Below, in pieces: positions 1 to 64,000 of a DNA stretch of 64,000 nt (position 1 is the stretch's first letter; every line of letters starts with the position of its first letter). The DNA is taken from the NCBI GenBank assembly GCA_028823035.1, contig JAPKCI010000001.1, positions 1 through 64,000 on the forward strand. Direction: 5' to 3'. Source of the DNA: Rubripirellula sp. (lineage in GTDB: Bacteria; Planctomycetota; Planctomycetia; Pirellulales; Pirellulaceae). Under the pieces are notes generated by a model. The model saw only the letters and a list, made by a program, of their open reading frames with translations. It ran no database searches and was not told where the DNA came from. The position numbers were made by a program, and so were the translations under genes.

Positions 1-877
1 CCTCAGCTCCGGCGTCCTGGACCTGCTGCTCGACACGATCGCTTTCTCCCGCAGTGAAGTTGGCAGCCGACTGCAGCATCACCGCCTGTACTTGACGGGC
101 GTTGAATGGACGATCGTCGGGATTCTTTGCCAGTAATCGGTGGACAACGGCATCCAGCTCAGCGGGGCAGGAGGCAACAAAATCGCGTACATGCGGTGCT
201 TCACTTCGAAGGTGTTGCTCGAATAACTGCGCAAAATTATCACCTTGAAAAGGGGTACGACCAACCAACATTTCAAAGAGGCAACAACCGAGCGAATACA
301 AGTCGGCTTTCCCGGAAACGGACGAGTCTCCGGTGATTTGCTCAGGAGCCATGTAGGCATGCGTGCCAACGGTCATTCCACTGGAGGTGATATCACCTCC
401 GTCAAGGTCCCGGGCGATACCAAAATCACCAAGTTTGACTTCACCATTGCTGTTCAAGAACAGGTTTCCCGGCTTGAGATCTCGATGGATCACGCCATGA
501 TTGTGTGCGTATTGAAGGGCCGAACAGATTTGTCGAGCGACTTCAATGACAATGGGCCAAGCAAACCCACCTTTGATCTGAAGCAATCCTTTGACCGTCC
601 CACCATCAACTAGTTCCATCACATAGAACAACATGCCATCGTCCTCGCCACCGCCAAAATAACTGACGATGTGAGGGTGAGTCAGACGCTCCAGAATCAA
701 CATTTCGCGACGGAAACGGGCGCGTATCAAGGGATCCTGACTGATCCCGGGATGTAGCTTCTTGATCGCTACCATGCAGCCTGAGGATTTTTCGACGGCT
801 CGGTAGATCGTGCCGACGGTACCTACACCCAAGACCTCTCCGAGGTCGAATTCCGAGATCTTACGGAACGTTTGCAT
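1..877 (-). CDS. Serine/threonine protein kinase, N-terminal kinase domain (cut by window edge)
   Basis: Hanks-type Ser/Thr kinase read on the minus strand from the ATG at 877; it runs off the left edge, so about 292 residues are visible. I see the glycine-rich loop GVGTVGTIY (residues 17-25), the VAIKK lysine (about K39), the catalytic HRDLKPGN, the DFG in LGDFGIARD, and AYMAPEQ of the activation segment. Every core catalytic residue is present, so it should be active. Planctomycete kinases of this type usually continue into a membrane segment and a sensor or WD40/TPR region; that part is outside the window. It lies 128 bases downstream of rplU on the same strand, with a stem-loop between them, so co-transcription is possible but not shown. 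The substrate cannot be told. Confidence 0.93.
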   Translation of the reverse strand, partial: MQTFRKISEFDLGEVLGVGTVGTIYRAVEKSSGCMVAIKKLHPGISQDPLIRARFRREMLILERLTHPHIVSYFGGGEDDGMLFYVMELVDGGTVKGLLQIKGGFAWPIVIEVARQICSALQYAHNHGVIHRDLKPGNLFLNSNGEVKLGDFGIARDLDGGDITSSGMTVGTHAYMAPEQITGDSSVSGKADLYSLGCCLFEMLVGRTPFQGDNFAQLFEQHLRSEAPHVRDFVASCPAELDAVVHRLLAKNPDDRPFNARQVQAVMLQSAANFTAGESDRVEQQVQDAGAE

Positions 878-961
878 GGCAGCCTAAATCTCCATCAATC
901 CCACGATCTTTGATCGCAGAATGCCGGGCAAATCAACACGCGGCCAGATGGGACTCGAACA

Positions 962-980
962 GCTCACGCTCTGCGTGAGC
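962..980. other. Perfect 8-bp stem-loop between rplU and the kinase gene
   Basis: GCTCACGC and GCGTGAGC form an 8-bp perfect stem around the loop TCT, 26 bases beyond the L21 stop. No T-run follows on the minus strand, so it is not a canonical intrinsic terminator. It may protect the rplU transcript 3' end or reduce read-through into the kinase gene. Confidence 0.4.
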
Positions 981-1005
981 CTCAACCGATCCAAGAAAAA
1001 TGCGG

Positions 1006-1320
1006 CTAGACGCCAGCAATTTTCTCGATACGTACGCGAGTATGGATCTGGCGATGACCCGTGCGACGTCGGCTATTCTTGCGACGACGAAACTTCTGAA
1101 TGTAGATCTTTTTGTCCATCTTGGGACCGATGATCGACGCGGTCACCGTGGCACCATCAAGAGTTGGCGACCCCAGTTTCAACCCATCATCGCCACTGAC
1201 CGCCAATACTTTCTCAAAAGTAAGGCTTTCTCCCTGGGGGACGTCTCGATAATCGACATCGACCTCCATTCCGGGCTCGACACGATATTGGCGACCGCCG
1301 TCCACGATGATGGCGTACAT
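1006..1320 (-). CDS. rplU: 50S ribosomal protein L21
   Basis: A protein of 104 residues beginning MYAIIVDGGRQYRVEPGM, which is the L21 N-terminus (MYAI-GGKQY-V). The C-terminal part, with KKIYIQKFRRRKNSRRRTGHRQ, matches the basic RNA-binding K-RRR-GHRQ segment of bacterial L21. L21 binds 23S rRNA in the large subunit. Length is normal. In many bacteria rplU is followed directly by rpmA (L27); here the next gene downstream is a protein kinase and no L27 is visible in the window. Confidence 0.97.
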   Translation of the reverse strand: MYAIIVDGGRQYRVEPGMEVDVDYRDVPQGESLTFEKVLAVSGDDGLKLGSPTLDGATVTASIIGPKMDKKIYIQKFRRRKNSRRRTGHRQIHTRVRIEKIAGV

Positions 1321-1775
1321 AAAACTATCTCTCTAGAATTCGTTAGCTGACTTTGGGGCCGCGTAGTTTAACGGCCCTCGACCACCGTGCACAGGCCTTC
1401 CTGCTGCTCTTTTGTGACCTTATCGGGTTGTTTTTCGCTTCCCGAGGCAAATTTGCACGATTTCGTCGATGAAATGCCCTCAACGCAACCAATTGCGTCC
1501 AAATCAGCGGCTTTTGGTCTGTTTCGACTTTCGATGGTGATCTGGCAGCTAACGTGTATCCGGAGAGGAAAGCAGGCTCCCGAGCGAGGGAAACCTGCGA
1601 AGATCGCCTCAACTTTGCGGCAACACTTTGCGGCAACACTGAGCTTTGCGGCAACACTGAGCTTTGCGGCAACACTGAGCTTTGCGGCAACACTGAGCTG
1701 AAGTTACCGCTGCCTCGAGCCTCCATCGTGATTGAACGCATGGCTAGCGAGAAAGCGGCAGAGATCACCCACCGA
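1321..1775. other. Intergenic region upstream of rplU, with a tandem repeat
   Basis: 455 bases between the crotonase stop and the L21 start. Open frames here overlap on both strands and draw much of their length from the 18-bp repeat (translated as SVLPQS-like units), so I treat them as non-coding. The rplU promoter should lie in the right-to-left reading here; I cannot pick a convincing -35/-10 pair. Confidence 0.6.
1613..1697. repeat. 18-bp minisatellite, four full units plus a partial unit
   Basis: The unit CTTTGCGGCAACACTGAG occurs four times head to tail without mismatch at 1626-1643, 1644-1661, 1662-1679 and 1680-1697. It is preceded by a 13-base truncated unit at 1613-1625. It sits in non-coding sequence. 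Three further loci in the window carry different units of 14-18 bp. Confidence 0.97.
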
Positions 1776-2564
1776 TCATTTGGGCCACACTGGTTCTCGA
1801 TTCTCCAAAAAGGATCGAATCCCCTCCGTTGCTGACTCTGTCGTACAAGCAGTCGCGCTGTCCGCAGCACCCGCAGAGAGCTGACTGAGCAGCGTTTCAC
1901 CCACACCTTCGTTCAGCAGACGTTTGGTCGACTGCACGGCTTCTCGGGGGGCATCGGCACACCGCGTCGCCAGCTCATTCGCAGCAACCCAAATCTGCTC
2001 AGAATCGACCGGTTCATCGCAAAAACCCCATTGGCTGGCTTGCTCGGCGTCGACCGTCTGCCCCGTCAACACCATGCGAGCGGCGATGGCTGCTCCGAAA
2101 CGAAAAGAGAGCAGGGCAGTCGTTGCACCGCCCACCAGCCCACGACGAACGGCCACAGCTCCAAACGACGCATGCTTGGACGCGACGATCAGATCCGCGG
2201 CAAGAGCCAAACCCAATCCTGCCCCCAACGCCGCACCGTCAACAGCAGCCACAATCGGCTTGGGGAAACGCAGCAGCGTCTCGTACAACTCCGTTAGATT
2301 CCGCCAGGCAGAAAACCACTCTGGTAAAGCCGTACTCTCAGGCATCCCGGAAATCTCCGACAGAACGCAAAGATCGATTCCTGAACAAAAGTGCTCACCA
2401 CTTCCCGTCAACACCACTGACGCGACCCGCTTTTCCTGATGCACGTCAGAAAATGCTGTCGACAGATCCTCGATCAATTGGGGATTCAGTGCGTTCCGAG
2501 CCTGAGGGCGATCCATCAGGATTGTCGCCACATTACCGTGAACTTTGACATCAACGTACTGCAC
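1776..2564 (-). CDS. Enoyl-CoA hydratase/isomerase (crotonase) family protein with non-standard active site
   Basis: A protein of 262 residues with the crotonase fold. HFCSGIDL (about 58-65) supplies one oxyanion-hole strand, and GAALGAGLGLALAADL (110-125) is the family signature with the second. The fold normally stabilises a CoA-thioester enolate. The two glutamates needed for hydratase chemistry are absent: the position of the FxxPE glutamate is A138 (FGAVAVRRG), and that of the helix glutamate before MVLTG is R163 (AARMVLTG). It is therefore unlikely to be a plain enoyl-CoA hydratase; an isomerase, thioesterase, decarboxylase or other crotonase is possible. No acyl-CoA ligase or dehydrogenase lies next to it. 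The start is the ATG at 2564. Confidence 0.88.
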   Translation of the reverse strand: MQYVDVKVHGNVATILMDRPQARNALNPQLIEDLSTAFSDVHQEKRVASVVLTGSGEHFCSGIDLCVLSEISGMPESTALPEWFSAWRNLTELYETLLRFPKPIVAAVDGAALGAGLGLALAADLIVASKHASFGAVAVRRGLVGGATTALLSFRFGAAIAARMVLTGQTVDAEQASQWGFCDEPVDSEQIWVAANELATRCADAPREAVQSTKRLLNEGVGETLLSQLSAGAADSATACTTESATEGIRSFLENREPVWPK

Positions 2565-2651
2565 AGGGAGCCTCCGGTAACAGCAGCAAAGAAGAGAGTC
2601 GAGGCAACCATGATGCCGTAATCCGCGCTGTTCGACCAGTCATGGACTGCC

Positions 2652-2698
2652 AAACAAAAAGCCCCACCCGTCATCTCGAAAGATCACCCGTGGGGCTT
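2652..2698 (-). terminator. Rho-independent terminator after the YTV gene
   Basis: On the minus strand AAGCCCCAC pairs with GTGGGGCTT (plus positions 2690-2698 and 2659-2667), a 9-bp GC-rich stem. The intervening bases hold a smaller ATCT/AGAT stem. A T-rich tract follows (A-rich on the plus strand at 2652-2660). It begins about 30 bases past the stop at 2731, in the right place to end that transcript. Confidence 0.88.
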
Positions 2699-2730
2699 GT
2701 TTCAGACATCAATGTCAATTGTTGTCGAAC

Positions 2731-4725
2731 TTACTTGCAGCAACCGCAGGAAACTTCCATGGTGACAGGCTTGCAAACGCGGACCTGCACCTCTTTCATG
2801 GTAGTTGCAGGAACACACACGGTGTATTCCACAGGTACCTCTTGGGTGACGTTCTCATAAACAGTCACTTTGCAGGTACGAGTCCGTTCCTCAGGTACCG
2901 ATTCGGTGTACTTGATCTCACGGGTCCTTTGCTCAGTTTCCATTTTGGTTCGCTTGACAGTGCGAGTCCGCTCTTCGGTCTTGCAGGTTGTCATTGGAAC
3001 CATGCGGGTACGAGTTTCCATGCGATTCTTGGTGACTGGAACCATCCGGGTCCGCGTCTCTTTGACCATTCTGGTAACTGGCACTGTACGAGTGCGTTCC
3101 TCAACGCTGCACTTGGTAACGTCGCAGGTCCGCTCTTCCTCTCTCAGTTTGCAGACGTTGATCATGTACTTACGCTGTTCGACAACCATTTCGCAATAGT
3201 TGACCATACGAGTCCGGTTTTCCAGCCGTGTTTTGCAAACAGCGACGGTGCGAGTGCTATTTTCCCGTCGCATCGTAGTGACAGGCACTTCGCGAGTCCG
3301 CTCTTCGAGACGGGTCCTGCAAACAGGCACTTCGCGTGTTCGCTCTTCAGTGCGGTATGTCGTAACGACACAGTCACGAGTTTGCTCCTCACTGCGACAC
3401 TTCTGTACCTTCAAGGTCCGGGTTCGCTGCTCGGTGCGACACTTCGTAACGTTGACCTTGCGTGTACGAGTCTCGGTTCTGCAACGAGTCACTGGCACTT
3501 TGCGGGTGCGAGTTTCTGATTTACAGCGAGTGACCGTGCAAGTGTAAGGCACTTTCGTGGTCTGACGCTCGTAAGTTGTGCAGGGAACTTCTTCGGTCAC
3601 CAGGTTCGAAACATGGACCCGCTTGTAAACCGTTTTGGTTCCACCACAGGCATCGTTGCAACCGTTGCGACAACCTCTGTTGCAACCACCACAAGCAACT
3701 TGCACTGGCTGGCACTCGTAGCGGCCCATATCTTTCGTGACAGTGCGCATCGTGGTGACAGGCACAGACTTGGTGACAGTACGCTCAGCGGTAATCGTTT
3801 CCTGAACGGGTACCTGAACCGTGTAGGTCTGCTCGACTTCTTCCGTGTACGGAACTTGCACTTCATAGGTCTGCTCGACCTCTTCGGTGTAAGGAACCAT
3901 CACAGAATAGGTTTGCTCAACTTCTTCGGTGTAGGGAACGTTGACCATGTAGGTCCGTGCAACTGTTTCCTGAACGGGAATATGAACCGCATAAGTCTGC
4001 GTCACCATTTCGGTGTAAGGCACGCATACCTTGTAAGTCAGCGTGGTCATCGTGGTCTCAGGAATGCAAACCGAGTAGATCTGTTCCACTTGCTCCGTGT
4101 ACGGAACACACACCGCATACTCAACCTCGCGGGTCTTGTTGACGGGAACCTGCACGTCACAAATCTTTTCGACCTGCTCGGTGTAAGGCACCATGACCTT
4201 GTAGGTTCGTTTCTCGGTATAGGGCACTGAAACCGTGTAGGTCTCGGTAACTTCCTCGGTCTTTGGAACACAGACCGTGTAGGTCTGCTCGACCTCTTCG
4301 GTGTACGGCACGCATACTTGGTAGGTTTCTTCAACCTCGGTCGTTACAGGAACCTGCACCTTGTAGGTCACATCTTCGGTGTAAGGGACACATACGTTGA
4401 TCTTGTAGGTCTCAGTACGAGTTTTCTGATGCGGAACATGAACTGTATAAGTTTGTTCACGTGCCTCAATTTTTGCCACTCTCCGCGTGACACTATTCAT
4501 CTGCGTCCGCGTCTCCCGCGTATAGGTGGTATGGGGCACCATCCGCGTCTCAGTCACGTGCTGCGATCGCGTGACTGTACGTGTGCCGCTGTCACTCGTG
4601 GTTCCACCACACGCTGTGGCACAAGCCGACCGGTTTGCACAATCGCCGCAGCCCGCTTGGACCCCAGCAGCACACCAAAACGCTGCCACGACCCCCAACA
4701 TGTTATGAATGAATTTGACTCTCAT
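2731..4725 (-). CDS. YTV repeat protein, probable planctomycete cell-wall/surface protein
   Basis: A secreted protein of 664 residues made almost wholly of short degenerate repeats. After a signal peptide (MRVKFIHNMLGVVAAFWC-AAGVQA), cysteine pairs occur near the N-terminus. The first half repeats a unit of about 20 residues around V-VPYTEEVEQTYTV, with nine VPYTE copies. A cysteine/glycine-rich patch in the middle (CGGCNRGCRNGC) separates it from a second array rich in RTR-V-V and TEERTR. The protein ends in VSCGCCK. This composition matches the planctomycete 'YTV' proteins linked to the proteinaceous wall; disulphide cross-linking is an inference. A start 10 codons upstream (4755) is possible, but 4725 gives the better signal peptide. 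It is monocistronic, with its own terminator. Confidence 0.88.
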   Translation of the reverse strand: MRVKFIHNMLGVVAAFWCAAGVQAGCGDCANRSACATACGGTTSDSGTRTVTRSQHVTETRMVPHTTYTRETRTQMNSVTRRVAKIEAREQTYTVHVPHQKTRTETYKINVCVPYTEDVTYKVQVPVTTEVEETYQVCVPYTEEVEQTYTVCVPKTEEVTETYTVSVPYTEKRTYKVMVPYTEQVEKICDVQVPVNKTREVEYAVCVPYTEQVEQIYSVCIPETTMTTLTYKVCVPYTEMVTQTYAVHIPVQETVARTYMVNVPYTEEVEQTYSVMVPYTEEVEQTYEVQVPYTEEVEQTYTVQVPVQETITAERTVTKSVPVTTMRTVTKDMGRYECQPVQVACGGCNRGCRNGCNDACGGTKTVYKRVHVSNLVTEEVPCTTYERQTTKVPYTCTVTRCKSETRTRKVPVTRCRTETRTRKVNVTKCRTEQRTRTLKVQKCRSEEQTRDCVVTTYRTEERTREVPVCRTRLEERTREVPVTTMRRENSTRTVAVCKTRLENRTRMVNYCEMVVEQRKYMINVCKLREEERTCDVTKCSVEERTRTVPVTRMVKETRTRMVPVTKNRMETRTRMVPMTTCKTEERTRTVKRTKMETEQRTREIKYTESVPEERTRTCKVTVYENVTQEVPVEYTVCVPATTMKEVQVRVCKPVTMEVSCGCCK

Positions 4726-4910
4726 TTTTACCAATACCCTCCCAGTGCGGCTCACAGAGTGTGAGCGATGAAAAACTCAAGTTGAAGAAGTTTAACGACT
4801 GCGTAGTTTAGGCAAGTCGCCGTCAAGCCGGCATGAGTCTAGAGATTGAAGGGTAAGTGTCAATCATTGCCGAATACCATTATGGGAAAACTAGGCAAAT
4901 TAAATGCCCT

Positions 4911-4944
4911 CCCCCCCCTGTTCTGGGATCCACACTTGGGGGGG
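4911..4944. other. Homopolymeric C8/G7 inverted repeat
   Basis: Eight C at 4911-4918 and seven G at 4938-4944 can pair across a 19-base loop that contains a GGATCC palindrome. It lies about 190 bases upstream of the YTV start. Role unknown; homopolymer tracts of this length are prone to slippage. Confidence 0.5.
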
Positions 4945-5094
4945 TCCACTTCGGGAACCTCGTGGCATGCCGCAAGCCTATCGCAGCCCTCCACGGAACC
5001 AATCCAGTCATCCTCCAAGTTAGCGCATAAAGAGAGGTCACCTGCCGGCTGATAGGGTCGCAAGTTTGCTGAGCGAACGTCTCAGGTTCAGGAC

Positions 5095-5150
5095 AAAGCT
5101 GCCTGCCATCAAAGCTGCCTGCCATCAAAGCTGCCTGCCATCAAAGCTGC
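5095..5150. repeat. 16-bp minisatellite, three full units plus a partial unit
   Basis: The unit AAAGCTGCCTGCCATC is repeated without mismatch at 5095-5110, 5111-5126 and 5127-5142, followed by an 8-base partial copy. Non-coding. Confidence 0.96.
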
Positions 5151-5506
5151 TGAGTAACCAACGCCACTGGCAAATGCGACAGTCCAAAACGCAATGGACG
5201 CGTTTTCTTCCCCGTAGGTGCAAGAATCAGTAACGAGAAGCCGATAGCCAATCGATGAGGGACGGAGCTGAGAGTAATATTCCATCTTCAGAAACGGGAA
5301 CCTGTGACAAAAGTCGAATCGTTACCTATGATTCATGTAGATGAGTGTTTGTCAAAGCTCTGCAGCAGATCCAGGCTGGCCTTCGGAATGGGTTTTGACG
5401 GCGTTAGCAGCTGGCAGCGACGGTCAGACCGTGGCCTGTCATGGTTTCACAAAGTCGTGCATTCCTACTCAGGGAAACAACGGCGGGTGGTGGTAGGAGA
5501 AGGTCG

Positions 5507-7279
5507 ATGAATCGATCGCCTCAAGCGACGAATTCCACGAGTAAACCGCGCAAACTGATTTGCGTGGGAGATCCGGCGACGCTTCCAGCGGAAGTGCCAC
5601 GCGAAAACGTTATCATCGTTGACACTTCGGTAGCGGTGGTTGACGAACTGAAAGAGCCCTCCATCGACGGCGTTTGGATTGCCCGCGACCAGTTGCCCCA
5701 AATCAGCGAACTGAGGGGACTCGCTCAAAGCGGCATCATGCTGCGAGACATGCCAGAGGGTGTGGCCTTGCTGGACGCTGACATTCGTGTGCTGTGGGCC
5801 AACGATCGGCTGATCGAGTGGGCCGGGACATTGGAAGACTCGGTGGCAGGCCAGAACTTCTACGAATTGTTGTCGAATCCCGAGGTAATGGGGCCTGATT
5901 TCTGCCCCTTTCATACAGCGTTGGCAACCAGCGAGGAGAGCACCAGCACATTGCACGGCGATGGAAATCGCTACTATCAGGTCCACGCTGCGCCGATCGT
6001 GCAGAGCAACCACTCGCGACAACTGGTTGTGACCGTCAGCGATGTCACGGACGAGATTCTTCAGCAACAAAAGCTGGCAGCCATTCACCAGGCAGGTCGT
6101 GAACTGGCAGATCTCCGTCCCTCCGAGATCTTCATGATGGAGGTTGATGATCGGATCGATCTGCTGAAAGAGAACATCCGCCATTACCTCAGCGATCTGC
6201 TCAATTTCGAGGTGATAGAAATCCGACTCCTCGAACACGCTACTGGCAATCTGGTTCCCCTGTTGAGCGTGGAAATTGACCAGGATGCCTCTAATCGTCA
6301 ATTATTTGCTCACCCGCAGGGGAACGGGATCACGGGATACGTGGCAGCCAGTGGTATGAGTTACGTTTGCCATGACGTAGAGAATGATCCTCTATTCATC
6401 CCCGGAGCGAATTCGTCACGCAGTTCCCTGACGGCACCTCTGATACTGCATGATCAGGTACTCGGGACCATCAACGTCGAAAGTCCTGAACCTGCTGCAT
6501 TCACCGACAGCGATCTGCAATTCCTTGAAATCTTTGCGCGTGATGTTGCCTTTGCACTTAACACGCTCGAACTTCTGGTAGCCCAAAAGGCTAACACCGC
6601 GCAGCAATCTTGCGATGCCATTCATAGCGCTGTGGCGATGCCAGTCGATGAAATTCTGAATGACGCCGTTAACGTCATAGAAGGCTACATTGGCCACAGT
6701 CCAGAAGTGGTCGACCGGCTGCGACGGATTTTGCACAACGCCCGCGATATCAAGCAAACCATTCAGCAGATCGGTCAAAAGATGACCCCACTGGAAGCTG
6801 TTCCAGCAGGGGTACAATCACCTCAGCACGCGGCTTTACGAGGAAAACGGATTCTGGTGGTCGATGCTGACGGACAGGTTCGCGAGGATGCCCACCAGTT
6901 GCTGGAACGGTATGGATGCGTCGTGGAAACGGCCCAAAAGGGTGCAGAGGCTGTGTTGATGGTCCGCAGTAGCGGTGACTTGAGCGGCTATGACGTGATC
7001 ATCAGCGACATTCGCCTGCCGGACTTCAGCGGCTACCAACTGATGTTGCGATTGGGTGACATCATACACCGTGTCCCCATGGTTCTGATGACAGGCTTCG
7101 GATACGACCCGGGGCACTCCATTGTCAAAGCCCGCCAGAATGGACTGCACGCCAAGTGTGTGCTTTTCAAACCATTCCGGCTCGATCAAATGATCGATGT
7201 TGTCAAGACAATTCTTGTCCTCAACCAGAACGACCCGTTACGACCCAAGTCAGAACAAGATCGCCGGTCTGCCCCTTGA
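5507..7279 (+). CDS. PAS-GAF-degenerate HisKA-REC signalling protein
   Basis: A cytoplasmic protein of 590 residues. Order: a short N-terminal region, PAS (about 82-185, with LLDADIRVLWAND), GAF (about 205-355), a helical segment where a histidine kinase would have its dimerisation domain (about 370-430), and a C-terminal receiver domain (about 447-575). The receiver has the acidic site D453, phospho-acceptor D501 (VIISDIRLPDFSG) and K555 (LFKPF). The helical segment reads MPVDEILNDAVNVIEG, where a kinase would have H-E-RTPL, and no HATPase domain follows, so it cannot autophosphorylate. It probably integrates a small-molecule signal with phosphorylation from another kinase. I chose ATG 5507 because an AGGAG-type site lies just upstream and the extra 22 codons before it look unstructured. 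A receiver-only gene lies convergently 31 bases away. Confidence 0.88.
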   Translation: MNRSPQATNSTSKPRKLICVGDPATLPAEVPRENVIIVDTSVAVVDELKEPSIDGVWIARDQLPQISELRGLAQSGIMLRDMPEGVALLDADIRVLWANDRLIEWAGTLEDSVAGQNFYELLSNPEVMGPDFCPFHTALATSEESTSTLHGDGNRYYQVHAAPIVQSNHSRQLVVTVSDVTDEILQQQKLAAIHQAGRELADLRPSEIFMMEVDDRIDLLKENIRHYLSDLLNFEVIEIRLLEHATGNLVPLLSVEIDQDASNRQLFAHPQGNGITGYVAASGMSYVCHDVENDPLFIPGANSSRSSLTAPLILHDQVLGTINVESPEPAAFTDSDLQFLEIFARDVAFALNTLELLVAQKANTAQQSCDAIHSAVAMPVDEILNDAVNVIEGYIGHSPEVVDRLRRILHNARDIKQTIQQIGQKMTPLEAVPAGVQSPQHAALRGKRILVVDADGQVREDAHQLLERYGCVVETAQKGAEAVLMVRSSGDLSGYDVIISDIRLPDFSGYQLMLRLGDIIHRVPMVLMTGFGYDPGHSIVKARQNGLHAKCVLFKPFRLDQMIDVVKTILVLNQNDPLRPKSEQDRRSAP

Positions 7280-7310
7280 AAGCCGGACCCCACGCAACCC
7301 ACCACTCACC

Positions 7311-7742
7311 CTACGGGCTGTCGTCTTCCATTTGCTGAATATAAAGCCGCAGGCGTTCTAGCTCATCAGCAGTGCCTTTGAGCTTGAGCATGTTCTCAAC
7401 CCGCTTCTGGAATTCGATCTGATTCACCGGTTTACTCAAAAAGTCATCCGTACCAGCAGAGACGGCGCGCTCGATGTCGCCCAACTCGTTCAAGGCTGTG
7501 ACCATGAGGATCATGACACGACTGGTTGTTGGATCACCTTTCAACTTTTCGCAAACTTCAAAACCACTCAGCTTGGGCATCATGACATCGAGCAGCACAA
7601 GGTCGGGATCAAACGAAGCTACTTTGTTCAAAGTGTCCTGTCCGTCTTTCGACGTCTCGATCTCACATTCGACATTGACCAGATAAGCCTCGAGCAACTC
7701 TCGATTGGCATCATTATCATCAGCGATCAGAATTCGGTGCAT
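7311..7742 (-). CDS. Single-domain response regulator (CheY/DivK-like)
   Basis: A protein of 143 residues consisting of one receiver domain plus a short C-terminal helix. It starts MHRILIADDNDANRELLEAY with the acidic pair D9/D10. The phospho-acceptor is D52 in LVLLDVMMPKLSG, the conserved Thr is in MVTALNE, and K104 is in FLSKPVN. No output domain is present, so it should act through protein contact or in a phosphorelay. It converges on the PAS-GAF-REC gene, and the two could share a kinase encoded elsewhere. Confidence 0.93.
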   Translation of the reverse strand: MHRILIADDNDANRELLEAYLVNVECEIETSKDGQDTLNKVASFDPDLVLLDVMMPKLSGFEVCEKLKGDPTTSRVMILMVTALNELGDIERAVSAGTDDFLSKPVNQIEFQKRVENMLKLKGTADELERLRLYIQQMEDDSP

Positions 7743-7815
7743 TTGAACGAGTAGGGGTGCAACAGGTTAAAAATTTCCGGAACAAGCATTCAGACAGGAT
7801 GAAGAGCGAGATTCA

Positions 7816-9078
7816 TTAACAGACCGGAGCGGTAGCGACCCGACCCGCTGGTACAGGAAAATCCTCACACAGTTCGCGGACGGCACAGCGAATCTTTTCA
7901 TGCTGAACTGCATCATCCGAGTTGGTCAACGACTGATGGATCCATGCACCAACACGCTTCATTTCTTCGGTGCCCATGCCGCGAGTTGTTAATGCCGGTG
8001 TTCCAATGCGGATTCCTGAGGGATCCATCGGTTTGCGGGTGTCAAAAGGAATCATGTTCATATTCACAGTGATCCCAGAGTGATCCAGAACAGCCTCGGC
8101 CTTCTTGCCACCAAGCCCAGCCGCTGTGACATCAACCAGCATCAAATGATTCTCCGTTCCACCGCTGACCAGAGGCAGGCCACTGGCAATCAGTGTCTCA
8201 GCAAGCACTTTGGCATTGTCGATCACAGCTTGACCATACGCCTTGAAGTCGTCCGCCATGGCTTCACCAAAGCAGACAGCCTTGGCTGCCACAACGTGCA
8301 TCAAGGGTCCGCCTTGAGTGCCTGGGAACACATTGCGATTGACCAGTTTGAGGTGTTCTCCCTTGCACAGGATCAAACCGCTGCGCGGGCCACGAAGGGT
8401 TTTGTGCGTCGTGGTTGTGACATAATCGGCATAGGGAACCGGACTATTATGAACTCCGGCGGCGACCAGTCCTGCGTAATGTGCCATGTCGACCATCAGC
8501 AGGGCGCCGACTTCATTGGCAATTTCAGCGAACTTGTCGTGGGGAATCTCACGCGGATAGGCACTCGCACCAGCCACGATCAGCTTTGGTTTGTGCTCAC
8601 GAGCCAGCGAAGCAATCTGATCAAAATCGAGCCGATGTGTCTCGGGATCCACACCGTAGCTATGAAAGTTGTAGAGCCGACCGCTGATATTCAGCTTCAT
8701 CCCGTGGGTCAGATGACCACCATGGGCCAAATCGAGCCCAAGAACATGATCGCCAGGATCGAGGCAACTCAGGTAGACAGCCATATTGGCTTGTGACCCG
8801 CTATGTGGCTGAACATTGGCAGCCTCGGCACCAAAGAGTTGCCGAGCCCTTTCCAAGGCAATGTTCTCGACGACATCAACATGCTCGCAACCACCGTAGT
8901 ACCTTCGCCCTGGGTACCCTTCAGCGTACTTGTTCGTCAGCACGCTGCCGGCGGCCTGCATGATTGCCAAGCTGGTGTAATTTTCGCTGGCGATCATCTC
9001 GAGACCATCCTGCTGACGGACCGCCTCGGCTTCAATCGCATCCCAAACGGCTGGATCTTGCTGCTGCAATGGGTTCAT
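7816..9078 (-). CDS. glyA: Serine hydroxymethyltransferase
   Basis: A 420-residue PLP enzyme converting serine and tetrahydrofolate to glycine and methylene-tetrahydrofolate, the main source of one-carbon units. Family signatures are clear: MIASENYTS near the N-terminus, [20 protein letters not shown], the HSGSQAN loop, and the PLP-lysine motif [13 protein letters not shown]. Near the C-terminus [17 protein letters not shown] is typical. Length is normal. The ATG at 9078 agrees with other family members. Monocistronic. Confidence 0.98.
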
Positions 9079-9480
9079 TCGGCCTATTCTCGATGATGTA
9101 GGGGTAGATGATTACGGGTATACCGGGCGAACCCGGCAAGATTGGCACGGGCAAAACACCCGTCCATGAATTGTCGACGTCTATTGTCAGACCGTCAATG
9201 TCGGCGATTAGATCACTTCGGAGAGCCGAACTGGAGCGTTCTTGGGGCTCGTTTGTTGGAAACAATGGGAAGAACCGAGAAAGAATGTTTGGATTCCGAG
9301 TACTTTATCGGATAAAACGGTAAGTTGTGCTGAACTAAGCACCTCTCTCGCGCGTTGAATGGATAGTGGCGTCCCCCACACGCCCATTTCGACCCAAAAA
9401 GCTCTGTAATTTCTGTCAATGCTTTGCCATGACCTAACCTTTCCAAGCATCCCGCTCCTTAACTATCTCAAGTGTCTGGA
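9079..9480. other. Intergenic region between divergent glyA and protease genes
   Basis: About 400 bases expected to hold the promoters of glyA (minus) and the zinc protease (plus). I found no folate or glycine riboswitch-like structure and no repeat beyond a weak TTGTT-GGA-AACAA inverted repeat at 9253-9265. Open frames here are unsupported. Confidence 0.5.
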
Positions 9481-12471
9481 ATGAAATACCAATACCAAAT
9501 CATCGCTCTTGCCATTGCTTTCGCCCCATTGGGGGCGGCTCAAGCAGATCTCGCACCCTTTGATAAAGTCTCTGAGGGGTACACCAAAATCGCTGTTAGC
9601 GATCAGAGCAACTCCAAAGGATTGTTCTCGCTGTGGAAAAAGGACAAAGATGCCCAGTTGTTGGGCGAACTGCCCAAGAACTTCATGGGCAAGAACTATT
9701 TCATCGCTCTCACGGTCAGCAGCGGAGACAAATATGCCGGTCTGCAGTCGGGTGACTGGGTCGTGCAATGGCGTCGCTACGGTGATCGTTTAGCCCTGAT
9801 TGTTCCCAACCTCGACATCCGGGCCACGGGTGATGCAGAGAGCAAAGCGTCAGTCAAACGACTCTTCACCGACCGAGTCTTGCTGGATGTATCGATCCTC
9901 GCTTTGGGGCCGAGCGGTGGACCAGTCATCGACTTGGACGCACTGTTGATGGGCAACGCGAGTCGCTTCTTTGGCTCCTCGGTTCGCATCAGCAATACCA
10001 GAATCAACAAATTGTCTTCGGCCAAAGTTTTCCCAAGCAACGTTGAAATTGCCTTTGAAATCGTGGGTGGCAGCGGACGTCTTCAAACCATTCACTACTC
10101 ATTCAGCGAAGTCCCGAGCGCCGCAGCAGGATACAAGCCTCGCAAGGCAGACGAACGAATCGGCTATTTCACAACTTCCTTCTCGGACTTGAGCAAGTAC
10201 GAAGACGACGACACACGGGTGCGGTTTATCAACCGGTGGAAACTGGAGAAGCGCGACCCCGCCTTGAAACTGAGTCCTCCGAAAGAACCAATTCGCTTTT
10301 ATGTTGAGCACACCGCACCCGTCCGTTATCGAAGATGGATCAAAGCGGGTGTCGATTACTGGAACAAGGCGTTTGAGAAAGTTGGCTTGGTTGACTCCAT
10401 CGTGATCGAATATCAGGACGCACAAAGTGGCGCCCACATGGAGAAAGATCCCGAGGATGTGCGTTTCAACTTCATCCGCTGGTTGAACAATGACGTCGGT
10501 ACAGCGATCGGACCGAGCCGCGTTCATCCTGAAACTGGTGAGATCCTGGACGCCGACATCATTTTGACTGACGGTTGGATCCGCCACTTCAACTACAACT
10601 ACGAAGACCTGATGCCCAAACTGGCAATGGAAGGCATGGCTCCTGAAACGCTGGCATGGCTTGGCCGAAATCCTCGATGGGACCCCCGCGTTCGCTTGGC
10701 GCCACCAGAAAAGGCCAATTACCTGAGAGCTGAGTACCAACGGCAAGCTCAGCAGCCAATGGCTGGCTTTAAAATGGCACAAGCCGATCCCTCTCTTTTG
10801 GGTGATGATGAATTCGATGGCCTGTATGGACACATCAGTCAGAAAAATGGTTTTTGCATGGCGGCCAGCGGTCGCAACCTTGATCTTGCTCTGGCACGAA
10901 TGGATTGGGCGCTGTCGCTGATGGCCGGCGAAGAAGCCGAAAAGGAAAAGAAGAAAAAGAAAAAGAAGGAGCAAGCGAAGGAGAAAGACGGCGACAAAAA
11001 AGAGGACGCCAACGAAGACAAAGAGGACGAGAAAGCTGACAAGGACGACGAAGAGAAGAAAGACGACAGCGACAAAAAAGAGGGCGACACCGAAGACTCC
11101 GACAAGAAGCCTGAAGACGCACCCAAGATCCCCAATGCCTCTCTGGTAGATGGCATGCCCGAATGGTTTGTCGGACCGCTGCTCGCTGATCTTGTCGCCC
11201 ACGAAGTTGGTCACACCCTCGGACTGCGGCACAACTTCAAAGCATCGGGTTTGATGACGCTCGACGAAATCAACAGTGAGGATGTGAAAGGTAAGAAAAC
11301 CTTCACCGCTTCGGTGATGGATTACACACCCATCAACTATCGCTTCGAGTCAGGTGATGTTCAGGGCGACTACGCCATGATCGACATCGGACCTTACGAT
11401 TACTGGGCCATTGAGTATGGGTACACCTTTGACGACAAGAAACTGGCTGACATTCTCAAACGTTGCCACGAACCTGAACTGCAGTACGCAACGGATGAAG
11501 ACACTAACGGGCCTGACCCGTTGGCACGTCGATACGACTTCTCAAAGGATCCGCTTGACTACGCCAATGAACAGAAAAAGTTGATCAAGTTGTATCGCGA
11601 TCGGATTCTCGACAAGTTTGTCAAAGATGGTGACAGTTGGGCCAAAGCTCGACGGGGCTACGAGCTGACACTCAGCTTGCAAACCCGTGCATCAAACATG
11701 ATGGCGAACTGGATTGGTGGTGCGTTTGTCAACCGCGACAAAAAAGGTGACCCCGGCGATCGTCCCCCAGTGGAAGTGGTCCCAGCCGCACAGCAAAGGG
11801 CCGCTTTGGAATTCGTGATCAATACCGCTTTCAATGACGAGTCGTATGGATTGACACCAAAGCTGCTCGAGCGAATGAGTGTCGATAAGTGGTTGGATCG
11901 GGGTTCCCGTGGGGCCATGTCCAATGAAGCGCCTTGGCCAATCCATGATCGCATTCTCGGGGTTCAGGCCTCTGCCCTGACTCTGTTGATGAACCCCACC
12001 ACACTGCGTCGGGTTTACGACAATGAGTTGCGACTGCCTGAAGATGTCGACACATTGACCCTCCCAGAGTTGCTGGCAGCCATCAATGAGTCGGTCTGGA
12101 GTGAGCTGTCCAAGGATTGCCCCGATGATCGCAATGATCGCAAGCCGATGATCTCATCTCTACGACGCAACCTGCAGCGTGAGCACATGCAACGATTGGT
12201 TGATCTGATCCTCGAACCTTCTGATGACACTGCGGCACACAAGCCTATCAGTAACCTCGCCAGGATGGAGTTACGGGAACTTTCTGGTCGCATTCAGGAC
12301 TCCGTCGATAAGTGCGGCAAGAAAATGGATGCCTACACCATGGCTCACCTGTCCGAGACCAAAGAACGGATCGATCGTGCTTTGGACGCCGGTTACACCT
12401 ACAACGCAGCGGCAACTTCTGCCCCCGTGTTGATGATGTTGGGACGGGAAACAACCGACTTCGAACAGTAG
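9481..12471 (+). CDS. Secreted zinc-dependent metalloprotease (DUF5117/DUF4953 type) with a charged insertion
   Basis: A protein of 996 residues with an N-terminal signal peptide (MKYQYQIIALAIAFAPLGAAQA). The zinc site is HEVGHTLGLRHNF (H574, E575, H578, H584), the extended HExxHxxGxxH metzincin pattern; MDYTPINY downstream probably carries the Met-turn. The region before it resembles the DUF5117 domain, and the region around and after the zinc site resembles DUF4953. About 70 residues just before the catalytic helix (roughly 484-556) are nearly all Lys, Glu and Asp, an unusual low-complexity insertion. I prefer ATG 9481 to the GTG three codons earlier. A strong terminator follows. Substrate unknown; probably envelope or extracellular proteins. 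Confidence 0.9.
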   Translation: MKYQYQIIALAIAFAPLGAAQADLAPFDKVSEGYTKIAVSDQSNSKGLFSLWKKDKDAQLLGELPKNFMGKNYFIALTVSSGDKYAGLQSGDWVVQWRRYGDRLALIVPNLDIRATGDAESKASVKRLFTDRVLLDVSILALGPSGGPVIDLDALLMGNASRFFGSSVRISNTRINKLSSAKVFPSNVEIAFEIVGGSGRLQTIHYSFSEVPSAAAGYKPRKADERIGYFTTSFSDLSKYEDDDTRVRFINRWKLEKRDPALKLSPPKEPIRFYVEHTAPVRYRRWIKAGVDYWNKAFEKVGLVDSIVIEYQDAQSGAHMEKDPEDVRFNFIRWLNNDVGTAIGPSRVHPETGEILDADIILTDGWIRHFNYNYEDLMPKLAMEGMAPETLAWLGRNPRWDPRVRLAPPEKANYLRAEYQRQAQQPMAGFKMAQADPSLLGDDEFDGLYGHISQKNGFCMAASGRNLDLALARMDWALSLMAGEEAEKEKKKKKKKEQAKEKDGDKKEDANEDKEDEKADKDDEEKKDDSDKKEGDTEDSDKKPEDAPKIPNASLVDGMPEWFVGPLLADLVAHEVGHTLGLRHNFKASGLMTLDEINSEDVKGKKTFTASVMDYTPINYRFESGDVQGDYAMIDIGPYDYWAIEYGYTFDDKKLADILKRCHEPELQYATDEDTNGPDPLARRYDFSKDPLDYANEQKKLIKLYRDRILDKFVKDGDSWAKARRGYELTLSLQTRASNMMANWIGGAFVNRDKKGDPGDRPPVEVVPAAQQRAALEFVINTAFNDESYGLTPKLLERMSVDKWLDRGSRGAMSNEAPWPIHDRILGVQASALTLLMNPTTLRRVYDNELRLPEDVDTLTLPELLAAINESVWSELSKDCPDDRNDRKPMISSLRRNLQREHMQRLVDLILEPSDDTAAHKPISNLARMELRELSGRIQDSVDKCGKKMDAYTMAHLSETKERIDRALDAGYTYNAAATSAPVLMMLGRETTDFEQ

Positions 12472-12516
12472 TGTTCGATCAGGTAAACATCTGCTGAACT
12501 GCAGTGCACGATTTGA

Positions 12517-12545
12517 GGGCGTCTCGCTTGCGAGACGCCCTTTTT
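12517..12545 (+). terminator. Rho-independent terminator after the zinc protease
   Basis: GGGCGTCTCGC (12517-12527) and GCGAGACGCCC (12530-12540) form a perfect 11-bp stem with a very tight loop, followed by five T at 12541-12545. It starts 46 bases after the protease stop. Confidence 0.95.
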
Positions 12546-12640
12546 CTATGCGCGAATACCGAATTCCCTGCCACACTGTCGCGAACCAGCTAAACTGCCA
12601 TCAACCTGTACCGACATCCTGTGCTTGCGGAGCCCAACCC

Positions 12641-13828
12641 ATGCAACGCTCATTTTTCTTTTCGATTACTTTTTGGATCACGTTGCCCTGGTTGCTGAAT
12701 GCAGGAAACCTCACGGCTGAAGACTTGAAGTTCGACAAGACCGTCATCGACGCAAATCTGGGTAAGGTTTGCTACGCCGTCACTGCTGCAGACGTCGACG
12801 GCGACAACCGTCTGGACGCCGTCGCCATCAGCGAACGTGAAGCCATCTGGTATCGGAACCCCGATTGGAAAAAACATGTCATGATAAGTGACGCCGTCAC
12901 CAAAGACCATGTCTGCATCACAGCAGGCGACATCGATGGAGACGGCAAAGTGGACTTTGCTCTAGGCGCAGGCTGGCCAAATAATGGAGGAGAAATCTTC
13001 TGGATTCAGCGTAACGCCTCACTTGAATCACCATGGACGGTTCATCCGATCGGGGCCGAGGCATGGACGCACCGAATGAGGTTTGCTGATGTGCTTGGCA
13101 AAGGTCGTGATCAACTGGTAGTGACGCCGCTCAACGGCGATGCCAACAACGGCATTCGCCTGCTTGCATTTCCAATTCCCACCAAGCCAGAGACCGGCCC
13201 GTGGACGCCGCAAGTCATGGCGAGATCATTGAATCGAGCTCATAATCATTGGCACGTCAGCAATTCGAGATCGTCTGAACCTGATCAAACCATCGTGGCC
13301 AGCCAAGAAGGTTTGAGCCTTGTCCAACTTGGATCGGAAGGCAAATTCACCGTGACGCCCATCGCTACAGGTGCCAGCAGTGAGCAGCCGAACCTACGCG
13401 GATCCGGCGAAGTCAAAAAAGGGAAACTAGGCTCAAAAACCATGTTGGCCGCAATCGAGCCGATGCACGGAAATCAAGTCGTTGTGTATCTCGCCGACAG
13501 CCTGCAAGCAGGCATGCAGCGAGTAGTCCTGGACGATACTTTCGCTCAGGGACATGCCATCTGGTGCGCTGATTTCAATGGTGATGGCCAGGACGAAGTG
13601 GTTGCGGCTCACCGCAAAGCAAAAGCTGATGGCACGCCGGCAGGTATCTATCTGTATCAGGCCAGCAATGCAGAGGGCATGCACTGGGAGCGGACGAAAC
13701 TCGACGCCCCCATGGCATGCGAGGATCTGTGGTGTGACGATTTCGACGGGGACGGCAAAATTGACATTCTTGCGGGGGGTCGCGCGACACACGACGTCAA
13801 TCTCTATCTCAATCGGTCGGCCCGGTAA
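12641..13828 (+). CDS. Secreted FG-GAP/VCBS beta-propeller protein
   Basis: A protein of 395 residues. After a hydrophobic N-terminus (RSFFFSITFWITLPWLLNAG) it contains calcium-binding-like repeats: DVDGDNRLDAV, DIDGDGKVDFALG, DFNGDGQDEVVAA and DFDGDGKIDILAGG. These are FG-GAP/VCBS blades that build an integrin-like propeller. Such proteins are numerous in planctomycetes; most have no assigned function. ATG 12641 is chosen because it gives the signal peptide; 31 upstream in-frame codons overlap the region just after the terminator. It is transcribed separately from the protease. Confidence 0.87.
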   Translation: MQRSFFFSITFWITLPWLLNAGNLTAEDLKFDKTVIDANLGKVCYAVTAADVDGDNRLDAVAISEREAIWYRNPDWKKHVMISDAVTKDHVCITAGDIDGDGKVDFALGAGWPNNGGEIFWIQRNASLESPWTVHPIGAEAWTHRMRFADVLGKGRDQLVVTPLNGDANNGIRLLAFPIPTKPETGPWTPQVMARSLNRAHNHWHVSNSRSSEPDQTIVASQEGLSLVQLGSEGKFTVTPIATGASSEQPNLRGSGEVKKGKLGSKTMLAAIEPMHGNQVVVYLADSLQAGMQRVVLDDTFAQGHAIWCADFNGDGQDEVVAAHRKAKADGTPAGIYLYQASNAEGMHWERTKLDAPMACEDLWCDDFDGDGKIDILAGGRATHDVNLYLNRSAR

Positions 13829-14170
13829 GCGGGAATCGCGTCCCATGATTCTTTTAATCCAAACAACCACAACAAGTTAACAGGTTCCGAAAAATCAGAA
13901 TCCGTTCACAACGGGCGATCACTTCAGTTATTGCGTCCAATGCGCCGATAAGTTTGTCATAGGACCTAGAAACACCACGCCTCACCTGAGTGTAATTCTC
14001 GCCTTGAGTGTCGAACGATTTATCGATCACACACTTGGCAAGTCATCAGGCAACAAACAATACCGCTTTCTGTTCCGGTTGCTTCGGTACCGAAGCGGTT
14101 GAAACTACCGGAGGCTGAACTACTTTCATTACCTAATATCTTTTTATCGTCTTACAACTGTATAAATTGC
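13829..14170. other. Intergenic region with a palindrome upstream of the FixJ-type regulator
   Basis: About 340 bases with no supported gene. The notable element is the 16-bp palindrome at 14082-14097. The region should include the promoter of the response regulator. Confidence 0.5.
14082..14097. promoter_or_regulatory. 16-bp perfect palindrome, candidate operator
   Basis: GCTTCGGTACCGAAGC is fully self-complementary. It lies 73 bases upstream of the regulator's ATG, and a further CCGCTT half-site at 14064-14069 echoes the AAGCGG overlapping its right end. The position suits binding of a dimeric regulator, perhaps the LuxR-type protein itself. There is no direct evidence of binding. Confidence 0.4.
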
Positions 14171-14821
14171 ATGTCTTGCATTAAGTCGCCGTCTCCAACT
14201 GTTTACCTGATCGATGATGATCCAAACGATGTCGTGATCATCCAGCGGTTATGTGAATCTGTCGGTTTAAAAGTAGAAAGTTTTTTATCGCCTCAGGAAT
14301 TCCTGATACAGGTCGGGCCGAGCGCGTCGGGCTGCATTGTTGCGGACTTGATGATGCCTGAGATGACTGGCCTGCAACTGCACGCACGGCTTCGAAATTC
14401 CAAAGCTGCAATTCCGATCATTGTCATGACAGGACATGCGGATGCGCAAACGTGCCGCACAGCGCTCCGCAATGGAGTCTTTGATTTTGTGGAAAAGAGC
14501 TTCAACCCGCACGATCTGCTGGTCGTGATACAGACAGCCATCGAAGCAAACGCCAAAATGAACAGTGAGCGGAATCTTCGCGATTTGGTAATGCAACAAC
14601 TCGACAATCTGTCCAAACGCGAGGACGAAGTCATGAAGTTGCTTGTCACCGGATTGACGCTTAAGGCGATCGCCATCGCACTTGGAATCTCTGTTCAGAC
14701 TGCCTCCAAGCACCGCATTCGACTTTTTGAGAAGCTTGGCGTGCACAACGAAGTCGAATTGGTCAAGCTGACAATGCGGATTGACCCCAATCTGCCGCTG
14801 GCGGCCTATGACGCTGCCTGA
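14171..14821 (+). CDS. FixJ/NarL-type response regulator (receiver + LuxR HTH)
   Basis: A protein of 216 residues. The N-terminal receiver has the acidic cluster in VYLIDDDPNDV, phospho-acceptor D59 (CIVADLMMPEMTG), the conserved Thr in VMTGHAD and the lysine in FVEKSF, the layout of the FixJ subgroup. The C-terminal HTH reads LSKREDEVMKLLVTGLTLK then AIALGISVQTASKHR-RLFEKLGV, a standard LuxR-type DNA-binding domain. I start at ATG 14171; a TTG at 14099 would add 24 residues of no recognisable structure. No cognate kinase is adjacent. Confidence 0.93.
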   Translation: MSCIKSPSPTVYLIDDDPNDVVIIQRLCESVGLKVESFLSPQEFLIQVGPSASGCIVADLMMPEMTGLQLHARLRNSKAAIPIIVMTGHADAQTCRTALRNGVFDFVEKSFNPHDLLVVIQTAIEANAKMNSERNLRDLVMQQLDNLSKREDEVMKLLVTGLTLKAIAIALGISVQTASKHRIRLFEKLGVHNEVELVKLTMRIDPNLPLAAYDAA

Positions 14822-14832
14822 ATCACTGCGAC

Positions 14833-15744
14833 TCACATCCGGGCAAGGATCTCTTTCACTTGCGCACGCTGCGGCAGCATGAAGTGATTGAATGGCTCTG
14901 CCATATGATCACTACAGATGCCATGGATCGAAAGCGCACACTTGGTTGCCTTGATGAATCGGCTGGCATATTTGCCAACCGTATAGATTTGTTGCAACCT
15001 GTCCACTCGCTGGTTCAGCACATCAATCTGCTGGACATCCCGGGACATGGCCGCTTGGCAAAGGTCTACGAATAGCTGCGGATAAATATTTGCGCCTCCG
15101 TTTACACCTCCATCACCACCCATGAGAATCGCTTCTGTGGTGAGATGTTCAGGCCCAATCAACATGGACCAATCGGGACGCACCTCCTTCAACTGCAGCA
15201 TTTGCTGAAAGTACTTCAGATCGCCACTGCTGTCTTTGACGCCGACGATTTGCTCATGCCTCGTCAGAATTCGTAACGTATCGATTTCAAACCAGACTTT
15301 GGTCAGGCTGGGCATATTGTAAAGCATCAGTGGCAATGGCAGCGATTCCACGATATCCGCTATGTACTGAATCAGCTCAGTTTGTCCGGCAGGAAAATAG
15401 TAAGGCGTCGACAATACGGCAGCATCAGCTCCGGACTCTTTTGCAAACTCCGCGAGGTTCAATGACTCCACCAGAGAGGTGTCGGTGATCCCGACGAGAA
15501 CAGGAACCCGATCGGCGACGATCTCGGTTACCAGCTGAATGAAGTCACGACGCAATCGATAACTGAGACTCGGCGCCTCGCCTGTCGTACCGAGAATGAA
15601 TATCCCGCTTACGCCCCCTTGAATCACGTGTTCAAGCAGCCGTTGAGTGCCGGGACGATCAATCTTGTCACGATCTTCCAGAGGCGTGACCAGAGGAGGA
15701 ACAATCCCGCGGTACAGCGGTTCAGGCGGTGGAGTGGATGTCAT
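14833..15744 (-). CDS. DapA-like (dihydrodipicolinate synthase / N-acetylneuraminate lyase family) aldolase
   Basis: A 303-residue class I aldolase TIM barrel. GTTGEAPSL is the substrate-carboxylate loop, Y142 in LMLYNMP is the catalytic tyrosine, and K170 in VGVKDSSGD is the Schiff-base lysine. All key residues are intact. The family covers lysine biosynthesis (DapA) and several keto-acid lyases; lysine genes are absent here, so a lyase role is at least as likely. It starts 4 bases after the stop of the ATP-grasp gene, so the two are almost certainly in one operon. Confidence 0.9.
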   Translation of the reverse strand: MTSTPPPEPLYRGIVPPLVTPLEDRDKIDRPGTQRLLEHVIQGGVSGIFILGTTGEAPSLSYRLRRDFIQLVTEIVADRVPVLVGITDTSLVESLNLAEFAKESGADAAVLSTPYYFPAGQTELIQYIADIVESLPLPLMLYNMPSLTKVWFEIDTLRILTRHEQIVGVKDSSGDLKYFQQMLQLKEVRPDWSMLIGPEHLTTEAILMGGDGGVNGGANIYPQLFVDLCQAAMSRDVQQIDVLNQRVDRLQQIYTVGKYASRFIKATKCALSIHGICSDHMAEPFNHFMLPQRAQVKEILARM

Positions 15745-15748
15745 ATTT

Positions 15749-16777
15749 TCAAACTGTCATCCAAGCCGCTTTGTAGCCCAGGCCCAAATTCAGAATTCGC
15801 TGCAACAACGCTTCATAGGAGATACCCACTGCTTCAGCTGACTCTGCGAGGTCTTCACCGAACTCGATGTTCGGGTTGGCATTGGCTTCGATCACATAGA
15901 TCTCACCTTGGTCGGTCATCCGCAAGTCCATCCGGCCATATCCACTCATACTGAGCGCCCGGTACACACGTTTGCACAATTTCGAAATACGTTCCTGCGT
16001 AGCCGCGTCCAAATCGTGTGCCGCATGTGTTGTGATCTGATGTTTTTCTTGATACTTGCGATCCCATTTAACCCGACTGGTTGCAATGCGGGCAAGATCT
16101 TCGGGCATACTTCCAAAGTTCATTTCCCAGGCAGGAAACGTTCGCAAACGTGTATTCCCCAGCACCCCTACGTACAATTCGCGGCCCTCAATGTACTGTT
16201 CAGCAATCGCATCATCACTGGTTTTCTCATGGATGAAATGCACTCGTTCAGCCAACGCCTCATCATCATGAACAATGGATGCCTGTGCGATTCCATAAGA
16301 GGCATCTTCGATAGTCGACTTCACGAACAATGGAAATGAGAGCCTCTTTGGACGATGAACTGCACGGCCGATCGGAAAAACAGTGAATCGCGGAGTAAGT
16401 ATACGGTGGTACGTCAGGACCTTTTTCGAAAGAGCCTTGTCCTTGGTCAGCAACAGGCCGCGGGGATTACATCCAGTGTAGGGTTGCTGCATAAGTTCAA
16501 GATAGCTGATTACCGCAAAGTCGTAGGTCACAACACCGTGAAATTCCTCCAGCATCATGAACGTGATGTTGGGTTGAAAATCACGCAGCGTTTTCCGAAT
16601 GGGTGCCAGATCATCGTAGACCCCCAGCGGAAGAACGTCATGCCCGAGCCTTCGCAGGGACTCGCAGACATCGAATTCAGCTTTCCATGGGTCCATTTCG
16701 AGTTTCGAAACACCCTCAAGGGTCTCGGGTGGCACATGACCATCACGGACAAGCACCAAAACACGAAGTTTCCTCAT
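15749..16777 (-). CDS. D-alanine-D-alanine-ligase-like ATP-grasp enzyme
   Basis: A protein of 342 residues with the ATP-grasp fold of the Ddl/RimK class. An N-terminal Rossmann-like part (MRKLRVLVLVRDG) is followed by the ATP-binding region with LTKDKALSKKVL, FPLFVKST, DASYGI and EQYIEGRELYVGVLG. The metal-binding end motif reads YVIEANANPNIEFGED, where Ddl would have a LPGMT-type sequence. It should join a carboxylate to an amine through an acyl phosphate, but the substrate is probably not D-alanine. It sits between a zinc metallopeptidase gene (123 bases upstream) and a DapA-like gene (4 bases downstream), all on the minus strand. Confidence 0.88.
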   Translation of the reverse strand: MRKLRVLVLVRDGHVPPETLEGVSKLEMDPWKAEFDVCESLRRLGHDVLPLGVYDDLAPIRKTLRDFQPNITFMMLEEFHGVVTYDFAVISYLELMQQPYTGCNPRGLLLTKDKALSKKVLTYHRILTPRFTVFPIGRAVHRPKRLSFPLFVKSTIEDASYGIAQASIVHDDEALAERVHFIHEKTSDDAIAEQYIEGRELYVGVLGNTRLRTFPAWEMNFGSMPEDLARIATSRVKWDRKYQEKHQITTHAAHDLDAATQERISKLCKRVYRALSMSGYGRMDLRMTDQGEIYVIEANANPNIEFGEDLAESAEAVGISYEALLQRILNLGLGYKAAWMTV

Positions 16778-16900
16778 CGGTTCACTCCAGGGTTGAGGCC
16801 CGCGGATGAATGAGTGTTGTATCGCGCTCGCGCCGTGAAGTTCAGCACCAACTGAGTGCTGGAAAGCTCAAGGGTGATTTCATGACTGCAACAGAAAAAC

Positions 16901-17923
16901 TCAAATTGCAAAGCGATGCCTTCCCTCGTGGATGAAGTTCGTCGTCCGCACCGCAACCAGAATCATCGCATCACGCTTTGCATCCTCTGGCGATGCTCCT
17001 AACCGCAGTTTCAACTCGCGGCACCGCTGAATCATCTCCTGAACCACCTGATCGATGGTATAGGTGTACTCGCCTGTCCAGCGAGCCACAGCACGGCGCA
17101 GCTCACCCCGGACACGAATCAAAAAAGCTGCCGCAGTCGGATTGCGGCAATGTGCGGCGTCACTTGAAAAGAGCTTACGTAAATCGTCGTCATAGATACT
17201 GGGAAAATCTAGCCCGTATCGCTCACGCTTGCGTTGATAATGAGCTCGGAGCGTTTTTCGGATCTTCGAAATCGGTTCGGCCTTCGCTCGTGATTTGACG
17301 TGAGCTCGTTTTCCGTCAATGGACTTCATGAAATCGTCGACGATATTCAACTTATGAACTGCTGGCCAAGTTCGGTAACGGGTCCGCCACCTTGATCCAG
17401 GACGAAGCCAAACCGCAAATGTCTCCGCAAAATCCTCTAACGGATGTGCTTGAGCGTACCACATCTCGAGATGCTGGACGAAGTCTCGGCTCGATGGCTT
17501 TGGACGATAGTACTCTGGGTAAGGCTGGGAAGGTTTGCCAAACATCCTCCGGTAGCGGACACGCCGGCGTAGGCGAAAAGCCGTATCAATCGCATGACCC
17601 GCCTCATGACGAAGGATCTTCATGCACCAAGCTTTGGTGCCTCCCTCGACCTCGAGCAGCTGCCTACGCTCCAATCGAATCAATCTGGGATGAGCCAGAT
17701 AGAATGGGATGGCGATCCCAGGGATCCCATCGGGTGAGAACCATTCATCACTCAGCCAACAATGAGGTGAGAACTTGAGTCCGCGGTGTGCCAATTCTTC
17801 GTTAAGCTGTTGAATCCGGTCCGTCAGCGGTGTCTCACGGATCGAGAGTTTCAAATCGCAGATCCGCATATCGAGCAATTGCTCGTCGGTCATTGAGTTG
17901 AGATCTGACTTTTTCGTCGCCAT
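16901..17923 (-). CDS. Putative zinc-binding metallopeptidase
   Basis: A 340-residue protein. LRHEAGHAID (H106, E107, H110) is a HExxH zinc site, and the downstream block YAQAHPLEDFAETFAVWL carries the likely third ligand and is a hallmark of the 'putative zinc-binding metallopeptidase' family. No signal peptide or membrane segment, so it is probably cytoplasmic. The C-terminal third is rich in Arg/Lys and unrecognised. I start at ATG 17923; the TTG four codons earlier is less likely. In my recollection this family tends to occur beside ATP-grasp ligases, which is the case here. Confidence 0.83.
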   Translation of the reverse strand: MATKKSDLNSMTDEQLLDMRICDLKLSIRETPLTDRIQQLNEELAHRGLKFSPHCWLSDEWFSPDGIPGIAIPFYLAHPRLIRLERRQLLEVEGGTKAWCMKILRHEAGHAIDTAFRLRRRVRYRRMFGKPSQPYPEYYRPKPSSRDFVQHLEMWYAQAHPLEDFAETFAVWLRPGSRWRTRYRTWPAVHKLNIVDDFMKSIDGKRAHVKSRAKAEPISKIRKTLRAHYQRKRERYGLDFPSIYDDDLRKLFSSDAAHCRNPTAAAFLIRVRGELRRAVARWTGEYTYTIDQVVQEMIQRCRELKLRLGASPEDAKRDAMILVAVRTTNFIHEGRHRFAI

Positions 17924-17997
17924 GGTGCGATGCAAGAGTTGTAAATCAGAGGGATTCCAGTCGGAGCAACCGCGACAGTCTATTCAATAAACACACA

Positions 17998-19248
17998 ATG
18001 TCTTTACACAAAAATCGCGAACTAGGCAAAAGCAGTTACCAAACTGTAGCTGGCCAAGACCGGACGATGGGTTCCTTTGCAAGATTGACCGGATCTGGGC
18101 GAAGCGCAATTGCCATTTTGGCTCTGGATGGGGCGGATTCCGAAAGCATCATTCAACGCTGTTTTCAGCCGGCGATACCAAGGCCATTCTTGCCGGGCCA
18201 AATCCGCTACGGAATGTGGGTCGGAGCCGACCCCGCAAACACTCTTGACGCGAATCATCCCTCGTCCGCAGCGACTGGAACCGGCGAATCGGTAGTCGTG
18301 ACGCCCGGATCAGGACATTATTTTGAAATCCACTGCCATGGCGGGCCAGCAGCTGTCGCACGCATCGAGAACGATTTACGAGCCTGTGGTGCAACGTCTG
18401 CAGCTGGAACAGATGACTGGAATCCGTCGGACACGCCATCGCTGATCCGAGAGGCTGAAGCGGTGCTGGCGGAATGCACCACCGCCAGAACGGCTGCTAT
18501 CGCGATGAATCAGGTCCGAGGATCACTCCTCGATTGGGCCACGCGATGGCAAGCATCGCTGACGCCTGCCGGTCTGTCAAAGTTCAACTCCGAGGTCAAA
18601 TCGCTGTTGAACGCTGCGTTCAGGACGACACGGCTGGCCGATCCCTTCCGCGTTGTCCTGGCTGGACCACCCAACGTGGGCAAGAGCAGCCTGTTGAACG
18701 CCTTGGTCGGCTTTGACCGGAGCATCACCTTGGACGTCGCGGGGACGACCAGAGATGTTCTGCATGCCAACACTGTGATTGCCGGGTTACCTGTCCGGCT
18801 AAGCGATACCGCTGGTATCCGGAAAAGCGAAGAAGTGATCGAGCGCGAGGGCATCCGAAAGGCTCAGCAAGCAGTCCGCGAGGCCGACCTGCTGCTGCTC
18901 GTCAGCGAACCTCTGCCGGGCGGTGACTTTAGCGACCCGCCTTCCGTTCCCAAAACGATCCCACAGCTCCGTATCCTTAACAAAGTGGACCAAAAAACCA
19001 ACCAGCCATCCGCTCTGAGTAGCCAATTGGACTGCTTTGACGCCTCCACCAATGCACTGACCGGTGAGGGTCTCACGGAATTGATGGATACAATCGCAGA
19101 TAAATTAGGCCGACCTCTGCCCAAATCCGGAAAACCAGCCCTGATCAATCAGCGCCAATGGAAAATCATGGAACAATGTTCTGAGGCAGATTCATTGGAA
19201 AAAAAATCACAACTGCTGAATCATTTAATGGGTCACAACAATGGGTAA
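17998..19248 (+). CDS. MnmE-like (TrmE-type) GTPase, divergent
   Basis: A protein of 416 residues. The N-terminal part resembles the MnmE folate-binding domain (FEIHCHGGPAAV near 109-120). The GTPase domain is complete: G1 GPPNVGKS (223-230), GTTRD (249-253), DTAG (270-273) and NKVD (328-331). MnmE and MnmG together modify U34 of some tRNAs. Two MnmE features are missing: the GEFT-RAFLNGK helical motif and the C-terminal C-[ILV]-GK. The helical domain is cut back on both sides of the G domain, and the protein ends LMGHNNG. It may be a lineage-specific variant, an MnmE that lost its catalytic cysteine, or a paralogue with another job. Six bases separate it from the next gene, so it probably leads an operon. 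Confidence 0.82.
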   Translation: MSLHKNRELGKSSYQTVAGQDRTMGSFARLTGSGRSAIAILALDGADSESIIQRCFQPAIPRPFLPGQIRYGMWVGADPANTLDANHPSSAATGTGESVVVTPGSGHYFEIHCHGGPAAVARIENDLRACGATSAAGTDDWNPSDTPSLIREAEAVLAECTTARTAAIAMNQVRGSLLDWATRWQASLTPAGLSKFNSEVKSLLNAAFRTTRLADPFRVVLAGPPNVGKSSLLNALVGFDRSITLDVAGTTRDVLHANTVIAGLPVRLSDTAGIRKSEEVIEREGIRKAQQAVREADLLLLVSEPLPGGDFSDPPSVPKTIPQLRILNKVDQKTNQPSALSSQLDCFDASTNALTGEGLTELMDTIADKLGRPLPKSGKPALINQRQWKIMEQCSEADSLEKKSQLLNHLMGHNNG

Positions 19249-19254
19249 GCCAGC

Positions 19255-20646
19255 ATGAGTCGAACACTTTTTCTTTCCGTTTGTTTTTTGGGAGCCAGTT
19301 TCATGCCACTTCTGAATAGTTCGGGGAACGAAACGCCAAGTTGGGCGATCGTGATCCATGGAGGTGCTGGTGGCGACCCGCAGAAATGGAATGATGCCAA
19401 AACCAAGATTCGCCGAACTGGGCTGAATCGCGCATTAACAGCCGGTCGTGACGCTCTCGCCCAAGGTGGTAATGCACTCGATACCGTGGAATTGGTGATT
19501 CGCATTCTCGAAGATGATGCTGCGTTCAACGCAGGCCGAGGTGCTGTCCTGACCAAGGCCGGGAAAGTCGAATTGGATGCCTCGATCATGGATGGGCGAA
19601 CTGGGTCCTGCGGAGCCGTTGCAGGCCTGACGGCCACCCAAAATCCCATCTCGCTGGCCCGTCGTGTCATGACCGAGACACCTCATGTACTACTGGCTGG
19701 CAAAGGCGCCGACGAGTTTGCCAAAGCACAGCAGGTCCCGTTGGTGGCCCCTGACTATTTCCTGAGCCGCAACAGGGTCGCTGACAACGAACCGCACTTC
19801 GGTACGGTTGGCTGCGTGGTCTTGGATTCCAAAGGCGATCTCGCGGCAGGAACGAGCACCGGAGGAACCTCCAAAAAACTTCCCGGCAGAGTGGGCGATT
19901 CTCCGATTGTCGGGGCTGGCACCTATGCCGCCAACGATACGTGTGCCGTTTCAGGCACTGGAGTCGGTGAGGAATACATCCGCAACTCGGTTGCCTATGA
20001 CGTCGCTGCACAGATGCGTTATGCCGATCGGAACATCGATGATGCTGTTTCAAAGATCATGCGTCAAACACTCGATGCTGGTGTAGGAGGCATCATCGCC
20101 ATTTCTAAAGATGGAACGATTGTGATGCAGCACAATACGCCTGGTATGAGTTGCGGCGCTGCTAACAGCACAGGGCGGTTTGAGACACATTTGGGGCTGG
20201 AACGTGGTGGCGAACCTTTGAAAAGCGACGGTAACTCAAACACTCCGGTATCGTCTGACGCCGAAAACGCGATCTCGGAATTGATTCTGCAACAGGTGGT
20301 AGACTGGAATCGAGGAGACATTGATGCCTTCATGAAGCCTTACTGGCACAGCGATGAGCTGACCTTTTCTTCCGGAGGTAAAGTCACTCGAGGATATGAG
20401 AAAACACTGGCCGGATACAAAGAGAGATATCCAGACAAACAAACGATGGGAGCACTCGCTTTTGAAAAACTTGAGTATCAGTCACTGGGATCCAAGGCAA
20501 TGCAAGTACTCGGCATCTGGAAACTCGAGCGGGATAATCAACCGCTGGAGGGGCGATTCACGCTGATCCTGCGTCAGTTTCCCGAAGGCTGGAAAATAGT
20601 TCATGACCACACCTCAAAAACACCGGACGAAACGGGTAATCCATGA
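19255..20646 (+). CDS. Secreted isoaspartyl peptidase/L-asparaginase fused to a DUF4440/SnoaL-like domain
   Basis: A protein of 463 residues with a signal-like N-terminus. Residues about 30-310 are a plant-type asparaginase/isoaspartyl peptidase: WAIVIHGGAGG, FNAGRGAVL, and the autoprocessing site at T184 in HFGTVGCVVLD, which after cleavage becomes the nucleophile, then STGGTSKKLPGRVGDSP. Residues about 335-455 form a SnoaL/DUF4440-like cone (WNRGDIDAFMKPYW, GYEKTLAGYKERYP, GWKIVHDHTS). The enzyme part removes beta-aspartyl residues or asparagine. The fusion partner's role is unknown. It follows the GTPase gene by 6 bases and overlaps the pectate lyase start by 4 (ATGA), so translation is coupled. 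Confidence 0.9.
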   Translation: MSRTLFLSVCFLGASFMPLLNSSGNETPSWAIVIHGGAGGDPQKWNDAKTKIRRTGLNRALTAGRDALAQGGNALDTVELVIRILEDDAAFNAGRGAVLTKAGKVELDASIMDGRTGSCGAVAGLTATQNPISLARRVMTETPHVLLAGKGADEFAKAQQVPLVAPDYFLSRNRVADNEPHFGTVGCVVLDSKGDLAAGTSTGGTSKKLPGRVGDSPIVGAGTYAANDTCAVSGTGVGEEYIRNSVAYDVAAQMRYADRNIDDAVSKIMRQTLDAGVGGIIAISKDGTIVMQHNTPGMSCGAANSTGRFETHLGLERGGEPLKSDGNSNTPVSSDAENAISELILQQVVDWNRGDIDAFMKPYWHSDELTFSSGGKVTRGYEKTLAGYKERYPDKQTMGALAFEKLEYQSLGSKAMQVLGIWKLERDNQPLEGRFTLILRQFPEGWKIVHDHTSKTPDETGNP

Positions 20647-22145
20647 TTCCTAGTCTCATGACTCAAGGCGGCAGCAAGCTGTCTTGGATTACCGCGATTT
20701 GCATCGTCACGCTGGGCCATGTCGCCCCGCGTGAGTCTTTTTCGCAGGACACCGCCGCGATTCCCCGCCACCAAGTCACCCGCGAAATGCATCGCGCGGT
20801 CAGCTTCTTCCGAAAACACGCCGCCGCTGGTGGTGGTTATGTCTATCAACTCAGTGCCGACCTTACCAAACGAGAAGGAGAAGGCAAAGTCGCAGCGACA
20901 ACTGCCTGGATTGAACCACCAGGAACGCCGGCAGTCGGAATTGGCTTCCTGGATGCCTACCAGACATGCAAAGATCCACTGCTTCTGGAAGCAGCGAAAG
21001 AAACCGCGAAGGCTCTGCGAAAAGGCCAACTTGAATCGGGCGGCTGGGACAACCTGATCGAATTCGCTCCCGCAGATCGGGCGCGATATGCCTATCGAAC
21101 GGATACTGAAACAGCCCGCAAAGGCAAACTCAGGAACACTAGCACCTTTGACGACAACAAATCCCAATCGGCAATTCGGTTCCTGATGGAATTGGACAAG
21201 GAACTGCAATTCGCTGATAGGCTTGTCCACGAATCGGTGACCTACGCGCTTCAAGCCGTACTCAAGTCCCAATACCCCAATGGCGGCTGGCCGCAACGCT
21301 TCAGCGAATTCCCAGACCCCGCCCAATACCCCGTGGTACCGGCCTCGCTGCCTACCAAGTGGCCCGCGACCTATCCCGGAAAGAAGTACAGTGACTATTA
21401 CACCTTGAATGACAACACCGTCAGCGACCTGATCGAACTACTGCTCGACGCCGCCGATATTTATCAACAGCCGGAATACCTCGATGCTGCCTGTCGCGGT
21501 GGTGACTTCCTGATCCTGGCGCAATTGCCCGAACCACAACCGGGTTGGTCGCAGCAGTACGACCGCAACATGCAACCGGCCTGGGCAAGAAAATTTGAAC
21601 CGCCCGCGATCAGTGGTGGAGAGTCTCAGCGTGTGATGCGAACCTTGCTGCATTTGTATCTTCGAACCGCTGGAAAAATCGAGAATAGCCAACGATTCTT
21701 GACACCACTGGAAACTGCAATTCCCTACTATCAACGCTCGCAATTAGCGAACAGAAAACTCGCACGATTCTATGAACTGCGCAGCAACCGCCCCCTGTTC
21801 TTCACCAAGCAATACGAACTGACGTATTCTTCCGATGACATGCCAACCCATTATGCGTTCATTGTTAGCTCAAAAATGGATGAGATTGAAAGGGAATTCC
21901 ATGCAATTCAATCGGATGCTGTCAAGGCGACATCCAAATCACCCGCTACCCACATGACCAAACGAACAGATGCTCTTGACGCAAAAGTGGCAACCACAAT
22001 AGCGGAACTCGATTCGCGTGGTGCATGGGTCGAAGAAGGTCAATTAAAATATCACGGTGAAAATGACGATACGACACATGTGATCCGCAGCCGTACGTTT
22101 GTCACCAACCTGATGGTCCTTGCAACCTGGTTGGGAGCCGAATGA
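20643..22145 (+). CDS. Pectate lyase, polysaccharide lyase family 10 type
   Basis: A protein of 500 residues beginning with a secretion signal. Family motifs include TFDDNKSQSAIRFL, SQYPNGGWPQRF and YYTLNDNTVSDLIELLL, the conserved blocks of the PL10 pectate lyases, which cleave polygalacturonate by calcium-assisted beta-elimination in an alpha/alpha toroid fold. It should act in the periplasm or outside the cell. The ATG overlaps the stop of the isoaspartyl peptidase by 4 bases. No other pectin genes are near, so the substrate assignment rests on the family only. Confidence 0.9.
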   Translation: MIPSLMTQGGSKLSWITAICIVTLGHVAPRESFSQDTAAIPRHQVTREMHRAVSFFRKHAAAGGGYVYQLSADLTKREGEGKVAATTAWIEPPGTPAVGIGFLDAYQTCKDPLLLEAAKETAKALRKGQLESGGWDNLIEFAPADRARYAYRTDTETARKGKLRNTSTFDDNKSQSAIRFLMELDKELQFADRLVHESVTYALQAVLKSQYPNGGWPQRFSEFPDPAQYPVVPASLPTKWPATYPGKKYSDYYTLNDNTVSDLIELLLDAADIYQQPEYLDAACRGGDFLILAQLPEPQPGWSQQYDRNMQPAWARKFEPPAISGGESQRVMRTLLHLYLRTAGKIENSQRFLTPLETAIPYYQRSQLANRKLARFYELRSNRPLFFTKQYELTYSSDDMPTHYAFIVSSKMDEIEREFHAIQSDAVKATSKSPATHMTKRTDALDAKVATTIAELDSRGAWVEEGQLKYHGENDDTTHVIRSRTFVTNLMVLATWLGAE

Positions 22146-22205
22146 TCCGTTCGTTCTACCAACGCATAACCTCTGCTGTTGTTCGACCAACGGTTAGGAG
22201 CAGTG

Positions 22206-22802
22206 ATGGTTGACTCCTCCGCAGAATCACATGTGCCACCGGAAATCCCGGTTGCCAGTCAACGCCTGCCGGTGGTCATTCACGCAGCGCCTCATCCTGC
22301 CACTCTCTCACCCGACAAACTACTGAAGTCCTGTGAACTGCGTACGCAACGCCGAAGTGGTCCGGGAGGCCAGCACCGCAACAAGACGAGCAGCGGAGCC
22401 TTCCTGCACTATCCACCAACGGATACGACCGCTGAAGCAACCGAACGGAGAAGTCAGGCGGACAATCGTAACATCGCACTCGAGCGACTCAGATTCCGGT
22501 TGGCTGTCGAGGTGCGCAGCCCTTCACCGCTGGACGGACACGCGATCCCGACTGAGGAAACGGAATTCCGAAATCGGTACGAAAAACATCCCCTGAAAAT
22601 CAGCGATCGCAACCGTGACAAACCAGCAGTATTAGCTTTGCTACTCAATGATCTTCACGCTGCAGGCGGCCAACCAAGTGCGGTATCACCCGCATGGGGA
22701 ACATCAACCAGTGCTATCGTACGGCTCGTGAAGTCACACCCAGTTGCGTTTGCATTTCTAAACAGGATCAGGCAGCATCATGGACGACCCCCTTTGCGAT
22801 AG
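22206..22802 (+). CDS. Release-factor-like GGQ protein (RF-1 domain, stand-alone)
   Basis: A protein of 198 residues. RRSGPGGQHRNKTSSGAFL (GGQ at 54-56) is the peptidyl-tRNA hydrolysis loop of class I release factors. The codon-recognition domains are missing, as in ArfB/YaeJ, PrfH and related rescue or accessory factors. A C-terminal extension of about 80 residues ends in NRIRQHHGRPPLR, mildly basic, and could enter an empty mRNA channel as the ArfB tail does. ATG 22206 has AGGAG five bases upstream (22196-22200). It follows the pectate lyase by 60 bases and may be co-transcribed. Confidence 0.85.
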   Translation: MVDSSAESHVPPEIPVASQRLPVVIHAAPHPATLSPDKLLKSCELRTQRRSGPGGQHRNKTSSGAFLHYPPTDTTAEATERRSQADNRNIALERLRFRLAVEVRSPSPLDGHAIPTEETEFRNRYEKHPLKISDRNRDKPAVLALLLNDLHAAGGQPSAVSPAWGTSTSAIVRLVKSHPVAFAFLNRIRQHHGRPPLR

Positions 22803-23189
22803 TCTGCCACATCTGTTTTCAGCTTGTTCATCGGTGGCTCGGTCCTTTAACTGTACCTCCGACTGTTTGTACCAAATCCCAAATTGACCGAGGGCGAAGA
22901 AGGTACAGCTGCGGCGTTCAAAAACTGAAGATCGCCTTGTTCTGTGTGGAACGGGCAGGATACTCAGACTCAGTACTCAGACTCAGTACAAATCGGCTGC
23001 GTTTTCCAGCACCGCATGCTCAACTTCGAACCGTTTTGGCTAAACTGTATTGAATGAACAACAGTCACGGGATAATCTTCTGTGGTGATCCGTCATTCAC
23101 TGGCCGAATCTGGGTAAGCAAGATTTTTCAAACTAATTGATACCTGTTCTGCTCTAGAAACAGATGACTCAACAAACACGAGGTCTTCC
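22803..23189. other. Intergenic region, no supported gene
   Basis: About 390 bases. A 13-base unit TACTCAGACTCAG occurs twice in tandem at 22961-22973 and 22974-22986. I see no terminator with a T-run. The short frames here are not credible. Confidence 0.5.
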
Positions 23190-25457
23190 TTGATTTTTTC
23201 GATTCGGTGGCTGTTGCCCCTTTGTGCTTGCATCACTCCCCTGACCGGTTTCAGCGCTGAAATATTTATTGAGGCAGAAAGCTTTCCGAAACGCGGGGGC
23301 TGGAAACTCGACACCCAGTTCATCCAACAGATGGGTTCGCCATACCTGCTAGCGCACGGACTGGGACAACCAGTGGATGATGCCATCACTTCCATCAATG
23401 TGCCTGAGTCCGGCACCTATCGCATCTGGGTGCGAACGAAGGATTGGGTGGCTCGTTGGGGAGCCAAACCAGCGCCGGGACAGTTTCAAGTCATTTTGAA
23501 GGGGCAACCGATCAAGACAACGTTTGGCACCCAGGGAGCGAAATGGAATTGGCAGGATGGCGGCACCGTTGCCCTGAAGAAGGGTTCCACGGAACTGCGA
23601 CTCAAAGACTTGACAGGTTTTGATGGCCGATGTGATTGCATCTACTTCACCACCGACACGAACCAAACACCTCCTCCTGCTGACGCCGTCCTTTCTGATT
23701 GGCGACGTGCACAACTTGGCCTGGACCCAACACCCGAAACGCGGGGGCCCTATGACTTGGTCGTGATTGGGGGAGGATACGCGGGCATGGGAAGCGCCCT
23801 GTCGGCCGCCCGCATGGGTTGCCGCGTCGCACTGGTTCAGGATCGGCCAGTTCTGGGTGGGAATGGTTCCAGCGAAGTACGGGTTTGGGCCAAGGGTAAC
23901 ATTCGTCGCGGCAAGTTTCCTCGAATTGGCGAGATCATTGAAGAGATTGCCGACAAGGCAAAAAAATCGCCTGGCACATACGAGGAATTTGGCGACGCAC
24001 TCAAAGAAAAGGTAATCCGCAGTGAACCGAACATTGACTTGCTGTTGAACCATCACGCGCACCGCGTGGAAATGGACGAAAATCGGATCACTGCAATTCA
24101 TGCTTTGGACACGCTTACCGGTAGTGAAGTCAAGATCATGGGTGACTACTTCGCCGATTGCACTGGTCACGGTTGGATCGGTACATGGGCAAACGCAGAT
24201 TTGCAGATGTCCCCCGATGGACGCATGGGGATGAGCAACATGTGGGCGTGGGACGAAGTAGAAACCGCCACTGACTTTCCAAAAGCGAGCTGGGCGCTGG
24301 ATCTTGAAATGGCCGATTTCCCCTATCCAAGAGACCACCACGGGCAGTGGTTTTGGGAAAGCGGTTTCGATAAAGACGCAATTGGGGACGCAGAAGGAAT
24401 CCGGGACTGGAACCTGAGAGCGGTGTACGGCGCCTTCAATGCAATGAAGAATCGTGATGGAGCCGACAAACATCGTAACGCGATACTGACATGGGTCGCC
24501 TACATTGGCGGGCCCCGTGAAAGCCGGCGACTGATGGGTGACATCGTTCTTGCTGAAAAAGATATCGTCGCGAAAAAAGAATTTCCCGATGGTTGCGTTC
24601 CCAGTACCTGGTCGATCGACCTGCATTACCCCAAGGAACAATACGCAAAGAAGTATGCCGACAACCCATTCATCTCAAAAGCAGTGCACGGAACGGGTGT
24701 CGACCGTTCCTACGGCTACCCAGTACCGTACCGCTGCTTTTACAGTCGCAACATTGACAACTTGTTCATGGCCGGCCGCTGCATCAGCGTGACACACGAA
24801 GCTCTGGGCACCGTTCGCGTCATGAAAACATGTGGCATGATGGGCGAAGTCGTCGGTAAGGCTGCGTCCCTATGCGCCTTGAATGACTGCGATCCACGTG
24901 ATGTTTATGAGTCACACCTCGATGAACTACTGGCATTACTGAAACTGCCCGGCAAAGCACATCGCAGCACGCCTTCGGCGGAAATCATCATCCCCTCCGA
25001 TGCGCTGCCATTGGCTGGACCACGCGGCCCAGCCAATGGAATGGACATCGCCAAAATCGCAGGTTTAGTCGTCGACGATGACAAGGCCACCACTACAGGC
25101 AATTGGACCAATGGCACAGGATTACCAAACTATGTCAGCTACGGATACAAGTACACTGGACCCAACACTGGAGCGACAGCAACCTTCAAGCTCAAAGCAC
25201 CAAAAAAGGGGCGTTATTTGGTTCAGACATTCAGTCAGGCACATCCCAATCGTTCGACACGAACACCTGTAACCGTGCGTCATAACGATTCAATTGGCCA
25301 ATACCAGATCAATCAGCGTGTGAAAAGCAAAGATGATGTGGTGAGCATCTGCGAAGTAGAACTGACGAATCAGGAAGAAGTGGTTGTCACAATAGGTACT
25401 CAGGGAGCAGACGGTACTGTCCACATCGACGCCATACGTCTTCTGGAAGTGGAGTGA
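23190..25457 (+). CDS. Secreted FAD-dependent oxidoreductase with flanking beta-sandwich domains
   Basis: A 755-residue protein. The signal peptide (IFSIRWLLPLCACITPLTGFSA) is followed by a beta-rich domain (about 25-155) with SGTYRIWVRTKDW, resembling carbohydrate-binding sandwiches. The FAD domain starts at YDLVVIGGGYAGMGSALSAAR (GxGxxG at 194-199), includes GGNGSSEVR, and has a second FAD contact near NLFMAGRCISVTHEALGTVRV. A C-terminal domain (about 625-755) with TGNWTNGTGLPNYVSYGYKY resembles the golvesin/Xly C-terminal sandwich. It probably oxidises a sugar or related compound outside the cytoplasm. The start is TTG with GAGG (about 23180-23183) upstream; no in-frame ATG fits. The NosR-like gene follows after 10 bases. 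Confidence 0.87.
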   Translation: MIFSIRWLLPLCACITPLTGFSAEIFIEAESFPKRGGWKLDTQFIQQMGSPYLLAHGLGQPVDDAITSINVPESGTYRIWVRTKDWVARWGAKPAPGQFQVILKGQPIKTTFGTQGAKWNWQDGGTVALKKGSTELRLKDLTGFDGRCDCIYFTTDTNQTPPPADAVLSDWRRAQLGLDPTPETRGPYDLVVIGGGYAGMGSALSAARMGCRVALVQDRPVLGGNGSSEVRVWAKGNIRRGKFPRIGEIIEEIADKAKKSPGTYEEFGDALKEKVIRSEPNIDLLLNHHAHRVEMDENRITAIHALDTLTGSEVKIMGDYFADCTGHGWIGTWANADLQMSPDGRMGMSNMWAWDEVETATDFPKASWALDLEMADFPYPRDHHGQWFWESGFDKDAIGDAEGIRDWNLRAVYGAFNAMKNRDGADKHRNAILTWVAYIGGPRESRRLMGDIVLAEKDIVAKKEFPDGCVPSTWSIDLHYPKEQYAKKYADNPFISKAVHGTGVDRSYGYPVPYRCFYSRNIDNLFMAGRCISVTHEALGTVRVMKTCGMMGEVVGKAASLCALNDCDPRDVYESHLDELLALLKLPGKAHRSTPSAEIIIPSDALPLAGPRGPANGMDIAKIAGLVVDDDKATTTGNWTNGTGLPNYVSYGYKYTGPNTGATATFKLKAPKKGRYLVQTFSQAHPNRSTRTPVTVRHNDSIGQYQINQRVKSKDDVVSICEVELTNQEEVVVTIGTQGADGTVHIDAIRLLEVE

Positions 25458-25467
25458 GTCGTCGCAA

Positions 25468-27174
25468 ATGGTGACGAAACGACCTCACAAGCGTCCCGTA
25501 CGTGCCGTAGCCACTCATGCAGCCCGTATGTGTCTGGTGATTTCCTTGCTGCTGGCTATACCTTCTCCGGCAAAACGCAGTGCCGGTCAGGCCACAGCGT
25601 TACCCAACATCGATCAGATCGAATTCGACGGAGACCTTGCGGGAAAGCCATTGCGACTTGACCCACAAGCAGACAGCAACAGCATGTGGCGTTTGCTTGA
25701 TGCGAAAAACAACGTCGTCGGACTGGTCGCTCGCACGCTGCCAGTCGCAGACGATGTCGTTGGTTATCGTGGACCAACCGAGTCCTTGATCCTGCTTGAT
25801 CCCGATTTGAATCTGACGTCGGTAAACTTGTTGGGCAGTGCGGACACGCAAGAGCATGTGGACGCCGTTGCAAAAGATCGCGACTTCTTTCAGCAATTCG
25901 AAACATGGGGATGGGGAGGGCCAGAGGCAGACACTCAAATTGATGCGGTTTCGGGAGCAACGCTTACCTCTTTGGCACTTGCCGAAGGTGTCCTGAAACG
26001 AATTGGGGGAGATCGACCTTCGCTCATTTTCAGTGAACCGCTGCAACCGGATGAAATTCGCGACTGGTTTCCAGAAGCCAGCCAATGGGATGAACGAACG
26101 GGTCAGGTATTGAATTCATCGGGTGAATCGTTGGGGAGCGTTCTGCGCACAGGCCCTCTGTCCGACAATCTAAGCGGGTATCAGGGGCCAACCGAATTAC
26201 TCTTGAAAACAACACCTTCCGGACTCGTCGAAGCAATTCGGATTCGGAGTTCCTACGACAATGAACCTTACGTCGACTACGTCCGCACAGAAGCAGGTTT
26301 CTGGGCCGTCTTTGAAAAGAAGACCATCGCAGAATTGTCGGAATTTGATCCAGAGGCTGCCGGTGTCGAGGGTGTCTCTGGGGCCACCATGACCAGCCTG
26401 ACGGTTGCTGCGACCCTCGTTGCTGCAGCAAAGCAGGCCCAACAACAGTTGTCCTCCCCTCCAGTCAGGGAACCCTCCTGGCTGGAGTCGATCCGCTGGA
26501 CAACGGCTGACCTGATCACCATTGCAACGCTCGCGCTGGCAGCCATCTTTACTCGCATGAGTTGGTACAAAATCCGCTGGCTTCGGAGAGCCTGGTTGGT
26601 ATGGGTAACAGCTGTGATCGGACTTTGGGCCGGCAACCTGATCTCCATGGCACTGATTGCTGGCTGGTCAGCCGAGGGCATTGCCTGGCGTCTTGCACCC
26701 GGTTTATCCGCTATCGCGTGCCTCGCGCTAGTCGCACCACCTCTGACCAAAGGCAATCCCTACTGCAACCATCTGTGCCCGCACGGTGCAATTCAGCAAC
26801 TGATCCGACCAAACAGAAAATCCATCCGCAATCGCAAACTGACACCTGCAGTCAGGCGCAGGCTACGGTGGTTACCCGGCATCACACTCAGTACTGCCTA
26901 CATTTCGCTCATCCTGCTACCAACGATCGACCTTGCCTCATGGGAACCCTTTCACGCTTATCTGTTCCGCATCGCTGGCTGGGCATCATTGATGATGGCA
27001 GCTGCCAGTCTTGCGATTGCAGCCGTATTACCGATGGGGTACTGCGCGTTTGGCTGTCCCACCGGTCGATTGCTCGACTACTTGAGGCGAACCGCCATCA
27101 GTGATCGCATTCAAACTGCAGATTTCGTGGCCGCCAGTCTGCTCCTGTTTGCGCTCATCGCAGTCAGGCTTTAG
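25468..27174 (+). CDS. NosR/RnfG-like membrane flavoprotein with two FMN-binding domains
   Basis: A protein of 568 residues. After an N-terminal hydrophobic stretch come two FMN_bind domains, each with the covalent-FMN motif: SGATLTS (162-168) and SGATMTS (304-310). About six membrane helices follow from residue 340. Between them are two short cysteine motifs, YCNHLCPHGA and YCAFGCPTGR, the CxxxCP pairs of NapH/NosR-type membrane proteins. A soluble 2[4Fe-4S] ferredoxin tail is absent. NosR, RnfG and NqrC move electrons across or along the membrane; no nitrous oxide or rnf genes are nearby. It starts 10 bases after the FAD oxidoreductase, so the two may form one redox chain. Confidence 0.86.
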   Translation: MVTKRPHKRPVRAVATHAARMCLVISLLLAIPSPAKRSAGQATALPNIDQIEFDGDLAGKPLRLDPQADSNSMWRLLDAKNNVVGLVARTLPVADDVVGYRGPTESLILLDPDLNLTSVNLLGSADTQEHVDAVAKDRDFFQQFETWGWGGPEADTQIDAVSGATLTSLALAEGVLKRIGGDRPSLIFSEPLQPDEIRDWFPEASQWDERTGQVLNSSGESLGSVLRTGPLSDNLSGYQGPTELLLKTTPSGLVEAIRIRSSYDNEPYVDYVRTEAGFWAVFEKKTIAELSEFDPEAAGVEGVSGATMTSLTVAATLVAAAKQAQQQLSSPPVREPSWLESIRWTTADLITIATLALAAIFTRMSWYKIRWLRRAWLVWVTAVIGLWAGNLISMALIAGWSAEGIAWRLAPGLSAIACLALVAPPLTKGNPYCNHLCPHGAIQQLIRPNRKSIRNRKLTPAVRRRLRWLPGITLSTAYISLILLPTIDLASWEPFHAYLFRIAGWASLMMAAASLAIAAVLPMGYCAFGCPTGRLLDYLRRTAISDRIQTADFVAASLLLFALIAVRL

Positions 27175-27249
27175 CAATCGACTCGAACGCAGTCCAGAAG
27201 CGGTTGGCGAATGGGCGGAGGCCTTCGGTTGAAACAACGTTCGATTGGA

Positions 27250-28602
27250 TCAGACGTCGCTTTGTCGCCGAAACCTTACATACGCCAAGGTATGCACGGG
27301 TGCCAACACCAACGACATGGCAACTGCGTAACCAACGACGACACCGGTGGTCGAGTAATAATAGCCACCCAGCCAAACAGCGGCAGCCGTGGCGATAGAA
27401 CCAATCAGTGAAGCCTGCAACAGCGGATTGGCTCGGCGTGATAACACGTAATAGCCCTGCACGGTGGCAATGTGACTTGCCAGGCAACCAATCCCCAACA
27501 CAGCGACCTGCCATGGTTCAATGAAGCGATCTTCTATGTTCCTGCCGAACCAGGGCAAACAGGCAATCGCTGCGGTCAGTACAGTAAAACCTGCTATCAG
27601 AAGGGTCGTCGAAACAAACGCTGTCCGACGCCAAATGGTCCCTGCTTTCTCGCGTTCACCTGCGCCATGGTGCATGGAAACAATCGGATACTGCGTTTGC
27701 ACCCACGCCAAGGCCAACATCTGGATGGCCGTTGTCACGCTGAGTGTCATTCCTAACGGAGCAGCATCTACGTCACTGTGAAACATCAATACGATCACCG
27801 TAAAAAACTGTGTCGCAAAGTGAAATGACGCTCCAATCAACGCTACCCGCCACTGAACAGGCAAGACCTGATGGACCCAGTCAAAGTTGGACTTCTGATC
27901 CTTGATGCGGCGAAACCTCCGAAAGAAATCTGCCTGCCCGATGAAAGTGATGTACATGGACATCACCGCCTGAACAGCTGATGTCAATACAAGTGCCCAC
28001 AACCTCAAACCATATTCCAGTGATACCCACATCACCACACTTCCAATGGTCATCTGCAGGAAACGAAAACGGAAAATCACCTCTCGGAATCCGGCTCCCT
28101 CAAGGATTGATAAGCCGGGTGAAAGGCAAACCGAGATAGCTGCAATTGGTACAAGAACAACAAGAGGTCCCTGCCAGGCAACGGCGGAATCAGCGAGTGA
28201 AAACCAACCGAAGATCAGAGCCGAAACGATATACAGCAAGCTGGCTCCGCTGAACCATCGAAATGAATTGCTGATCAGGTCACGCATGCGAGCCGCTGCT
28301 GCGAGCCATTCGGGGTCTGATTCGCTTGCGGTTCCTCCAGCAGACGCATCCACCACCTTTTTCATCGCGGCCGTTTCATGACCCGCGTGGCTGACCAGAA
28401 CGTTCAACAGACCAAGCTCAAAGTAAGCTTGAATCCCCACTATCCCAACAATGCCGTAATAAACACCCTGTTCCGGCAAGTCGAGGGAACGAATCAGCAG
28501 AAGAATAGTGATCGGCCCCGAAACTGCCTGCCAAACCCGGGTCATGAGTGCGTAAGCAAGCGGGCGATCAAGCTGAAGTCGATCACGAATATCTTTCAGC
28601 AT
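27250..28602 (-). CDS. Flippase-like polytopic membrane protein (Wzx/MATE-type)
   Basis: A protein of 450 residues with about 12 hydrophobic segments and few charged residues inside them, e.g. ITILLLIRSLDLPEQGVYYG near the start. The pattern matches polysaccharide-export flippases of the MOP superfamily, which move lipid-linked sugars to the outer face of the inner membrane. ATG 28602 is chosen; a GTG at 28686 would add 28 residues including another hydrophobic stretch. It is the last gene of a minus-strand group with a family 2 glycosyltransferase and an FkbM methyltransferase, although 331 bases separate it from the glycosyltransferase gene. Confidence 0.8.
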   Translation of the reverse strand: MLKDIRDRLQLDRPLAYALMTRVWQAVSGPITILLLIRSLDLPEQGVYYGIVGIVGIQAYFELGLLNVLVSHAGHETAAMKKVVDASAGGTASESDPEWLAAAARMRDLISNSFRWFSGASLLYIVSALIFGWFSLADSAVAWQGPLVVLVPIAAISVCLSPGLSILEGAGFREVIFRFRFLQMTIGSVVMWVSLEYGLRLWALVLTSAVQAVMSMYITFIGQADFFRRFRRIKDQKSNFDWVHQVLPVQWRVALIGASFHFATQFFTVIVLMFHSDVDAAPLGMTLSVTTAIQMLALAWVQTQYPIVSMHHGAGEREKAGTIWRRTAFVSTTLLIAGFTVLTAAIACLPWFGRNIEDRFIEPWQVAVLGIGCLASHIATVQGYYVLSRRANPLLQASLIGSIATAAAVWLGGYYYSTTGVVVGYAVAMSLVLAPVHTLAYVRFRRQSDV

Positions 28603-28933
28603 GGTGATCGCTTCGCTGATCTTGAGGATTTGTGAAAACAGAAAGAGTGCCGTGACACAGGTTGCGATGTTACGAACAGCAGGCACGCGCAGTAAATCCC
28701 AACGCGTGGCTCACGGTTCCCTGAACATCTGATCGACTCTGTCAATGTTTGCCTTGCACTGTTCTCGTTATCAAGCCGTATTTCCAGAATGCAGCCAATC
28801 GCATCCCGGAAACGTCACAGGCAATACCGTGGCTCGCAGCCAGCCGCGATTAGTCATTTCCCACCCTCTGGCCCTGACCGTCGACGAGCCCCTGTTCAGG
28901 GATAGCCTGCAGGACTGCACAGTAACTGCCATA
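28603..28933. other. Gap between flippase-like and glycosyltransferase genes
   Basis: 331 bases (247 if the GTG start at 28686 is used). No credible gene. It may hold a separate promoter for the flippase-like gene; I cannot identify one. Confidence 0.4.
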
Positions 28934-29992
28934 TCATGACCTCAATCTACGTCGCAGGCGGATGATCGCGCGGCCCGCCCTGTAAAATGACAACTTGGGC
29001 AGGGTACGAAGAGTTGCAGGTTTACCTGGCTCAAAGGCTGATGTTCGGTTTCCCAGGAAAATAATCATATCCGCTGTTGCAACCATTACCGCTAACCACA
29101 TTACCAAAGAGCCAGGATGTCGCCGTACCGCTGGTCCCAGCATTTGAAGCGCCGACAGGGGATTACCTGACTTCAGAGCGATGTTGATCCAAAACAGGCG
29201 TCTGTTCCAGTCATCTTTTTTCAGCGGAGGGATCTCTGCCATCGGTTGTTCCACTGGCGGCAGACCGCGCCGACTCCGGGCCTCTTGATGGATCGCATGC
29301 CCCTGCGTCCGTTGATCGATATTCAAAGTCCAATTGGCCGAACTGGCATGAACCCGATAACAAAGATGACAAGCCGACAAGTTGGCGAGCTTGCCAATTT
29401 CACTCAAACGTAACCACAACGAGTAATCCTCTGCACAGGGATACCGTTCGTCGTAGCCACCGGCTTGCAGCACGGCCGACTTTCTGACCAACACGCATGA
29501 CTGAAAAAACGCATTTGCCTCTCCCGACAAATGCCTTTGATCAATCTTGTCTCCATCGAGCGGATGAGAAATCGGCCCAATGGCTCTACCGGTCGCTGTC
29601 ATCGAATAACCCTGACCGCCAACCGCCACGCACTCAGGTTGCTTTCGAAGGTAATCGACCTGATTGGCAAGCCAGCAGGGTGCGGCAAGGTCATCACCAT
29701 CCAACCACGCCACCATGTCGGTATCAGCAAGCTCAAGCAGTCGGTTGCGGGTCTTGGCGCGACCCTGATTCACTTGAGTCTCTACCCTCAGGTTGCTCAC
29801 TTTGCTGGCCATCCGCGTAGCGACTTCCAGCGAACGATCCGTGGACCCATCGTCCAAAACAATGATGGACACGGGTTCGGTGTACTGTTGCTGCAGCACA
29901 CTTTGTATGGCGTCATGCAGATACGCATCCAGGTTATAAGCCGGAATGACAACCGTCACCCGATCGACACGACTTGCCTCAGGCACCGTCAC
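28934..29992 (-). CDS. Family 2 glycosyltransferase
   Basis: A 352-residue GT-A enzyme. VTVVIPAYNLDAYLHDAIQS opens the nucleotide-sugar domain, VLDDGSTDRSLE is the UDP-contact loop, WLDGDD is the metal-binding DxD, and CAEDYSLWLRL carries the probable catalytic base (ED). The C-terminal 100 residues include a hydrophobic segment (SLVMWLAVMVATADMIIFLG) and a basic tail, so it is probably membrane-associated. It adds a sugar to a surface glycan or lipid carrier. It overlaps the FkbM methyltransferase gene by 4 bases, implying co-translation. Confidence 0.93.
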   Translation of the reverse strand: MTVPEASRVDRVTVVIPAYNLDAYLHDAIQSVLQQQYTEPVSIIVLDDGSTDRSLEVATRMASKVSNLRVETQVNQGRAKTRNRLLELADTDMVAWLDGDDLAAPCWLANQVDYLRKQPECVAVGGQGYSMTATGRAIGPISHPLDGDKIDQRHLSGEANAFFQSCVLVRKSAVLQAGGYDERYPCAEDYSLWLRLSEIGKLANLSACHLCYRVHASSANWTLNIDQRTQGHAIHQEARSRRGLPPVEQPMAEIPPLKKDDWNRRLFWINIALKSGNPLSALQMLGPAVRRHPGSLVMWLAVMVATADMIIFLGNRTSAFEPGKPATLRTLPKLSFYRAGRAIIRLRRRLRS

Positions 29993-30921
29993 GCGTCCGA
30001 AGCAGGGGCAGAATGGCCACTCGATACCGCCGTCTGTTCAAACATCACAACGGGTTCACGCCCGAGAACTTTTTTCACGGCATGAACAGCATCATCGTCA
30101 TCACGCGACGCCCAAAGAATCGGTAGAGTCGTTTTCTGATCAGTCAACAAAATTGCCCTGTAGTCCAGTTTGGCAAGGATCTCGGCACAAGCCAACGCTT
30201 CATAAATCCCGTGCAGTTCCAGCAGTAACCGAGGCTTGCAGTGGCTGATGAGATTCACACCTGCAGCAAGGATTGCGGCCTCCGCGCCTTCGGCATCGAT
30301 TTTCATGAACTGCACTGCTGGCAGTTCCGATTCCAGCGAATCGAGTGTTATGGCTTCGACTTTGGTACGGGAAAAGTTGCGATAATGTTCATGTGCTGCC
30401 GGTGTATCGACACCGCCATAGGCATCGAGAAAGGCCATCGAATCATCACTTCCCTCTGCCTCTGCAAACTGCAGGGTCATTTCACCGACCTGGCCTGCCA
30501 CCGCAACCTGATGAACGGTGACGTGTTTCAATTCCGAGCGAATCGCCGCCTTGCGAATTCGGTCCGCATGGGCGGGTACTGGTTCAAACGTATGAACCTG
30601 ACCTTGATTGGCAAGTTTGGCGAGTGACAGTGTGTAGCAACCATAGTGCCCACCAATATCAAGGCAGATGTCACTGGCACTCACCAAATTCTGCACCACC
30701 TGCAGAATTTTCTGTTCGTAATCGCCGGCTGTGATTGCCGTCGCGATGGACGTATTCCGCGGCAGCATCACTTCTGCACCCGCCGCCGGGCCTCCTTCAA
30801 TTGTGTGCCAGTCAAACTCGATCGGTGGCGTCGGTGGCGTTAACAGAGACCGGACACCACGTGCGACTGGTCGCAGCGCATTCCGGCAGGTTTCCTGAAG
30901 TTGCTGCTTGAACTGACTCAT
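29989..30921 (-). CDS. FkbM-family SAM-dependent methyltransferase
   Basis: A 310-residue Rossmann methyltransferase. DICLDIGGHYGCYTLSLAKL is the SAM loop, VHTFEPVPAHADR follows as motif II, and FMKIDAEGAEAAIL is the FkbM hallmark. Family members O-methylate sugars or polyketides. Its position at the head of a glycosyltransferase/flippase group suggests methylation of a surface sugar. The ATG at 30921 lies 144 bases from the divergent DUF389 gene. Confidence 0.9.
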   Translation of the reverse strand: MSQFKQQLQETCRNALRPVARGVRSLLTPPTPPIEFDWHTIEGGPAAGAEVMLPRNTSIATAITAGDYEQKILQVVQNLVSASDICLDIGGHYGCYTLSLAKLANQGQVHTFEPVPAHADRIRKAAIRSELKHVTVHQVAVAGQVGEMTLQFAEAEGSDDSMAFLDAYGGVDTPAAHEHYRNFSRTKVEAITLDSLESELPAVQFMKIDAEGAEAAILAAGVNLISHCKPRLLLELHGIYEALACAEILAKLDYRAILLTDQKTTLPILWASRDDDDAVHAVKKVLGREPVVMFEQTAVSSGHSAPASDA

Positions 30922-31065
30922 CAGTGTCCATGAGAGCTGAGAAAATAATTAACTGAACTGCGAGCCTTTCCCGTTTCAGTTGCCCGTTATAGTTTATCCA
31001 ACTCCTGTCCCGGTGGCTTCAGCAGATACCACGGGCGTCAATTTGTTTTTTGGAGCAAAAATCGA

Positions 31066-32520
31066 ATGGGTATCATGGTTGCGATTGGCTCTGAGGAGCA
31101 AATCAACACGGGAGCTGCCTGGTGCGCCTCAATTGAGGGTGTCACACCCGAAAATCTCACCGTCGCCGTCCTTGGTATCGACCGTAAGGCACTGGCTGAA
31201 TACGTCCGAAAAACGCTGGCAACTGAACTGGAATGCGACCCCTCAGACCTGAGCATTTCGACGATCGAGGCTGATGCAACCGCGATTCTGGAGCATGCAG
31301 ACGAAAATCACTGTCGGAGTCTGATCTTAATTCATGAGGTGAATGCCTCTGAATTGCAACGGGAAGTGTTCCAGACATCGAGGTATCCCACACTCTGGCT
31401 ACGCGTGTCTGGAAGTCCTCCCGAATCAAACACGGAATTCATCTCCGCGTTTGAGAAACCCACTGATGTTACGGCAGTGGTAGCTCAGAAACTGCTTGGC
31501 TTCGCGCCGACACGGACCCTGTGCGCCGGGCTTGATCTGCAACGCGATAATCTTTCAGAAGCCTTCAAATCAGCGATTGCGGACGAGGGAATCGTTGACA
31601 ACCAGTTGATCCTGTTCGGTATCGACGACCCCGATTCCTCCGATCGTGTCTACAAGACCGGTTTGATGCTGATTGACTCAAAGACCAGTGTGTCGCTGGG
31701 TCTACTGCATGACGGCTATACCTTGCCTGAAAAGATCGCCAGCAAGATCTATAACTGGGCCTCCAACGTCGCTCCCCCCATGGATCGACAAGAAAGAATC
31801 GATCTTTCTATGGACCTGCAGTCTGGATCTGCCCCCAACCTTGAGTTTTTTGGACTGATCTCAGCAGCTGCCATGCTCGCTGCCTTTGGACTGATTCAGG
31901 ATTCTGCGGCTGTCATTATAGGGGCCATGCTGATTGCTCCTCTGATGACTCCGATCATCGGCGCCGGCTTGGCACTAGCTCAGGGCAATCGACCTCTTTT
32001 TCGCTCAGCGGTGTCAACCATCATCCTCGGTTTCTTCTGTGCCTTGATCTCCAGTATGCTATTCGGTTGGCTGGTTTTGATTTTCCAGGAACCGGTCATG
32101 ACCTCGGAAATGCAAGCGAGATGCAAACCGTCACCTATCGATTTTTGTGTCGGTCTGGTCGGCGGACTTGCTGCGACCTATGCCAGAACGCGGCGACACC
32201 TTTCAGCCGCGTTGGCAGGGGCGGCCATCGCAGCAGCGCTTGTTCCTCCGATTTCTACGGCCGGCCTTCAGATCGCGTTCCATGTCTGGACATGGGACGC
32301 GAAACCAAACGGCATCCCCGTTCTCGGACCAATTCTACTGGTTCTGGTCAATGTCCTCATGATCATGGGTGGGTCATCCTTTGTGCTCTGGGCACGAGGG
32401 ATGCGAACAGATCGCACGCTGACCATTCGAGACCGCTGGACTGTGCGGATCGCTGCTTTTCTGCTCACGATCGCATTGTTGATTCTGACCTGGCTGCTCT
32501 TTCCACACACAGGTCCATGA
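31066..32520 (+). CDS. DUF389 membrane protein
   Basis: A protein of 484 residues. The first 230 residues are soluble and resemble a universal-stress-like fold. From about 265 come six or so membrane helices with the DUF389 signature AAVIIGAMLIAPLMTPIIG and the later ALAGAAIAAALVPPIST. Function of DUF389 is not established; the conserved Pro/Gly-rich intramembrane loops suggest a transporter or channel. The second methionine, at codon 4 (31075), is an equally good start. It is a single gene, divergent from FkbM. Confidence 0.88.
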   Translation: MGIMVAIGSEEQINTGAAWCASIEGVTPENLTVAVLGIDRKALAEYVRKTLATELECDPSDLSISTIEADATAILEHADENHCRSLILIHEVNASELQREVFQTSRYPTLWLRVSGSPPESNTEFISAFEKPTDVTAVVAQKLLGFAPTRTLCAGLDLQRDNLSEAFKSAIADEGIVDNQLILFGIDDPDSSDRVYKTGLMLIDSKTSVSLGLLHDGYTLPEKIASKIYNWASNVAPPMDRQERIDLSMDLQSGSAPNLEFFGLISAAAMLAAFGLIQDSAAVIIGAMLIAPLMTPIIGAGLALAQGNRPLFRSAVSTIILGFFCALISSMLFGWLVLIFQEPVMTSEMQARCKPSPIDFCVGLVGGLAATYARTRRHLSAALAGAAIAAALVPPISTAGLQIAFHVWTWDAKPNGIPVLGPILLVLVNVLMIMGGSSFVLWARGMRTDRTLTIRDRWTVRIAAFLLTIALLILTWLLFPHTGP

Positions 32521-32551
32521 CGATTCCAGCGTCCAAGGTCACTCCGAATAA

Positions 32552-33904
32552 CTAACGCGTCTGTTTCTCGCTGCGTGAGTACTTCAATTTGTATTTTTCG
32601 TACAGCGTCTTGTGCCGGCTACCCAGATCCACGGCGCGTCCCTGAATGAAGGCGGCGATCACATTCGTTTCTGTTTCCAGAATGTCACCGTCTGCCAAAA
32701 TCAAGCTTGCATCCTTGCCCACGCTGATCGATCCCACACGATCAGCGACGCCCAGAATCTCTGCCGCTGACAAAGTGACTGCCCGCAAACCCTCTGCGTG
32801 TGGCAAACCATAAGCAACCGCCACCGCCGCATGATAGGGAAGGTTTCTCGCGTTCGCAGCACCACCCGGAGACCCTGCTCCCTCACCACCAATCGCGAAC
32901 TTCACTCCTGCCGCTCGCAGCCTTTCCGGAAGTGTGTAGGCCGTATCGTAAGACTCGTCTCGGCGGAGTGGCAGTCGATACGTCGAAGCAATGATGACGG
33001 GTACGTCATACCGTTTCAGCAGCGCCGCGCAATGTTCAGCGTCGTAACCACCATAAATCACAATCGACAAGCCTTGCGCCTGTCCGTAAGCGACAGCTGA
33101 TTCGATTTCTGTCTGTCGATCCGCTTCCACAAAGACCGGTAAATCACCCTCGACCATTGGCACCATGCTTTCCAGTCGCACATCTGTTGGTGTCACCTCA
33201 GGCCGTGCTTCCCGAGCCTGTTGATAACGCCGCACAGAGTCCAACAAGTCGTCAAGCTCAGCCAACTTCTGTTCGCGTCTCTTCCGTTGATCCTGACTGG
33301 CGCTGCCACCAGGATGCATCGCACCCCAATCGATGTACAACCCCGCGGGTGCTTTCAGCTTCATTTCACGAACGGTCCACCCATCCAGATTGATGACGGC
33401 TGTCTGACCACGAACAAACCGACCTCGCGGTGCCGTCATGACTGTCAAGACACCCCCAGCGCGAGCGACAGGGATCAGCTCGCTGTCAGGGTTCACAGCA
33501 ACCCATGATCTTGCATTCGGGTTACGATCGCCATATTCGGTGCGATCAACTGTCTCCTCAACCGCACTGATTTCCCGCAAGCCGAGGTCGGTCATTGCCT
33601 CGATCAGACCAGGGTAGAGATGCTTCCCAGTGGCATCAATTTCAATGGCTTTCTTGGGGGCTTCCAATGCTTGACCAATCGCCTTGATTTTTCCACGCTC
33701 AAACAGGACATCGCCTTGTTCGACATTGGGTCCATCAATGACGTGAATCGTTGCATTACGAATCACAATCGGTCGACTCTGGGGAGCCCCCGGCACTTGA
33801 TCGTGCGCGTAACCATCAGCAAGCATCAACACGAGCATGCAAGCGACTGCAAGCAGCCTTGATTTGGTAAAAAAGAACGTCTCGATGTGGGTACACCCTC
33901 TCAT
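32552..33904 (-). CDS. Secreted amidohydrolase-fold protein lacking the HxH metal motif
   Basis: A protein of 450 residues from ATG 33904, which gives a clean signal peptide (RLLAVACMLVLMLADGYAHD). The flanking beta-sandwich parts of amidohydrolases are present: RNATIHVIDGPNVEQGDVLFERG at the start, and VGSISVGKDASLILADGDIL at the end. The usual PGLIDxHxH segment reads LYPGLIEAMTDLG, so the first two metal ligands are missing. A catalytic role is doubtful. It begins 10 bases after the stop of a 1076-residue relative, so the two are an operon. An upstream in-frame TTG or ATG would force a long overlap with that gene. Confidence 0.85.
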   Translation of the reverse strand: MRGCTHIETFFFTKSRLLAVACMLVLMLADGYAHDQVPGAPQSRPIVIRNATIHVIDGPNVEQGDVLFERGKIKAIGQALEAPKKAIEIDATGKHLYPGLIEAMTDLGLREISAVEETVDRTEYGDRNPNARSWVAVNPDSELIPVARAGGVLTVMTAPRGRFVRGQTAVINLDGWTVREMKLKAPAGLYIDWGAMHPGGSASQDQRKRREQKLAELDDLLDSVRRYQQAREARPEVTPTDVRLESMVPMVEGDLPVFVEADRQTEIESAVAYGQAQGLSIVIYGGYDAEHCAALLKRYDVPVIIASTYRLPLRRDESYDTAYTLPERLRAAGVKFAIGGEGAGSPGGAANARNLPYHAAVAVAYGLPHAEGLRAVTLSAAEILGVADRVGSISVGKDASLILADGDILETETNVIAAFIQGRAVDLGSRHKTLYEKYKLKYSRSEKQTR

Positions 33905-33914
33905 AGTTGACTCA

Positions 33915-36900
33915 TCATTTCTGCAGGTTTTCGGTGTAATCGTACTCATGGCTGCCGTGGGCAGCACAATGCACATCGTGTCGTACCCAGCGATCTTCCT
34001 CGGAAATTTCTTCCGGTGTTTTTTTCTTGGCACCACGCTTGCTATTCAAGGCCTTCTGGACCAGTCGAGCTCGCACCTTGCGGTCACGGGACTGCAGTTC
34101 CTTATCACCCTCAAGATCAAAGTATCGGCGGCCATCAATCCATGTTTGCTCGCATCTGGTGAGCGTTGACAATGGTCGGCCGCTCCACACCACGATGTCC
34201 GCATGCTTACCAACACGCAGTGAGCCGACGTACTCGTCGATTCTGAGTTGTTTAGCAGGGTTAAGCGTCACGAATTTCAATGCCTCGATCTCCGGCACAC
34301 CGCCGTACTTGGTTGCCTTGGCAGCTTCAGTGTTCAAATGCCGGGCTAATTCACGGTCGTCACTATTAAATGACACCACCACGCCGCGATCATGCATCAG
34401 CGCACCGTTGTAGGGTATCGCATCAAAGACCTCGAATTTGTAGGCCCACCAATCTGAAAACGAAGATCCCATCGCACCATGTTGTGCCATGCGATCAGCA
34501 ACTTTGTAGCCCTCCAAAATGTGCTGCAAAGTACCGATTTGGATACCAAATTCGTCCAACACATCCAAAGTCGCCATGATTTCATCCTGACGATAACTGT
34601 GGCAATGAATCCATCGAGTCCCATTCTGAACTTCGCTGAGAGCCTGCAACTGCAGGTCAACTCGCGGTGGCAGGGTGTCGTGCTGGCCGTTCTTCCAACG
34701 CCTCCATTTGGCCTGATACTCGCGTGCTGCGAGCAACTGGTCGCGAATGATCTGCTCGACACCCATCCGTGTATTTGGGTAACGACTCTGGTTCCGTTTT
34801 ACGTTTTCACCGAGCGCAAACTTAATACCCTGTGGAGCTTCCTTCATTTTCAGCCCGTCCATCGTCTCGCTCCATCGCAACTTGATGACCTGATTTTGTC
34901 CACCGATGGGATTCGCTGAACCATGCAGAATGTTCGAGGTCGTCAGTCCCCCAGCAAGCTGTCGATAGATTTGAATGTCGCTGTTGTCGATAAAATCACC
35001 GATGCGGACCTCTGAAGTGACTGCTTGTCCCGACTCGTTGACGCCGCCATCCGTTCCCATGTGTGAATGGCAGTCAATCAACCCCGGGGTGATATGCTTG
35101 CCGCTTGCATCAATCACCTGGCAATCTGCCGGAGGTTTAATGTCCGAACCAATTTTTGCGATCAATCCATCACGAATCAGGACGTCGGCATTTTCCAGCT
35201 TACCGGCCTCGTCACACGTCCAAACCGTTGCATTGCGAAACAATACCGTTGTTTGCCCTGCGATGCGTGAAGAAGCACCAAAGGCACCGAAAGGAAATCG
35301 AACCTCTGAGTAGGTCTCTGGCGGTTGGTCGGTATCGATAACTGCACCTTGCGGATCCGCCGTCGCAAGACTGCTTTCTTCTGACTGATCCTGTTTCCCT
35401 ACCTTCGTCGTACTAACCACTGCCTGATCACTCTCTTGATCATCATCCGATCGCACCATCAGCAGATTCTGCGTCTCACCCCCAGGCAACTTCAAACTGG
35501 CAACCAAAGTGGCATCTTCGTCATCGCTCTGCATTGTGATGATTGTCAGTTGGGAAATTCCATCGGGCAATCTCTCGTCAATCTCTCGCAGATCGAAGTT
35601 GGCCGTGAAGCGATCACGCTGCTGGACGACATCTCGAAGCTTGCTCGCTGCTACTTTATCTATATCTTTTTGCTTGTTTTTCTCTTTTTTCCGCTGCTTT
35701 GCTTTGACCGGTTTTGGTGCACTCTCACCAGAGCGAACGGCACCGTTGAGTTTTCCATCAGATCCCTCAAGTTCCAACAATAACCGCATGTTCCTGACAC
35801 TCGGATGACGAACAGCAAACTCCCAGTTGCCTGCCAACTCCGGAAACTCGGTTTGGGGATTGCCGTCGATGACAAATCTTTTCCCGGCGACCCAGCATTC
35901 GGCGACCTTGGTTGTTTCCGCGAATAGATTGCCATCGGTGATCGTCAGATTGGCAACCATTCCCGGTTCGATACGTCCAACCTCACTCTCAACTCCCAGT
36001 AATTCAGCAGGAACCACCGTGACCGCCGCCAAGGCCTCGTCTTCGTCGAGACCACGTTCAACCGCAACCCGGACCTGCTTTAAAAACTGACCAACATCAT
36101 CTAGTCCATCAGTCGTCAAGCAAATTTTTACGCCCGCCCGAACAAGCCTGCCGGGGTTCTCGGGGGCAAGTTCCCAATGCATCAATTCCTGCAGAGTGAC
36201 ATCACGAGCAGCATCAGCTGTTTTGACATCGGGAGTATCGGGAAAGTCCACAGGCACCAACAACGGGCGATTCGTCGCAACAATTTCATCCAACTGCCGA
36301 TACTCGCGTCCCGATCCACGAAGGATCGTCTGCAAAGAGAACTCACGGGCCAGGTCATCCGCCCGGATTGCCATTCTCTCATTGGGCGCATCAATCAAAA
36401 ACGTGCCTGTCTTGATCGCCTCGGATAAGGCCTGCAACGCGACGTTCTTGTCGGGACGGTCCAGTTCAGGAGTTGCCGTGTAGGCATTCCAAGCATCCTC
36501 GTACCACGCAGCGTCATAGAAAGACTGCCGCAACAACGCGACGGCGCCCATCGGTGAATTCGGATACTTAGCCCGCGACCCGCCGCGTGGAACCGTCAGT
36601 TGTAAATGTTGCCAGGCATCCTCTAGCAGCAGACTTCGCCCCGCTGATTCCTCACCAGTAAGCATCAGGCAACTACTGCCTTTGACGATGCCACCCTTGG
36701 GTGCAACCAATCTCGCAGTGATTCCCTGGGATCTTAACTTTGCGGCATCCGGAACCCGTGCAATGGATGATACGGCTCTCATTTGCGGAGTGACGTTACC
36801 ATTCCAATAACCAGGCGGTGATTCATTGACGGTTACATCGATCTCGCTCCACGCGTCAATCAAACCAGGGTAAATACGTTTCCCCTCGCAATCGATCTCC

Positions 36901-37145
36901 TGATAGCCCTCGGGGATCGCAAGTTGCTGACCGACAGCAGTGATCGACGTTCCCTCCACAAGCACAGTCGCGTCTGTGATCATTTGGCCGGGCGCAACCA
37001 CCACCTCAGCATTCACAAACGCAAAACCTGCAACCGGGTTTTCGCGGAGACCGACAATCGGTTCAGCGGCAACCTCACTTTGGGCGGGGAGCACGGTTGG
37101 CAGGAGGGCTACCCACAGAAGTGCTAGAAACAGCGTGTGCCGCAT
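33915..37145 (-). CDS. Secreted tandem amidohydrolase: degenerate domain followed by an intact one
   Basis: A protein of 1076 residues with a signal peptide (MRHTLFLALLWVALLPTVLPAQ). It contains two amidohydrolase domains. The first (about 25-430) has RIYPGLIDAWSEID where a metal-binding HxH is expected, so it is degenerate. A linker region includes a very basic stretch (KAKQRKKEKNKQKDIDK). The second (about 640-1040) has HITPGLIDCHSHMG (HSH near residue 692), WIHCHSYRQDEI, TLQHILEGYK and SFNSDDREL, the metal and substrate residues of imidazolonepropionase/dihydroorotase-like enzymes. It should hydrolyse a cyclic amide or peptide-like bond in the periplasm. The next gene encodes another degenerate copy. 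Confidence 0.9.
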   Translation of the reverse strand: MRHTLFLALLWVALLPTVLPAQSEVAAEPIVGLRENPVAGFAFVNAEVVVAPGQMITDATVLVEGTSITAVGQQLAIPEGYQEIDCEGKRIYPGLIDAWSEIDVTVNESPPGYWNGNVTPQMRAVSSIARVPDAAKLRSQGITARLVAPKGGIVKGSSCLMLTGEESAGRSLLLEDAWQHLQLTVPRGGSRAKYPNSPMGAVALLRQSFYDAAWYEDAWNAYTATPELDRPDKNVALQALSEAIKTGTFLIDAPNERMAIRADDLAREFSLQTILRGSGREYRQLDEIVATNRPLLVPVDFPDTPDVKTADAARDVTLQELMHWELAPENPGRLVRAGVKICLTTDGLDDVGQFLKQVRVAVERGLDEDEALAAVTVVPAELLGVESEVGRIEPGMVANLTITDGNLFAETTKVAECWVAGKRFVIDGNPQTEFPELAGNWEFAVRHPSVRNMRLLLELEGSDGKLNGAVRSGESAPKPVKAKQRKKEKNKQKDIDKVAASKLRDVVQQRDRFTANFDLREIDERLPDGISQLTIITMQSDDEDATLVASLKLPGGETQNLLMVRSDDDQESDQAVVSTTKVGKQDQSEESSLATADPQGAVIDTDQPPETYSEVRFPFGAFGASSRIAGQTTVLFRNATVWTCDEAGKLENADVLIRDGLIAKIGSDIKPPADCQVIDASGKHITPGLIDCHSHMGTDGGVNESGQAVTSEVRIGDFIDNSDIQIYRQLAGGLTTSNILHGSANPIGGQNQVIKLRWSETMDGLKMKEAPQGIKFALGENVKRNQSRYPNTRMGVEQIIRDQLLAAREYQAKWRRWKNGQHDTLPPRVDLQLQALSEVQNGTRWIHCHSYRQDEIMATLDVLDEFGIQIGTLQHILEGYKVADRMAQHGAMGSSFSDWWAYKFEVFDAIPYNGALMHDRGVVVSFNSDDRELARHLNTEAAKATKYGGVPEIEALKFVTLNPAKQLRIDEYVGSLRVGKHADIVVWSGRPLSTLTRCEQTWIDGRRYFDLEGDKELQSRDRKVRARLVQKALNSKRGAKKKTPEEISEEDRWVRHDVHCAAHGSHEYDYTENLQK

Positions 37146-37551
37146 GGACGTTCAACTTCCAGAAACGAGGCTCAGTATTCAATGTACCCCCAGCATAATT
37201 GAAGCCTGCCATTACCGCTGACTTCGTTTCATTATTTCATGCGGTAGACCGCACACGGTTTTGAGAGACAGTAACCCTGAAAAGCAAGCGTCTTTCGCTT
37301 TTGTCAGATAGGTCGCAGCTGATCACATCCCACGCGGCACCTAGGATCGAGATAATATTGCATTTCCGGCAGACAAAGCTGGCTCCGCTCGTCTTCTGAA
37401 GGGGTCCTCTCGGGCATCAAAGGGGCTCACTTCGCGAAGATTTCATCAAAAACAGTCTTGACCTGCGGCGGCCGGCGTATTAATTGTGGATTAGAGGCGC
37501 GGCGAGTGAACTAACAACGCCGGCATGGAGGCTAAACTTAGGAGGCTGAAC
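37146..37551. other. Intergenic region between divergent genes
   Basis: About 400 bases between the amidohydrolase start (minus) and the next gene (plus). Apart from the Shine-Dalgarno at 37540-37545 I see no repeat, hairpin with T-run or RNA gene. Confidence 0.5.
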
Positions 37552-38100
37552 ATGAAGCCTGAGATGACCTCAGACGATTCGCCCAACCGGTCGACGATCG
37601 ATCGGTTCTTTAGCGGTCTAAGCGAGTACATCTTCCATTCCAAACTGGGTGTGGCAGATGTCCAACTGATTGGCTACATCAGTGATATGATGCTTCGCTT
37701 TGTCAGACTCGACGCGGTGCACAAAGTTCGCAGGTCCAACGGACGACCTGCAACCGAAGTCTTTCAAATGCTTTGTGAAGCCGAAAAGCGGATTGGTCTG
37801 GCCAAACGTGATATTCATCGGCATATCGGCGACGTCACTCTCTTCTGGTCCGGAATGTATCCCGAAAGACTCAGACAACTGAGATCTGAACAATCAATCG
37901 ATGGATATGTGGACTATTGTCGGCAGGGCAAGCGAGCATACGCTATTGCTGCTGAAATCGAAGCGGATGAAAACCGACCCTCCAGCGACCTGCTGCACCA
38001 ACTAAGCGACCAGTTTGAGATGTGCGCTTACGGTCTTCGTGAAGTACGACGGGAATGGGAACGAGGAAAGTCTGATGGCGGACCGCTGCTAATTTCGTAG
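37552..38100 (+). CDS. Hypothetical protein
   Basis: A protein of 182 residues I do not recognise. No signal peptide or membrane segment; mostly helical, charged, with DVQLIGYISDMMLRFVRLD in the first third and EMCAYGLREVRREWERGK near the end. It is very probably real: ATG 37552 is preceded by a full AGGAGG six bases upstream (37540-37545), and the frame is open without repeats. A start nine codons earlier is less likely because of that site. Likely cytoplasmic and planctomycete-specific. Confidence 0.75.
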   Translation: MKPEMTSDDSPNRSTIDRFFSGLSEYIFHSKLGVADVQLIGYISDMMLRFVRLDAVHKVRRSNGRPATEVFQMLCEAEKRIGLAKRDIHRHIGDVTLFWSGMYPERLRQLRSEQSIDGYVDYCRQGKRAYAIAAEIEADENRPSSDLLHQLSDQFEMCAYGLREVRREWERGKSDGGPLLIS

Positions 38101-38331
38101 CAGCATTCATTTTCCAACGGGATCTTGCCTGACCCAAGCGATGCCTCATGCAATCGTTGACTGCTTGCCTGACAAATTGCGCACTGATTCGGACGCAGAA
38201 ATCGGCTTTGCTATCTTTCTTTCTGCAACTGCCCGCTGCACTGGCAACGTCCGCCGTGCTGGCGCAAGAGCTTCCAGACGTTAACTTGCACGGATTCCAT
38301 TGGTCAGTTGTGCAAGAGGAGCCACGATAAA

Positions 38332-39861
38332 ATGTCAGTCAATCAACAACGATTTGATGCGGTATGTGCCCGGGCTCGTGAGGCCATGATTCTGCATTCC
38401 ACTGCTGACACGCTTGAATGGGATGAACGGACAGGGCTTCCAATTGCCGCGGGCGAGTATCGTGCCCAACAGGTATCGACCTTGCGGGCTCTTGTGCATC
38501 AGCGTCGTACAGATCCCGTCTATGGTGAAGACCTGCTTAGTTTGGTGCAGGAATGCGGAGACGAAGATCCACATGGACCGATTGCTGCAACCATTCGTGA
38601 ATTGCATCGGGACTGGCAACGCGACTGCAAGCTGCCAACCCAATTAGTGGAACGCATGTCCCGAGCAACGGTCCGCGGCCAACAAACGTGGGACGCGGCT
38701 CGCAAAGCCGATGACTTTTCCATGTTTGAGAAAACACTGGAGCATGTCATCGATCTCAAACGCGAAGCGGGAGAACGCCTCAGCGAAGGAACCGATCGCA
38801 GTGTCTACGAAGCGTTGTTGGATGAATACGAACCCGACGCAAGGGTCGAGGACATCCAGCAGGTTTTTGACAATCTTCGCGAGCCGCTAGTCCAGTTGAT
38901 CGCGGCGGCGAAAGATGCGCCCAAGCAACCAGACATCAGCATTCTTGAACGAACCTACTGCATGGAGAACCAGCGGGATTTCAGCCATTTCGTCGCTGAA
39001 CAGACAGGCTTTGATTTTGATCGTGGACGACTTGACGAAACGTCACACCCATTTTGCACCACGCTGGGTCCGAACGACTGCCGCATCCTGACACGTTACG
39101 ATCCCCACTGGCTGCCAGCCGGGTTGTTCGGAACGATGCATGAAGCGGGTCATGGGATGTACGAACAGGGGCTACGTCCGGATTGGTTCGGACTGCCACC
39201 TGGATCCTACGTGTCGCTGGGAATCCATGAATCCCAGTCGAGGCTATGGGAAAACCAGGTTGGACGCAGCAGACCTTTCTGGGAATGGCTGTATCCGCAG
39301 GCTTTGGAGGCATTCGCAACTCAGCTTGAAGGTGTGTCGCTGGATTCATTTTACTTCGCTATCAATACCGTCCGACCCAGTCTGATTCGAGTCGAAGCTG
39401 ACGAAGCGACCTACAACCTGCACATCATCATCCGTTTCGACCTCGAAAGGCAATTGATCGACGGTACTCTCAGCGTCAAAGATCTACCCGAAGCCTGGAA
39501 CTCACGTTATCAGAGCGACCTCGGGATTTGTCCTTCATCGGATGCCGATGGGGTTTTACAGGATGTCCACTGGAGTGCTGGTCTGATCGGTTACTTCCCG
39601 ACCTATACACTCGGGAATGTGGCTGCCGCACAACTTTTTGATGCTGCCAGTGATCAGATTGGCGACCTCAATGAACTGTTTGCCGAAGGCGAGTTTCGTC
39701 TTCTGCTTGATTGGCTGAGAGAGCGAATCCACTTTGATGGACGTTGCTACAGTGGGGCTGATTTAATCCAGCGGGCCACGGGAAAACCGCTCTGCTCAAC
39801 GCATTTCGTCAACTACCTGAAGTCGAAACTGGAACCTCTTTACGGTATCACGGGAAGTTGA
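38332..39861 (+). CDS. M32-family metallocarboxypeptidase
   Basis: A protein of 509 residues. MHEAGHGMYEQGL (H270, E271, H274) is the HExxH zinc site, and the further ligand and M32 signature is GIHESQSRLWENQVGRS (H299, E300). VRPSLIRVEADEATYNLHI and YFPTYTLGNVAAAQLF are further M32 blocks. These cytoplasmic enzymes remove C-terminal residues from peptides, sparing those next to proline. Length matches the family (about 500). ATG 38332 follows a GAGGAG about 11 bases upstream. Monocistronic. Confidence 0.96.
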   Translation: MSVNQQRFDAVCARAREAMILHSTADTLEWDERTGLPIAAGEYRAQQVSTLRALVHQRRTDPVYGEDLLSLVQECGDEDPHGPIAATIRELHRDWQRDCKLPTQLVERMSRATVRGQQTWDAARKADDFSMFEKTLEHVIDLKREAGERLSEGTDRSVYEALLDEYEPDARVEDIQQVFDNLREPLVQLIAAAKDAPKQPDISILERTYCMENQRDFSHFVAEQTGFDFDRGRLDETSHPFCTTLGPNDCRILTRYDPHWLPAGLFGTMHEAGHGMYEQGLRPDWFGLPPGSYVSLGIHESQSRLWENQVGRSRPFWEWLYPQALEAFATQLEGVSLDSFYFAINTVRPSLIRVEADEATYNLHIIIRFDLERQLIDGTLSVKDLPEAWNSRYQSDLGICPSSDADGVLQDVHWSAGLIGYFPTYTLGNVAAAQLFDAASDQIGDLNELFAEGEFRLLLDWLRERIHFDGRCYSGADLIQRATGKPLCSTHFVNYLKSKLEPLYGITGS

Positions 39862-39951
39862 CTGCCGGCGGGTTCGAAACTGCCTTCGGCCTGATTTTTG
39901 TCTGCCATTCCGTTACAATTTGCATTCTTCCACCGCTTCTCAAAGGCCGCA

Positions 39952-41475
39952 ATGATTACCTCGAATTGTCCACGGTGCCAAGAAGGGTTTCGAGTTCCCA
40001 TGGGAATGATGCCTGAGGACGCCTATGCAATGTGTCCGTGGTGTCACGAAACATTTCCGCTTAAGGAAGTGCTTGATCGCCTTCCGCCCCAATTAAAGAT
40101 CTTGACGGCCGATGGTGAACCCGTCGTTGTGATGGAACCCGTCGGATTCGGCGCTGCCGTTGCCGACCTATCAGCAGTTGGCACTAACACGGCTGCTGGT
40201 TTTCATACCCTTGGGACAGAGACAGCTGGCTCACTCGATAATCTGTCGGACAGTGACAGATCGGACAGTGGTGGTCAATCTGACCGTGGTAGTCAATGGG
40301 ATCACCCAGCACTCAATTTTGATGGAGATAACGTTCAGCCGGATGGATCCTGGACTGCACCCTCATCGTCCCAAGCCGCAGCAGCCATGAACGTCTCGCC
40401 GCGACCCAACCGACGAAAGAAGAAAGGATCCGCAATTCGATCCATGATCGGAGTCGTGTTCGGTGGTTTACTCGCTGTCCCGATTGCACTCTTGATCCTG
40501 CTGGCACTCGGACGGACACTAGACTTGGGGTTCTGGCCGTTTGACGGAAAGGCGAGATCGCCTCGGGAATTAATTCCGTTTTTCAGCGAAGCGGTATCCG
40601 ACGATGTCGAAGATCCTACAGTCTATCAGGGCGAGATACTCGATACTTCGCAATTCGACAATGCACAGAAGGACCTCGATAATCCCAGCCACTCAGTACT
40701 TGATCAAATCATGGCTCCTGACTCCTCGGCGGCTCCCAACGGAACGAGCGACGATGGTGCCAATCGAAAGAGCCGACCGGAAAAAGAACGCCAAAGCAAT
40801 CTCACAAGGATGCCGGCAAGCCCGTCCAGCAAGCTGGAATCCAACTCACCGAATCTGCCAGCAACTGCGCCATCCATCACTTCAGATGAGACACTGAAAC
40901 TTCCAGCCACGACTGGTACTCAAAAGTCCGCAAAGCAAAACGGAACACCAGCGACCACGATTGCTGCCAGCCAGAGCAAACCAGGTAGTCCATTGGATCG
41001 TCCGATCCCTGTACCAGCCTCGGGACCGAAAGCGATCATTTCAAGCGAAGCAATCACAAACGTCAATGCCGCAATTCGATCCATCAACCAGTTGGTCGCG
41101 TCAGACAATGAAGACCAAATAGAACTGCTGGCCAACGCCTATGAACTCATTGCTCAAGCCTGTAACGCAGCACAAGAAGAGCCCAAAGCTCTGATCGTCT
41201 TGGCAGAAGCCGTCACAAAGTCAAACGCATTTCAGCAAATCGAAGAAGCCGGCCTGACATGGCTGGATTATCCACAACGTTCAACGGAAGGGATCTTGCT
41301 GATTGGCAGGCCGGGCACCACCGCCAAGAGTCAGATTTTGACCCTCGACTCAGGTCGGGTACTGAAGATGGCGGGAAAGATCAATTTGCCATCTGTAGAA
41401 AAAGTCATTGTACTTGGGCAAATCATGGATGAGGGAGAGACCATTCAAATTAGCCACACGCAAGCTGTACCCTGA
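39952..41475 (+). CDS. Zinc-ribbon, single-pass membrane protein of unknown function
   Basis: A protein of 507 residues. It opens with a zinc ribbon, ITSNCPRCQEGFRVPMG followed by MCPWCHETFPL (two CxxC pairs). A low-complexity Ser/Gly/Asp segment follows, then a basic stretch (RPNRRKKKGS), and one membrane helix (MIGVVFGGLLAVPIALLILL, about 165-190). The long C-terminal part is Ser/Pro/Thr-rich and ends in a helical domain (about 365-500). The arrangement, cytoplasmic zinc ribbon plus extracytoplasmic tail, is common among planctomycete hypotheticals. Start ATG 39952 places the zinc ribbon at the N-terminus; the upstream 18 codons are not convincing. Confidence 0.8.
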   Translation: MITSNCPRCQEGFRVPMGMMPEDAYAMCPWCHETFPLKEVLDRLPPQLKILTADGEPVVVMEPVGFGAAVADLSAVGTNTAAGFHTLGTETAGSLDNLSDSDRSDSGGQSDRGSQWDHPALNFDGDNVQPDGSWTAPSSSQAAAAMNVSPRPNRRKKKGSAIRSMIGVVFGGLLAVPIALLILLALGRTLDLGFWPFDGKARSPRELIPFFSEAVSDDVEDPTVYQGEILDTSQFDNAQKDLDNPSHSVLDQIMAPDSSAAPNGTSDDGANRKSRPEKERQSNLTRMPASPSSKLESNSPNLPATAPSITSDETLKLPATTGTQKSAKQNGTPATTIAASQSKPGSPLDRPIPVPASGPKAIISSEAITNVNAAIRSINQLVASDNEDQIELLANAYELIAQACNAAQEEPKALIVLAEAVTKSNAFQQIEEAGLTWLDYPQRSTEGILLIGRPGTTAKSQILTLDSGRVLKMAGKINLPSVEKVIVLGQIMDEGETIQISHTQAVP

Positions 41476-41781
41476 GTCGCACAGTGTACGCAACTGACGC
41501 TGTAATCAGGCGTCTCTAAAAAGCGGATCACACTCGGCACAAGCGGGATTCCACCAAACATCCGGGCAAACTGCCTGGCAATAGCACACGACCAGTCTGC
41601 CCCTGCACCAAGTCACCTGCACCAAGTCACCTGCACCAAGTCACCTGCACCAGGCGGGGTCGCAAGTTCTCTTCCAGTACATGGCATCAGATTTCGCATT
41701 CCCAATACACGTTGCTGGTCTCCTAAACTTCCTCCACAAGGTCGTTCTTTATTCGACAAGGGAATTTGGCCGTCATCGTCG
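41476..41781. other. Intergenic region with a tandem repeat
   Basis: 306 bases between the zinc-ribbon gene and the deacetylase gene, containing the 14-bp repeat at 41603-41654. No gene or terminator with a T-run is visible. Confidence 0.5.
41603..41654. repeat. 14-bp minisatellite, three full units plus a partial unit
   Basis: The unit CTGCACCAAGTCAC is repeated exactly at 41603-41616, 41617-41630 and 41631-41644, then a partial copy up to 41654. Just after it comes GGGTCGCAAGTT, a 12-mer also found at 5055-5066 just upstream of the 16-bp repeat. Confidence 0.96.
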
Positions 41782-42693
41782 ATGAAAATCTTCTACACCG
41801 ATCATTTCGAACTACCACTTCCGGACGGCCATCGTTTTCCGATGGACAAATACCGCCTGCTTCGTCAGCGGATCGTCGGCAGCGAGCATCACCTGCGGGA
41901 TACGTTGATCGTTCCCCCACCAGCTACCGACAAACAACTTTTATCGTGTCATACCAATCGCTACGTCAGCGCGGTCTGCCAAGGAAGCCTGAGCGAAAGT
42001 GAAATCCGACGAATTGGATTTCCATGGTCGCAACAAATGGTAGAACGCTCACGTCGGAGCACAGGGGCGACAATTTCCGCGAGTCGCGCAGCAATCACAG
42101 ATGGCATCGCCGTGAATCTGGCAGGTGGCACGCACCACGCGATGCGTGATGCGGGCGAAGGGTATTGCGTGTTCAATGATGCGACTGTTGCGATCCGGAC
42201 ATTGCAACGGGAAGGCACGATTCATCGGGCCTGCGTGATCGATCTTGATGTGCATCAGGGAAATGGTACAGCTGAAATACTAGCTGACGATAGCACCGCT
42301 TTCACATTGTCGATTCATGGAGTCAAGAACTTCCCCATCCGCAAATCACCAAGTGACTTGGATGTGGCATTAGAGGACGGAGTTGATGATTCACATTATC
42401 TCGCCGCACTCAAGAACGCTTTACAACAGTTGGATGCGGCTGGACCGTTCGACCTTGCGATTTATCTGGCCGGAGCAGACCCCTTCCAAGGCGATCGACT
42501 CGGTCGCTTGAATGTGACAAAACAAGGCCTTGCGGAACGCGATCGCCTTGTCATGCAATGGTGCCTTGATCATCGCCTGCCTCTGGCGATCGCGATGGCG
42601 GGCGGATATGCACCCAACATCGATGACATTGTAGATATTCACGGCATGACAGTCCTGCTCGCCAGTCAGCATACGAGCAGAACAAAGCCATAG
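41782..42693 (+). CDS. Histone-deacetylase-family (acetoin utilisation type) deacetylase
   Basis: A protein of 303 residues with the arginase-like HDAC fold. GGTHHAMRDAGEGYCVFND contains the tandem histidines; DLDVHQGNGT supplies the Asp and His zinc ligands; AGADPFQGDRLGRL supplies the second Asp and the substrate loop. Bacterial members remove acyl groups from small amines, polyamines or lysines. No acetoin or acetyltransferase gene is adjacent, so the substrate is open. The ATG at 41782 begins MKIFYTDHFELPLP, the expected first strand. Confidence 0.94.
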   Translation: MKIFYTDHFELPLPDGHRFPMDKYRLLRQRIVGSEHHLRDTLIVPPPATDKQLLSCHTNRYVSAVCQGSLSESEIRRIGFPWSQQMVERSRRSTGATISASRAAITDGIAVNLAGGTHHAMRDAGEGYCVFNDATVAIRTLQREGTIHRACVIDLDVHQGNGTAEILADDSTAFTLSIHGVKNFPIRKSPSDLDVALEDGVDDSHYLAALKNALQQLDAAGPFDLAIYLAGADPFQGDRLGRLNVTKQGLAERDRLVMQWCLDHRLPLAIAMAGGYAPNIDDIVDIHGMTVLLASQHTSRTKP

Positions 42694-42935
42694 ATTCAGT
42701 CACGGCATTGCCACTTTCCACCCATGGTCGCACAGACGCCGGTATTCTCTTTCATCGGGAATACCACGAAACAGGGAAGGGCAGAATAGCCACACCAAGA
42801 GCAACAATTTATGCTGGAGGCAAAGAAGGATATGATCGAATTGAATCGACGACAGATCTTTAACGCTGGTTCCATCAATCCAACATCCACCTTGCACTCA
42901 TTTGCACTTCCCCAACACTGACTGAGAGACAAGCT

Positions 42936-43859
42936 TTGCGATTCACAATCCTGCTGTTCCTGGCCACAACCCTTTACTTTGGATTTTCGGCAACGGCAGC
43001 CCATTCGAAAGACGCGAAAATTGTACTGGTGGCGGGCAAACCTTCGCACCCACCACGCATGCATGAGTTCAATGCGGGCGTCCAGCTGATGACCAAATGC
43101 TTGAACGAAACACCCGGTATCGATGTTCAGTTTGTACTCAATGGCTGGCCAAAAAATGAATCAGTTTTTGACGGCGCGATCGCCGTGGTGTTCTTCATGG
43201 ACGGTGGAGGACGACATGAAGTGGTGGGTGAAAACGGGCGGCGATTGAAAGTCGTTGATGACTGGGCAGCCAAAGGTATCGGTTTGGGCTTCATGCATTT
43301 TGGAGTGGAAGTCATTGCCGACCAAGCGGGAAACCAGTTCAAACGATGGATTGGGGGGCACTATGAACACATGCATTCCTGCAACCCAATCTGGGAACCC
43401 AACTTTACGGTCTTCCCTGACCATCCCATTAGCCGCGGCGTAAAACCTTTTCAGGTCAAAGACGAATGGTATTTCAACATGCGATTCGCAGGAGACATGT
43501 CGGGCGAGAAAGCGACGGAAATCGAGGGACTCAAGTTCGTACCGATCCTGACCGCCGCGCCGTCAGACGATGTTCGTAACGGCCCCTACGTCTATCCAAA
43601 AGGGCCCTATCCCCATATCCAGGCTTCCAAGGGACGGGCTGAAGCAATGATGTGGACCGTTGAACGTCCCAATGGAGGCCGCGGCTTCGGATTCACTGGT
43701 GGACACTTCCACGACAACTGGGCCAATGACAGCTTTCGACGCGTCGTGCTGAATGGAATCCTCTGGATCGCCAAAGTCGAGGTCCCGCCAAGTGGTGTGA
43801 AATCGACTGTTTCAGATGAACTGCTCAACGCCAATCTGGATCCCAAGAACCGTCGATAA
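42936..43859 (+). CDS. Secreted ThuA-like (trehalose utilisation family) protein
   Basis: A protein of 307 residues with a signal peptide (RFTILLFLATTLYFGFSATAAHS). The core begins IVLVAGKPSHPPRMHEF and has the class I glutamine amidotransferase-like fold of ThuA, with WAAKGIGLGFMHFGVEV and a late GFTGGHFHDNWAND. ThuA proteins appear in sugar-oxidising pathways; this secreted form is common in planctomycetes, often near dehydrogenases or haem proteins. The start is TTG at 42936 (signal peptide fits; no in-frame ATG before the mature part). Confidence 0.88.
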   Translation: MRFTILLFLATTLYFGFSATAAHSKDAKIVLVAGKPSHPPRMHEFNAGVQLMTKCLNETPGIDVQFVLNGWPKNESVFDGAIAVVFFMDGGGRHEVVGENGRRLKVVDDWAAKGIGLGFMHFGVEVIADQAGNQFKRWIGGHYEHMHSCNPIWEPNFTVFPDHPISRGVKPFQVKDEWYFNMRFAGDMSGEKATEIEGLKFVPILTAAPSDDVRNGPYVYPKGPYPHIQASKGRAEAMMWTVERPNGGRGFGFTGGHFHDNWANDSFRRVVLNGILWIAKVEVPPSGVKSTVSDELLNANLDPKNRR

Positions 43860-43972
43860 GCCTGGTAAATCGAATCGGATGAGCACTGGCCAAAGGCAAG
43901 TAATCGGCGCAAGATTTCACCATGCCGGTGAACGCTGGGGACCTACACTCACCACACAGAGTCACTCTTCGT

Positions 43973-44983
43973 TCATTCCCCTTTTTCGGGGACGTTCTCA
44001 AGAATATCCAGCAAGATCTGATCCGACTCGATGCCTTCTGCTTGAGCTTCGAAATTCAAGAGAACGCGGTGTCGCATCGCTGGCAGGAAAACACGCCGCA
44101 CATCTTCGAAACTGACGTTGAAACGCCCTTCCAGTAGTGCTCGGACCTTGGCAGCCAACGCAAGCGTCTGTGCACCTCGCGGACTCGCACCCCAGCGTAC
44201 ATAGTTGTTGGTCGCAGCAACCGAATGCGGCCCGTCAGGGTGTGTTCCGAGGTTCAAGCGTACGAGGTAGTCCCGCACATGAGGCGCCAGGATTACCTGT
44301 CGCACCATCTGTTGCCACTTCAAGATCTCGACACCATCCATCACCTTCTCGAGGTCGGCTGTATGACCCTGCGTGGTACGATCAACGATGATATTGAGAT
44401 CTTCACGACTGCTGTATCTGACAACCAGTTTGAACATAAAACGGTCCAATTGAGCCTCAGGCAGAGGATAAGTACCCTCCTGCTCGATCGGGTTTTGTGT
44501 TGCCAAAACAAAAAAGGGTTTATCGAGCACAAACCGCGTTCCGCCTGCAGTCACGGTTCCTTCCTGCATGGTTTCCAACATCGCGGACTGTGTCTTTGGC
44601 GTTGCCCGGTTGACTTCGTCAGCCAGCAGAATCTGTGTAAAAACCGGACCACGCTGAAATTCGAAGCCGCGACGCCCGTTCTCATCCTCAACAATCATGT
44701 TGGTACCAAGGATGTCGGCAGGCATCAGGTCAGGTGTAAATTGGATGCGACTGAAATTGAGATCCATGACCTCCGACAGCGTCCTGACCAGCATGGTTTT
44801 CCCCAATCCCGGCACGCCTTCCAGCAAGCAGTGCCCGCCACACAAGATGGCCGTCAACACTCCGTGAACAATATCATCATGACCAACAATCACCCGCCCT
44901 ATCATCTCACGAACAGCGTTGTACCGCTTCCCAAACTCTGCTGCTTCCGCCTGCATCGACTCTACTGTGTTACTCATCTGCAT
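43973..44983 (-). CDS. MoxR-family AAA+ ATPase
   Basis: A protein of 336 residues. Walker A is EGVPGLGKT, Walker B is LLADEVNRATPK, sensor 1 is ATQNPIEQEGTYPLPEAQLDRF (a MoxR signature), and the lid domain includes GASPRGAQTLALAAK. MoxR ATPases act as chaperones that remodel partner proteins, usually with DUF58 and von Willebrand A proteins encoded next to them. Here the neighbours are a ThuA protein (convergent) and a dipeptidase, so the partner must be encoded elsewhere. A start two codons later (44977) is possible. Confidence 0.94.
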   Translation of the reverse strand: MQMSNTVESMQAEAAEFGKRYNAVREMIGRVIVGHDDIVHGVLTAILCGGHCLLEGVPGLGKTMLVRTLSEVMDLNFSRIQFTPDLMPADILGTNMIVEDENGRRGFEFQRGPVFTQILLADEVNRATPKTQSAMLETMQEGTVTAGGTRFVLDKPFFVLATQNPIEQEGTYPLPEAQLDRFMFKLVVRYSSREDLNIIVDRTTQGHTADLEKVMDGVEILKWQQMVRQVILAPHVRDYLVRLNLGTHPDGPHSVAATNNYVRWGASPRGAQTLALAAKVRALLEGRFNVSFEDVRRVFLPAMRHRVLLNFEAQAEGIESDQILLDILENVPEKGE

Positions 44984-45147
44984 TCATGACTAGGAGTGTG
45001 AACGAACCGTTGTGACCGCAAAGCTGCCGTTTATGCAAAGCTGTAAATTCAAAGCATCCTGTCAGGCACGGATTGACCGACGGACGAAACCCAATGATAG
45101 CGGAAAGGAAGCACTCAAGGTGAGTCCCTGTATCAACGCAAAACCAA

Positions 45148-46437
45148 CTATTTCGCTGCCGCATTGACCTTGCGGTTGGACAATTTTCTGGAAACTGCCT
45201 CGACTCTTTCGAAAACTCGCATCACATTGCCGCCGAGTACTTTCAGGATTTCGCTTTCGGTGTAACCACGGTCTAGTAATCCCTGAGTGATCACCGGGTA
45301 GCGACTGACGTCACCCAACTGAGCCGGCAATGCAGGTACACCATCAAAGTCGGACCCCAACCCCACGTGATCAATCCCGGCTACGTTAACAACGTGATCG
45401 ATGTGGTCCAGCACATCATGAACCGTACACACTGCAGATCGTGGATGTTTCGCCTCCCACTGCCGCAATGCAGCTGTTGCTTTCTCTTCATTATCGGGAT
45501 ACAGGGCATTCAACTCCGATTTTCGGGCCGACCTCCTGAGCGAACGGGCCGCATCGATCGGGTTTAAATAGTCTGAGAAGAAATTAATCATTACCACACC
45601 ACCATTCTTTTTCGTTTCGATCAGCACATCATCAGGCACGTTACGAGGATGATCGGCGATGCTACGTGCAGATGAATGCGAAAAGATGACAGGAGCGTTG
45701 GTAATTCGCAGTGCCTGCTTCATGCAATTGGGCGACACATGAGACAAATCGACGATCATCCCCAGCCGATTCATTTCTCGAACAACCTCTTCACCAAATG
45801 CCGACAGCCCTCCGGAAATCGGATCATCGCTGCACGAGTCTGCCCAGTCGAGCGACATCGAATGAGTCAGTGTCATGTACCGTGCACCTTCCCGGAACAA
45901 TTGTCGAAGCACATTAATCGAGTTCTCAATGCAGTGACCTCCTTCGACGCCAATCAATGAAGCGATCTTGCCTTCGCCAGTAATCCGCTTGACGTCCTCG
46001 ACAGTCAACGCCAACTCGAAAACGTCGCTGTATTGTTCAGTCATTTGTCGCACTATCGAAATCTGCTCCAGCGTCGATGTCAAAGCGTTGTCCTGCATCG
46101 CCGTAGAGACCGGGACATAAACAGACCAAAACTGTGCACCTACCCCACCAGCACGCAAACGTGGAATATCGGTATGGAGGTCGGGTTGCGATTTTCGCAA
46201 ATCGACTTGACTGACGGAGTCGCCGCTCTTCCGAAGCGCCCATGGCAAATCATTGTGCCCATCAAACACAGGGGCTAACCGATGAATCCTGACCGCTTCA
46301 TCAGTGACGACAATGGCTCCCCGATTGGCTGCAATACTGCCGTGGGCCGATTCGCTGCCGCCATCACCATCAGCCGCCAACAGTGGAAAAACAAAGCAGG
46401 AACCTGCCACGCAAAGTACGTTTCGTAGACAAATCAC
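45148..46437 (-). CDS. Secreted membrane dipeptidase (M19, renal dipeptidase family)
   Basis: A protein of 429 residues. The signal peptide is near RNVLCVAGSCFVFPLLA. Zinc ligands and family blocks are intact: FDGHNDLPWAL (HxD), IGVEGGHCIENS (bridging Glu), VDLSHVS and FSHSSARSIADHPRNV (His ligands), and VGLGSDFDGV (Asp). The enzyme hydrolyses dipeptides, including those with D-residues, and should work in the periplasm. The start is GTG at 46437; no ATG would preserve the signal peptide. Confidence 0.95.
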   Translation of the reverse strand: MICLRNVLCVAGSCFVFPLLAADGDGGSESAHGSIAANRGAIVVTDEAVRIHRLAPVFDGHNDLPWALRKSGDSVSQVDLRKSQPDLHTDIPRLRAGGVGAQFWSVYVPVSTAMQDNALTSTLEQISIVRQMTEQYSDVFELALTVEDVKRITGEGKIASLIGVEGGHCIENSINVLRQLFREGARYMTLTHSMSLDWADSCSDDPISGGLSAFGEEVVREMNRLGMIVDLSHVSPNCMKQALRITNAPVIFSHSSARSIADHPRNVPDDVLIETKKNGGVVMINFFSDYLNPIDAARSLRRSARKSELNALYPDNEEKATAALRQWEAKHPRSAVCTVHDVLDHIDHVVNVAGIDHVGLGSDFDGVPALPAQLGDVSRYPVITQGLLDRGYTESEILKVLGGNVMRVFERVEAVSRKLSNRKVNAAAK

Positions 46438-46602
46438 AAGGCCACTCGCAGTTGAACGGGAAAGTCAGTTAGTGAACAACCATCATGACAGACGTGGCAA
46501 TACTGCTCTACCGGCAATTCCAGATTGATCAAGTTTGCCGTTGCAGAGACCGATCGACATTCACCAGTCCTCAGGGCCTTTTCCTACAAAGCAAAACGCG
46601 AC

Positions 46603-48033
46603 TCACGTGACAGCTGGCTTTTTTGCCTGCTTCAACAAATCATGCTCCGGACGGACCTTGTAGAAACGGTCAAGCGGATAACATCCACTGACCAGTCCAT
46701 TCCGTGGGGCAGTCGTGCAATCACTAAAAGTACGACAGACCTTTTTTCGTGCCATCACCTGCCCAGCAAGCACATCAGCTGGCAACTCGGGGTAGGACAA
46801 CACCATCCGGCCCAACCCAACGGAATCGACCCAATTGGCACGAACCAGAGCTTGTGCCACATGAGGTAACCAATCCTGAAGGTAGCTATACCCTGAACCC
46901 ACAAAAATCAGCTCCGGGTGTCTGCGTTTCAATTCAGCCGTCACCTGCAACTGCCGCGCGACTCCCACCAACGGATCCTCCGGTGGTTGGTATCCATCGC
47001 TGGGCGGAAAGTAAGCGGGCCTCTGGATGTGCGGGTTGTAGTAGGGGCTACCTGCTGTCGTACAAACCAATTTGATGCCCAACTGCTTCAATAACTCAAG
47101 GAACTCTGACGGCTCATTCAGATCGATACCACATCCTGAATCATCACTGCCGAAGGCCAGTCGGGCATCGCCGCGTGGGTCAACTAAACCGATCCGATCA
47201 GCACCCGCCTGAAACGGAACAAAATCGAAGATACTGACGCGAACGCCGATCATCAAACCTGGAGCAGCCGAATGAACACCCGCGACAATATCGCGAAGAA
47301 AACGCGTGCGATTTTCGAAACTGCCACCAAATCGACCCGATCGATCAACTCCGCTCAGCAACTCGTGACCGAGATAGCCATGGCAATGTTTGACATCGAC
47401 AAACTGAAAACCAGCTTTCTGGGCCAGAGAGGCTGCAATGATGAAATCATCCACCAGCCGCTGCAGATCATCGTCGGTCAGCATCGCAGTCTCATCATCA
47501 ATTCCCAAGCGTGCATCGAGTACTGGATTGCGTTGCACGGTTTGCGGTTCGCTGACACTCTTTTGATTTGGTCGCGCGTAGCGGCCAGAATGCGTCAACT
47601 GCAGTCCCACCAGCAGGTCATCAACGCTTCCAAATTCCGCTTCGTGCGCTTTCGTCAGCTCGACTCTCAGTGATTCAATCTCTGGCAGATTCTCCGCTTT
47701 GATCATCAACTGATTCGGATTGGCCCGACCATCATGTCGCACCGCAACCGCCTCACCACCCCACATCAGCTTTGCGCCGCTCCGTCCAAAATTTCGCCAA
47801 CGTCTTTTCGTCAGTTCCGTTGGTTTTCCGTCCAATGTCCCGTCCCACCCCTCCATGGGAAGAATGCAGAACCGGTTACCAATGGTCACATCATCAACCA
47901 GCAGCGGAACTGCCAAGGGACTCTGATCCCCCGATACGACTTCTTCATCACAGGGCAACTGAATACCCAACGTTGTCAGGTAGCTCACAAAATCTTCGTG
48001 TGACTTGAAACTCGCTACACGTGGGTAAGCCAT
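46603..48033 (-). CDS. NADH:flavin oxidoreductase, old yellow enzyme family
   Basis: A protein of 476 residues, an FMN-binding TIM barrel. [22 protein letters not shown] opens the barrel, [12 protein letters not shown] is the typical HxGR loop, [18 protein letters not shown] carries the substrate HxxxY/L element, and [17 protein letters not shown] binds phosphate. C-terminal cysteines ([15 protein letters not shown]) are present, but the NAD-binding second half of 2,4-dienoyl-CoA reductase is absent. It reduces an activated double bond of unknown substrate. Its ATG shares one base with the stop of the DapA-like gene (TGATG), so the pair is translationally coupled. Confidence 0.92.
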
Positions 48034-48998
48034 CAAGGTGCCTCTTTCAAAAGGGATTGCAGATCTCGTGCAATGATCTCCAACACCTTCAAGTCCGCTT
48101 CGGGACGATGAGGAGAATCGGGGTGTGTCTGACTGTGTTCCAGCATCCCCCGGATCTTCAAAAACATGGCTGCAGAATGCTTGTAAGCTGGTGCCGGGTT
48201 TCTGAAAGTGAACGCACCCAGATACTGCAGTAAATCATTCAATTCATAAAAGCCAGAATCTCCTGTTTCCCACATTGCATCGCGGCGAGCAAATGCATCG
48301 GGAGCAAACGTACTGAGTCCGAGCAGATAATCACTGCCATACATCACCATATCAATCGCCAGATCATTTCCAGTGAACACTTTGAAATCCGGACGAACTC
48401 GATTTCGCAACTCCAGTCGCTGCCACTCGGGTACACGATGAAGCGACGAGTGCTTCGCACCAATCGCATTTGGGACCATCATCAACTGGTGGTAAACCTC
48501 CAGCGAGTAGATTCTGCCAAATGGAGCAAACACTTTGCCCAACTCAAAGAAGAGAAAATCCTGACACTCGCGAGCGAGACGCTGATAAGCGTCAACCAAC
48601 TGATCGTCGGGCAGTTCAATCAACCCATAGGACTGAAAGAAGATAGGCGTCCCACCGTACCGTTGAATTTGCTCAATCCCAACCTGATACGGTTCCATGG
48701 AAAATTGGTCGTTTGACCGATCACGTACAAAAACACCAGCCACAAAAAACCGCCCGTCTGTGATCTGTTGGGTCCGTAGCAGCACCTCTTCGCGAACCGA
48801 ATCGTCAATCAGATTGCCGTATCCCGTATCCATGTTGACCGCGGGCACCAAACCAGCACCAAGCGTGCGGATCAAGTGAGCGTCAAATCCGTTCCAATCA
48901 ACCTCGCCGCTCTGTTCGTACGGCAATAGAATGGCAGAGATCCCAGTGATCTTACGGCGGGGCGACAATAGTTTCTGGGAATCAATCAGATCGTTCAT
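48033..48998 (-). CDS. DapA-like aldolase with Tyr-to-Phe change
   Basis: A 321-residue TIM barrel of the dihydrodipicolinate synthase superfamily. The Schiff-base lysine is retained in [13 protein letters not shown], and the substrate loop appears as [10 protein letters not shown]. Where most members have the catalytic tyrosine (L-YNxP) this one has [10 protein letters not shown], a phenylalanine, and the GTTGE motif is not conserved. The reaction is likely a retro-aldol or dehydration on a sugar acid, but I cannot name it. First gene of an operon with an old yellow enzyme, facing an AraC regulator. Confidence 0.85.
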
Positions 48999-49044
48999 GC
49001 TATTTTATCCGTAACGAACAATATCGGCTCAAACTTTACTTGAG

Positions 49045-49956
49045 TTGCTGCAGCGTGTCTTGGAGAATTGGGCAAACCATGAAATTGCAAATCGGGCAAC
49101 GAGACCTCAATTGACCGACCAACTGACCGACAAAGCGTTACGCGAAGACCTTCCCAGTTGGGGCGTTCTGGTTCTCGAGAGCCACCACAGTCCGAGCTTT
49201 GCCATGGAATGGAGAACTCACGAGTTTGTCAAAATTGTGTATGTGTGGAAGGGCAGGGGAGAATTCCATATTGGCAATGTAATCCACGCTTTCACGGCGA
49301 GTGATGTGATCGTGATCCCACCGAGGACGCCGAATCGCATTGTCGACGATGCGACCGCGGCATCCAGTCTTTATGTTTGCTGCATCGCAACGCGACTGCT
49401 CGAATTCGACCCGCGTCTGATTCAAACTCTCACAAGTCATCTGCATCACCATCATCACGGATTTTCAAATCGGGTCGCCTCGCTATTGCGTCGGATGGTC
49501 CATTTACAACAAAAACCTCCCACCACGTCCATCACCATGGTGGCCAACGCGATGCGACTAATGCAAGTCGTGCTGGAATTACACGCCAAGACGCGACCGA
49601 TCGAACAACAGGAAGGTAATGAACGTGCAGTCATCCAACAGTACATCGCGACCCTTCCCAACCGTTTTTTTGAAGCATCAACGATTGATTCAGTCAGTCA
49701 CCAACTAGGAATTCCACGACGTACTTTTACCCAATTGTTCCATGAACTCACCGGCGAGACTTGGCTATCCCACATCCGCCGCCTTGCAATCGAGCATGCA
49801 CAGCAGCGTCTTTGCCAATCCGATCTCCCCATCACCTCAGTGGCTTTTGAATGCGGGTTCCACGACCTGTCGACGTTTTATCGACAGTTCAAAAAGCAGG
49901 CTGGCATGTCGCCCGGCGAGTACCGTTCCATGCAGAATCGGGGCAATCAATCCTGA
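49045..49956 (+). CDS. AraC-family transcriptional regulator
   Basis: Up to 303 residues. The N-terminal cupin-like sensor domain includes FAMEWRTHEFVKIVYVWKGRGEFHIG and a histidine-rich HLHHHHHGF near the middle. The C-terminal double HTH reads DSVSHQLGIPRRTFTQLFHELTGETWLSHIRRLAIEHAQQRL and then ITSVAFECGFHDLSTFYRQFKKQAGMSPGEYR, the canonical AraC signature. It is divergent from the DapA-like/OYE operon across a short gap, the usual place for its regulator. Start uncertain: no in-frame ATG; TTG at 49045, 49060 or 49111 are candidates. Confidence 0.92.
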   Translation: MLQRVLENWANHEIANRATRPQLTDQLTDKALREDLPSWGVLVLESHHSPSFAMEWRTHEFVKIVYVWKGRGEFHIGNVIHAFTASDVIVIPPRTPNRIVDDATAASSLYVCCIATRLLEFDPRLIQTLTSHLHHHHHGFSNRVASLLRRMVHLQQKPPTTSITMVANAMRLMQVVLELHAKTRPIEQQEGNERAVIQQYIATLPNRFFEASTIDSVSHQLGIPRRTFTQLFHELTGETWLSHIRRLAIEHAQQRLCQSDLPITSVAFECGFHDLSTFYRQFKKQAGMSPGEYRSMQNRGNQS

Positions 49957-51197
49957 ATCCGGTACAAAGCTGATACCGTGCGAAACAACAGAGAATCACC
50001 GATTACCCCCAATGATGCGAGTGTCCGTTCCCCCAAATCATTCGACCCAACTTCTTCAAATTCCAATCCCGATCGGACGACAGTAGTCACACCATCTTCG
50101 CTGGTGAAGTACAGATTATTGCCAGCCAACAGAGGTGACGCAGAGAAGTTTCCACCGATTCGTTTTCGGTAAACCAAGTCACCTGTTTCCGCCTCCACGC
50201 ACATGGCAATTCCATCATCACTGATTGAGTAGACCAACCCTTCGTGGGCAATCATGGAGGGTGTCTTAGGAATATTACGATCCAATTGCCAGACAACATG
50301 TGTATCGGTCACCACGCCTTCGCCGGTGGGTCGAATCGCCAACATTTTGCTGCTGTCAAAACTCGTTGAAATGAATACCAAACCACGGTCATAGCAGGGC
50401 TTGGGCACCACAGAATAGCCGACGTAGCGGACATCCCAGATAGTCGCTCCCGTGGTCGGATCCAATGCCAATACGCAGTCGCTACCAGGTGCAATCACCT
50501 GTACCCGTCCATCCACCTCAATCACCGTAGGTGTGCAAAATGAAAACGTTTTTTTTGCTGACACAGGGCGAGGAGTTGACCAGGCCAATTCGCCAGTCGC
50601 TGCATTCAAGGCGACAATTTTCGGCTCAGCATCACCATCACAAGTGAAAATCAGATGGCCCGCCGTCAACACAGGACTGCCACCATTACCGTGCGTAGGC
50701 TTAAAGTACAGATCGCGGTTCGCCCACAGAATGTCGCCGCCCAGCGAAAGGCATGCGGTTCCTTGATACCCAAAATGAACATAAATCTTTCCATCATGAA
50801 TGATAGGCGTCGGACTGGCGTGGCTGTTTTTCTTGTGGATTCTTGCAGGTCGTTCATCCGTCTGTTCCATCACTGGAACCGTCTTTACTATCTCACCTGA
50901 CTCAGCGTCGAGAATCAGTAACGAAAGTGTAAAACGCTGATTCTCCTCATCACCCGAGGGAATCGCAGCGGTCAAATAGATGCGTTCCCCAGTCGTCACA
51001 GGGGATGACCAACCCGCTCCGGGTATCTCCGTCCGCCAGGCGATATTCTTCTCTGGACCCCACTCCACAGGCAGTGGTCTTGCAGTGACCCCATCACCCT
51101 CAGGACCGCGGAACGCTGACCAACTCTCTGCTGCAGACGCAAACGAAATCGAAACAGTGATTACCGACATCCAGATGAGCAGCCGATTTGAAAGCAT
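49947..51197 (-). CDS. Secreted PQQ-like beta-propeller protein
   Basis: A protein of 416 residues. The signal peptide (MLSNRLLIWMSVITVSISFASA) precedes WSAFRGPEGDGVT, a very common opening of planctomycete propeller proteins. Repeats with the tryptophan-docking pattern follow, e.g. LNAATGELAWSTPRP, LDPTTGATIWDVRY and CVEAETGDLVYRKRI. No PQQ-ligand residues of quinoprotein dehydrogenases can be assigned, so it is probably a binding or assembly scaffold (BamB-like fold), not a dehydrogenase. Its end overlaps the AraC gene by 10 bases (convergent). Confidence 0.9.
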   Translation of the reverse strand: MLSNRLLIWMSVITVSISFASAAESWSAFRGPEGDGVTARPLPVEWGPEKNIAWRTEIPGAGWSSPVTTGERIYLTAAIPSGDEENQRFTLSLLILDAESGEIVKTVPVMEQTDERPARIHKKNSHASPTPIIHDGKIYVHFGYQGTACLSLGGDILWANRDLYFKPTHGNGGSPVLTAGHLIFTCDGDAEPKIVALNAATGELAWSTPRPVSAKKTFSFCTPTVIEVDGRVQVIAPGSDCVLALDPTTGATIWDVRYVGYSVVPKPCYDRGLVFISTSFDSSKMLAIRPTGEGVVTDTHVVWQLDRNIPKTPSMIAHEGLVYSISDDGIAMCVEAETGDLVYRKRIGGNFSASPLLAGNNLYFTSEDGVTTVVRSGLEFEEVGSNDLGERTLASLGVIGDSLLFRTVSALYRIQD

Positions 51198-51458
51198 AGG
51201 ATTCTCTCCAAAGAAAGATGAGGCAGGCGATGGGGGCGGGAACCAGTCGAAAATGGTCCTGAAAATGTATCACGACCTCCGCAGGGAAACTATCGCACAC
51301 TCATGGGTAAATCGTCACGTCCCACAGCGAATGACGGTGAATCATTGTTTTGCCCTGATCGTGGAACCACCCGCTCGCAGGGAAGGATCGTTGGTGGATC
51401 TTATGTCTTGACCCACGTTGATAATGATATTCACCAGTAAATCACTGAAAGGACACGC

Positions 51459-51659
51459 ATGAATGAACCATCGCCACTGCAAAATCAATCCTCACGCTGC
51501 ATTGGCGTCTGTACCGTGAACAAAAGTAGCATCTGCGTCGGCTGCCACCGCAGCATGTCTGAAATTTCAGATTGGTCCCGAGCCTCAAAGCAAGAACGTG
51601 AAGGGATCAACCGAACCGCAGCCAGCCGAGAAAAAGACATGCCCGGCAACACTGCCTAG
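51459..51659 (+). CDS. DUF1289 family small cysteine protein
   Basis: A protein of 66 residues. CIGVCTVNKSSICVGCHRS followed by EISDWSRASKQERE is the complete DUF1289 signature (CxGVC...CxGCxRxxxEIxxW). Four conserved cysteines suggest a metal or iron-sulphur site; family function is unknown. ATG 51459 has AAAGGA five bases upstream. The stop overlaps the convergent hydrolase gene by 4 bases. Confidence 0.9.
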   Translation: MNEPSPLQNQSSRCIGVCTVNKSSICVGCHRSMSEISDWSRASKQEREGINRTAASREKDMPGNTA

Positions 51660-53827
51660 TCGTGAGATCGCAACAGGTCGACCCTATTCTTGCTGCTTGG
51701 TTTCAGATCTGATACCTGCAAGCGATCGGCAACACCACTGGCACGATAAACTCTTTTGGCCACAGGGCAATCACCGCCGAATACCACCATTGAGGCGGGT
51801 GCGGCCAGCGAAACCAGACCGTCCACACCAAAGTATTTTACTGCACCTGGGACAAACATCGGATCGTCATGCCGGTTGAGCTCGGCAAATCGGAAGCCGC
51901 CAAAATCGACGATACAGCGTTCGATTTGCTGGCTTGACTGGCTGCAAGCTGCGGCGACGAGAGGCCCTGCCGTTTTCCCTGCTCCAATCATACAGACCTC
52001 GCCCAACTGACTTGCATAAGCGACCACAGACATCAGGTCATGTGTACGTTGGGCAAACAGGCAGTGATTGAAACCAAAGGTGTACCCAGAAAACTGATGC
52101 CAACCTTTGTCACCGCTCTGCTGGAACCACATTCGCTGTGCCTGCTCAGGATTAGCTGCTGCAGCCAATTCACCCTGGCCAAACAGATCCGGAACCACCA
52201 CTCGATACCCGGCCTTCACCAGCGTGACGATATCCTGCCTGATCTTACCTTGATCAAAAATGGTTGATTTACCATCATCCGTAACCCAAATGACAGTGCC
52301 ACGATCCACTGCCTTATCGGCCGGATCCAACTGCAAAATCGGAAACTCCTCTTCATTATCAACGTTTCTGAGAGAACCAGCATGGATTGCCACGCCCGCC
52401 ATCTCGGTTAGCGATGTTTCCTTGTAAACAACCTGCCCCACCTGATCAGCGCGGCGTCCCAGCATGGTTTCCCATGCGCCCCCGACGACGTCTCGGTACG
52501 CATTCAATGCATCACTTGAATCGGGTACCAACCGACTCATGTGACGATCTGAATCTCTTGCTGCAATAGCGAGTAACCTTATCTCGTGTAAATCACCCAA
52601 CTGATCGCCCGACGGTTTGGGATACTCACTATTCCAAACGGTGGATTCACTCTGACTGAGTGGCTGAAAATCTTGTTCAGCGATCGAAGCGAACCCCAGT
52701 CCGAAATACTGATTGAAGAAAGCGTACATCGCCGCTCGATTCACTTGGTTGTAATTGTGTCGGAACTGGGTGTGAAAAACGGCGGTTATACGCTCGGGTA
52801 CACCCATCAATTCATAGACACGGACCAGATCGGGATAACCCTTGGTTTCAAGTTCGATGGTCCAATCATCGGCCGCAGTCAATCCAAGGGGCCTGGGAGC
52901 AGTGGCCGCCGCGATGTCAATATTTCCCTGGCCAATCCTCAGCAGCGGTGCGTTCTCACATGTGCAACCACCCTGCATTGCAGTTGAAACCATGACACAT
53001 GGCATCGAAGCTGCAATACGTTCATCAATGGCGCCGAGAATCATCGACTGTGTACCGCCACCGCTTGCTCCGGTCACTCCAATCCGTGAACGGTCCACAT
53101 TTTCCAATTCCGACACAAAGTCGACGGCCCGAATCGAATTCCACGTCTGCAAACCCATCATGTTCTGCAGCCTCAAGTCTGCCTGAACACTCATAAAACC
53201 CCAATTTTCTGCACCATCAAGGTGTTTCCACTTGTCGGGTCTGTGACCGATTTGCACAGCATCAGCATAGCCGGTCATGTCGTAGTGAAAGACCATGCAA
53301 CCCATTCTCGCCAGTTGCACCGCTCGAGCCTGCAGTGGAAAACGCCCACCTTGTGTGAACTGTTCGGCTCCCGCCTTGATCTGCTTACTGACGGTCTCCT
53401 CACCAGCATCATAAAAGCGGCCCTCTTTCCAATGCCCATGGGGCGAAAGAACGACAGGAAAAGGCCCGGTCTTACCCTTGGGTCGATACAAACTGCCCGT
53501 TACATAATTCCCCGGTATCGACTCAAAGAAAACCCGATCCACCACATAATCATCACGGTCAACTCGGCTATGTATGACTGCGTTGAGTGGTGTCTTTGTT
53601 GGAAGTGGCCATAACCCCTGTGAAACGAGGATTCGACGCTTGATGTCGGACTGACGCTGCTTCCACTGCTTGAGATTACTGACAGGCTGGAAGGGAAAGA
53701 AACCATTGAGTGTCCTGAGATCATCGAGCCGATGATCCCGAGGCAAGTCATCCGGAAAGACAACAGGGGATTCAGCGTGAACCACACCCATCACGATTAC
53801 GATGCAGAAACCAACGATGTAACGCAT
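51656..53827 (-). CDS. Secreted tandem alpha/beta hydrolase (acetyl xylan esterase-like)
   Basis: A protein of 723 residues with signal peptide (MRYIVGFCIVIVMGVVHA). The N-terminal hydrolase domain (about 90-375) has the nucleophile elbow GVTGASGGGTQSM, PVVLSPHGHW near the oxyanion strand, and a late FRHNYNQ histidine. A second, weaker alpha/beta domain (about 480-700) has VVVPDLFGQGEL but an elbow (MIGAGKTAGPL) without an obvious serine. It probably deacylates plant or algal polysaccharide, as with family 7/15 esterases. No sulphatase or glycosidase is adjacent. Confidence 0.86.
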   Translation of the reverse strand: MRYIVGFCIVIVMGVVHAESPVVFPDDLPRDHRLDDLRTLNGFFPFQPVSNLKQWKQRQSDIKRRILVSQGLWPLPTKTPLNAVIHSRVDRDDYVVDRVFFESIPGNYVTGSLYRPKGKTGPFPVVLSPHGHWKEGRFYDAGEETVSKQIKAGAEQFTQGGRFPLQARAVQLARMGCMVFHYDMTGYADAVQIGHRPDKWKHLDGAENWGFMSVQADLRLQNMMGLQTWNSIRAVDFVSELENVDRSRIGVTGASGGGTQSMILGAIDERIAASMPCVMVSTAMQGGCTCENAPLLRIGQGNIDIAAATAPRPLGLTAADDWTIELETKGYPDLVRVYELMGVPERITAVFHTQFRHNYNQVNRAAMYAFFNQYFGLGFASIAEQDFQPLSQSESTVWNSEYPKPSGDQLGDLHEIRLLAIAARDSDRHMSRLVPDSSDALNAYRDVVGGAWETMLGRRADQVGQVVYKETSLTEMAGVAIHAGSLRNVDNEEEFPILQLDPADKAVDRGTVIWVTDDGKSTIFDQGKIRQDIVTLVKAGYRVVVPDLFGQGELAAAANPEQAQRMWFQQSGDKGWHQFSGYTFGFNHCLFAQRTHDLMSVVAYASQLGEVCMIGAGKTAGPLVAAACSQSSQQIERCIVDFGGFRFAELNRHDDPMFVPGAVKYFGVDGLVSLAAPASMVVFGGDCPVAKRVYRASGVADRLQVSDLKPSSKNRVDLLRSHD

Positions 53828-53878
53828 ACGAGCTACTCCCCATGATTCTAAATCACTGAATGATTGGGAATGTTCACA

Positions 53879-54763
53879 TCATTCCAATCCATTTACCAAC
53901 TCGTCCAAGCCCTTCAGGTTCTGCATCAACGCCAGCTTGGAATCAGTGTCGCTCCGATGATCGAGGATACCAACAGGTCCTTGATAACCCTGGCGTAGTA
54001 TTTCCATCACCATGTCACGTTCATGAACACCTTGGCCAATCGGCAAAATCTTGTTCTGGTTGCCGCCCACCGTGGCAGGGTCTGCCATGCCATTCAGATT
54101 CAAGCAAAGCAGATACGGTTTGATTGCAGCAAACGCTGCTGGAAAGCGAGCGATATGTTCATGCCCATGATGCAAATTATAAACAATTCCGACATGATCC
54201 GCGTTGTGACGTTCGTGCAGATACTTGCAGACGGCCGCCAGATTTTCAGGTTCACCCCCCCAGCCACCGTGATTGTATAACCCAAGAGGCAGTCCCAAAC
54301 GCGCTGTTTTCTCAACCATGGGGCGGATTGCCTCCGCCGCTGCCTTTACCTTTTCAGCCTCCGGTTTGTCCCCGACCCCGGGCAACATCACCCAGATCTG
54401 GGGCCGAATACCGTGCTTGGCAATCAACGGCTCGAGCGAGTCGTGCCAACTCCAGAACGCAAAGAATTCGATGCCATGCTTTTTGTATTGCTCGATTTCC
54501 GCCTCGAACGTCGGAACGTGTTCAGCTCTCCAATCGTACGCAACACGTTTCATGCCGATCTCGGTAACCATTTCAGCCCGCTGAGATGGACTTCGTTTAC
54601 GGGCATCGAATGGAACGATGCACCACGCCACCAGTCGCTCGCGATCAAAGATCTTCGTTGCATCTGAATCCTTGGCCCACACTTGCTTGGTGACCACCGG
54701 ACCCAACAGCAACATCCCCAGCAGTAACCAACTAATCGCCACAGGTATCCGCGACTTGTCCAC
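53879..54763 (-). CDS. Secreted sugar phosphate isomerase/epimerase-like TIM barrel
   Basis: A protein of 294 residues with an N-terminal signal or anchor (IPVAISWLLLGMLLLGPVV). The AP-endonuclease-2/xylose-isomerase-like barrel shows MVTEIGMKRVAYDW, GLYNHGGWGGEPENL, VGIVYNLHHGHEH and LCLNLNGMAD, which carry probable metal-ligand Glu/His/Asp residues. Such proteins are abundant in planctomycetes with unassigned substrates. The start is GTG 54763 with AGAGGAA upstream. It lies 51 bases before the hydrolase gene on the same strand and could be co-transcribed with it. Confidence 0.88.
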   Translation of the reverse strand: MDKSRIPVAISWLLLGMLLLGPVVTKQVWAKDSDATKIFDRERLVAWCIVPFDARKRSPSQRAEMVTEIGMKRVAYDWRAEHVPTFEAEIEQYKKHGIEFFAFWSWHDSLEPLIAKHGIRPQIWVMLPGVGDKPEAEKVKAAAEAIRPMVEKTARLGLPLGLYNHGGWGGEPENLAAVCKYLHERHNADHVGIVYNLHHGHEHIARFPAAFAAIKPYLLCLNLNGMADPATVGGNQNKILPIGQGVHERDMVMEILRQGYQGPVGILDHRSDTDSKLALMQNLKGLDELVNGLE

Positions 54764-54784
54764 AATAAATTCCTCTCGTTCGAA

Positions 54785-55636
54785 TTATTTCACAGCCACG
54801 ATGTAACAAATCCAACTCGCATCACTGGGGGCTTCTTCTTGACACTCCCAGGAACTGAATTCATCGTCGTCCACATCTTCGTTTTCGTTTTCCCAGTAGA
54901 TGTGACTTTCTCGAAATCCAGCTTCGGCAAGCATTTCACGCACCTCAGGAATGGTCCAGAAACGCCAATGGTATTCAAAGGCCCGTTTCATTTTACTACC
55001 ATCAGGAAACTTGAAGCTGATTGCGAAACTGGCGTCTGCGGTGATGGGGTTAAAGCTCACTTGTTCCCAGTGGTACTTGAATCCCTTCTTGCCTTTTACG
55101 ATTGTGCGTTTGTCTACCAGTCCTTCCTCGTAGCATTCTCCGCCCCCCATCATATCCATCACCATGACGCCCTGAGCTTTAAGATTGCCGCGTGCGATTT
55201 TGAAGTACTCGACAACCTCCTGCCGCGTCTTGAAAATCCAAAAGGAAAAATTCTGAGCAGCCAAAACGTCAAAGGTCGGTCGATTTCGCTTTCGTACATC
55301 CTGCTCAATGAGTCGAACCCGCTGTTGTTGAACTGTTGTCAACTTCGCCAAATTGTGGTCGCGTCCCCATTGCAGTGTCTCGGAACACAAATCGACGCCG
55401 AGGGCCGTTCGCTTCGCTTTTGATTTGACCCACTCACAGCAAACCGCAAAGGTACCGCAGAAGTCCTCACGCAGAGACAGCGGAGTGGATTTGTAGGCAT
55501 CTCGATAGGCCTGCTCGAAAAACACAACTTCGTGGTCAGGCGTTTGCACTGATTTTTGATAACAGTCAAACCGATCAGCGATCATCGCCGTGCGTGGCTT
55601 GTCTGTCTTGATCTTTTTTGTTTTCGATTTGGACAT
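54785..55636 (-). CDS. Class I SAM-dependent methyltransferase
   Basis: A protein of 283 residues. A basic N-terminus (MSKSKTKKIKTDKPR) is followed by the SAM site: LREDFCGTFAVCCEWVK (motif I), ALGVDLCSETLQWGR (motif II) and FDVLAAQNFSFWIF. The C-terminal half is compact with EYHWRFWTIPEVREMLAEAGF, the substrate-side helix seen in Methyltransf-25/11 relatives. Substrate unknown. Only 21 bases separate it from the epimerase-like gene. Confidence 0.88.
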   Translation of the reverse strand: MSKSKTKKIKTDKPRTAMIADRFDCYQKSVQTPDHEVVFFEQAYRDAYKSTPLSLREDFCGTFAVCCEWVKSKAKRTALGVDLCSETLQWGRDHNLAKLTTVQQQRVRLIEQDVRKRNRPTFDVLAAQNFSFWIFKTRQEVVEYFKIARGNLKAQGVMVMDMMGGGECYEEGLVDKRTIVKGKKGFKYHWEQVSFNPITADASFAISFKFPDGSKMKRAFEYHWRFWTIPEVREMLAEAGFRESHIYWENENEDVDDDEFSSWECQEEAPSDASWICYIVAVK

Positions 55637-55916
55637 CGCGTGTTGCTAATCTTATAGGGTTGAATGTCTGGCCGGTGTATCACCACACAGGTTGCTGGCC
55701 AAGCATCCGGAACATGAACGCTGTGCCGGGAGGATCTGAACAGCTAATTCAGGCCATGGAATGTCCAACGGCACGCTGAGACTGCCAGCACCTTCAATCC
55801 ATCCGGCCCAACAGCGTAACACCTCGGCATGAAGGATTCGAGAAGCAAGACACTAGATTCTGTTGCCTGAATCGCTTCCAGTGTTTTCGTGGGTAATTTG
55901 TCAACGAATCCAGCCT

Positions 55917-56462
55917 CTAGTCGATCCGCGGTTTTGCGAACCAACAGCCCAACAACCCACCAGCCAGCAAACCACACAAATGCCCATCCCACGAAACGTC
56001 TGATCGCAACTTTGGAATGATTCCGGTAAGCATGGTTCCGCCATACATCAACACCACCAGGATCGCGATCGCAATTGGGATCAGTCGCCGCTCCCTGATC
56101 CCCACCACAATCAGGAACGAACTGAGACCAAAAACCAGTCCGCTGGCTCCAATATGCAATGCCGAACGGCCAAAGATCCAAAGCATGATGCCGCCCAGCA
56201 CCACAAGGGAACCCGTAATCAACCAACCGTCACTGCGGGAACTTATCAGAAGAAACAGGAGTACAATCAGCGGAATGGTATTTCCAACCAAATGCGCGAG
56301 GTTGGCGTGCAAAAAGGGCATCAGAGGGATGCCAACGATTCCGCTAAATGACCTTGGGTTCAGGCCCCACTGATTCACATCGATGGGCAAAACCTCGTTG
56401 ACCAGAAACACCAGCCACATGGCTGCAATCACCAGCACGATCCCGTAATATTCTTTTCTCAT
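55917..56462 (-). CDS. Rhomboid-family intramembrane serine protease
   Basis: A protein of 181 residues with about six membrane helices. HANLAHLVGNTIPL is the rhomboid HxxxN helix, GASGLVFGL carries the catalytic serine (S107), and WDGHLCGLLAG the catalytic histidine (H161). The serine-histidine dyad is complete. It cleaves membrane proteins within the bilayer; targets unknown. Start at ATG 56462; a GTG nine codons earlier is possible. Confidence 0.93.
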   Translation of the reverse strand: MRKEYYGIVLVIAAMWLVFLVNEVLPIDVNQWGLNPRSFSGIVGIPLMPFLHANLAHLVGNTIPLIVLLFLLISSRSDGWLITGSLVVLGGIMLWIFGRSALHIGASGLVFGLSSFLIVVGIRERRLIPIAIAILVVLMYGGTMLTGIIPKLRSDVSWDGHLCGLLAGGLLGCWFAKPRID

Positions 56463-56547
56463 GAAACTGACTCGGCAATAGAATTCCACCCAATCGTGAT
56501 GAATGTTGGACGTCAGTGTAAACTAGTTTATCGACAGTCGAGTTTGC

Positions 56548-56609
56548 CTGTCGCTCGGTAAATCGCTGTCGCTCGGTAAATCGCTGTCGCTCGGTAAATC
56601 GCTGTCGCT
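56548..56609. repeat. 18-bp minisatellite, three full units plus a partial unit
   Basis: The unit CTGTCGCTCGGTAAATCG is exact at 56548-56565, 56566-56583 and 56584-56601, with an 8-base partial copy to 56609. It lies in the gap between the divergent rhomboid and DUF1501 genes. Confidence 0.96.
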
Positions 56610-56676
56610 TTCACCACAACGTTTGACAAGAGACAGGACGCGGGAATCCCTCCATTTGTGCAAGAGTAGATCATTG

Positions 56677-58113
56677 ATGCATTCAAGTCTCGGCCAGAGC
56701 CTGAAACTGGCCACACGACGACAACTGTTTCAGACCTGTGGCATCGGACTCGGTAAAGCAGCCCTTGCATCGATGATCGCCCAGGAACTGGGATCCACAC
56801 CACTGCAAGCCGCAGACAGGGAACCTCGCGGACACCACCATCAACCACGTATCAAACGAGTGATTTATCTGTTCATGGCGGGTGCCCCCAGCCAGTTGGA
56901 TCTGTTTGATCACAAGCCCAAACTGACGGAACTTGAGGGCAAACCGATTCCCCCGTCTGTCATCGCAGGACAACGCTACGCTTTCATTCAGCCCAATGCT
57001 GCTGTCCTTGCTCCGCGTTTCAAGTTTGCCAGACATGGTGAATCAGGCGCTGAGTTCTCTGAAATCATGCCCCATCTCGCAACCGTCGCGGATGATCTGG
57101 CCATCATCAAGACCGTTCACACGGATCAGTTCAACCACTCACCGGCGCAACTTTTTGTGAATACCGGCAGTCCAATCCCTGGCCGACCGGCCATGGGTTC
57201 ATGGTTGAGTTACGGAATTGGCAGTGATGCAGTCGACCTACCCGGATTTGTCGTTCTCAAGAGCGGAGGCAACCTGTCGGGAGGCGCTGCAATGTGGAGC
57301 TCAGGATTTCTTTCGGGTGAACACCAAGGTGTCCCTTTTCGCACCACTGGTGACCCGATTCTTAATGTGGCAAATCCACACGGCATCGACCAGCAAACAC
57401 AGAGAGATACCATTGACCTGATCGGAAAACTGAATCGACAACAACTCGAAAAGACTGGTCCGGGTGACATCGCTACCCGCATTGAAAGCTACGAGATGGC
57501 GTATCGGATGCAGACACGAGCACCCGAGTTGATGGATTTTGGAGCAGAGGACTCAGCAACGCTAGATCTTTACGGAACCACCGGGAACGATTCGGGTTCA
57601 TTTGCAAAAAACTGCCTGCTGGCGAGAAGGCTGGCTGAACGTGGCGTGCGCTTCATTCAGCTCTACCATTCAGGCTGGGACCATCACAGTAATGTAGAGA
57701 ATGGGTTAAAAAAACAGTGCAAACAGACAGACCAAGCCTGTGCAGCTCTGATCCTCGATCTGAAACAAAGAGGCATGTTGGACGAGACGCTGGTCGTATG
57801 GGGCGGCGAGTTCGGACGAACGCCCATGGTTGAAGCAAGTGTAGCCCTGGGACGCCAACTGGGCCGCGACCACCACCCACAGGCATTCTCCATGTGGATG
57901 GCTGGAGGTGGGATTCGCAGCGGGCAGACGCTCGGAAAGACCGATGAACTCGGCTTCCGACCCATCGAAAATCCAGTTCATGTGCATGACATCCAAGCCA
58001 CAATCCTGCATCAACTGGGCATCGATCATGAACGCCTGATATTCACTTACGCAGGTCGGCCTTTTCGATTGACCGACGTCCATGGGCGCGTTCTCAAGAG
58101 TCTGGTTGGTTGA
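56677..58113 (+). CDS. DUF1501 protein (planctomycete sulphatase-fold family), Tat-type signal
   Basis: A protein of 478 residues. A twin-arginine-like signal (ATRRQLFQTCGIGLGKAALA) precedes the DUF1501 blocks RVIYLFMAGAPSQLDLFDHKP, HSPAQLFVNTGSPIPGRPAMG, VVWGGEFGRTPMVE and GRDHHPQAFSMWMAGGG. The fold is alkaline-phosphatase-like, but biochemical function is unproven. The gene usually follows a DUF1549/DUF1553 gene; this copy is solitary. I prefer ATG 56677 because it begins just before the signal; upstream codons run into the repeat area. Confidence 0.93.
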   Translation: MHSSLGQSLKLATRRQLFQTCGIGLGKAALASMIAQELGSTPLQAADREPRGHHHQPRIKRVIYLFMAGAPSQLDLFDHKPKLTELEGKPIPPSVIAGQRYAFIQPNAAVLAPRFKFARHGESGAEFSEIMPHLATVADDLAIIKTVHTDQFNHSPAQLFVNTGSPIPGRPAMGSWLSYGIGSDAVDLPGFVVLKSGGNLSGGAAMWSSGFLSGEHQGVPFRTTGDPILNVANPHGIDQQTQRDTIDLIGKLNRQQLEKTGPGDIATRIESYEMAYRMQTRAPELMDFGAEDSATLDLYGTTGNDSGSFAKNCLLARRLAERGVRFIQLYHSGWDHHSNVENGLKKQCKQTDQACAALILDLKQRGMLDETLVVWGGEFGRTPMVEASVALGRQLGRDHHPQAFSMWMAGGGIRSGQTLGKTDELGFRPIENPVHVHDIQATILHQLGIDHERLIFTYAGRPFRLTDVHGRVLKSLVG

Positions 58114-58223
58114 TCGCCACTCATCCAACCGCAGCCACCGTCCGTCTGCGCTAGAGCCACACTCGCAAAAAATTCCCGAGCTAACGCTGCTAAACCGACT
58201 CGGAGACCCGGCGGTTTGCGGCT

Positions 58224-59240
58224 ATGATTTTGAGCATGAGCCAAGCACCACACATCCCGCTGGTTGATCGATATGGGCGCATCCACACCAGTTTGCGGTT
58301 GAGCGTTACTGACCGTTGCAACATTCGCTGCTACTACTGCATGCCCGAGACGGGTGCCCAGTTCGTACCCAAGGACAGAATCCTGTCCTTTGAAGAAATG
58401 CACAGGTTGGCCTGCTTGCTGGTTCAACAGGGTGGAATTCGTGACATTCGTATCACCGGTGGTGAACCACTGGTGCGCCAGGAGATTCCTCGTTTGATTG
58501 AGATGCTGGCAGGCATTGAGAAACTCGAGGATCTTTCCCTCACCACCAACGGTATCCTGCTTGCAGATCAGGCCCAAGCACTGCGACAAGCCGGTTTAAA
58601 GAGACTCAACATCAGTCTCGACACGTTGGACGAAACCATCTTTCGAAAAATTACCCGACGCGATGGTCTCGAAAAGACCCTTCAGGGTATCGATGCCGCT
58701 ATTGAATGTGGATTTGACTCCATCAAGCTCAATACGCTTGCCATCAAAGGAGTTACTGAACCTGAGGTAGCGAACTTGGTCCGGTATGCGTTGGATCGAA
58801 ATGTCATGCTTCGATTCATTGAATTCATGCCGCTAGACAGTGACCGAGCTTGGAATCATGAACGAGTGCTGTCTGGCGACCAACTGTTGTCAATTCTTCG
58901 GCAAACGTTTGGCACGCTTGAAGAGATTTCGCGACCAGACCCTTCACAACCGGCCGAGGAGTTCCAAATTGGCAAGGGCCGCATTGGAATCATCCGTTCC
59001 ATCACAGCTCCCTTCTGCGGTGCCTGCAACCGAATCCGCATCACTGCTGATGGTGCGGTCCGAAACTGCCTTTTCGCACAGACAGAGACACCGATCCGCG
59101 TCTTAATGCGGGAAGGAGCCTCAGACGATGAACTGTTGGCCGCAATCAGAGGCTGCTTGGCTGAAAAGTCAGAAGCTCACGGAATCAACGAACAGGGCTT
59201 TCAACCACCTGATCGACCGATGTATGCCATCGGTGGGTAG
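58224..59240 (+). CDS. moaA: GTP 3',8-cyclase (molybdenum cofactor biosynthesis protein A)
   Basis: A 338-residue radical SAM enzyme. The SAM cluster is CNIRCYYC (N-terminal CxxxCxxC), RITGGEPLVR follows, and the second cluster is FCGACNRIRITADGAVRNC. The C-terminus ends AIGG, the GG tail needed for catalysis. It rearranges GTP to 3',8-cyclo-GTP, the first step to molybdopterin. All motifs are intact. An ATG four codons downstream (58236) is an alternative start. No other moa gene is in the window. Confidence 0.97.
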   Translation: MILSMSQAPHIPLVDRYGRIHTSLRLSVTDRCNIRCYYCMPETGAQFVPKDRILSFEEMHRLACLLVQQGGIRDIRITGGEPLVRQEIPRLIEMLAGIEKLEDLSLTTNGILLADQAQALRQAGLKRLNISLDTLDETIFRKITRRDGLEKTLQGIDAAIECGFDSIKLNTLAIKGVTEPEVANLVRYALDRNVMLRFIEFMPLDSDRAWNHERVLSGDQLLSILRQTFGTLEEISRPDPSQPAEEFQIGKGRIGIIRSITAPFCGACNRIRITADGAVRNCLFAQTETPIRVLMREGASDDELLAAIRGCLAEKSEAHGINEQGFQPPDRPMYAIGG

Positions 59241-59261
59241 CTTGCCCTGCAAGGAACCGAT

Positions 59262-59281
59262 GGAATGGCTATCAGCCATCC
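59262..59281. terminator. Weak hairpin between convergent genes, possible terminator
   Basis: GGAATGGCT and AGCCATCC can pair around ATC with one bulged A, between the moaA stop and the stop of the convergent haem-motif gene. No T-run on either side. Confidence 0.3.
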
Positions 59282-59285
59282 CATG

Positions 59286-61223
59286 TTATGGTTTCATCAG
59301 CCACCAGACGCGGTGCAACAGAAGATTTGAATCGACCTCTGCTTCGTTCATAGCCTCGATCAATTCAACGACGTGCGGTGGTACCTCATTCTGACCCGCA
59401 AGGTAGCCAAGGTGTTCTATTTGGTTGTTGAGGTCATCGAGCAACTTCAGCCATTGCACAGGCAACGCTTCCGCTTTGGCTGGAAAATCAGCCGACAACG
59501 AGTTGTCATTCTTTCTGCCTTTGACCGGTTTGCTGTTTTCGCCGAACTGCCCCAGCGATTCTTTACCAGTCATGTCGATTTTTGCGCCAATGGAACGCAT
59601 CACCTGATCAGCACGCTGTGCTGCTGGCAGGGCCACCCGCGCCGGCAACACGGCGGCAAATGCATCAACCGCATGCATGGCTGCTTTCGTTTCAGCCTGA
59701 TTTGATGCCCAAACATTTTCTGGCAACAACGACTCAGGAACAGCACGGCGAGTCGCTGGCGAAGCAATCACCAACGCCAGTGTCCGTGACACGTTGAACC
59801 TTGAATCGATCAGATCCTGTGTCAGCTGTTCTTCCAGACGTTGCAATGCCTCGTTGTGCGGAGCGGTGATCGGATCAACCACTCGGCCATGTAGCGGTTG
59901 CCCATGTACCAATTGCCACAACGAATTAACAACTCCTCGGGCTAACTCGGAAGATCCAAGCAAACCCTCTGACCACTGTTTGATCTGTTTGTACCCGTCA
60001 GCACCAGGACTCTTCATCCAGCTCGATGGCAAAATTGGATCAGCGACGCGCTGACGTCCATCTGACAACTCGTAGAAGACTTGCTTCGCCGTGCTGCTGG
60101 CAGTATCAATTTTGAAATTCCCGTCGGCATCTCTTTCCACTCCGCGCTTTAGAAATGCTGAAAAACTCCAGTAGTCGTTCTGTAAGCCATTGCCTGCGAT
60201 GTATGCATCGTGACAGCGAGTGCATCGCAGATCAACACTCATGGTCAACGACGCCAAACGTCTTGCCATCCCGTGCTCACCGCTGGCAGACCGCGGTCCT
60301 GACGACAAAGCGGCATAGAATGCGGATGAGTTCTTGCTCTTCCCACTGAGCCAACCGGCAAGTGTGGTATCAAAGCTACTTCCTGTCTGGAAACAGGTTG
60401 CTAGTTCTTGGACCAGATTCTCTCGCAACCCGGCATCAATTCGGTCACTTCCCCGATCAGTGATCAGCTCCAACCAACGTTTCGCAACGGCCTCAGCATT
60501 CACGCTCTGAGCAAGTTCAGCTTGCAGTTCCTCTGCACTGGCGACTGCCTGAGTGGGCACCTCGGTACCAAGAATCGCAGAGAGTCTCGCAGCAGTCTCC
60601 TCAGATGCTGCCTCAGTCGTGGGTTGAATTCCAACCGCATCCCAGTAGCCTTGCATTTCGGCATCGATCTGCGCTGAAACGAGCGCCAACTCAGCAAGAT
60701 CAACCGATTCTTGAATCCTGCCACCGCCACTCACGTTAACGTCGACCTTGGTCTCTTCTGACGTTGGTGTTTGCACCATCATCTGAACGCCTCGCAAAGG
60801 CTTTCGTTTTGAGTTCGTCCCCTTGACCTGTCGCTCTTTCGACTTCTTTGTCGTCGCATCCCCAGGATTGGTAGTTTCTGTGTCGGCGATTGTGTCGGCG
60901 TTGCTATTGTCAGCGAGCGAGGACATCCCGTCGCTCAAATCGCGAGCTGGCTGCAGCGCGACGATCGCTGCAAACATGGCTGCCAACGAACCGACGGCAA
61001 AAATCGCTGCCGAGATTTGCATTGTCCGTTTACGTTTTCCCCGTGCTTGCCGCCTTTGCCTGGCTGGTCGCGTAACGTTCTCAGTCTCCACTGCCGGATT
61101 GTATAATCGCGCCAGTATCTCGCAGGACAGATCAGGCGGTCTAGTACCGCCCATTGCTTCCTGTAGCACAACGTCAAACGCCCGTTCTTCGTCAGTTGTG
61201 AAATCGTTTTTACTCATGGTCAT
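59286..61223 (-). CDS. Anti-sigma-like membrane protein with a CxxCH haem motif
   Basis: A protein of 645 residues. A cytoplasmic N-terminus of about 65 residues (MSKNDFTTDEERAFDVVLQEAMGG, PPDLSCEILARLYNP) precedes one membrane helix (about 68-90). A Ser/Thr/Asp linker and a long extracytoplasmic part follow with DLRCTRCHDAY, a CxxCH haem-c motif near residue 332, and HPELL-free but DUF1549/DUF1553-like helical blocks (GVVNSLWQLVHGQPLHGRV). The start overlaps the sigma-factor stop by ATGA, so the two are coupled. An anti-sigma role is inferred from position and topology only. Confidence 0.82.
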   Translation of the reverse strand: MTMSKNDFTTDEERAFDVVLQEAMGGTRPPDLSCEILARLYNPAVETENVTRPARQRRQARGKRKRTMQISAAIFAVGSLAAMFAAIVALQPARDLSDGMSSLADNSNADTIADTETTNPGDATTKKSKERQVKGTNSKRKPLRGVQMMVQTPTSEETKVDVNVSGGGRIQESVDLAELALVSAQIDAEMQGYWDAVGIQPTTEAASEETAARLSAILGTEVPTQAVASAEELQAELAQSVNAEAVAKRWLELITDRGSDRIDAGLRENLVQELATCFQTGSSFDTTLAGWLSGKSKNSSAFYAALSSGPRSASGEHGMARRLASLTMSVDLRCTRCHDAYIAGNGLQNDYWSFSAFLKRGVERDADGNFKIDTASSTAKQVFYELSDGRQRVADPILPSSWMKSPGADGYKQIKQWSEGLLGSSELARGVVNSLWQLVHGQPLHGRVVDPITAPHNEALQRLEEQLTQDLIDSRFNVSRTLALVIASPATRRAVPESLLPENVWASNQAETKAAMHAVDAFAAVLPARVALPAAQRADQVMRSIGAKIDMTGKESLGQFGENSKPVKGRKNDNSLSADFPAKAEALPVQWLKLLDDLNNQIEHLGYLAGQNEVPPHVVELIEAMNEAEVDSNLLLHRVWWLMKP

Positions 61224-61822
61224 TCTGCCAAAATTTTTTCTTCTACGCATTGACGTAGTTGCTGCTTGGCTCGCTGCATCAGATTCCGAGCTCCGTGATC
61301 CGTAATACTCAATGCTTCACCGATTTCGACTCGGCTTGCCTGTTCTGTGAACCGCATTCTCAGTGCTATCTGTGCCCGCTCAGTCAACGCAGCAAGGCAA
61401 TTTTTCAGTGCTTCGACCGCCGTGTCACCGGACAAATCCTTGCCGGCCCATCGATCCCATATTTCGTCCAGTAACCCCGGTTCGCACAGTGTCTGCACCT
61501 TCCGCTGCTTGCGGTGCAAGGACACCAGCAAGTTATACGCAGTCCGTCGCAGATAGCTGGACGTTGCGGCGTCGCTGTGCTGCACAAAATTGTCCCGCCG
61601 CAGCACTCGCAGGAATGTTTCCTGCGTCAAATCGTCGGCTGTCGACGAATCGCACCCCAACATTCTCAAATAACGCCAAACGCCGCTTTGGTGTCGCGCA
61701 ATCAACTCCTCTGGACCCAATTCGACCGCGGCATCAAACGCACTTACGTCTTGATGCCCCGGCGTAATCGAATCGAAGTCTGCAGTCGAAGGTTGACTTT
61801 GTGAACTCTGCGGCAAGGCCAC
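61220..61822 (-). CDS. ECF-type RNA polymerase sigma factor
   Basis: A protein of 200 residues. Region 2 is at about 45-110 (VWRYLRMLGCDSSTADDLTQETFLRVLRR, then TSSYLRRTAYNLLVSLHRKQRK). Region 4 is at about 140-190 (LAALTERAQIALRMRFTEQ, IGEALSITDHGARNLMQRAKQQLR). It lacks regions 1 and 3, as ECF factors do. The start is GTG 61822, five bases after the DUF1501 stop, and its stop overlaps the next gene. So it is expressed with DUF1501 and the haem-motif protein, its likely regulator. Confidence 0.95.
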   Translation of the reverse strand: MALPQSSQSQPSTADFDSITPGHQDVSAFDAAVELGPEELIARHQSGVWRYLRMLGCDSSTADDLTQETFLRVLRRDNFVQHSDAATSSYLRRTAYNLLVSLHRKQRKVQTLCEPGLLDEIWDRWAGKDLSGDTAVEALKNCLAALTERAQIALRMRFTEQASRVEIGEALSITDHGARNLMQRAKQQLRQCVEEKILAE

Positions 61823-61827
61823 CTGTA

Positions 61828-63102
61828 CTACCCCACCAATTCGTTAATGATCTTTCCACCACCAGCTATCTTCATGGGGCGACCATTCTTACTTGTAAAG
61901 GTCTTCTCGGTTGAAATACCAAGTCCTTTACAAACAGTGGTCATCAGGTCTTCACTGCTGAATGGCTCACTCTCGACAGCGCTCCCATCGGTACTGGTTT
62001 CGCCAACAGCGACCCCACCTTTGATGTCACCGCCACCAACCACACAGGACCAGGCACGAGCGAAGTGGTCACGACCTGCGTTCTGGTTGATACGAGGTGT
62101 ACGGCCGAACTCGCCCATCCAGATCACAACTGTATCTTTCAGCAATTCCCGCTGGTTGAGATCTTCCACCAGTGCGCTCATGGCACGGTCCAATTGTGGC
62201 AATTTCGTGTCCTTGAACAGAGTATGAATACCGTTGTGGTTATCCCATCCACCAAGATCAACCTCAACGAATGGCACACCAGCCTCGACCAGACGTCGAG
62301 CCAACAAACAGCCCTGACCGAAGCGGTCAGTACCGTAACGCTCTTTGACTTCCTCTGGCTCCTTCTCGACTCGGAACGCGTCCATCTGGTCGCTGGTCAT
62401 CAGATCAAAGGTCTTCTTGAGTACCTTGGCATGCTCGCTGGCTGGAAGGTCACGAGTACGCTGCGAGAATCCAGTTTCAATCGTATCCAACGCTGCCATC
62501 CGCTGCAGCAGTCGGTTGTCCTCAAGGTTCATCTTCAGGTTGCGGATTTGGCCATTGCTGGTCACCGAGAAAGGTGACCAAGCCATTCCCAAGAAACCAG
62601 GACCGGCACTCGCACCACCGACTGAAACAAAAGGTGGAATCTCGAGTTCCGGACGCTGATTCATCACTTCGTGAGCAATGACCGATCCATAACTCGGATG
62701 TTCGATATTCGGGTTCGGCACATATCCGGTGTGCATGTAATAACGGCCGCGATTGTGATCCGCCTCACGGGTCGACATGCTCCGAACAACTGACAGATGC
62801 TCCATCTGCTGAGCAACCATCGGCATGTGCTCACAAATCTGCAGGTCGCCAGTAGTCGAAATCGGTTTGAATGGGCCACCGGTAGGAGCTCCCGGCTTGA
62901 GATCCCAAATGTCGATCGTGGCTGGTCCGCCACCCATCCACAAAAGGATTGCCGACTTGCGTTTTTTGCGCATCTCGTCGGCGTTGGCCTGAATCGCACC
63001 ACCCATGGTCATTGACGCTGTAGCGACGGCCGATGAACCAGCCAGATGTTGCATGAAATGCCGCCGTGACATTCCGCTCGGTGTTTGCCAATTATTGATC
63101 AT
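61828..63102 (-). CDS. DUF1501 protein, Tat-type signal
   Basis: A protein of 424 residues. The signal SRRHFMQHLAGSSAVATASMT is twin-arginine-like. DUF1501 blocks: AILLWMGGGPATIDIWDLKP, NRGRYYMHTGYVPNPN, VVIWMGEFGRTPRINQNAG and GRDHFARAWSCVVGGGDIKGG. It is the usual partner of the DUF1549/DUF1553 gene immediately upstream (77 bases), and it is followed within 5 bases by the sigma-factor gene. The physiological role of this pair is unknown; haem-linked, periplasmic processes are suspected from the company they keep. Confidence 0.95.
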   Translation of the reverse strand: MINNWQTPSGMSRRHFMQHLAGSSAVATASMTMGGAIQANADEMRKKRKSAILLWMGGGPATIDIWDLKPGAPTGGPFKPISTTGDLQICEHMPMVAQQMEHLSVVRSMSTREADHNRGRYYMHTGYVPNPNIEHPSYGSVIAHEVMNQRPELEIPPFVSVGGASAGPGFLGMAWSPFSVTSNGQIRNLKMNLEDNRLLQRMAALDTIETGFSQRTRDLPASEHAKVLKKTFDLMTSDQMDAFRVEKEPEEVKERYGTDRFGQGCLLARRLVEAGVPFVEVDLGGWDNHNGIHTLFKDTKLPQLDRAMSALVEDLNQRELLKDTVVIWMGEFGRTPRINQNAGRDHFARAWSCVVGGGDIKGGVAVGETSTDGSAVESEPFSSEDLMTTVCKGLGISTEKTFTSKNGRPMKIAGGGKIINELVG

Positions 63103-63179
63103 TTGAAGAAGCCTTCGAGGAAGAGAGTTGTCTTGTTGGTTGATAAAAGTACGTTGGAAATAAAACCGTTTCGCAACAC

Positions 63180-64000
63180 CTAGTGCTGCATGATGAATTC
63201 GTTGCTATTCAGAATCGCCCACCACATATCCTGCAGCATCTCTTTTTCATTGCCCTTACGAGCAAACAACAGTTTGTTCGCGATGGTCATCTCATTCTTA
63301 CTTGGCCGCCGGGCCAATCCAGTAATGAACAAGTCATTGACGCGATCACGTGGCGATTTACCAGTCTTAGTGAGTCGATCAATGAAGCCGCCGTTGGCCG
63401 TGCTGATCGCCTTCTTGGTCAAATCCCCATTGAACAGCATCAGGGCCTGCGGAATGGAACCGTTGAACGTCGTTGCTTCGTCACCCTCATCCGTTCCAAA
63501 AGCAACCACGAACTGCTGCAACCATCGATTGCGTTCCCGCTCCTGCTCTTCGTAACTGCCCTGGGAGGATGCGTCAGTCACAATCACGAGAGACTGGTAC
63601 AGTTGCTCCGCACTCATCTGCCGAAGGTAGAAGCGTGAGAACTTTGGCATCTCGCCGATCGAAGGGTCATCGATTTCGTTATTGGATCCCAGTACTGGAG
63701 CGAGGTTGTAGGACCGACTCAGGGTAATCCAGGTAATCAACTGCTTGAGGTCGTAACTGCTTTTTCGAAACTCTGCGGCCAACTTGCTGAGCAATTCTGG
63801 ATGCGATGCAGGGTTATGGGGACCGAGATCATCCACAGGTTTTGTAAATCCAAACCCGAGGAACATCGACCACATGCGATTGACAGCCATCTTGTCGAGG
63901 TTCTCACTCTCCAACATCATTCGACCGAGTTCCTCTCGGCGATTGACATCGCTGACGTAACCGCTGACCTCGATGGGCTTGCCGTCGGTGAATACCGGGT
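63180..64000 (-). CDS. DUF1553 (PSD1) protein, C-terminal part (cut by window edge)
   Basis: The last 273 or so codons of a gene that enters from the right edge. PVFTDGKPIEVSGYVSDVNR leads into RREELGRMMLESENLDKMAVNRMWSMFLGFGFT, then DDLGPHNPASHPELLSKLA and LKQLITWITLSRSYN, which is the PSD1/DUF1553 signature. The full protein normally has an N-terminal DUF1549 domain and sometimes a haem-c domain, which lie outside the window. An internal ATG at 63920 is not the true start, because the frame stays open upstream with conserved residues. Confidence 0.93.
   Translation of the reverse strand, partial: PVFTDGKPIEVSGYVSDVNRREELGRMMLESENLDKMAVNRMWSMFLGFGFTKPVDDLGPHNPASHPELLSKLAAEFRKSSYDLKQLITWITLSRSYNLAPVLGSNNEIDDPSIGEMPKFSRFYLRQMSAEQLYQSLVIVTDASSQGSYEEQERERNRWLQQFVVAFGTDEGDEATTFNGSIPQALMLFNGDLTKKAISTANGGFIDRLTKTGKSPRDRVNDLFITGLARRPSKNEMTIANKLLFARKGNEKEMLQDMWWAILNSNEFIMQH

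Follow-up and report, generated by a model that had tools for sequence, protein, structure and literature searches.

A putative ECF sigma/anti-sigma switch with a haem-motif DUF1549-DUF1553 sensor in Rubripirellula sp.

The closest described relatives of the locus studied here fall into four groups. The anti-sigma factor CnrY of Cupriavidus metallidurans is described as holding its sigma factor CnrH with two helices, helix 1 binding sigma4 and helix 2 binding sigma2 (PMC7406223). FecI-FecR and HasI-HasS each combine an ECF sigma factor with a membrane anti-sigma factor, and the signal of the Has system is reported to come from haem uptake (PMC3984077). PSCyt2-PSD1 (DUF1549-DUF1553) proteins with DUF1501 neighbours form the third group. 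The fourth is RB10049/RB10051 of R. baltica, for which regulation of a PSCyt2/PSD1 gene by an ECF sigma factor has already been proposed, the sigma factor being reported as up-regulated by heat, cold and salt (PMC2754498). Here we computed the gene linkage, domain make-up, motif conservation, common descent and promoter-like element of a sigma-linked membrane protein encoded in a stretch of 64,000 nucleotides from Rubripirellula sp. (hereafter the window).

The locus resembles CnrH-CnrY in the short two-helix cytoplasmic segment of a class II anti-sigma domain, CnrY having been compared by description rather than by sequence, but it differs in that sensor and anchor are one protein and in that the interface is our proposal. 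As in FecI-FecR and HasI-HasS, a membrane anti-sigma factor would work with an ECF sigma factor; there, however, the haem signal arrives via an outer membrane transporter, whereas here a c-type haem motif lies on the anti-sigma factor itself, and no neighbouring transporter gene came to notice. The outer domain shares descent with the PSCyt2-PSD1 proteins and keeps their CxxCH; unlike these, the window protein is fused to a membrane helix and to a two-helix cytoplasmic end, which we name PPDL, and adjoins a sigma gene. RB10049 was considered as the same sigma factor and rejected since its size and pI (217 aa, pI 10.1) do not fit: six sigma factors of the present family have pI 4.97-6.91 with starts giving 190-245 aa, and some shorter starts give 9.8-10.0. 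Judged by these sequence properties, RB10049/RB10051 is probably a different pair.

All four genes of the operon lie on the minus strand. The first encodes a secreted DUF1549-DUF1553 protein of which the window holds the C-terminal part (63180..64000; Pfam DUF1553, 1.1e-27), with the stop at 63180 and the start outside the window in contig C484, where the coding part reaches contig position ~64.85 kb, CxxCH included, and matches PSCyt2 at C484:64140-64733. After 77 bases follows a DUF1501 gene (61828..63102; Pfam 1.9e-106), the product of which has a Tat-like N-terminus that scores below the cut-off of the Tat models, and after a further 5 bases a 200 aa ECF sigma factor with a GTG start (61220..61822; Pfam, NCBIfam). 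The gene for a 645-aa membrane protein, the proposed anti-sigma factor and sensor (59286..61223), begins within the sigma stop codon (ATGA) with an overlap of 4 bases. The original prediction had given precisely this order, direction and spacing, and its one-helix membrane protein with CxxCH is borne out by a transmembrane helix at residues 66-89 (60957..61028), placed by the structure model and a positive-inside charge pattern, and by a CTRCH haem-attachment motif at residues 334-338 (60210..60224). DUF1501 lies directly upstream of the sigma gene in 28/30 homologue loci and was not found there in the other two, L018 and L019, both of one genus. A general rule, by which all DUF1553-DUF1501-ECF operons would be alike, was ruled out by contig C523 of the same genome (locus L046), which has this gene order with a different sigma factor, followed by a 487-aa protein that has no PPDL match and no CxxCH. 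A scan of named genomes yielded just one relative, L040.

The sigma factor consists of sigma70 regions 2 and 4 only, in about 200 aa, as is typical of the ECF group; both Pfam matches (Sigma70_r2, 2.9e-11; r4_2, 6.7e-07) exceed the cut-off, and identity to the sigma factors of 29 other loci is 53-88%. At the sigma-proximal end of the membrane protein lies a separate conserved domain, PPDL, absent from the original prediction and covered by no Pfam model. This proposed sigma-binding domain spans residues about 10-44 (61092..61196, minus strand), with helices at residues 10-23 and 33-41 in the structure model. Its D31 is invariant across 32 aligned sequences that are 15-57% identical to the window protein. 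Sought alone, PPDL is present in 41/60 genomes of the family, nearly always once, and the sigma gene stands directly upstream in all 30 loci retrieved, seven of which were also represented in the query alignment. In the reverse direction, the gene after sigma was inspected at 109 loci that had not gone into the domain model, some of them paralogues or near relatives, and encodes PPDL at iE<0.01 in 87, weakly in 11 and undetectably in 11; each of the 87 proteins has a membrane helix. No PPDL was found in the stretches around the other 44 sigma70_r2 places of the same genome, some of which end at contig ends. The domain resembles that of the class II (CnrY-like) anti-sigma factors in its pair of helices within a short cytoplasmic stretch, and the zinc motif HxxxCxxC of class I (ZAS), which not all class I members carry, occurs in 0/117 cytoplasmic segments.

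An AlphaFold model of sigma and PPDL from locus L024 as one chain has a pLDDT of 90.3 and a pTM of 0.83; helices 191-206 and 215-228 fall within blocks that score 91-98. In the window protein modelled without sigma the PPDL helices reach pLDDT 62-76, although this is a different protein with a different alignment and no strict control. Structure search finds matches to the joint model mainly via the sigma part (residues 1-174), which matches ECF sigma chains. Co-variation between sigma and PPDL is weak: the mean of the top-20 pairs was reached by 3/200 within-cluster shuffles and the single best pair by 153/200. As regards the CnrY arrangement (helix 1 on sigma4, helix 2 on sigma2), among the top-25 pairs, of which the signal is weak and the members are not independent, sigma positions >=111 account for 14/15 pairs with domain residues 11-24 and for 5/10 with residues 26-44. 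The reciprocal gene linkage, the conserved cytoplasmic domain and the confident joint fold together make the 645-aa protein very probably the anti-sigma factor of its sigma, as had been suggested, and it would act by inhibiting it.

The outer domain (residues 178-645; 59289..60692, minus strand) is a diverged DUF1549-DUF1553. PSCyt2/DUF1549 is the sole Pfam match of the 645-aa protein (1.7e-05, 25.3 bits against a cut-off of 29.8). Since the window protein misses the gathering score of PF07583 while 31/32 alignment rows match at E 0.01 or better, we regard it as a diverged DUF1549 descendant, not a plain member. In the phylogeny, the operon DUF1553 protein and the fused anti-sigma factors separate from 15 paralogues of the same genome with 100/100 support, and the anti-sigma branch is long. 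Tree, alignment and PSCyt2 matches agree with the earlier suggestion that the sensor evolved from the DUF1553 family, and the sensor and the operon DUF1553 protein are, by sequence comparison, of common descent. A fold search left the outer domain unplaced, which does not prove the fold new (best Foldseek E 0.62, best VIA Z 2.6). Searches of PDB sequences returned weak matches only (designed proteins, Tom20, VirB10 and a GINS subunit, E 0.003 to 0.84), the window protein itself matching a ribosome-biogenesis chain at 0.13.

Elsewhere in the order, in other genera and families, a canonical DUF1549-DUF1553 protein is itself the anti-sigma factor, a point absent from the original prediction, and in 6/20 loci DUF1501 lies directly downstream of this protein. 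The fused protein could accordingly be an enzyme subunit, and one may envisage an accessory or target of sigma, for instance a co-made membrane cytochrome, with PPDL serving assembly or localisation. We consider this very unlikely, given that the joint model with sigma predicts PPDL at high confidence and that PPDL stays tied to sigma while the outer domain is exchanged. The matches among 56 downstream proteins, many of them truncated near 500 aa, are to PSCyt2 (13), vWA/YfbK (10), LRR (5), EF-hand (2), FecR (1) and HEAT (1), and in other classes related sigma factors are followed by PPDL with a vWA, LRR, EF-hand or FecR outer domain. On balance, we lean towards PPDL being an undescribed anti-sigma class, a constant sigma-binding module in an ECF anti-sigma family that spans the phylum and swaps its outer sensors (haem-motif DUF1549-DUF1553, vWA, LRR, EF-hand, FecR); in the order of the window an enzyme-like haem protein would have become the sensor of a cytochrome-making regulon.

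A CxxCH arises in 5/20000 shuffles of the 645-aa protein. The haem motif lies outside the membrane, as in c-type cytochromes, the side being deduced from the charge pattern. Conservation among close homologues, on which the original prediction depended, is complete (30/30 sigma-adjacent loci). Across the order CxxCH occurs in 25/42 loci, 12 of the 17 without it being L191-L202, and proteins with a different type of outer domain lack it, within the order too. As for a second haem ligand, no His or Met is common to all 32 rows; H604 is retained by most family members but is missing from some canonical relatives. The lack of a clear distal ligand, together with the distance of the outer domain from its canonical relatives seen in the Pfam score and the long branch, would suit a relic, i.e. 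a worn-down domain without haem in an anti-sigma factor that senses envelope stress or a protein partner such as the secreted DUF1553 or DUF1501. Yet C334, C337 and H338 are invariant in the 32 rows despite 15-57% identity elsewhere and in all the close homologues, and we deem a relic unlikely in comparison with a working haem-motif sensor.

A search for a shared promoter motif upstream of the operon had been suggested as a check. Simple alignment of the operon upstream regions gave no shared block, and a spaced-word test of the same regions identified GRGTAC-N15-17-CGTT in 10/15 loci, against at most one in each of 300 shuffles. The spacing is 16 in 8/15 regions, other spacings occurring in none or one each; 5/15 operons lack the element and 4/15 lack even GTAC-N15-17-CGT. 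It also precedes a PSCyt1 cytochrome gene in 9/30 orthologues (at most one in each of 200 shuffles), a second cytochrome gene in only 2/24, and the sigma gene in only 6/109 other loci. Over the whole genome the pattern is not enriched, with 39 matches versus 53 for the reversed control, and 23 of the 30 sites inspected among the 39 fall inside an ORF of at least 150 codons. Genomes with the element do not significantly coincide with those that have the system (Fisher 0.14); a value of 0.025 was dropped because three of the seven 'negative' genomes (G010, G038 and G059) hold sigma and a diverged PPDL domain. These chance-level counts, the recounted Fisher value and the absence of the element from a third of the operons and from 21/30 PSCyt1 orthologues could mean that it is the footprint of another sigma factor or of something else, the targets of the present sigma lying elsewhere. 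This seems rather improbable to us, as the spacing of 16 is kept, four loci from a single genus have the element ahead of the sigma gene too, and all 11 PSCyt1 orthologues with its lenient form belong to genomes with a PPDL gene.

We therefore regard as likely an ECF sigma/anti-sigma switch with a haem-motif DUF1549-DUF1553 sensor that controls its own operon and the PSCyt1 gene. PPDL would keep sigma at the membrane's inner face, while the outer domain with its c-type haem motif would read a signal outside, probably a DUF1553/DUF1501 ligand or the state of planctomycete cytochromes in terms of redox or haem loading. Upon this signal sigma would be freed and, acting at a GRGTAC-N16-CGTT promoter, would transcribe the operon that encodes it (secreted DUF1553, DUF1501, sigma and anti-sigma) together with at least one PSCyt1 cytochrome gene. 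The sensor would be an altered version of the type of protein under its control. We infer that sigma is inhibited and haem bound, as well as what the signal is and how sigma is released.

We found no description of this sensor in the literature searched, and papers on ECF classification or planctomycete genomes may have noticed it before. As far as that literature shows, two features would be new designs: an anti-sigma factor that bears a c-type haem motif, and a sensor whose ancestor was a protein of the type now under its control. DUF1549, DUF1553 and DUF1501 are numerous and unexplained planctomycete protein families (this genome has 93 matches to PSCyt2 and 93 to PSD1), and a report on related Verrucomicrobia genomes describes the functions of such genes as unknown (PMC5615132). 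The sigma/anti-sigma pair and the promoter-like element offer a handle on them: the signal that releases sigma would tell what the cytochrome-like proteins respond to.

The window is the first part of a 201-kb contig from a planctomycete genome of 7.4 Mb in 523 contigs. The four genes run on the minus strand as DUF1553 (ending at 63180), DUF1501 (61828-63102), an ECF sigma factor (61220-61822) and a 645-aa membrane protein (59286-61223), with 77 and 5 bases between the first three and an ATGA overlap of 4 bases between the last two, exactly the arrangement on which the original prediction was built. Farther upstream on the same strand are phosphatase-like and ribulose-phosphate-epimerase-like ORFs, assigned by eye, and a MoaA-like gene lies downstream on the opposite strand. 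Past it, at 56677-58113 (plus strand), lies a second, distant DUF1501 gene (2e-158). Just upstream of it a sequence of about 18 bases (gtcgctcggtaaatcgct) is directly repeated, by eye in some three copies (56548-56606). Both neighbours, the MoaA-like gene and this DUF1501 gene, are shared by three other loci (L011, L013, L040). A scan of named genomes gave a sole named record, a Rhodopirellula sp. MAG, with an anti-sigma 57% and a sigma 88% identical. The same genome holds a second DUF1553-DUF1501-ECF sigma operon with a different sigma (L046, contig C523:8500-17000), in which a 487-aa protein with a DPDDELLVSYLDGEL-type start follows the sigma and has neither PPDL match nor CxxCH.

Pfam gave a single weak PSCyt2/DUF1549 match to the 645-aa protein (1.7e-05; 25.3 bits, where the cut-off is 29.8) and an NCBIfam search gave none. 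Structure prediction, using 31 relatives, placed short helices at residues 10-23 and 33-41 and a membrane helix at 66-89, followed by a low-confidence region (92-170) and an outer part (about 178-645) that is predicted to be well folded, mostly above 80-90 pLDDT, except for a weak stretch at 549-575. With a threshold of E 1e-8, 47 of 119 family genomes gave a match to the protein; the weaker of these matches may be other DUF1549 proteins, and 30 loci were retrieved. Twenty-nine of them plus L040 are sigma-adjacent, and DUF1501 is directly upstream in 28 of these 30. The CxxCH motif (residues 334-338), proposed as a haem site that should be conserved among close homologues, is present in all 30 sigma-adjacent loci. 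A 32-row alignment, whose rows share 15-57% identity with the window protein, has just seven invariant positions: D31, C334, C337, H338, Q348, W436 and W641. We lean slightly towards covalent haem on the outer domain.

Residues 10-44 fit the pattern xLDxxLxExLxGxxPPDLxxxIL, here called the PPDL domain. Pfam has no family for it: among 8 segments scanned the best E was 0.022, short of every cut-off. Judged from sequence, the cytoplasmic end is a separate domain. A search with the sigma factor matched 69 of 196 genomes of the order at 1e-20 and 30 of 246 of the phylum, and flanking DNA was taken. Across 109 sigma loci outside the domain-model set, partly non-independent since some are paralogues in one genome or near kin, 87 have a gene after the sigma that matches PPDL at iE<0.01; in 11 this match is weak and in another 11 none is detectable. 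A membrane helix follows the domain in all 87. Of 117 sigma/anti-sigma gene pairs 77 overlap, 55 of them by exactly 4 bases, and none of the 117 cytoplasmic segments has an HxxxCxxC zinc motif. In the reverse direction, the PPDL domain alone found 41 of 60 family genomes, nearly always with one copy, and all 30 retrieved loci have the sigma immediately upstream; 7 of the 30 had a row in the query alignment. CxxCH occurs in 28 of the 30 (L308 is cut by a contig end, L312 lacks it in the stretch). Among the 19 unmatched genomes, some have a more diverged copy (G010, G038, G059). No PPDL match was found in the stretches around the other 44 sigma70_r2 places of the window's own genome, some cut by contig ends. 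Taken together, the ECF sigma and the 645-aa protein are very probably a sigma/anti-sigma pair. A tandem double PPDL occurs in one anti-sigma of three relatives in a single genus (L020-L022, g37) and apparently also at G016:C318:5959-6150, judged from two hits in one frame.

In 12 loci the sigma and domain genes are in one frame, and these were read as a single chain through the stop codon, a modelling device rather than biology; the joint alignment had 12 paired and 35 sigma rows. AlphaFold gave the pair of one such locus (L024) a mean pLDDT of 90.3 and a pTM of 0.83. Block means of the PPDL helices were 91-98, versus 62-76 in the window protein alone, a comparison in which protein and alignment also differ and which is not a strict control. 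The sigma part of the model matches ECF sigma structures, with VIA rmsd to anti-sigma-bound chains of 7.9 (4nqw), 8.8 (1rp3), 9.7 (6pfj) and 13-16 for other such chains, and to RNA-polymerase-bound chains of about 20-28; this modelled pattern is consistent with, though no proof of, a compact, inhibited sigma form. Co-variation in 117 pairs was weak: 3 of 200 within-cluster shuffles reached the top-20 mean, and 153 of 200 reached the maximum. Within the 25 best pairs, the sigma position is at least 111 in 14 of 15 with domain residues 11-24 and in 5 of the 10 others (Fisher 0.023, pairs not independent), which leans the same way as the topology reported for CnrY on its sigma in PMC7406223.

Among 56 downstream proteins, many cut at about 500 aa, Pfam found PSCyt2 in 13, vWA/YfbK in 10, LRR in 5, EF-hand in 2 and FecR and HEAT in one each; by domain content the outer domain is exchangeable while PPDL stays. 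Of 42 loci within the order 25 have CxxCH, against none of 67 elsewhere, so the haem-motif version was seen in the window's order alone and in only part of that order. Among the 17 order loci that lack the motif, 12 are L191-L202 and five are loci that are cut, misread or diverged (L096, L097, L101, L109, L113). Genomes of family f43 have 3 to 8 sigma copies each, and one of family f98 (G464) at least 13. Most sigma copies at the loci outside the order (L116-L182, mostly f43 and G464) have a PPDL-helix protein encoded next to them; when Pfam recognises the outer domain, it is LRR, vWA, EF-hand or FecR. This looks like a lineage-specific sensor expansion.

The sensor's outer part points back to DUF1549-DUF1553 proteins. 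Of 32 rows, 31 match PSCyt2 with an E no higher than 0.01. Elsewhere in the order, in further families and also in some genera of the window's own, PPDL and membrane helix stand ahead of a complete canonical DUF1549-DUF1553 protein, the whole forming the anti-sigma. These canonical fused anti-sigmas mostly share 33-53% identity with the operon DUF1553 of the window's genome (L266 28%; L256 21% over part); the best-scoring other DUF1553 copy in that genome is 35% identical to the operon protein. In 20 longer loci the order is sigma, fused protein, DUF1501 in 6, the window's order in 6 (including L264, whose contig ends early in the fused gene, and L266, whose DUF1553 sits in L206), and neither neighbour is in that place in 8; DUF1553-DUF1501 precedes the sigma in 8 of 19 further upstream stretches and not in 11. 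A 70-row tree has three groups that each form one branch: operon DUF1553 proteins (15 rows, 100/100), diverged anti-sigmas (20 rows, 99/93) and paralogues from the window's own genome (15 rows, 100/100). With the paralogues as outgroup, the diverged anti-sigmas join the fused proteins of their own family (98/95). Diverged rows are long-branched and the deeper fork order is not fixed, and the tree is thus compatible with an operon protein that lost, or a fused one that gained, the anti-sigma part.

An exhaustive screen of spaced words in 15 upstream regions gave GAGTA...CGTT in 6 (60 shuffles give at most 5), and refinement yielded a shared promoter-like element upstream of the operon, GRGTAC-N15-17-CGTT, in 10 of 15 (300 shuffles: 0 in 294, 1 in 6), shuffle figures that flatter a pattern picked on the same data. 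For GRGTAC-N-CGT, spacing 16 alone accounts for 8 of 15 and every other spacing from 6 to 27 for 0 or 1. The window's operon has its copy 886 bases past the window, on the minus strand at contig 64886-64911. Among 109 other loci, 6 carry the element upstream of the sigma gene itself, and one genus accounts for four of these (L115, L184, L185, L188; spacing 17); in three of these four genomes the upstream stretch has no DUF1553 or DUF1501, so that the sigma is the first gene there.

Genome-wide, 39 exact matches against 53 for the reversed pattern indicate that most are chance, and 23 of 30 fetched sites are covered by an ORF of at least 150 codons. Sites among the rest precede a PSCyt1 protein (3.7e-17) that is secreted and has two CxxCH motifs, as well as a PSCyt1-DUF2231 protein and a vWA-like one (label by eye); one before a DUF1549-DUF1553 protein (DUF1549 by eye) is overlapped by a 170-codon ORF. 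Sister genome G046 again has sites ahead of the operon and of both the di-CxxCH and PSCyt1-DUF2231 genes. The element precedes the di-CxxCH gene in 9 of 30 orthologues (200 shuffles: 0 in 193, 1 in 7) and the PSCyt1-DUF2231 gene in 2 of 24, only the two of the window's genus. A lenient form is found in 11 of 30 di-CxxCH orthologues, all in genomes where the domain search found PPDL; set against presence of the system (11 of 26 versus 0 of 4, Fisher 0.14, with G010, G038 and G059 counted as holding it) this does not count as evidence. We marginally favour a regulon under this sigma. An exact GRGTAC-N16-CGTT also lies at window 37164-37189 (minus strand), 18 bases before the possible start of a secreted amidohydrolase-like gene on that strand (Pfam Amidohydro_1, 5.7e-12), a possible further candidate target.

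Full-text search returned one paper (PMC2754498, which cites Studholme et al. 2004) that ties an ECF sigma to a PSCyt2/PSD1 gene, PSD1 being DUF1553. An anti-sigma with a c-type haem motif or PPDL domain was not found in the literature so searched; the ECF classification may list the group under a number. The observations comprise linkage, make-up, conservation, descent and the promoter-like element; the mechanism beyond these is a proposal. Most likely the PPDL domain would hold the sigma at the membrane, and a change in the outer haem-motif domain, via redox, haem loading or a ligand, would free it by conformational change or proteolysis. As a whole, a sigma/anti-sigma switch with a haem-motif sensor is a likely explanation of this operon.
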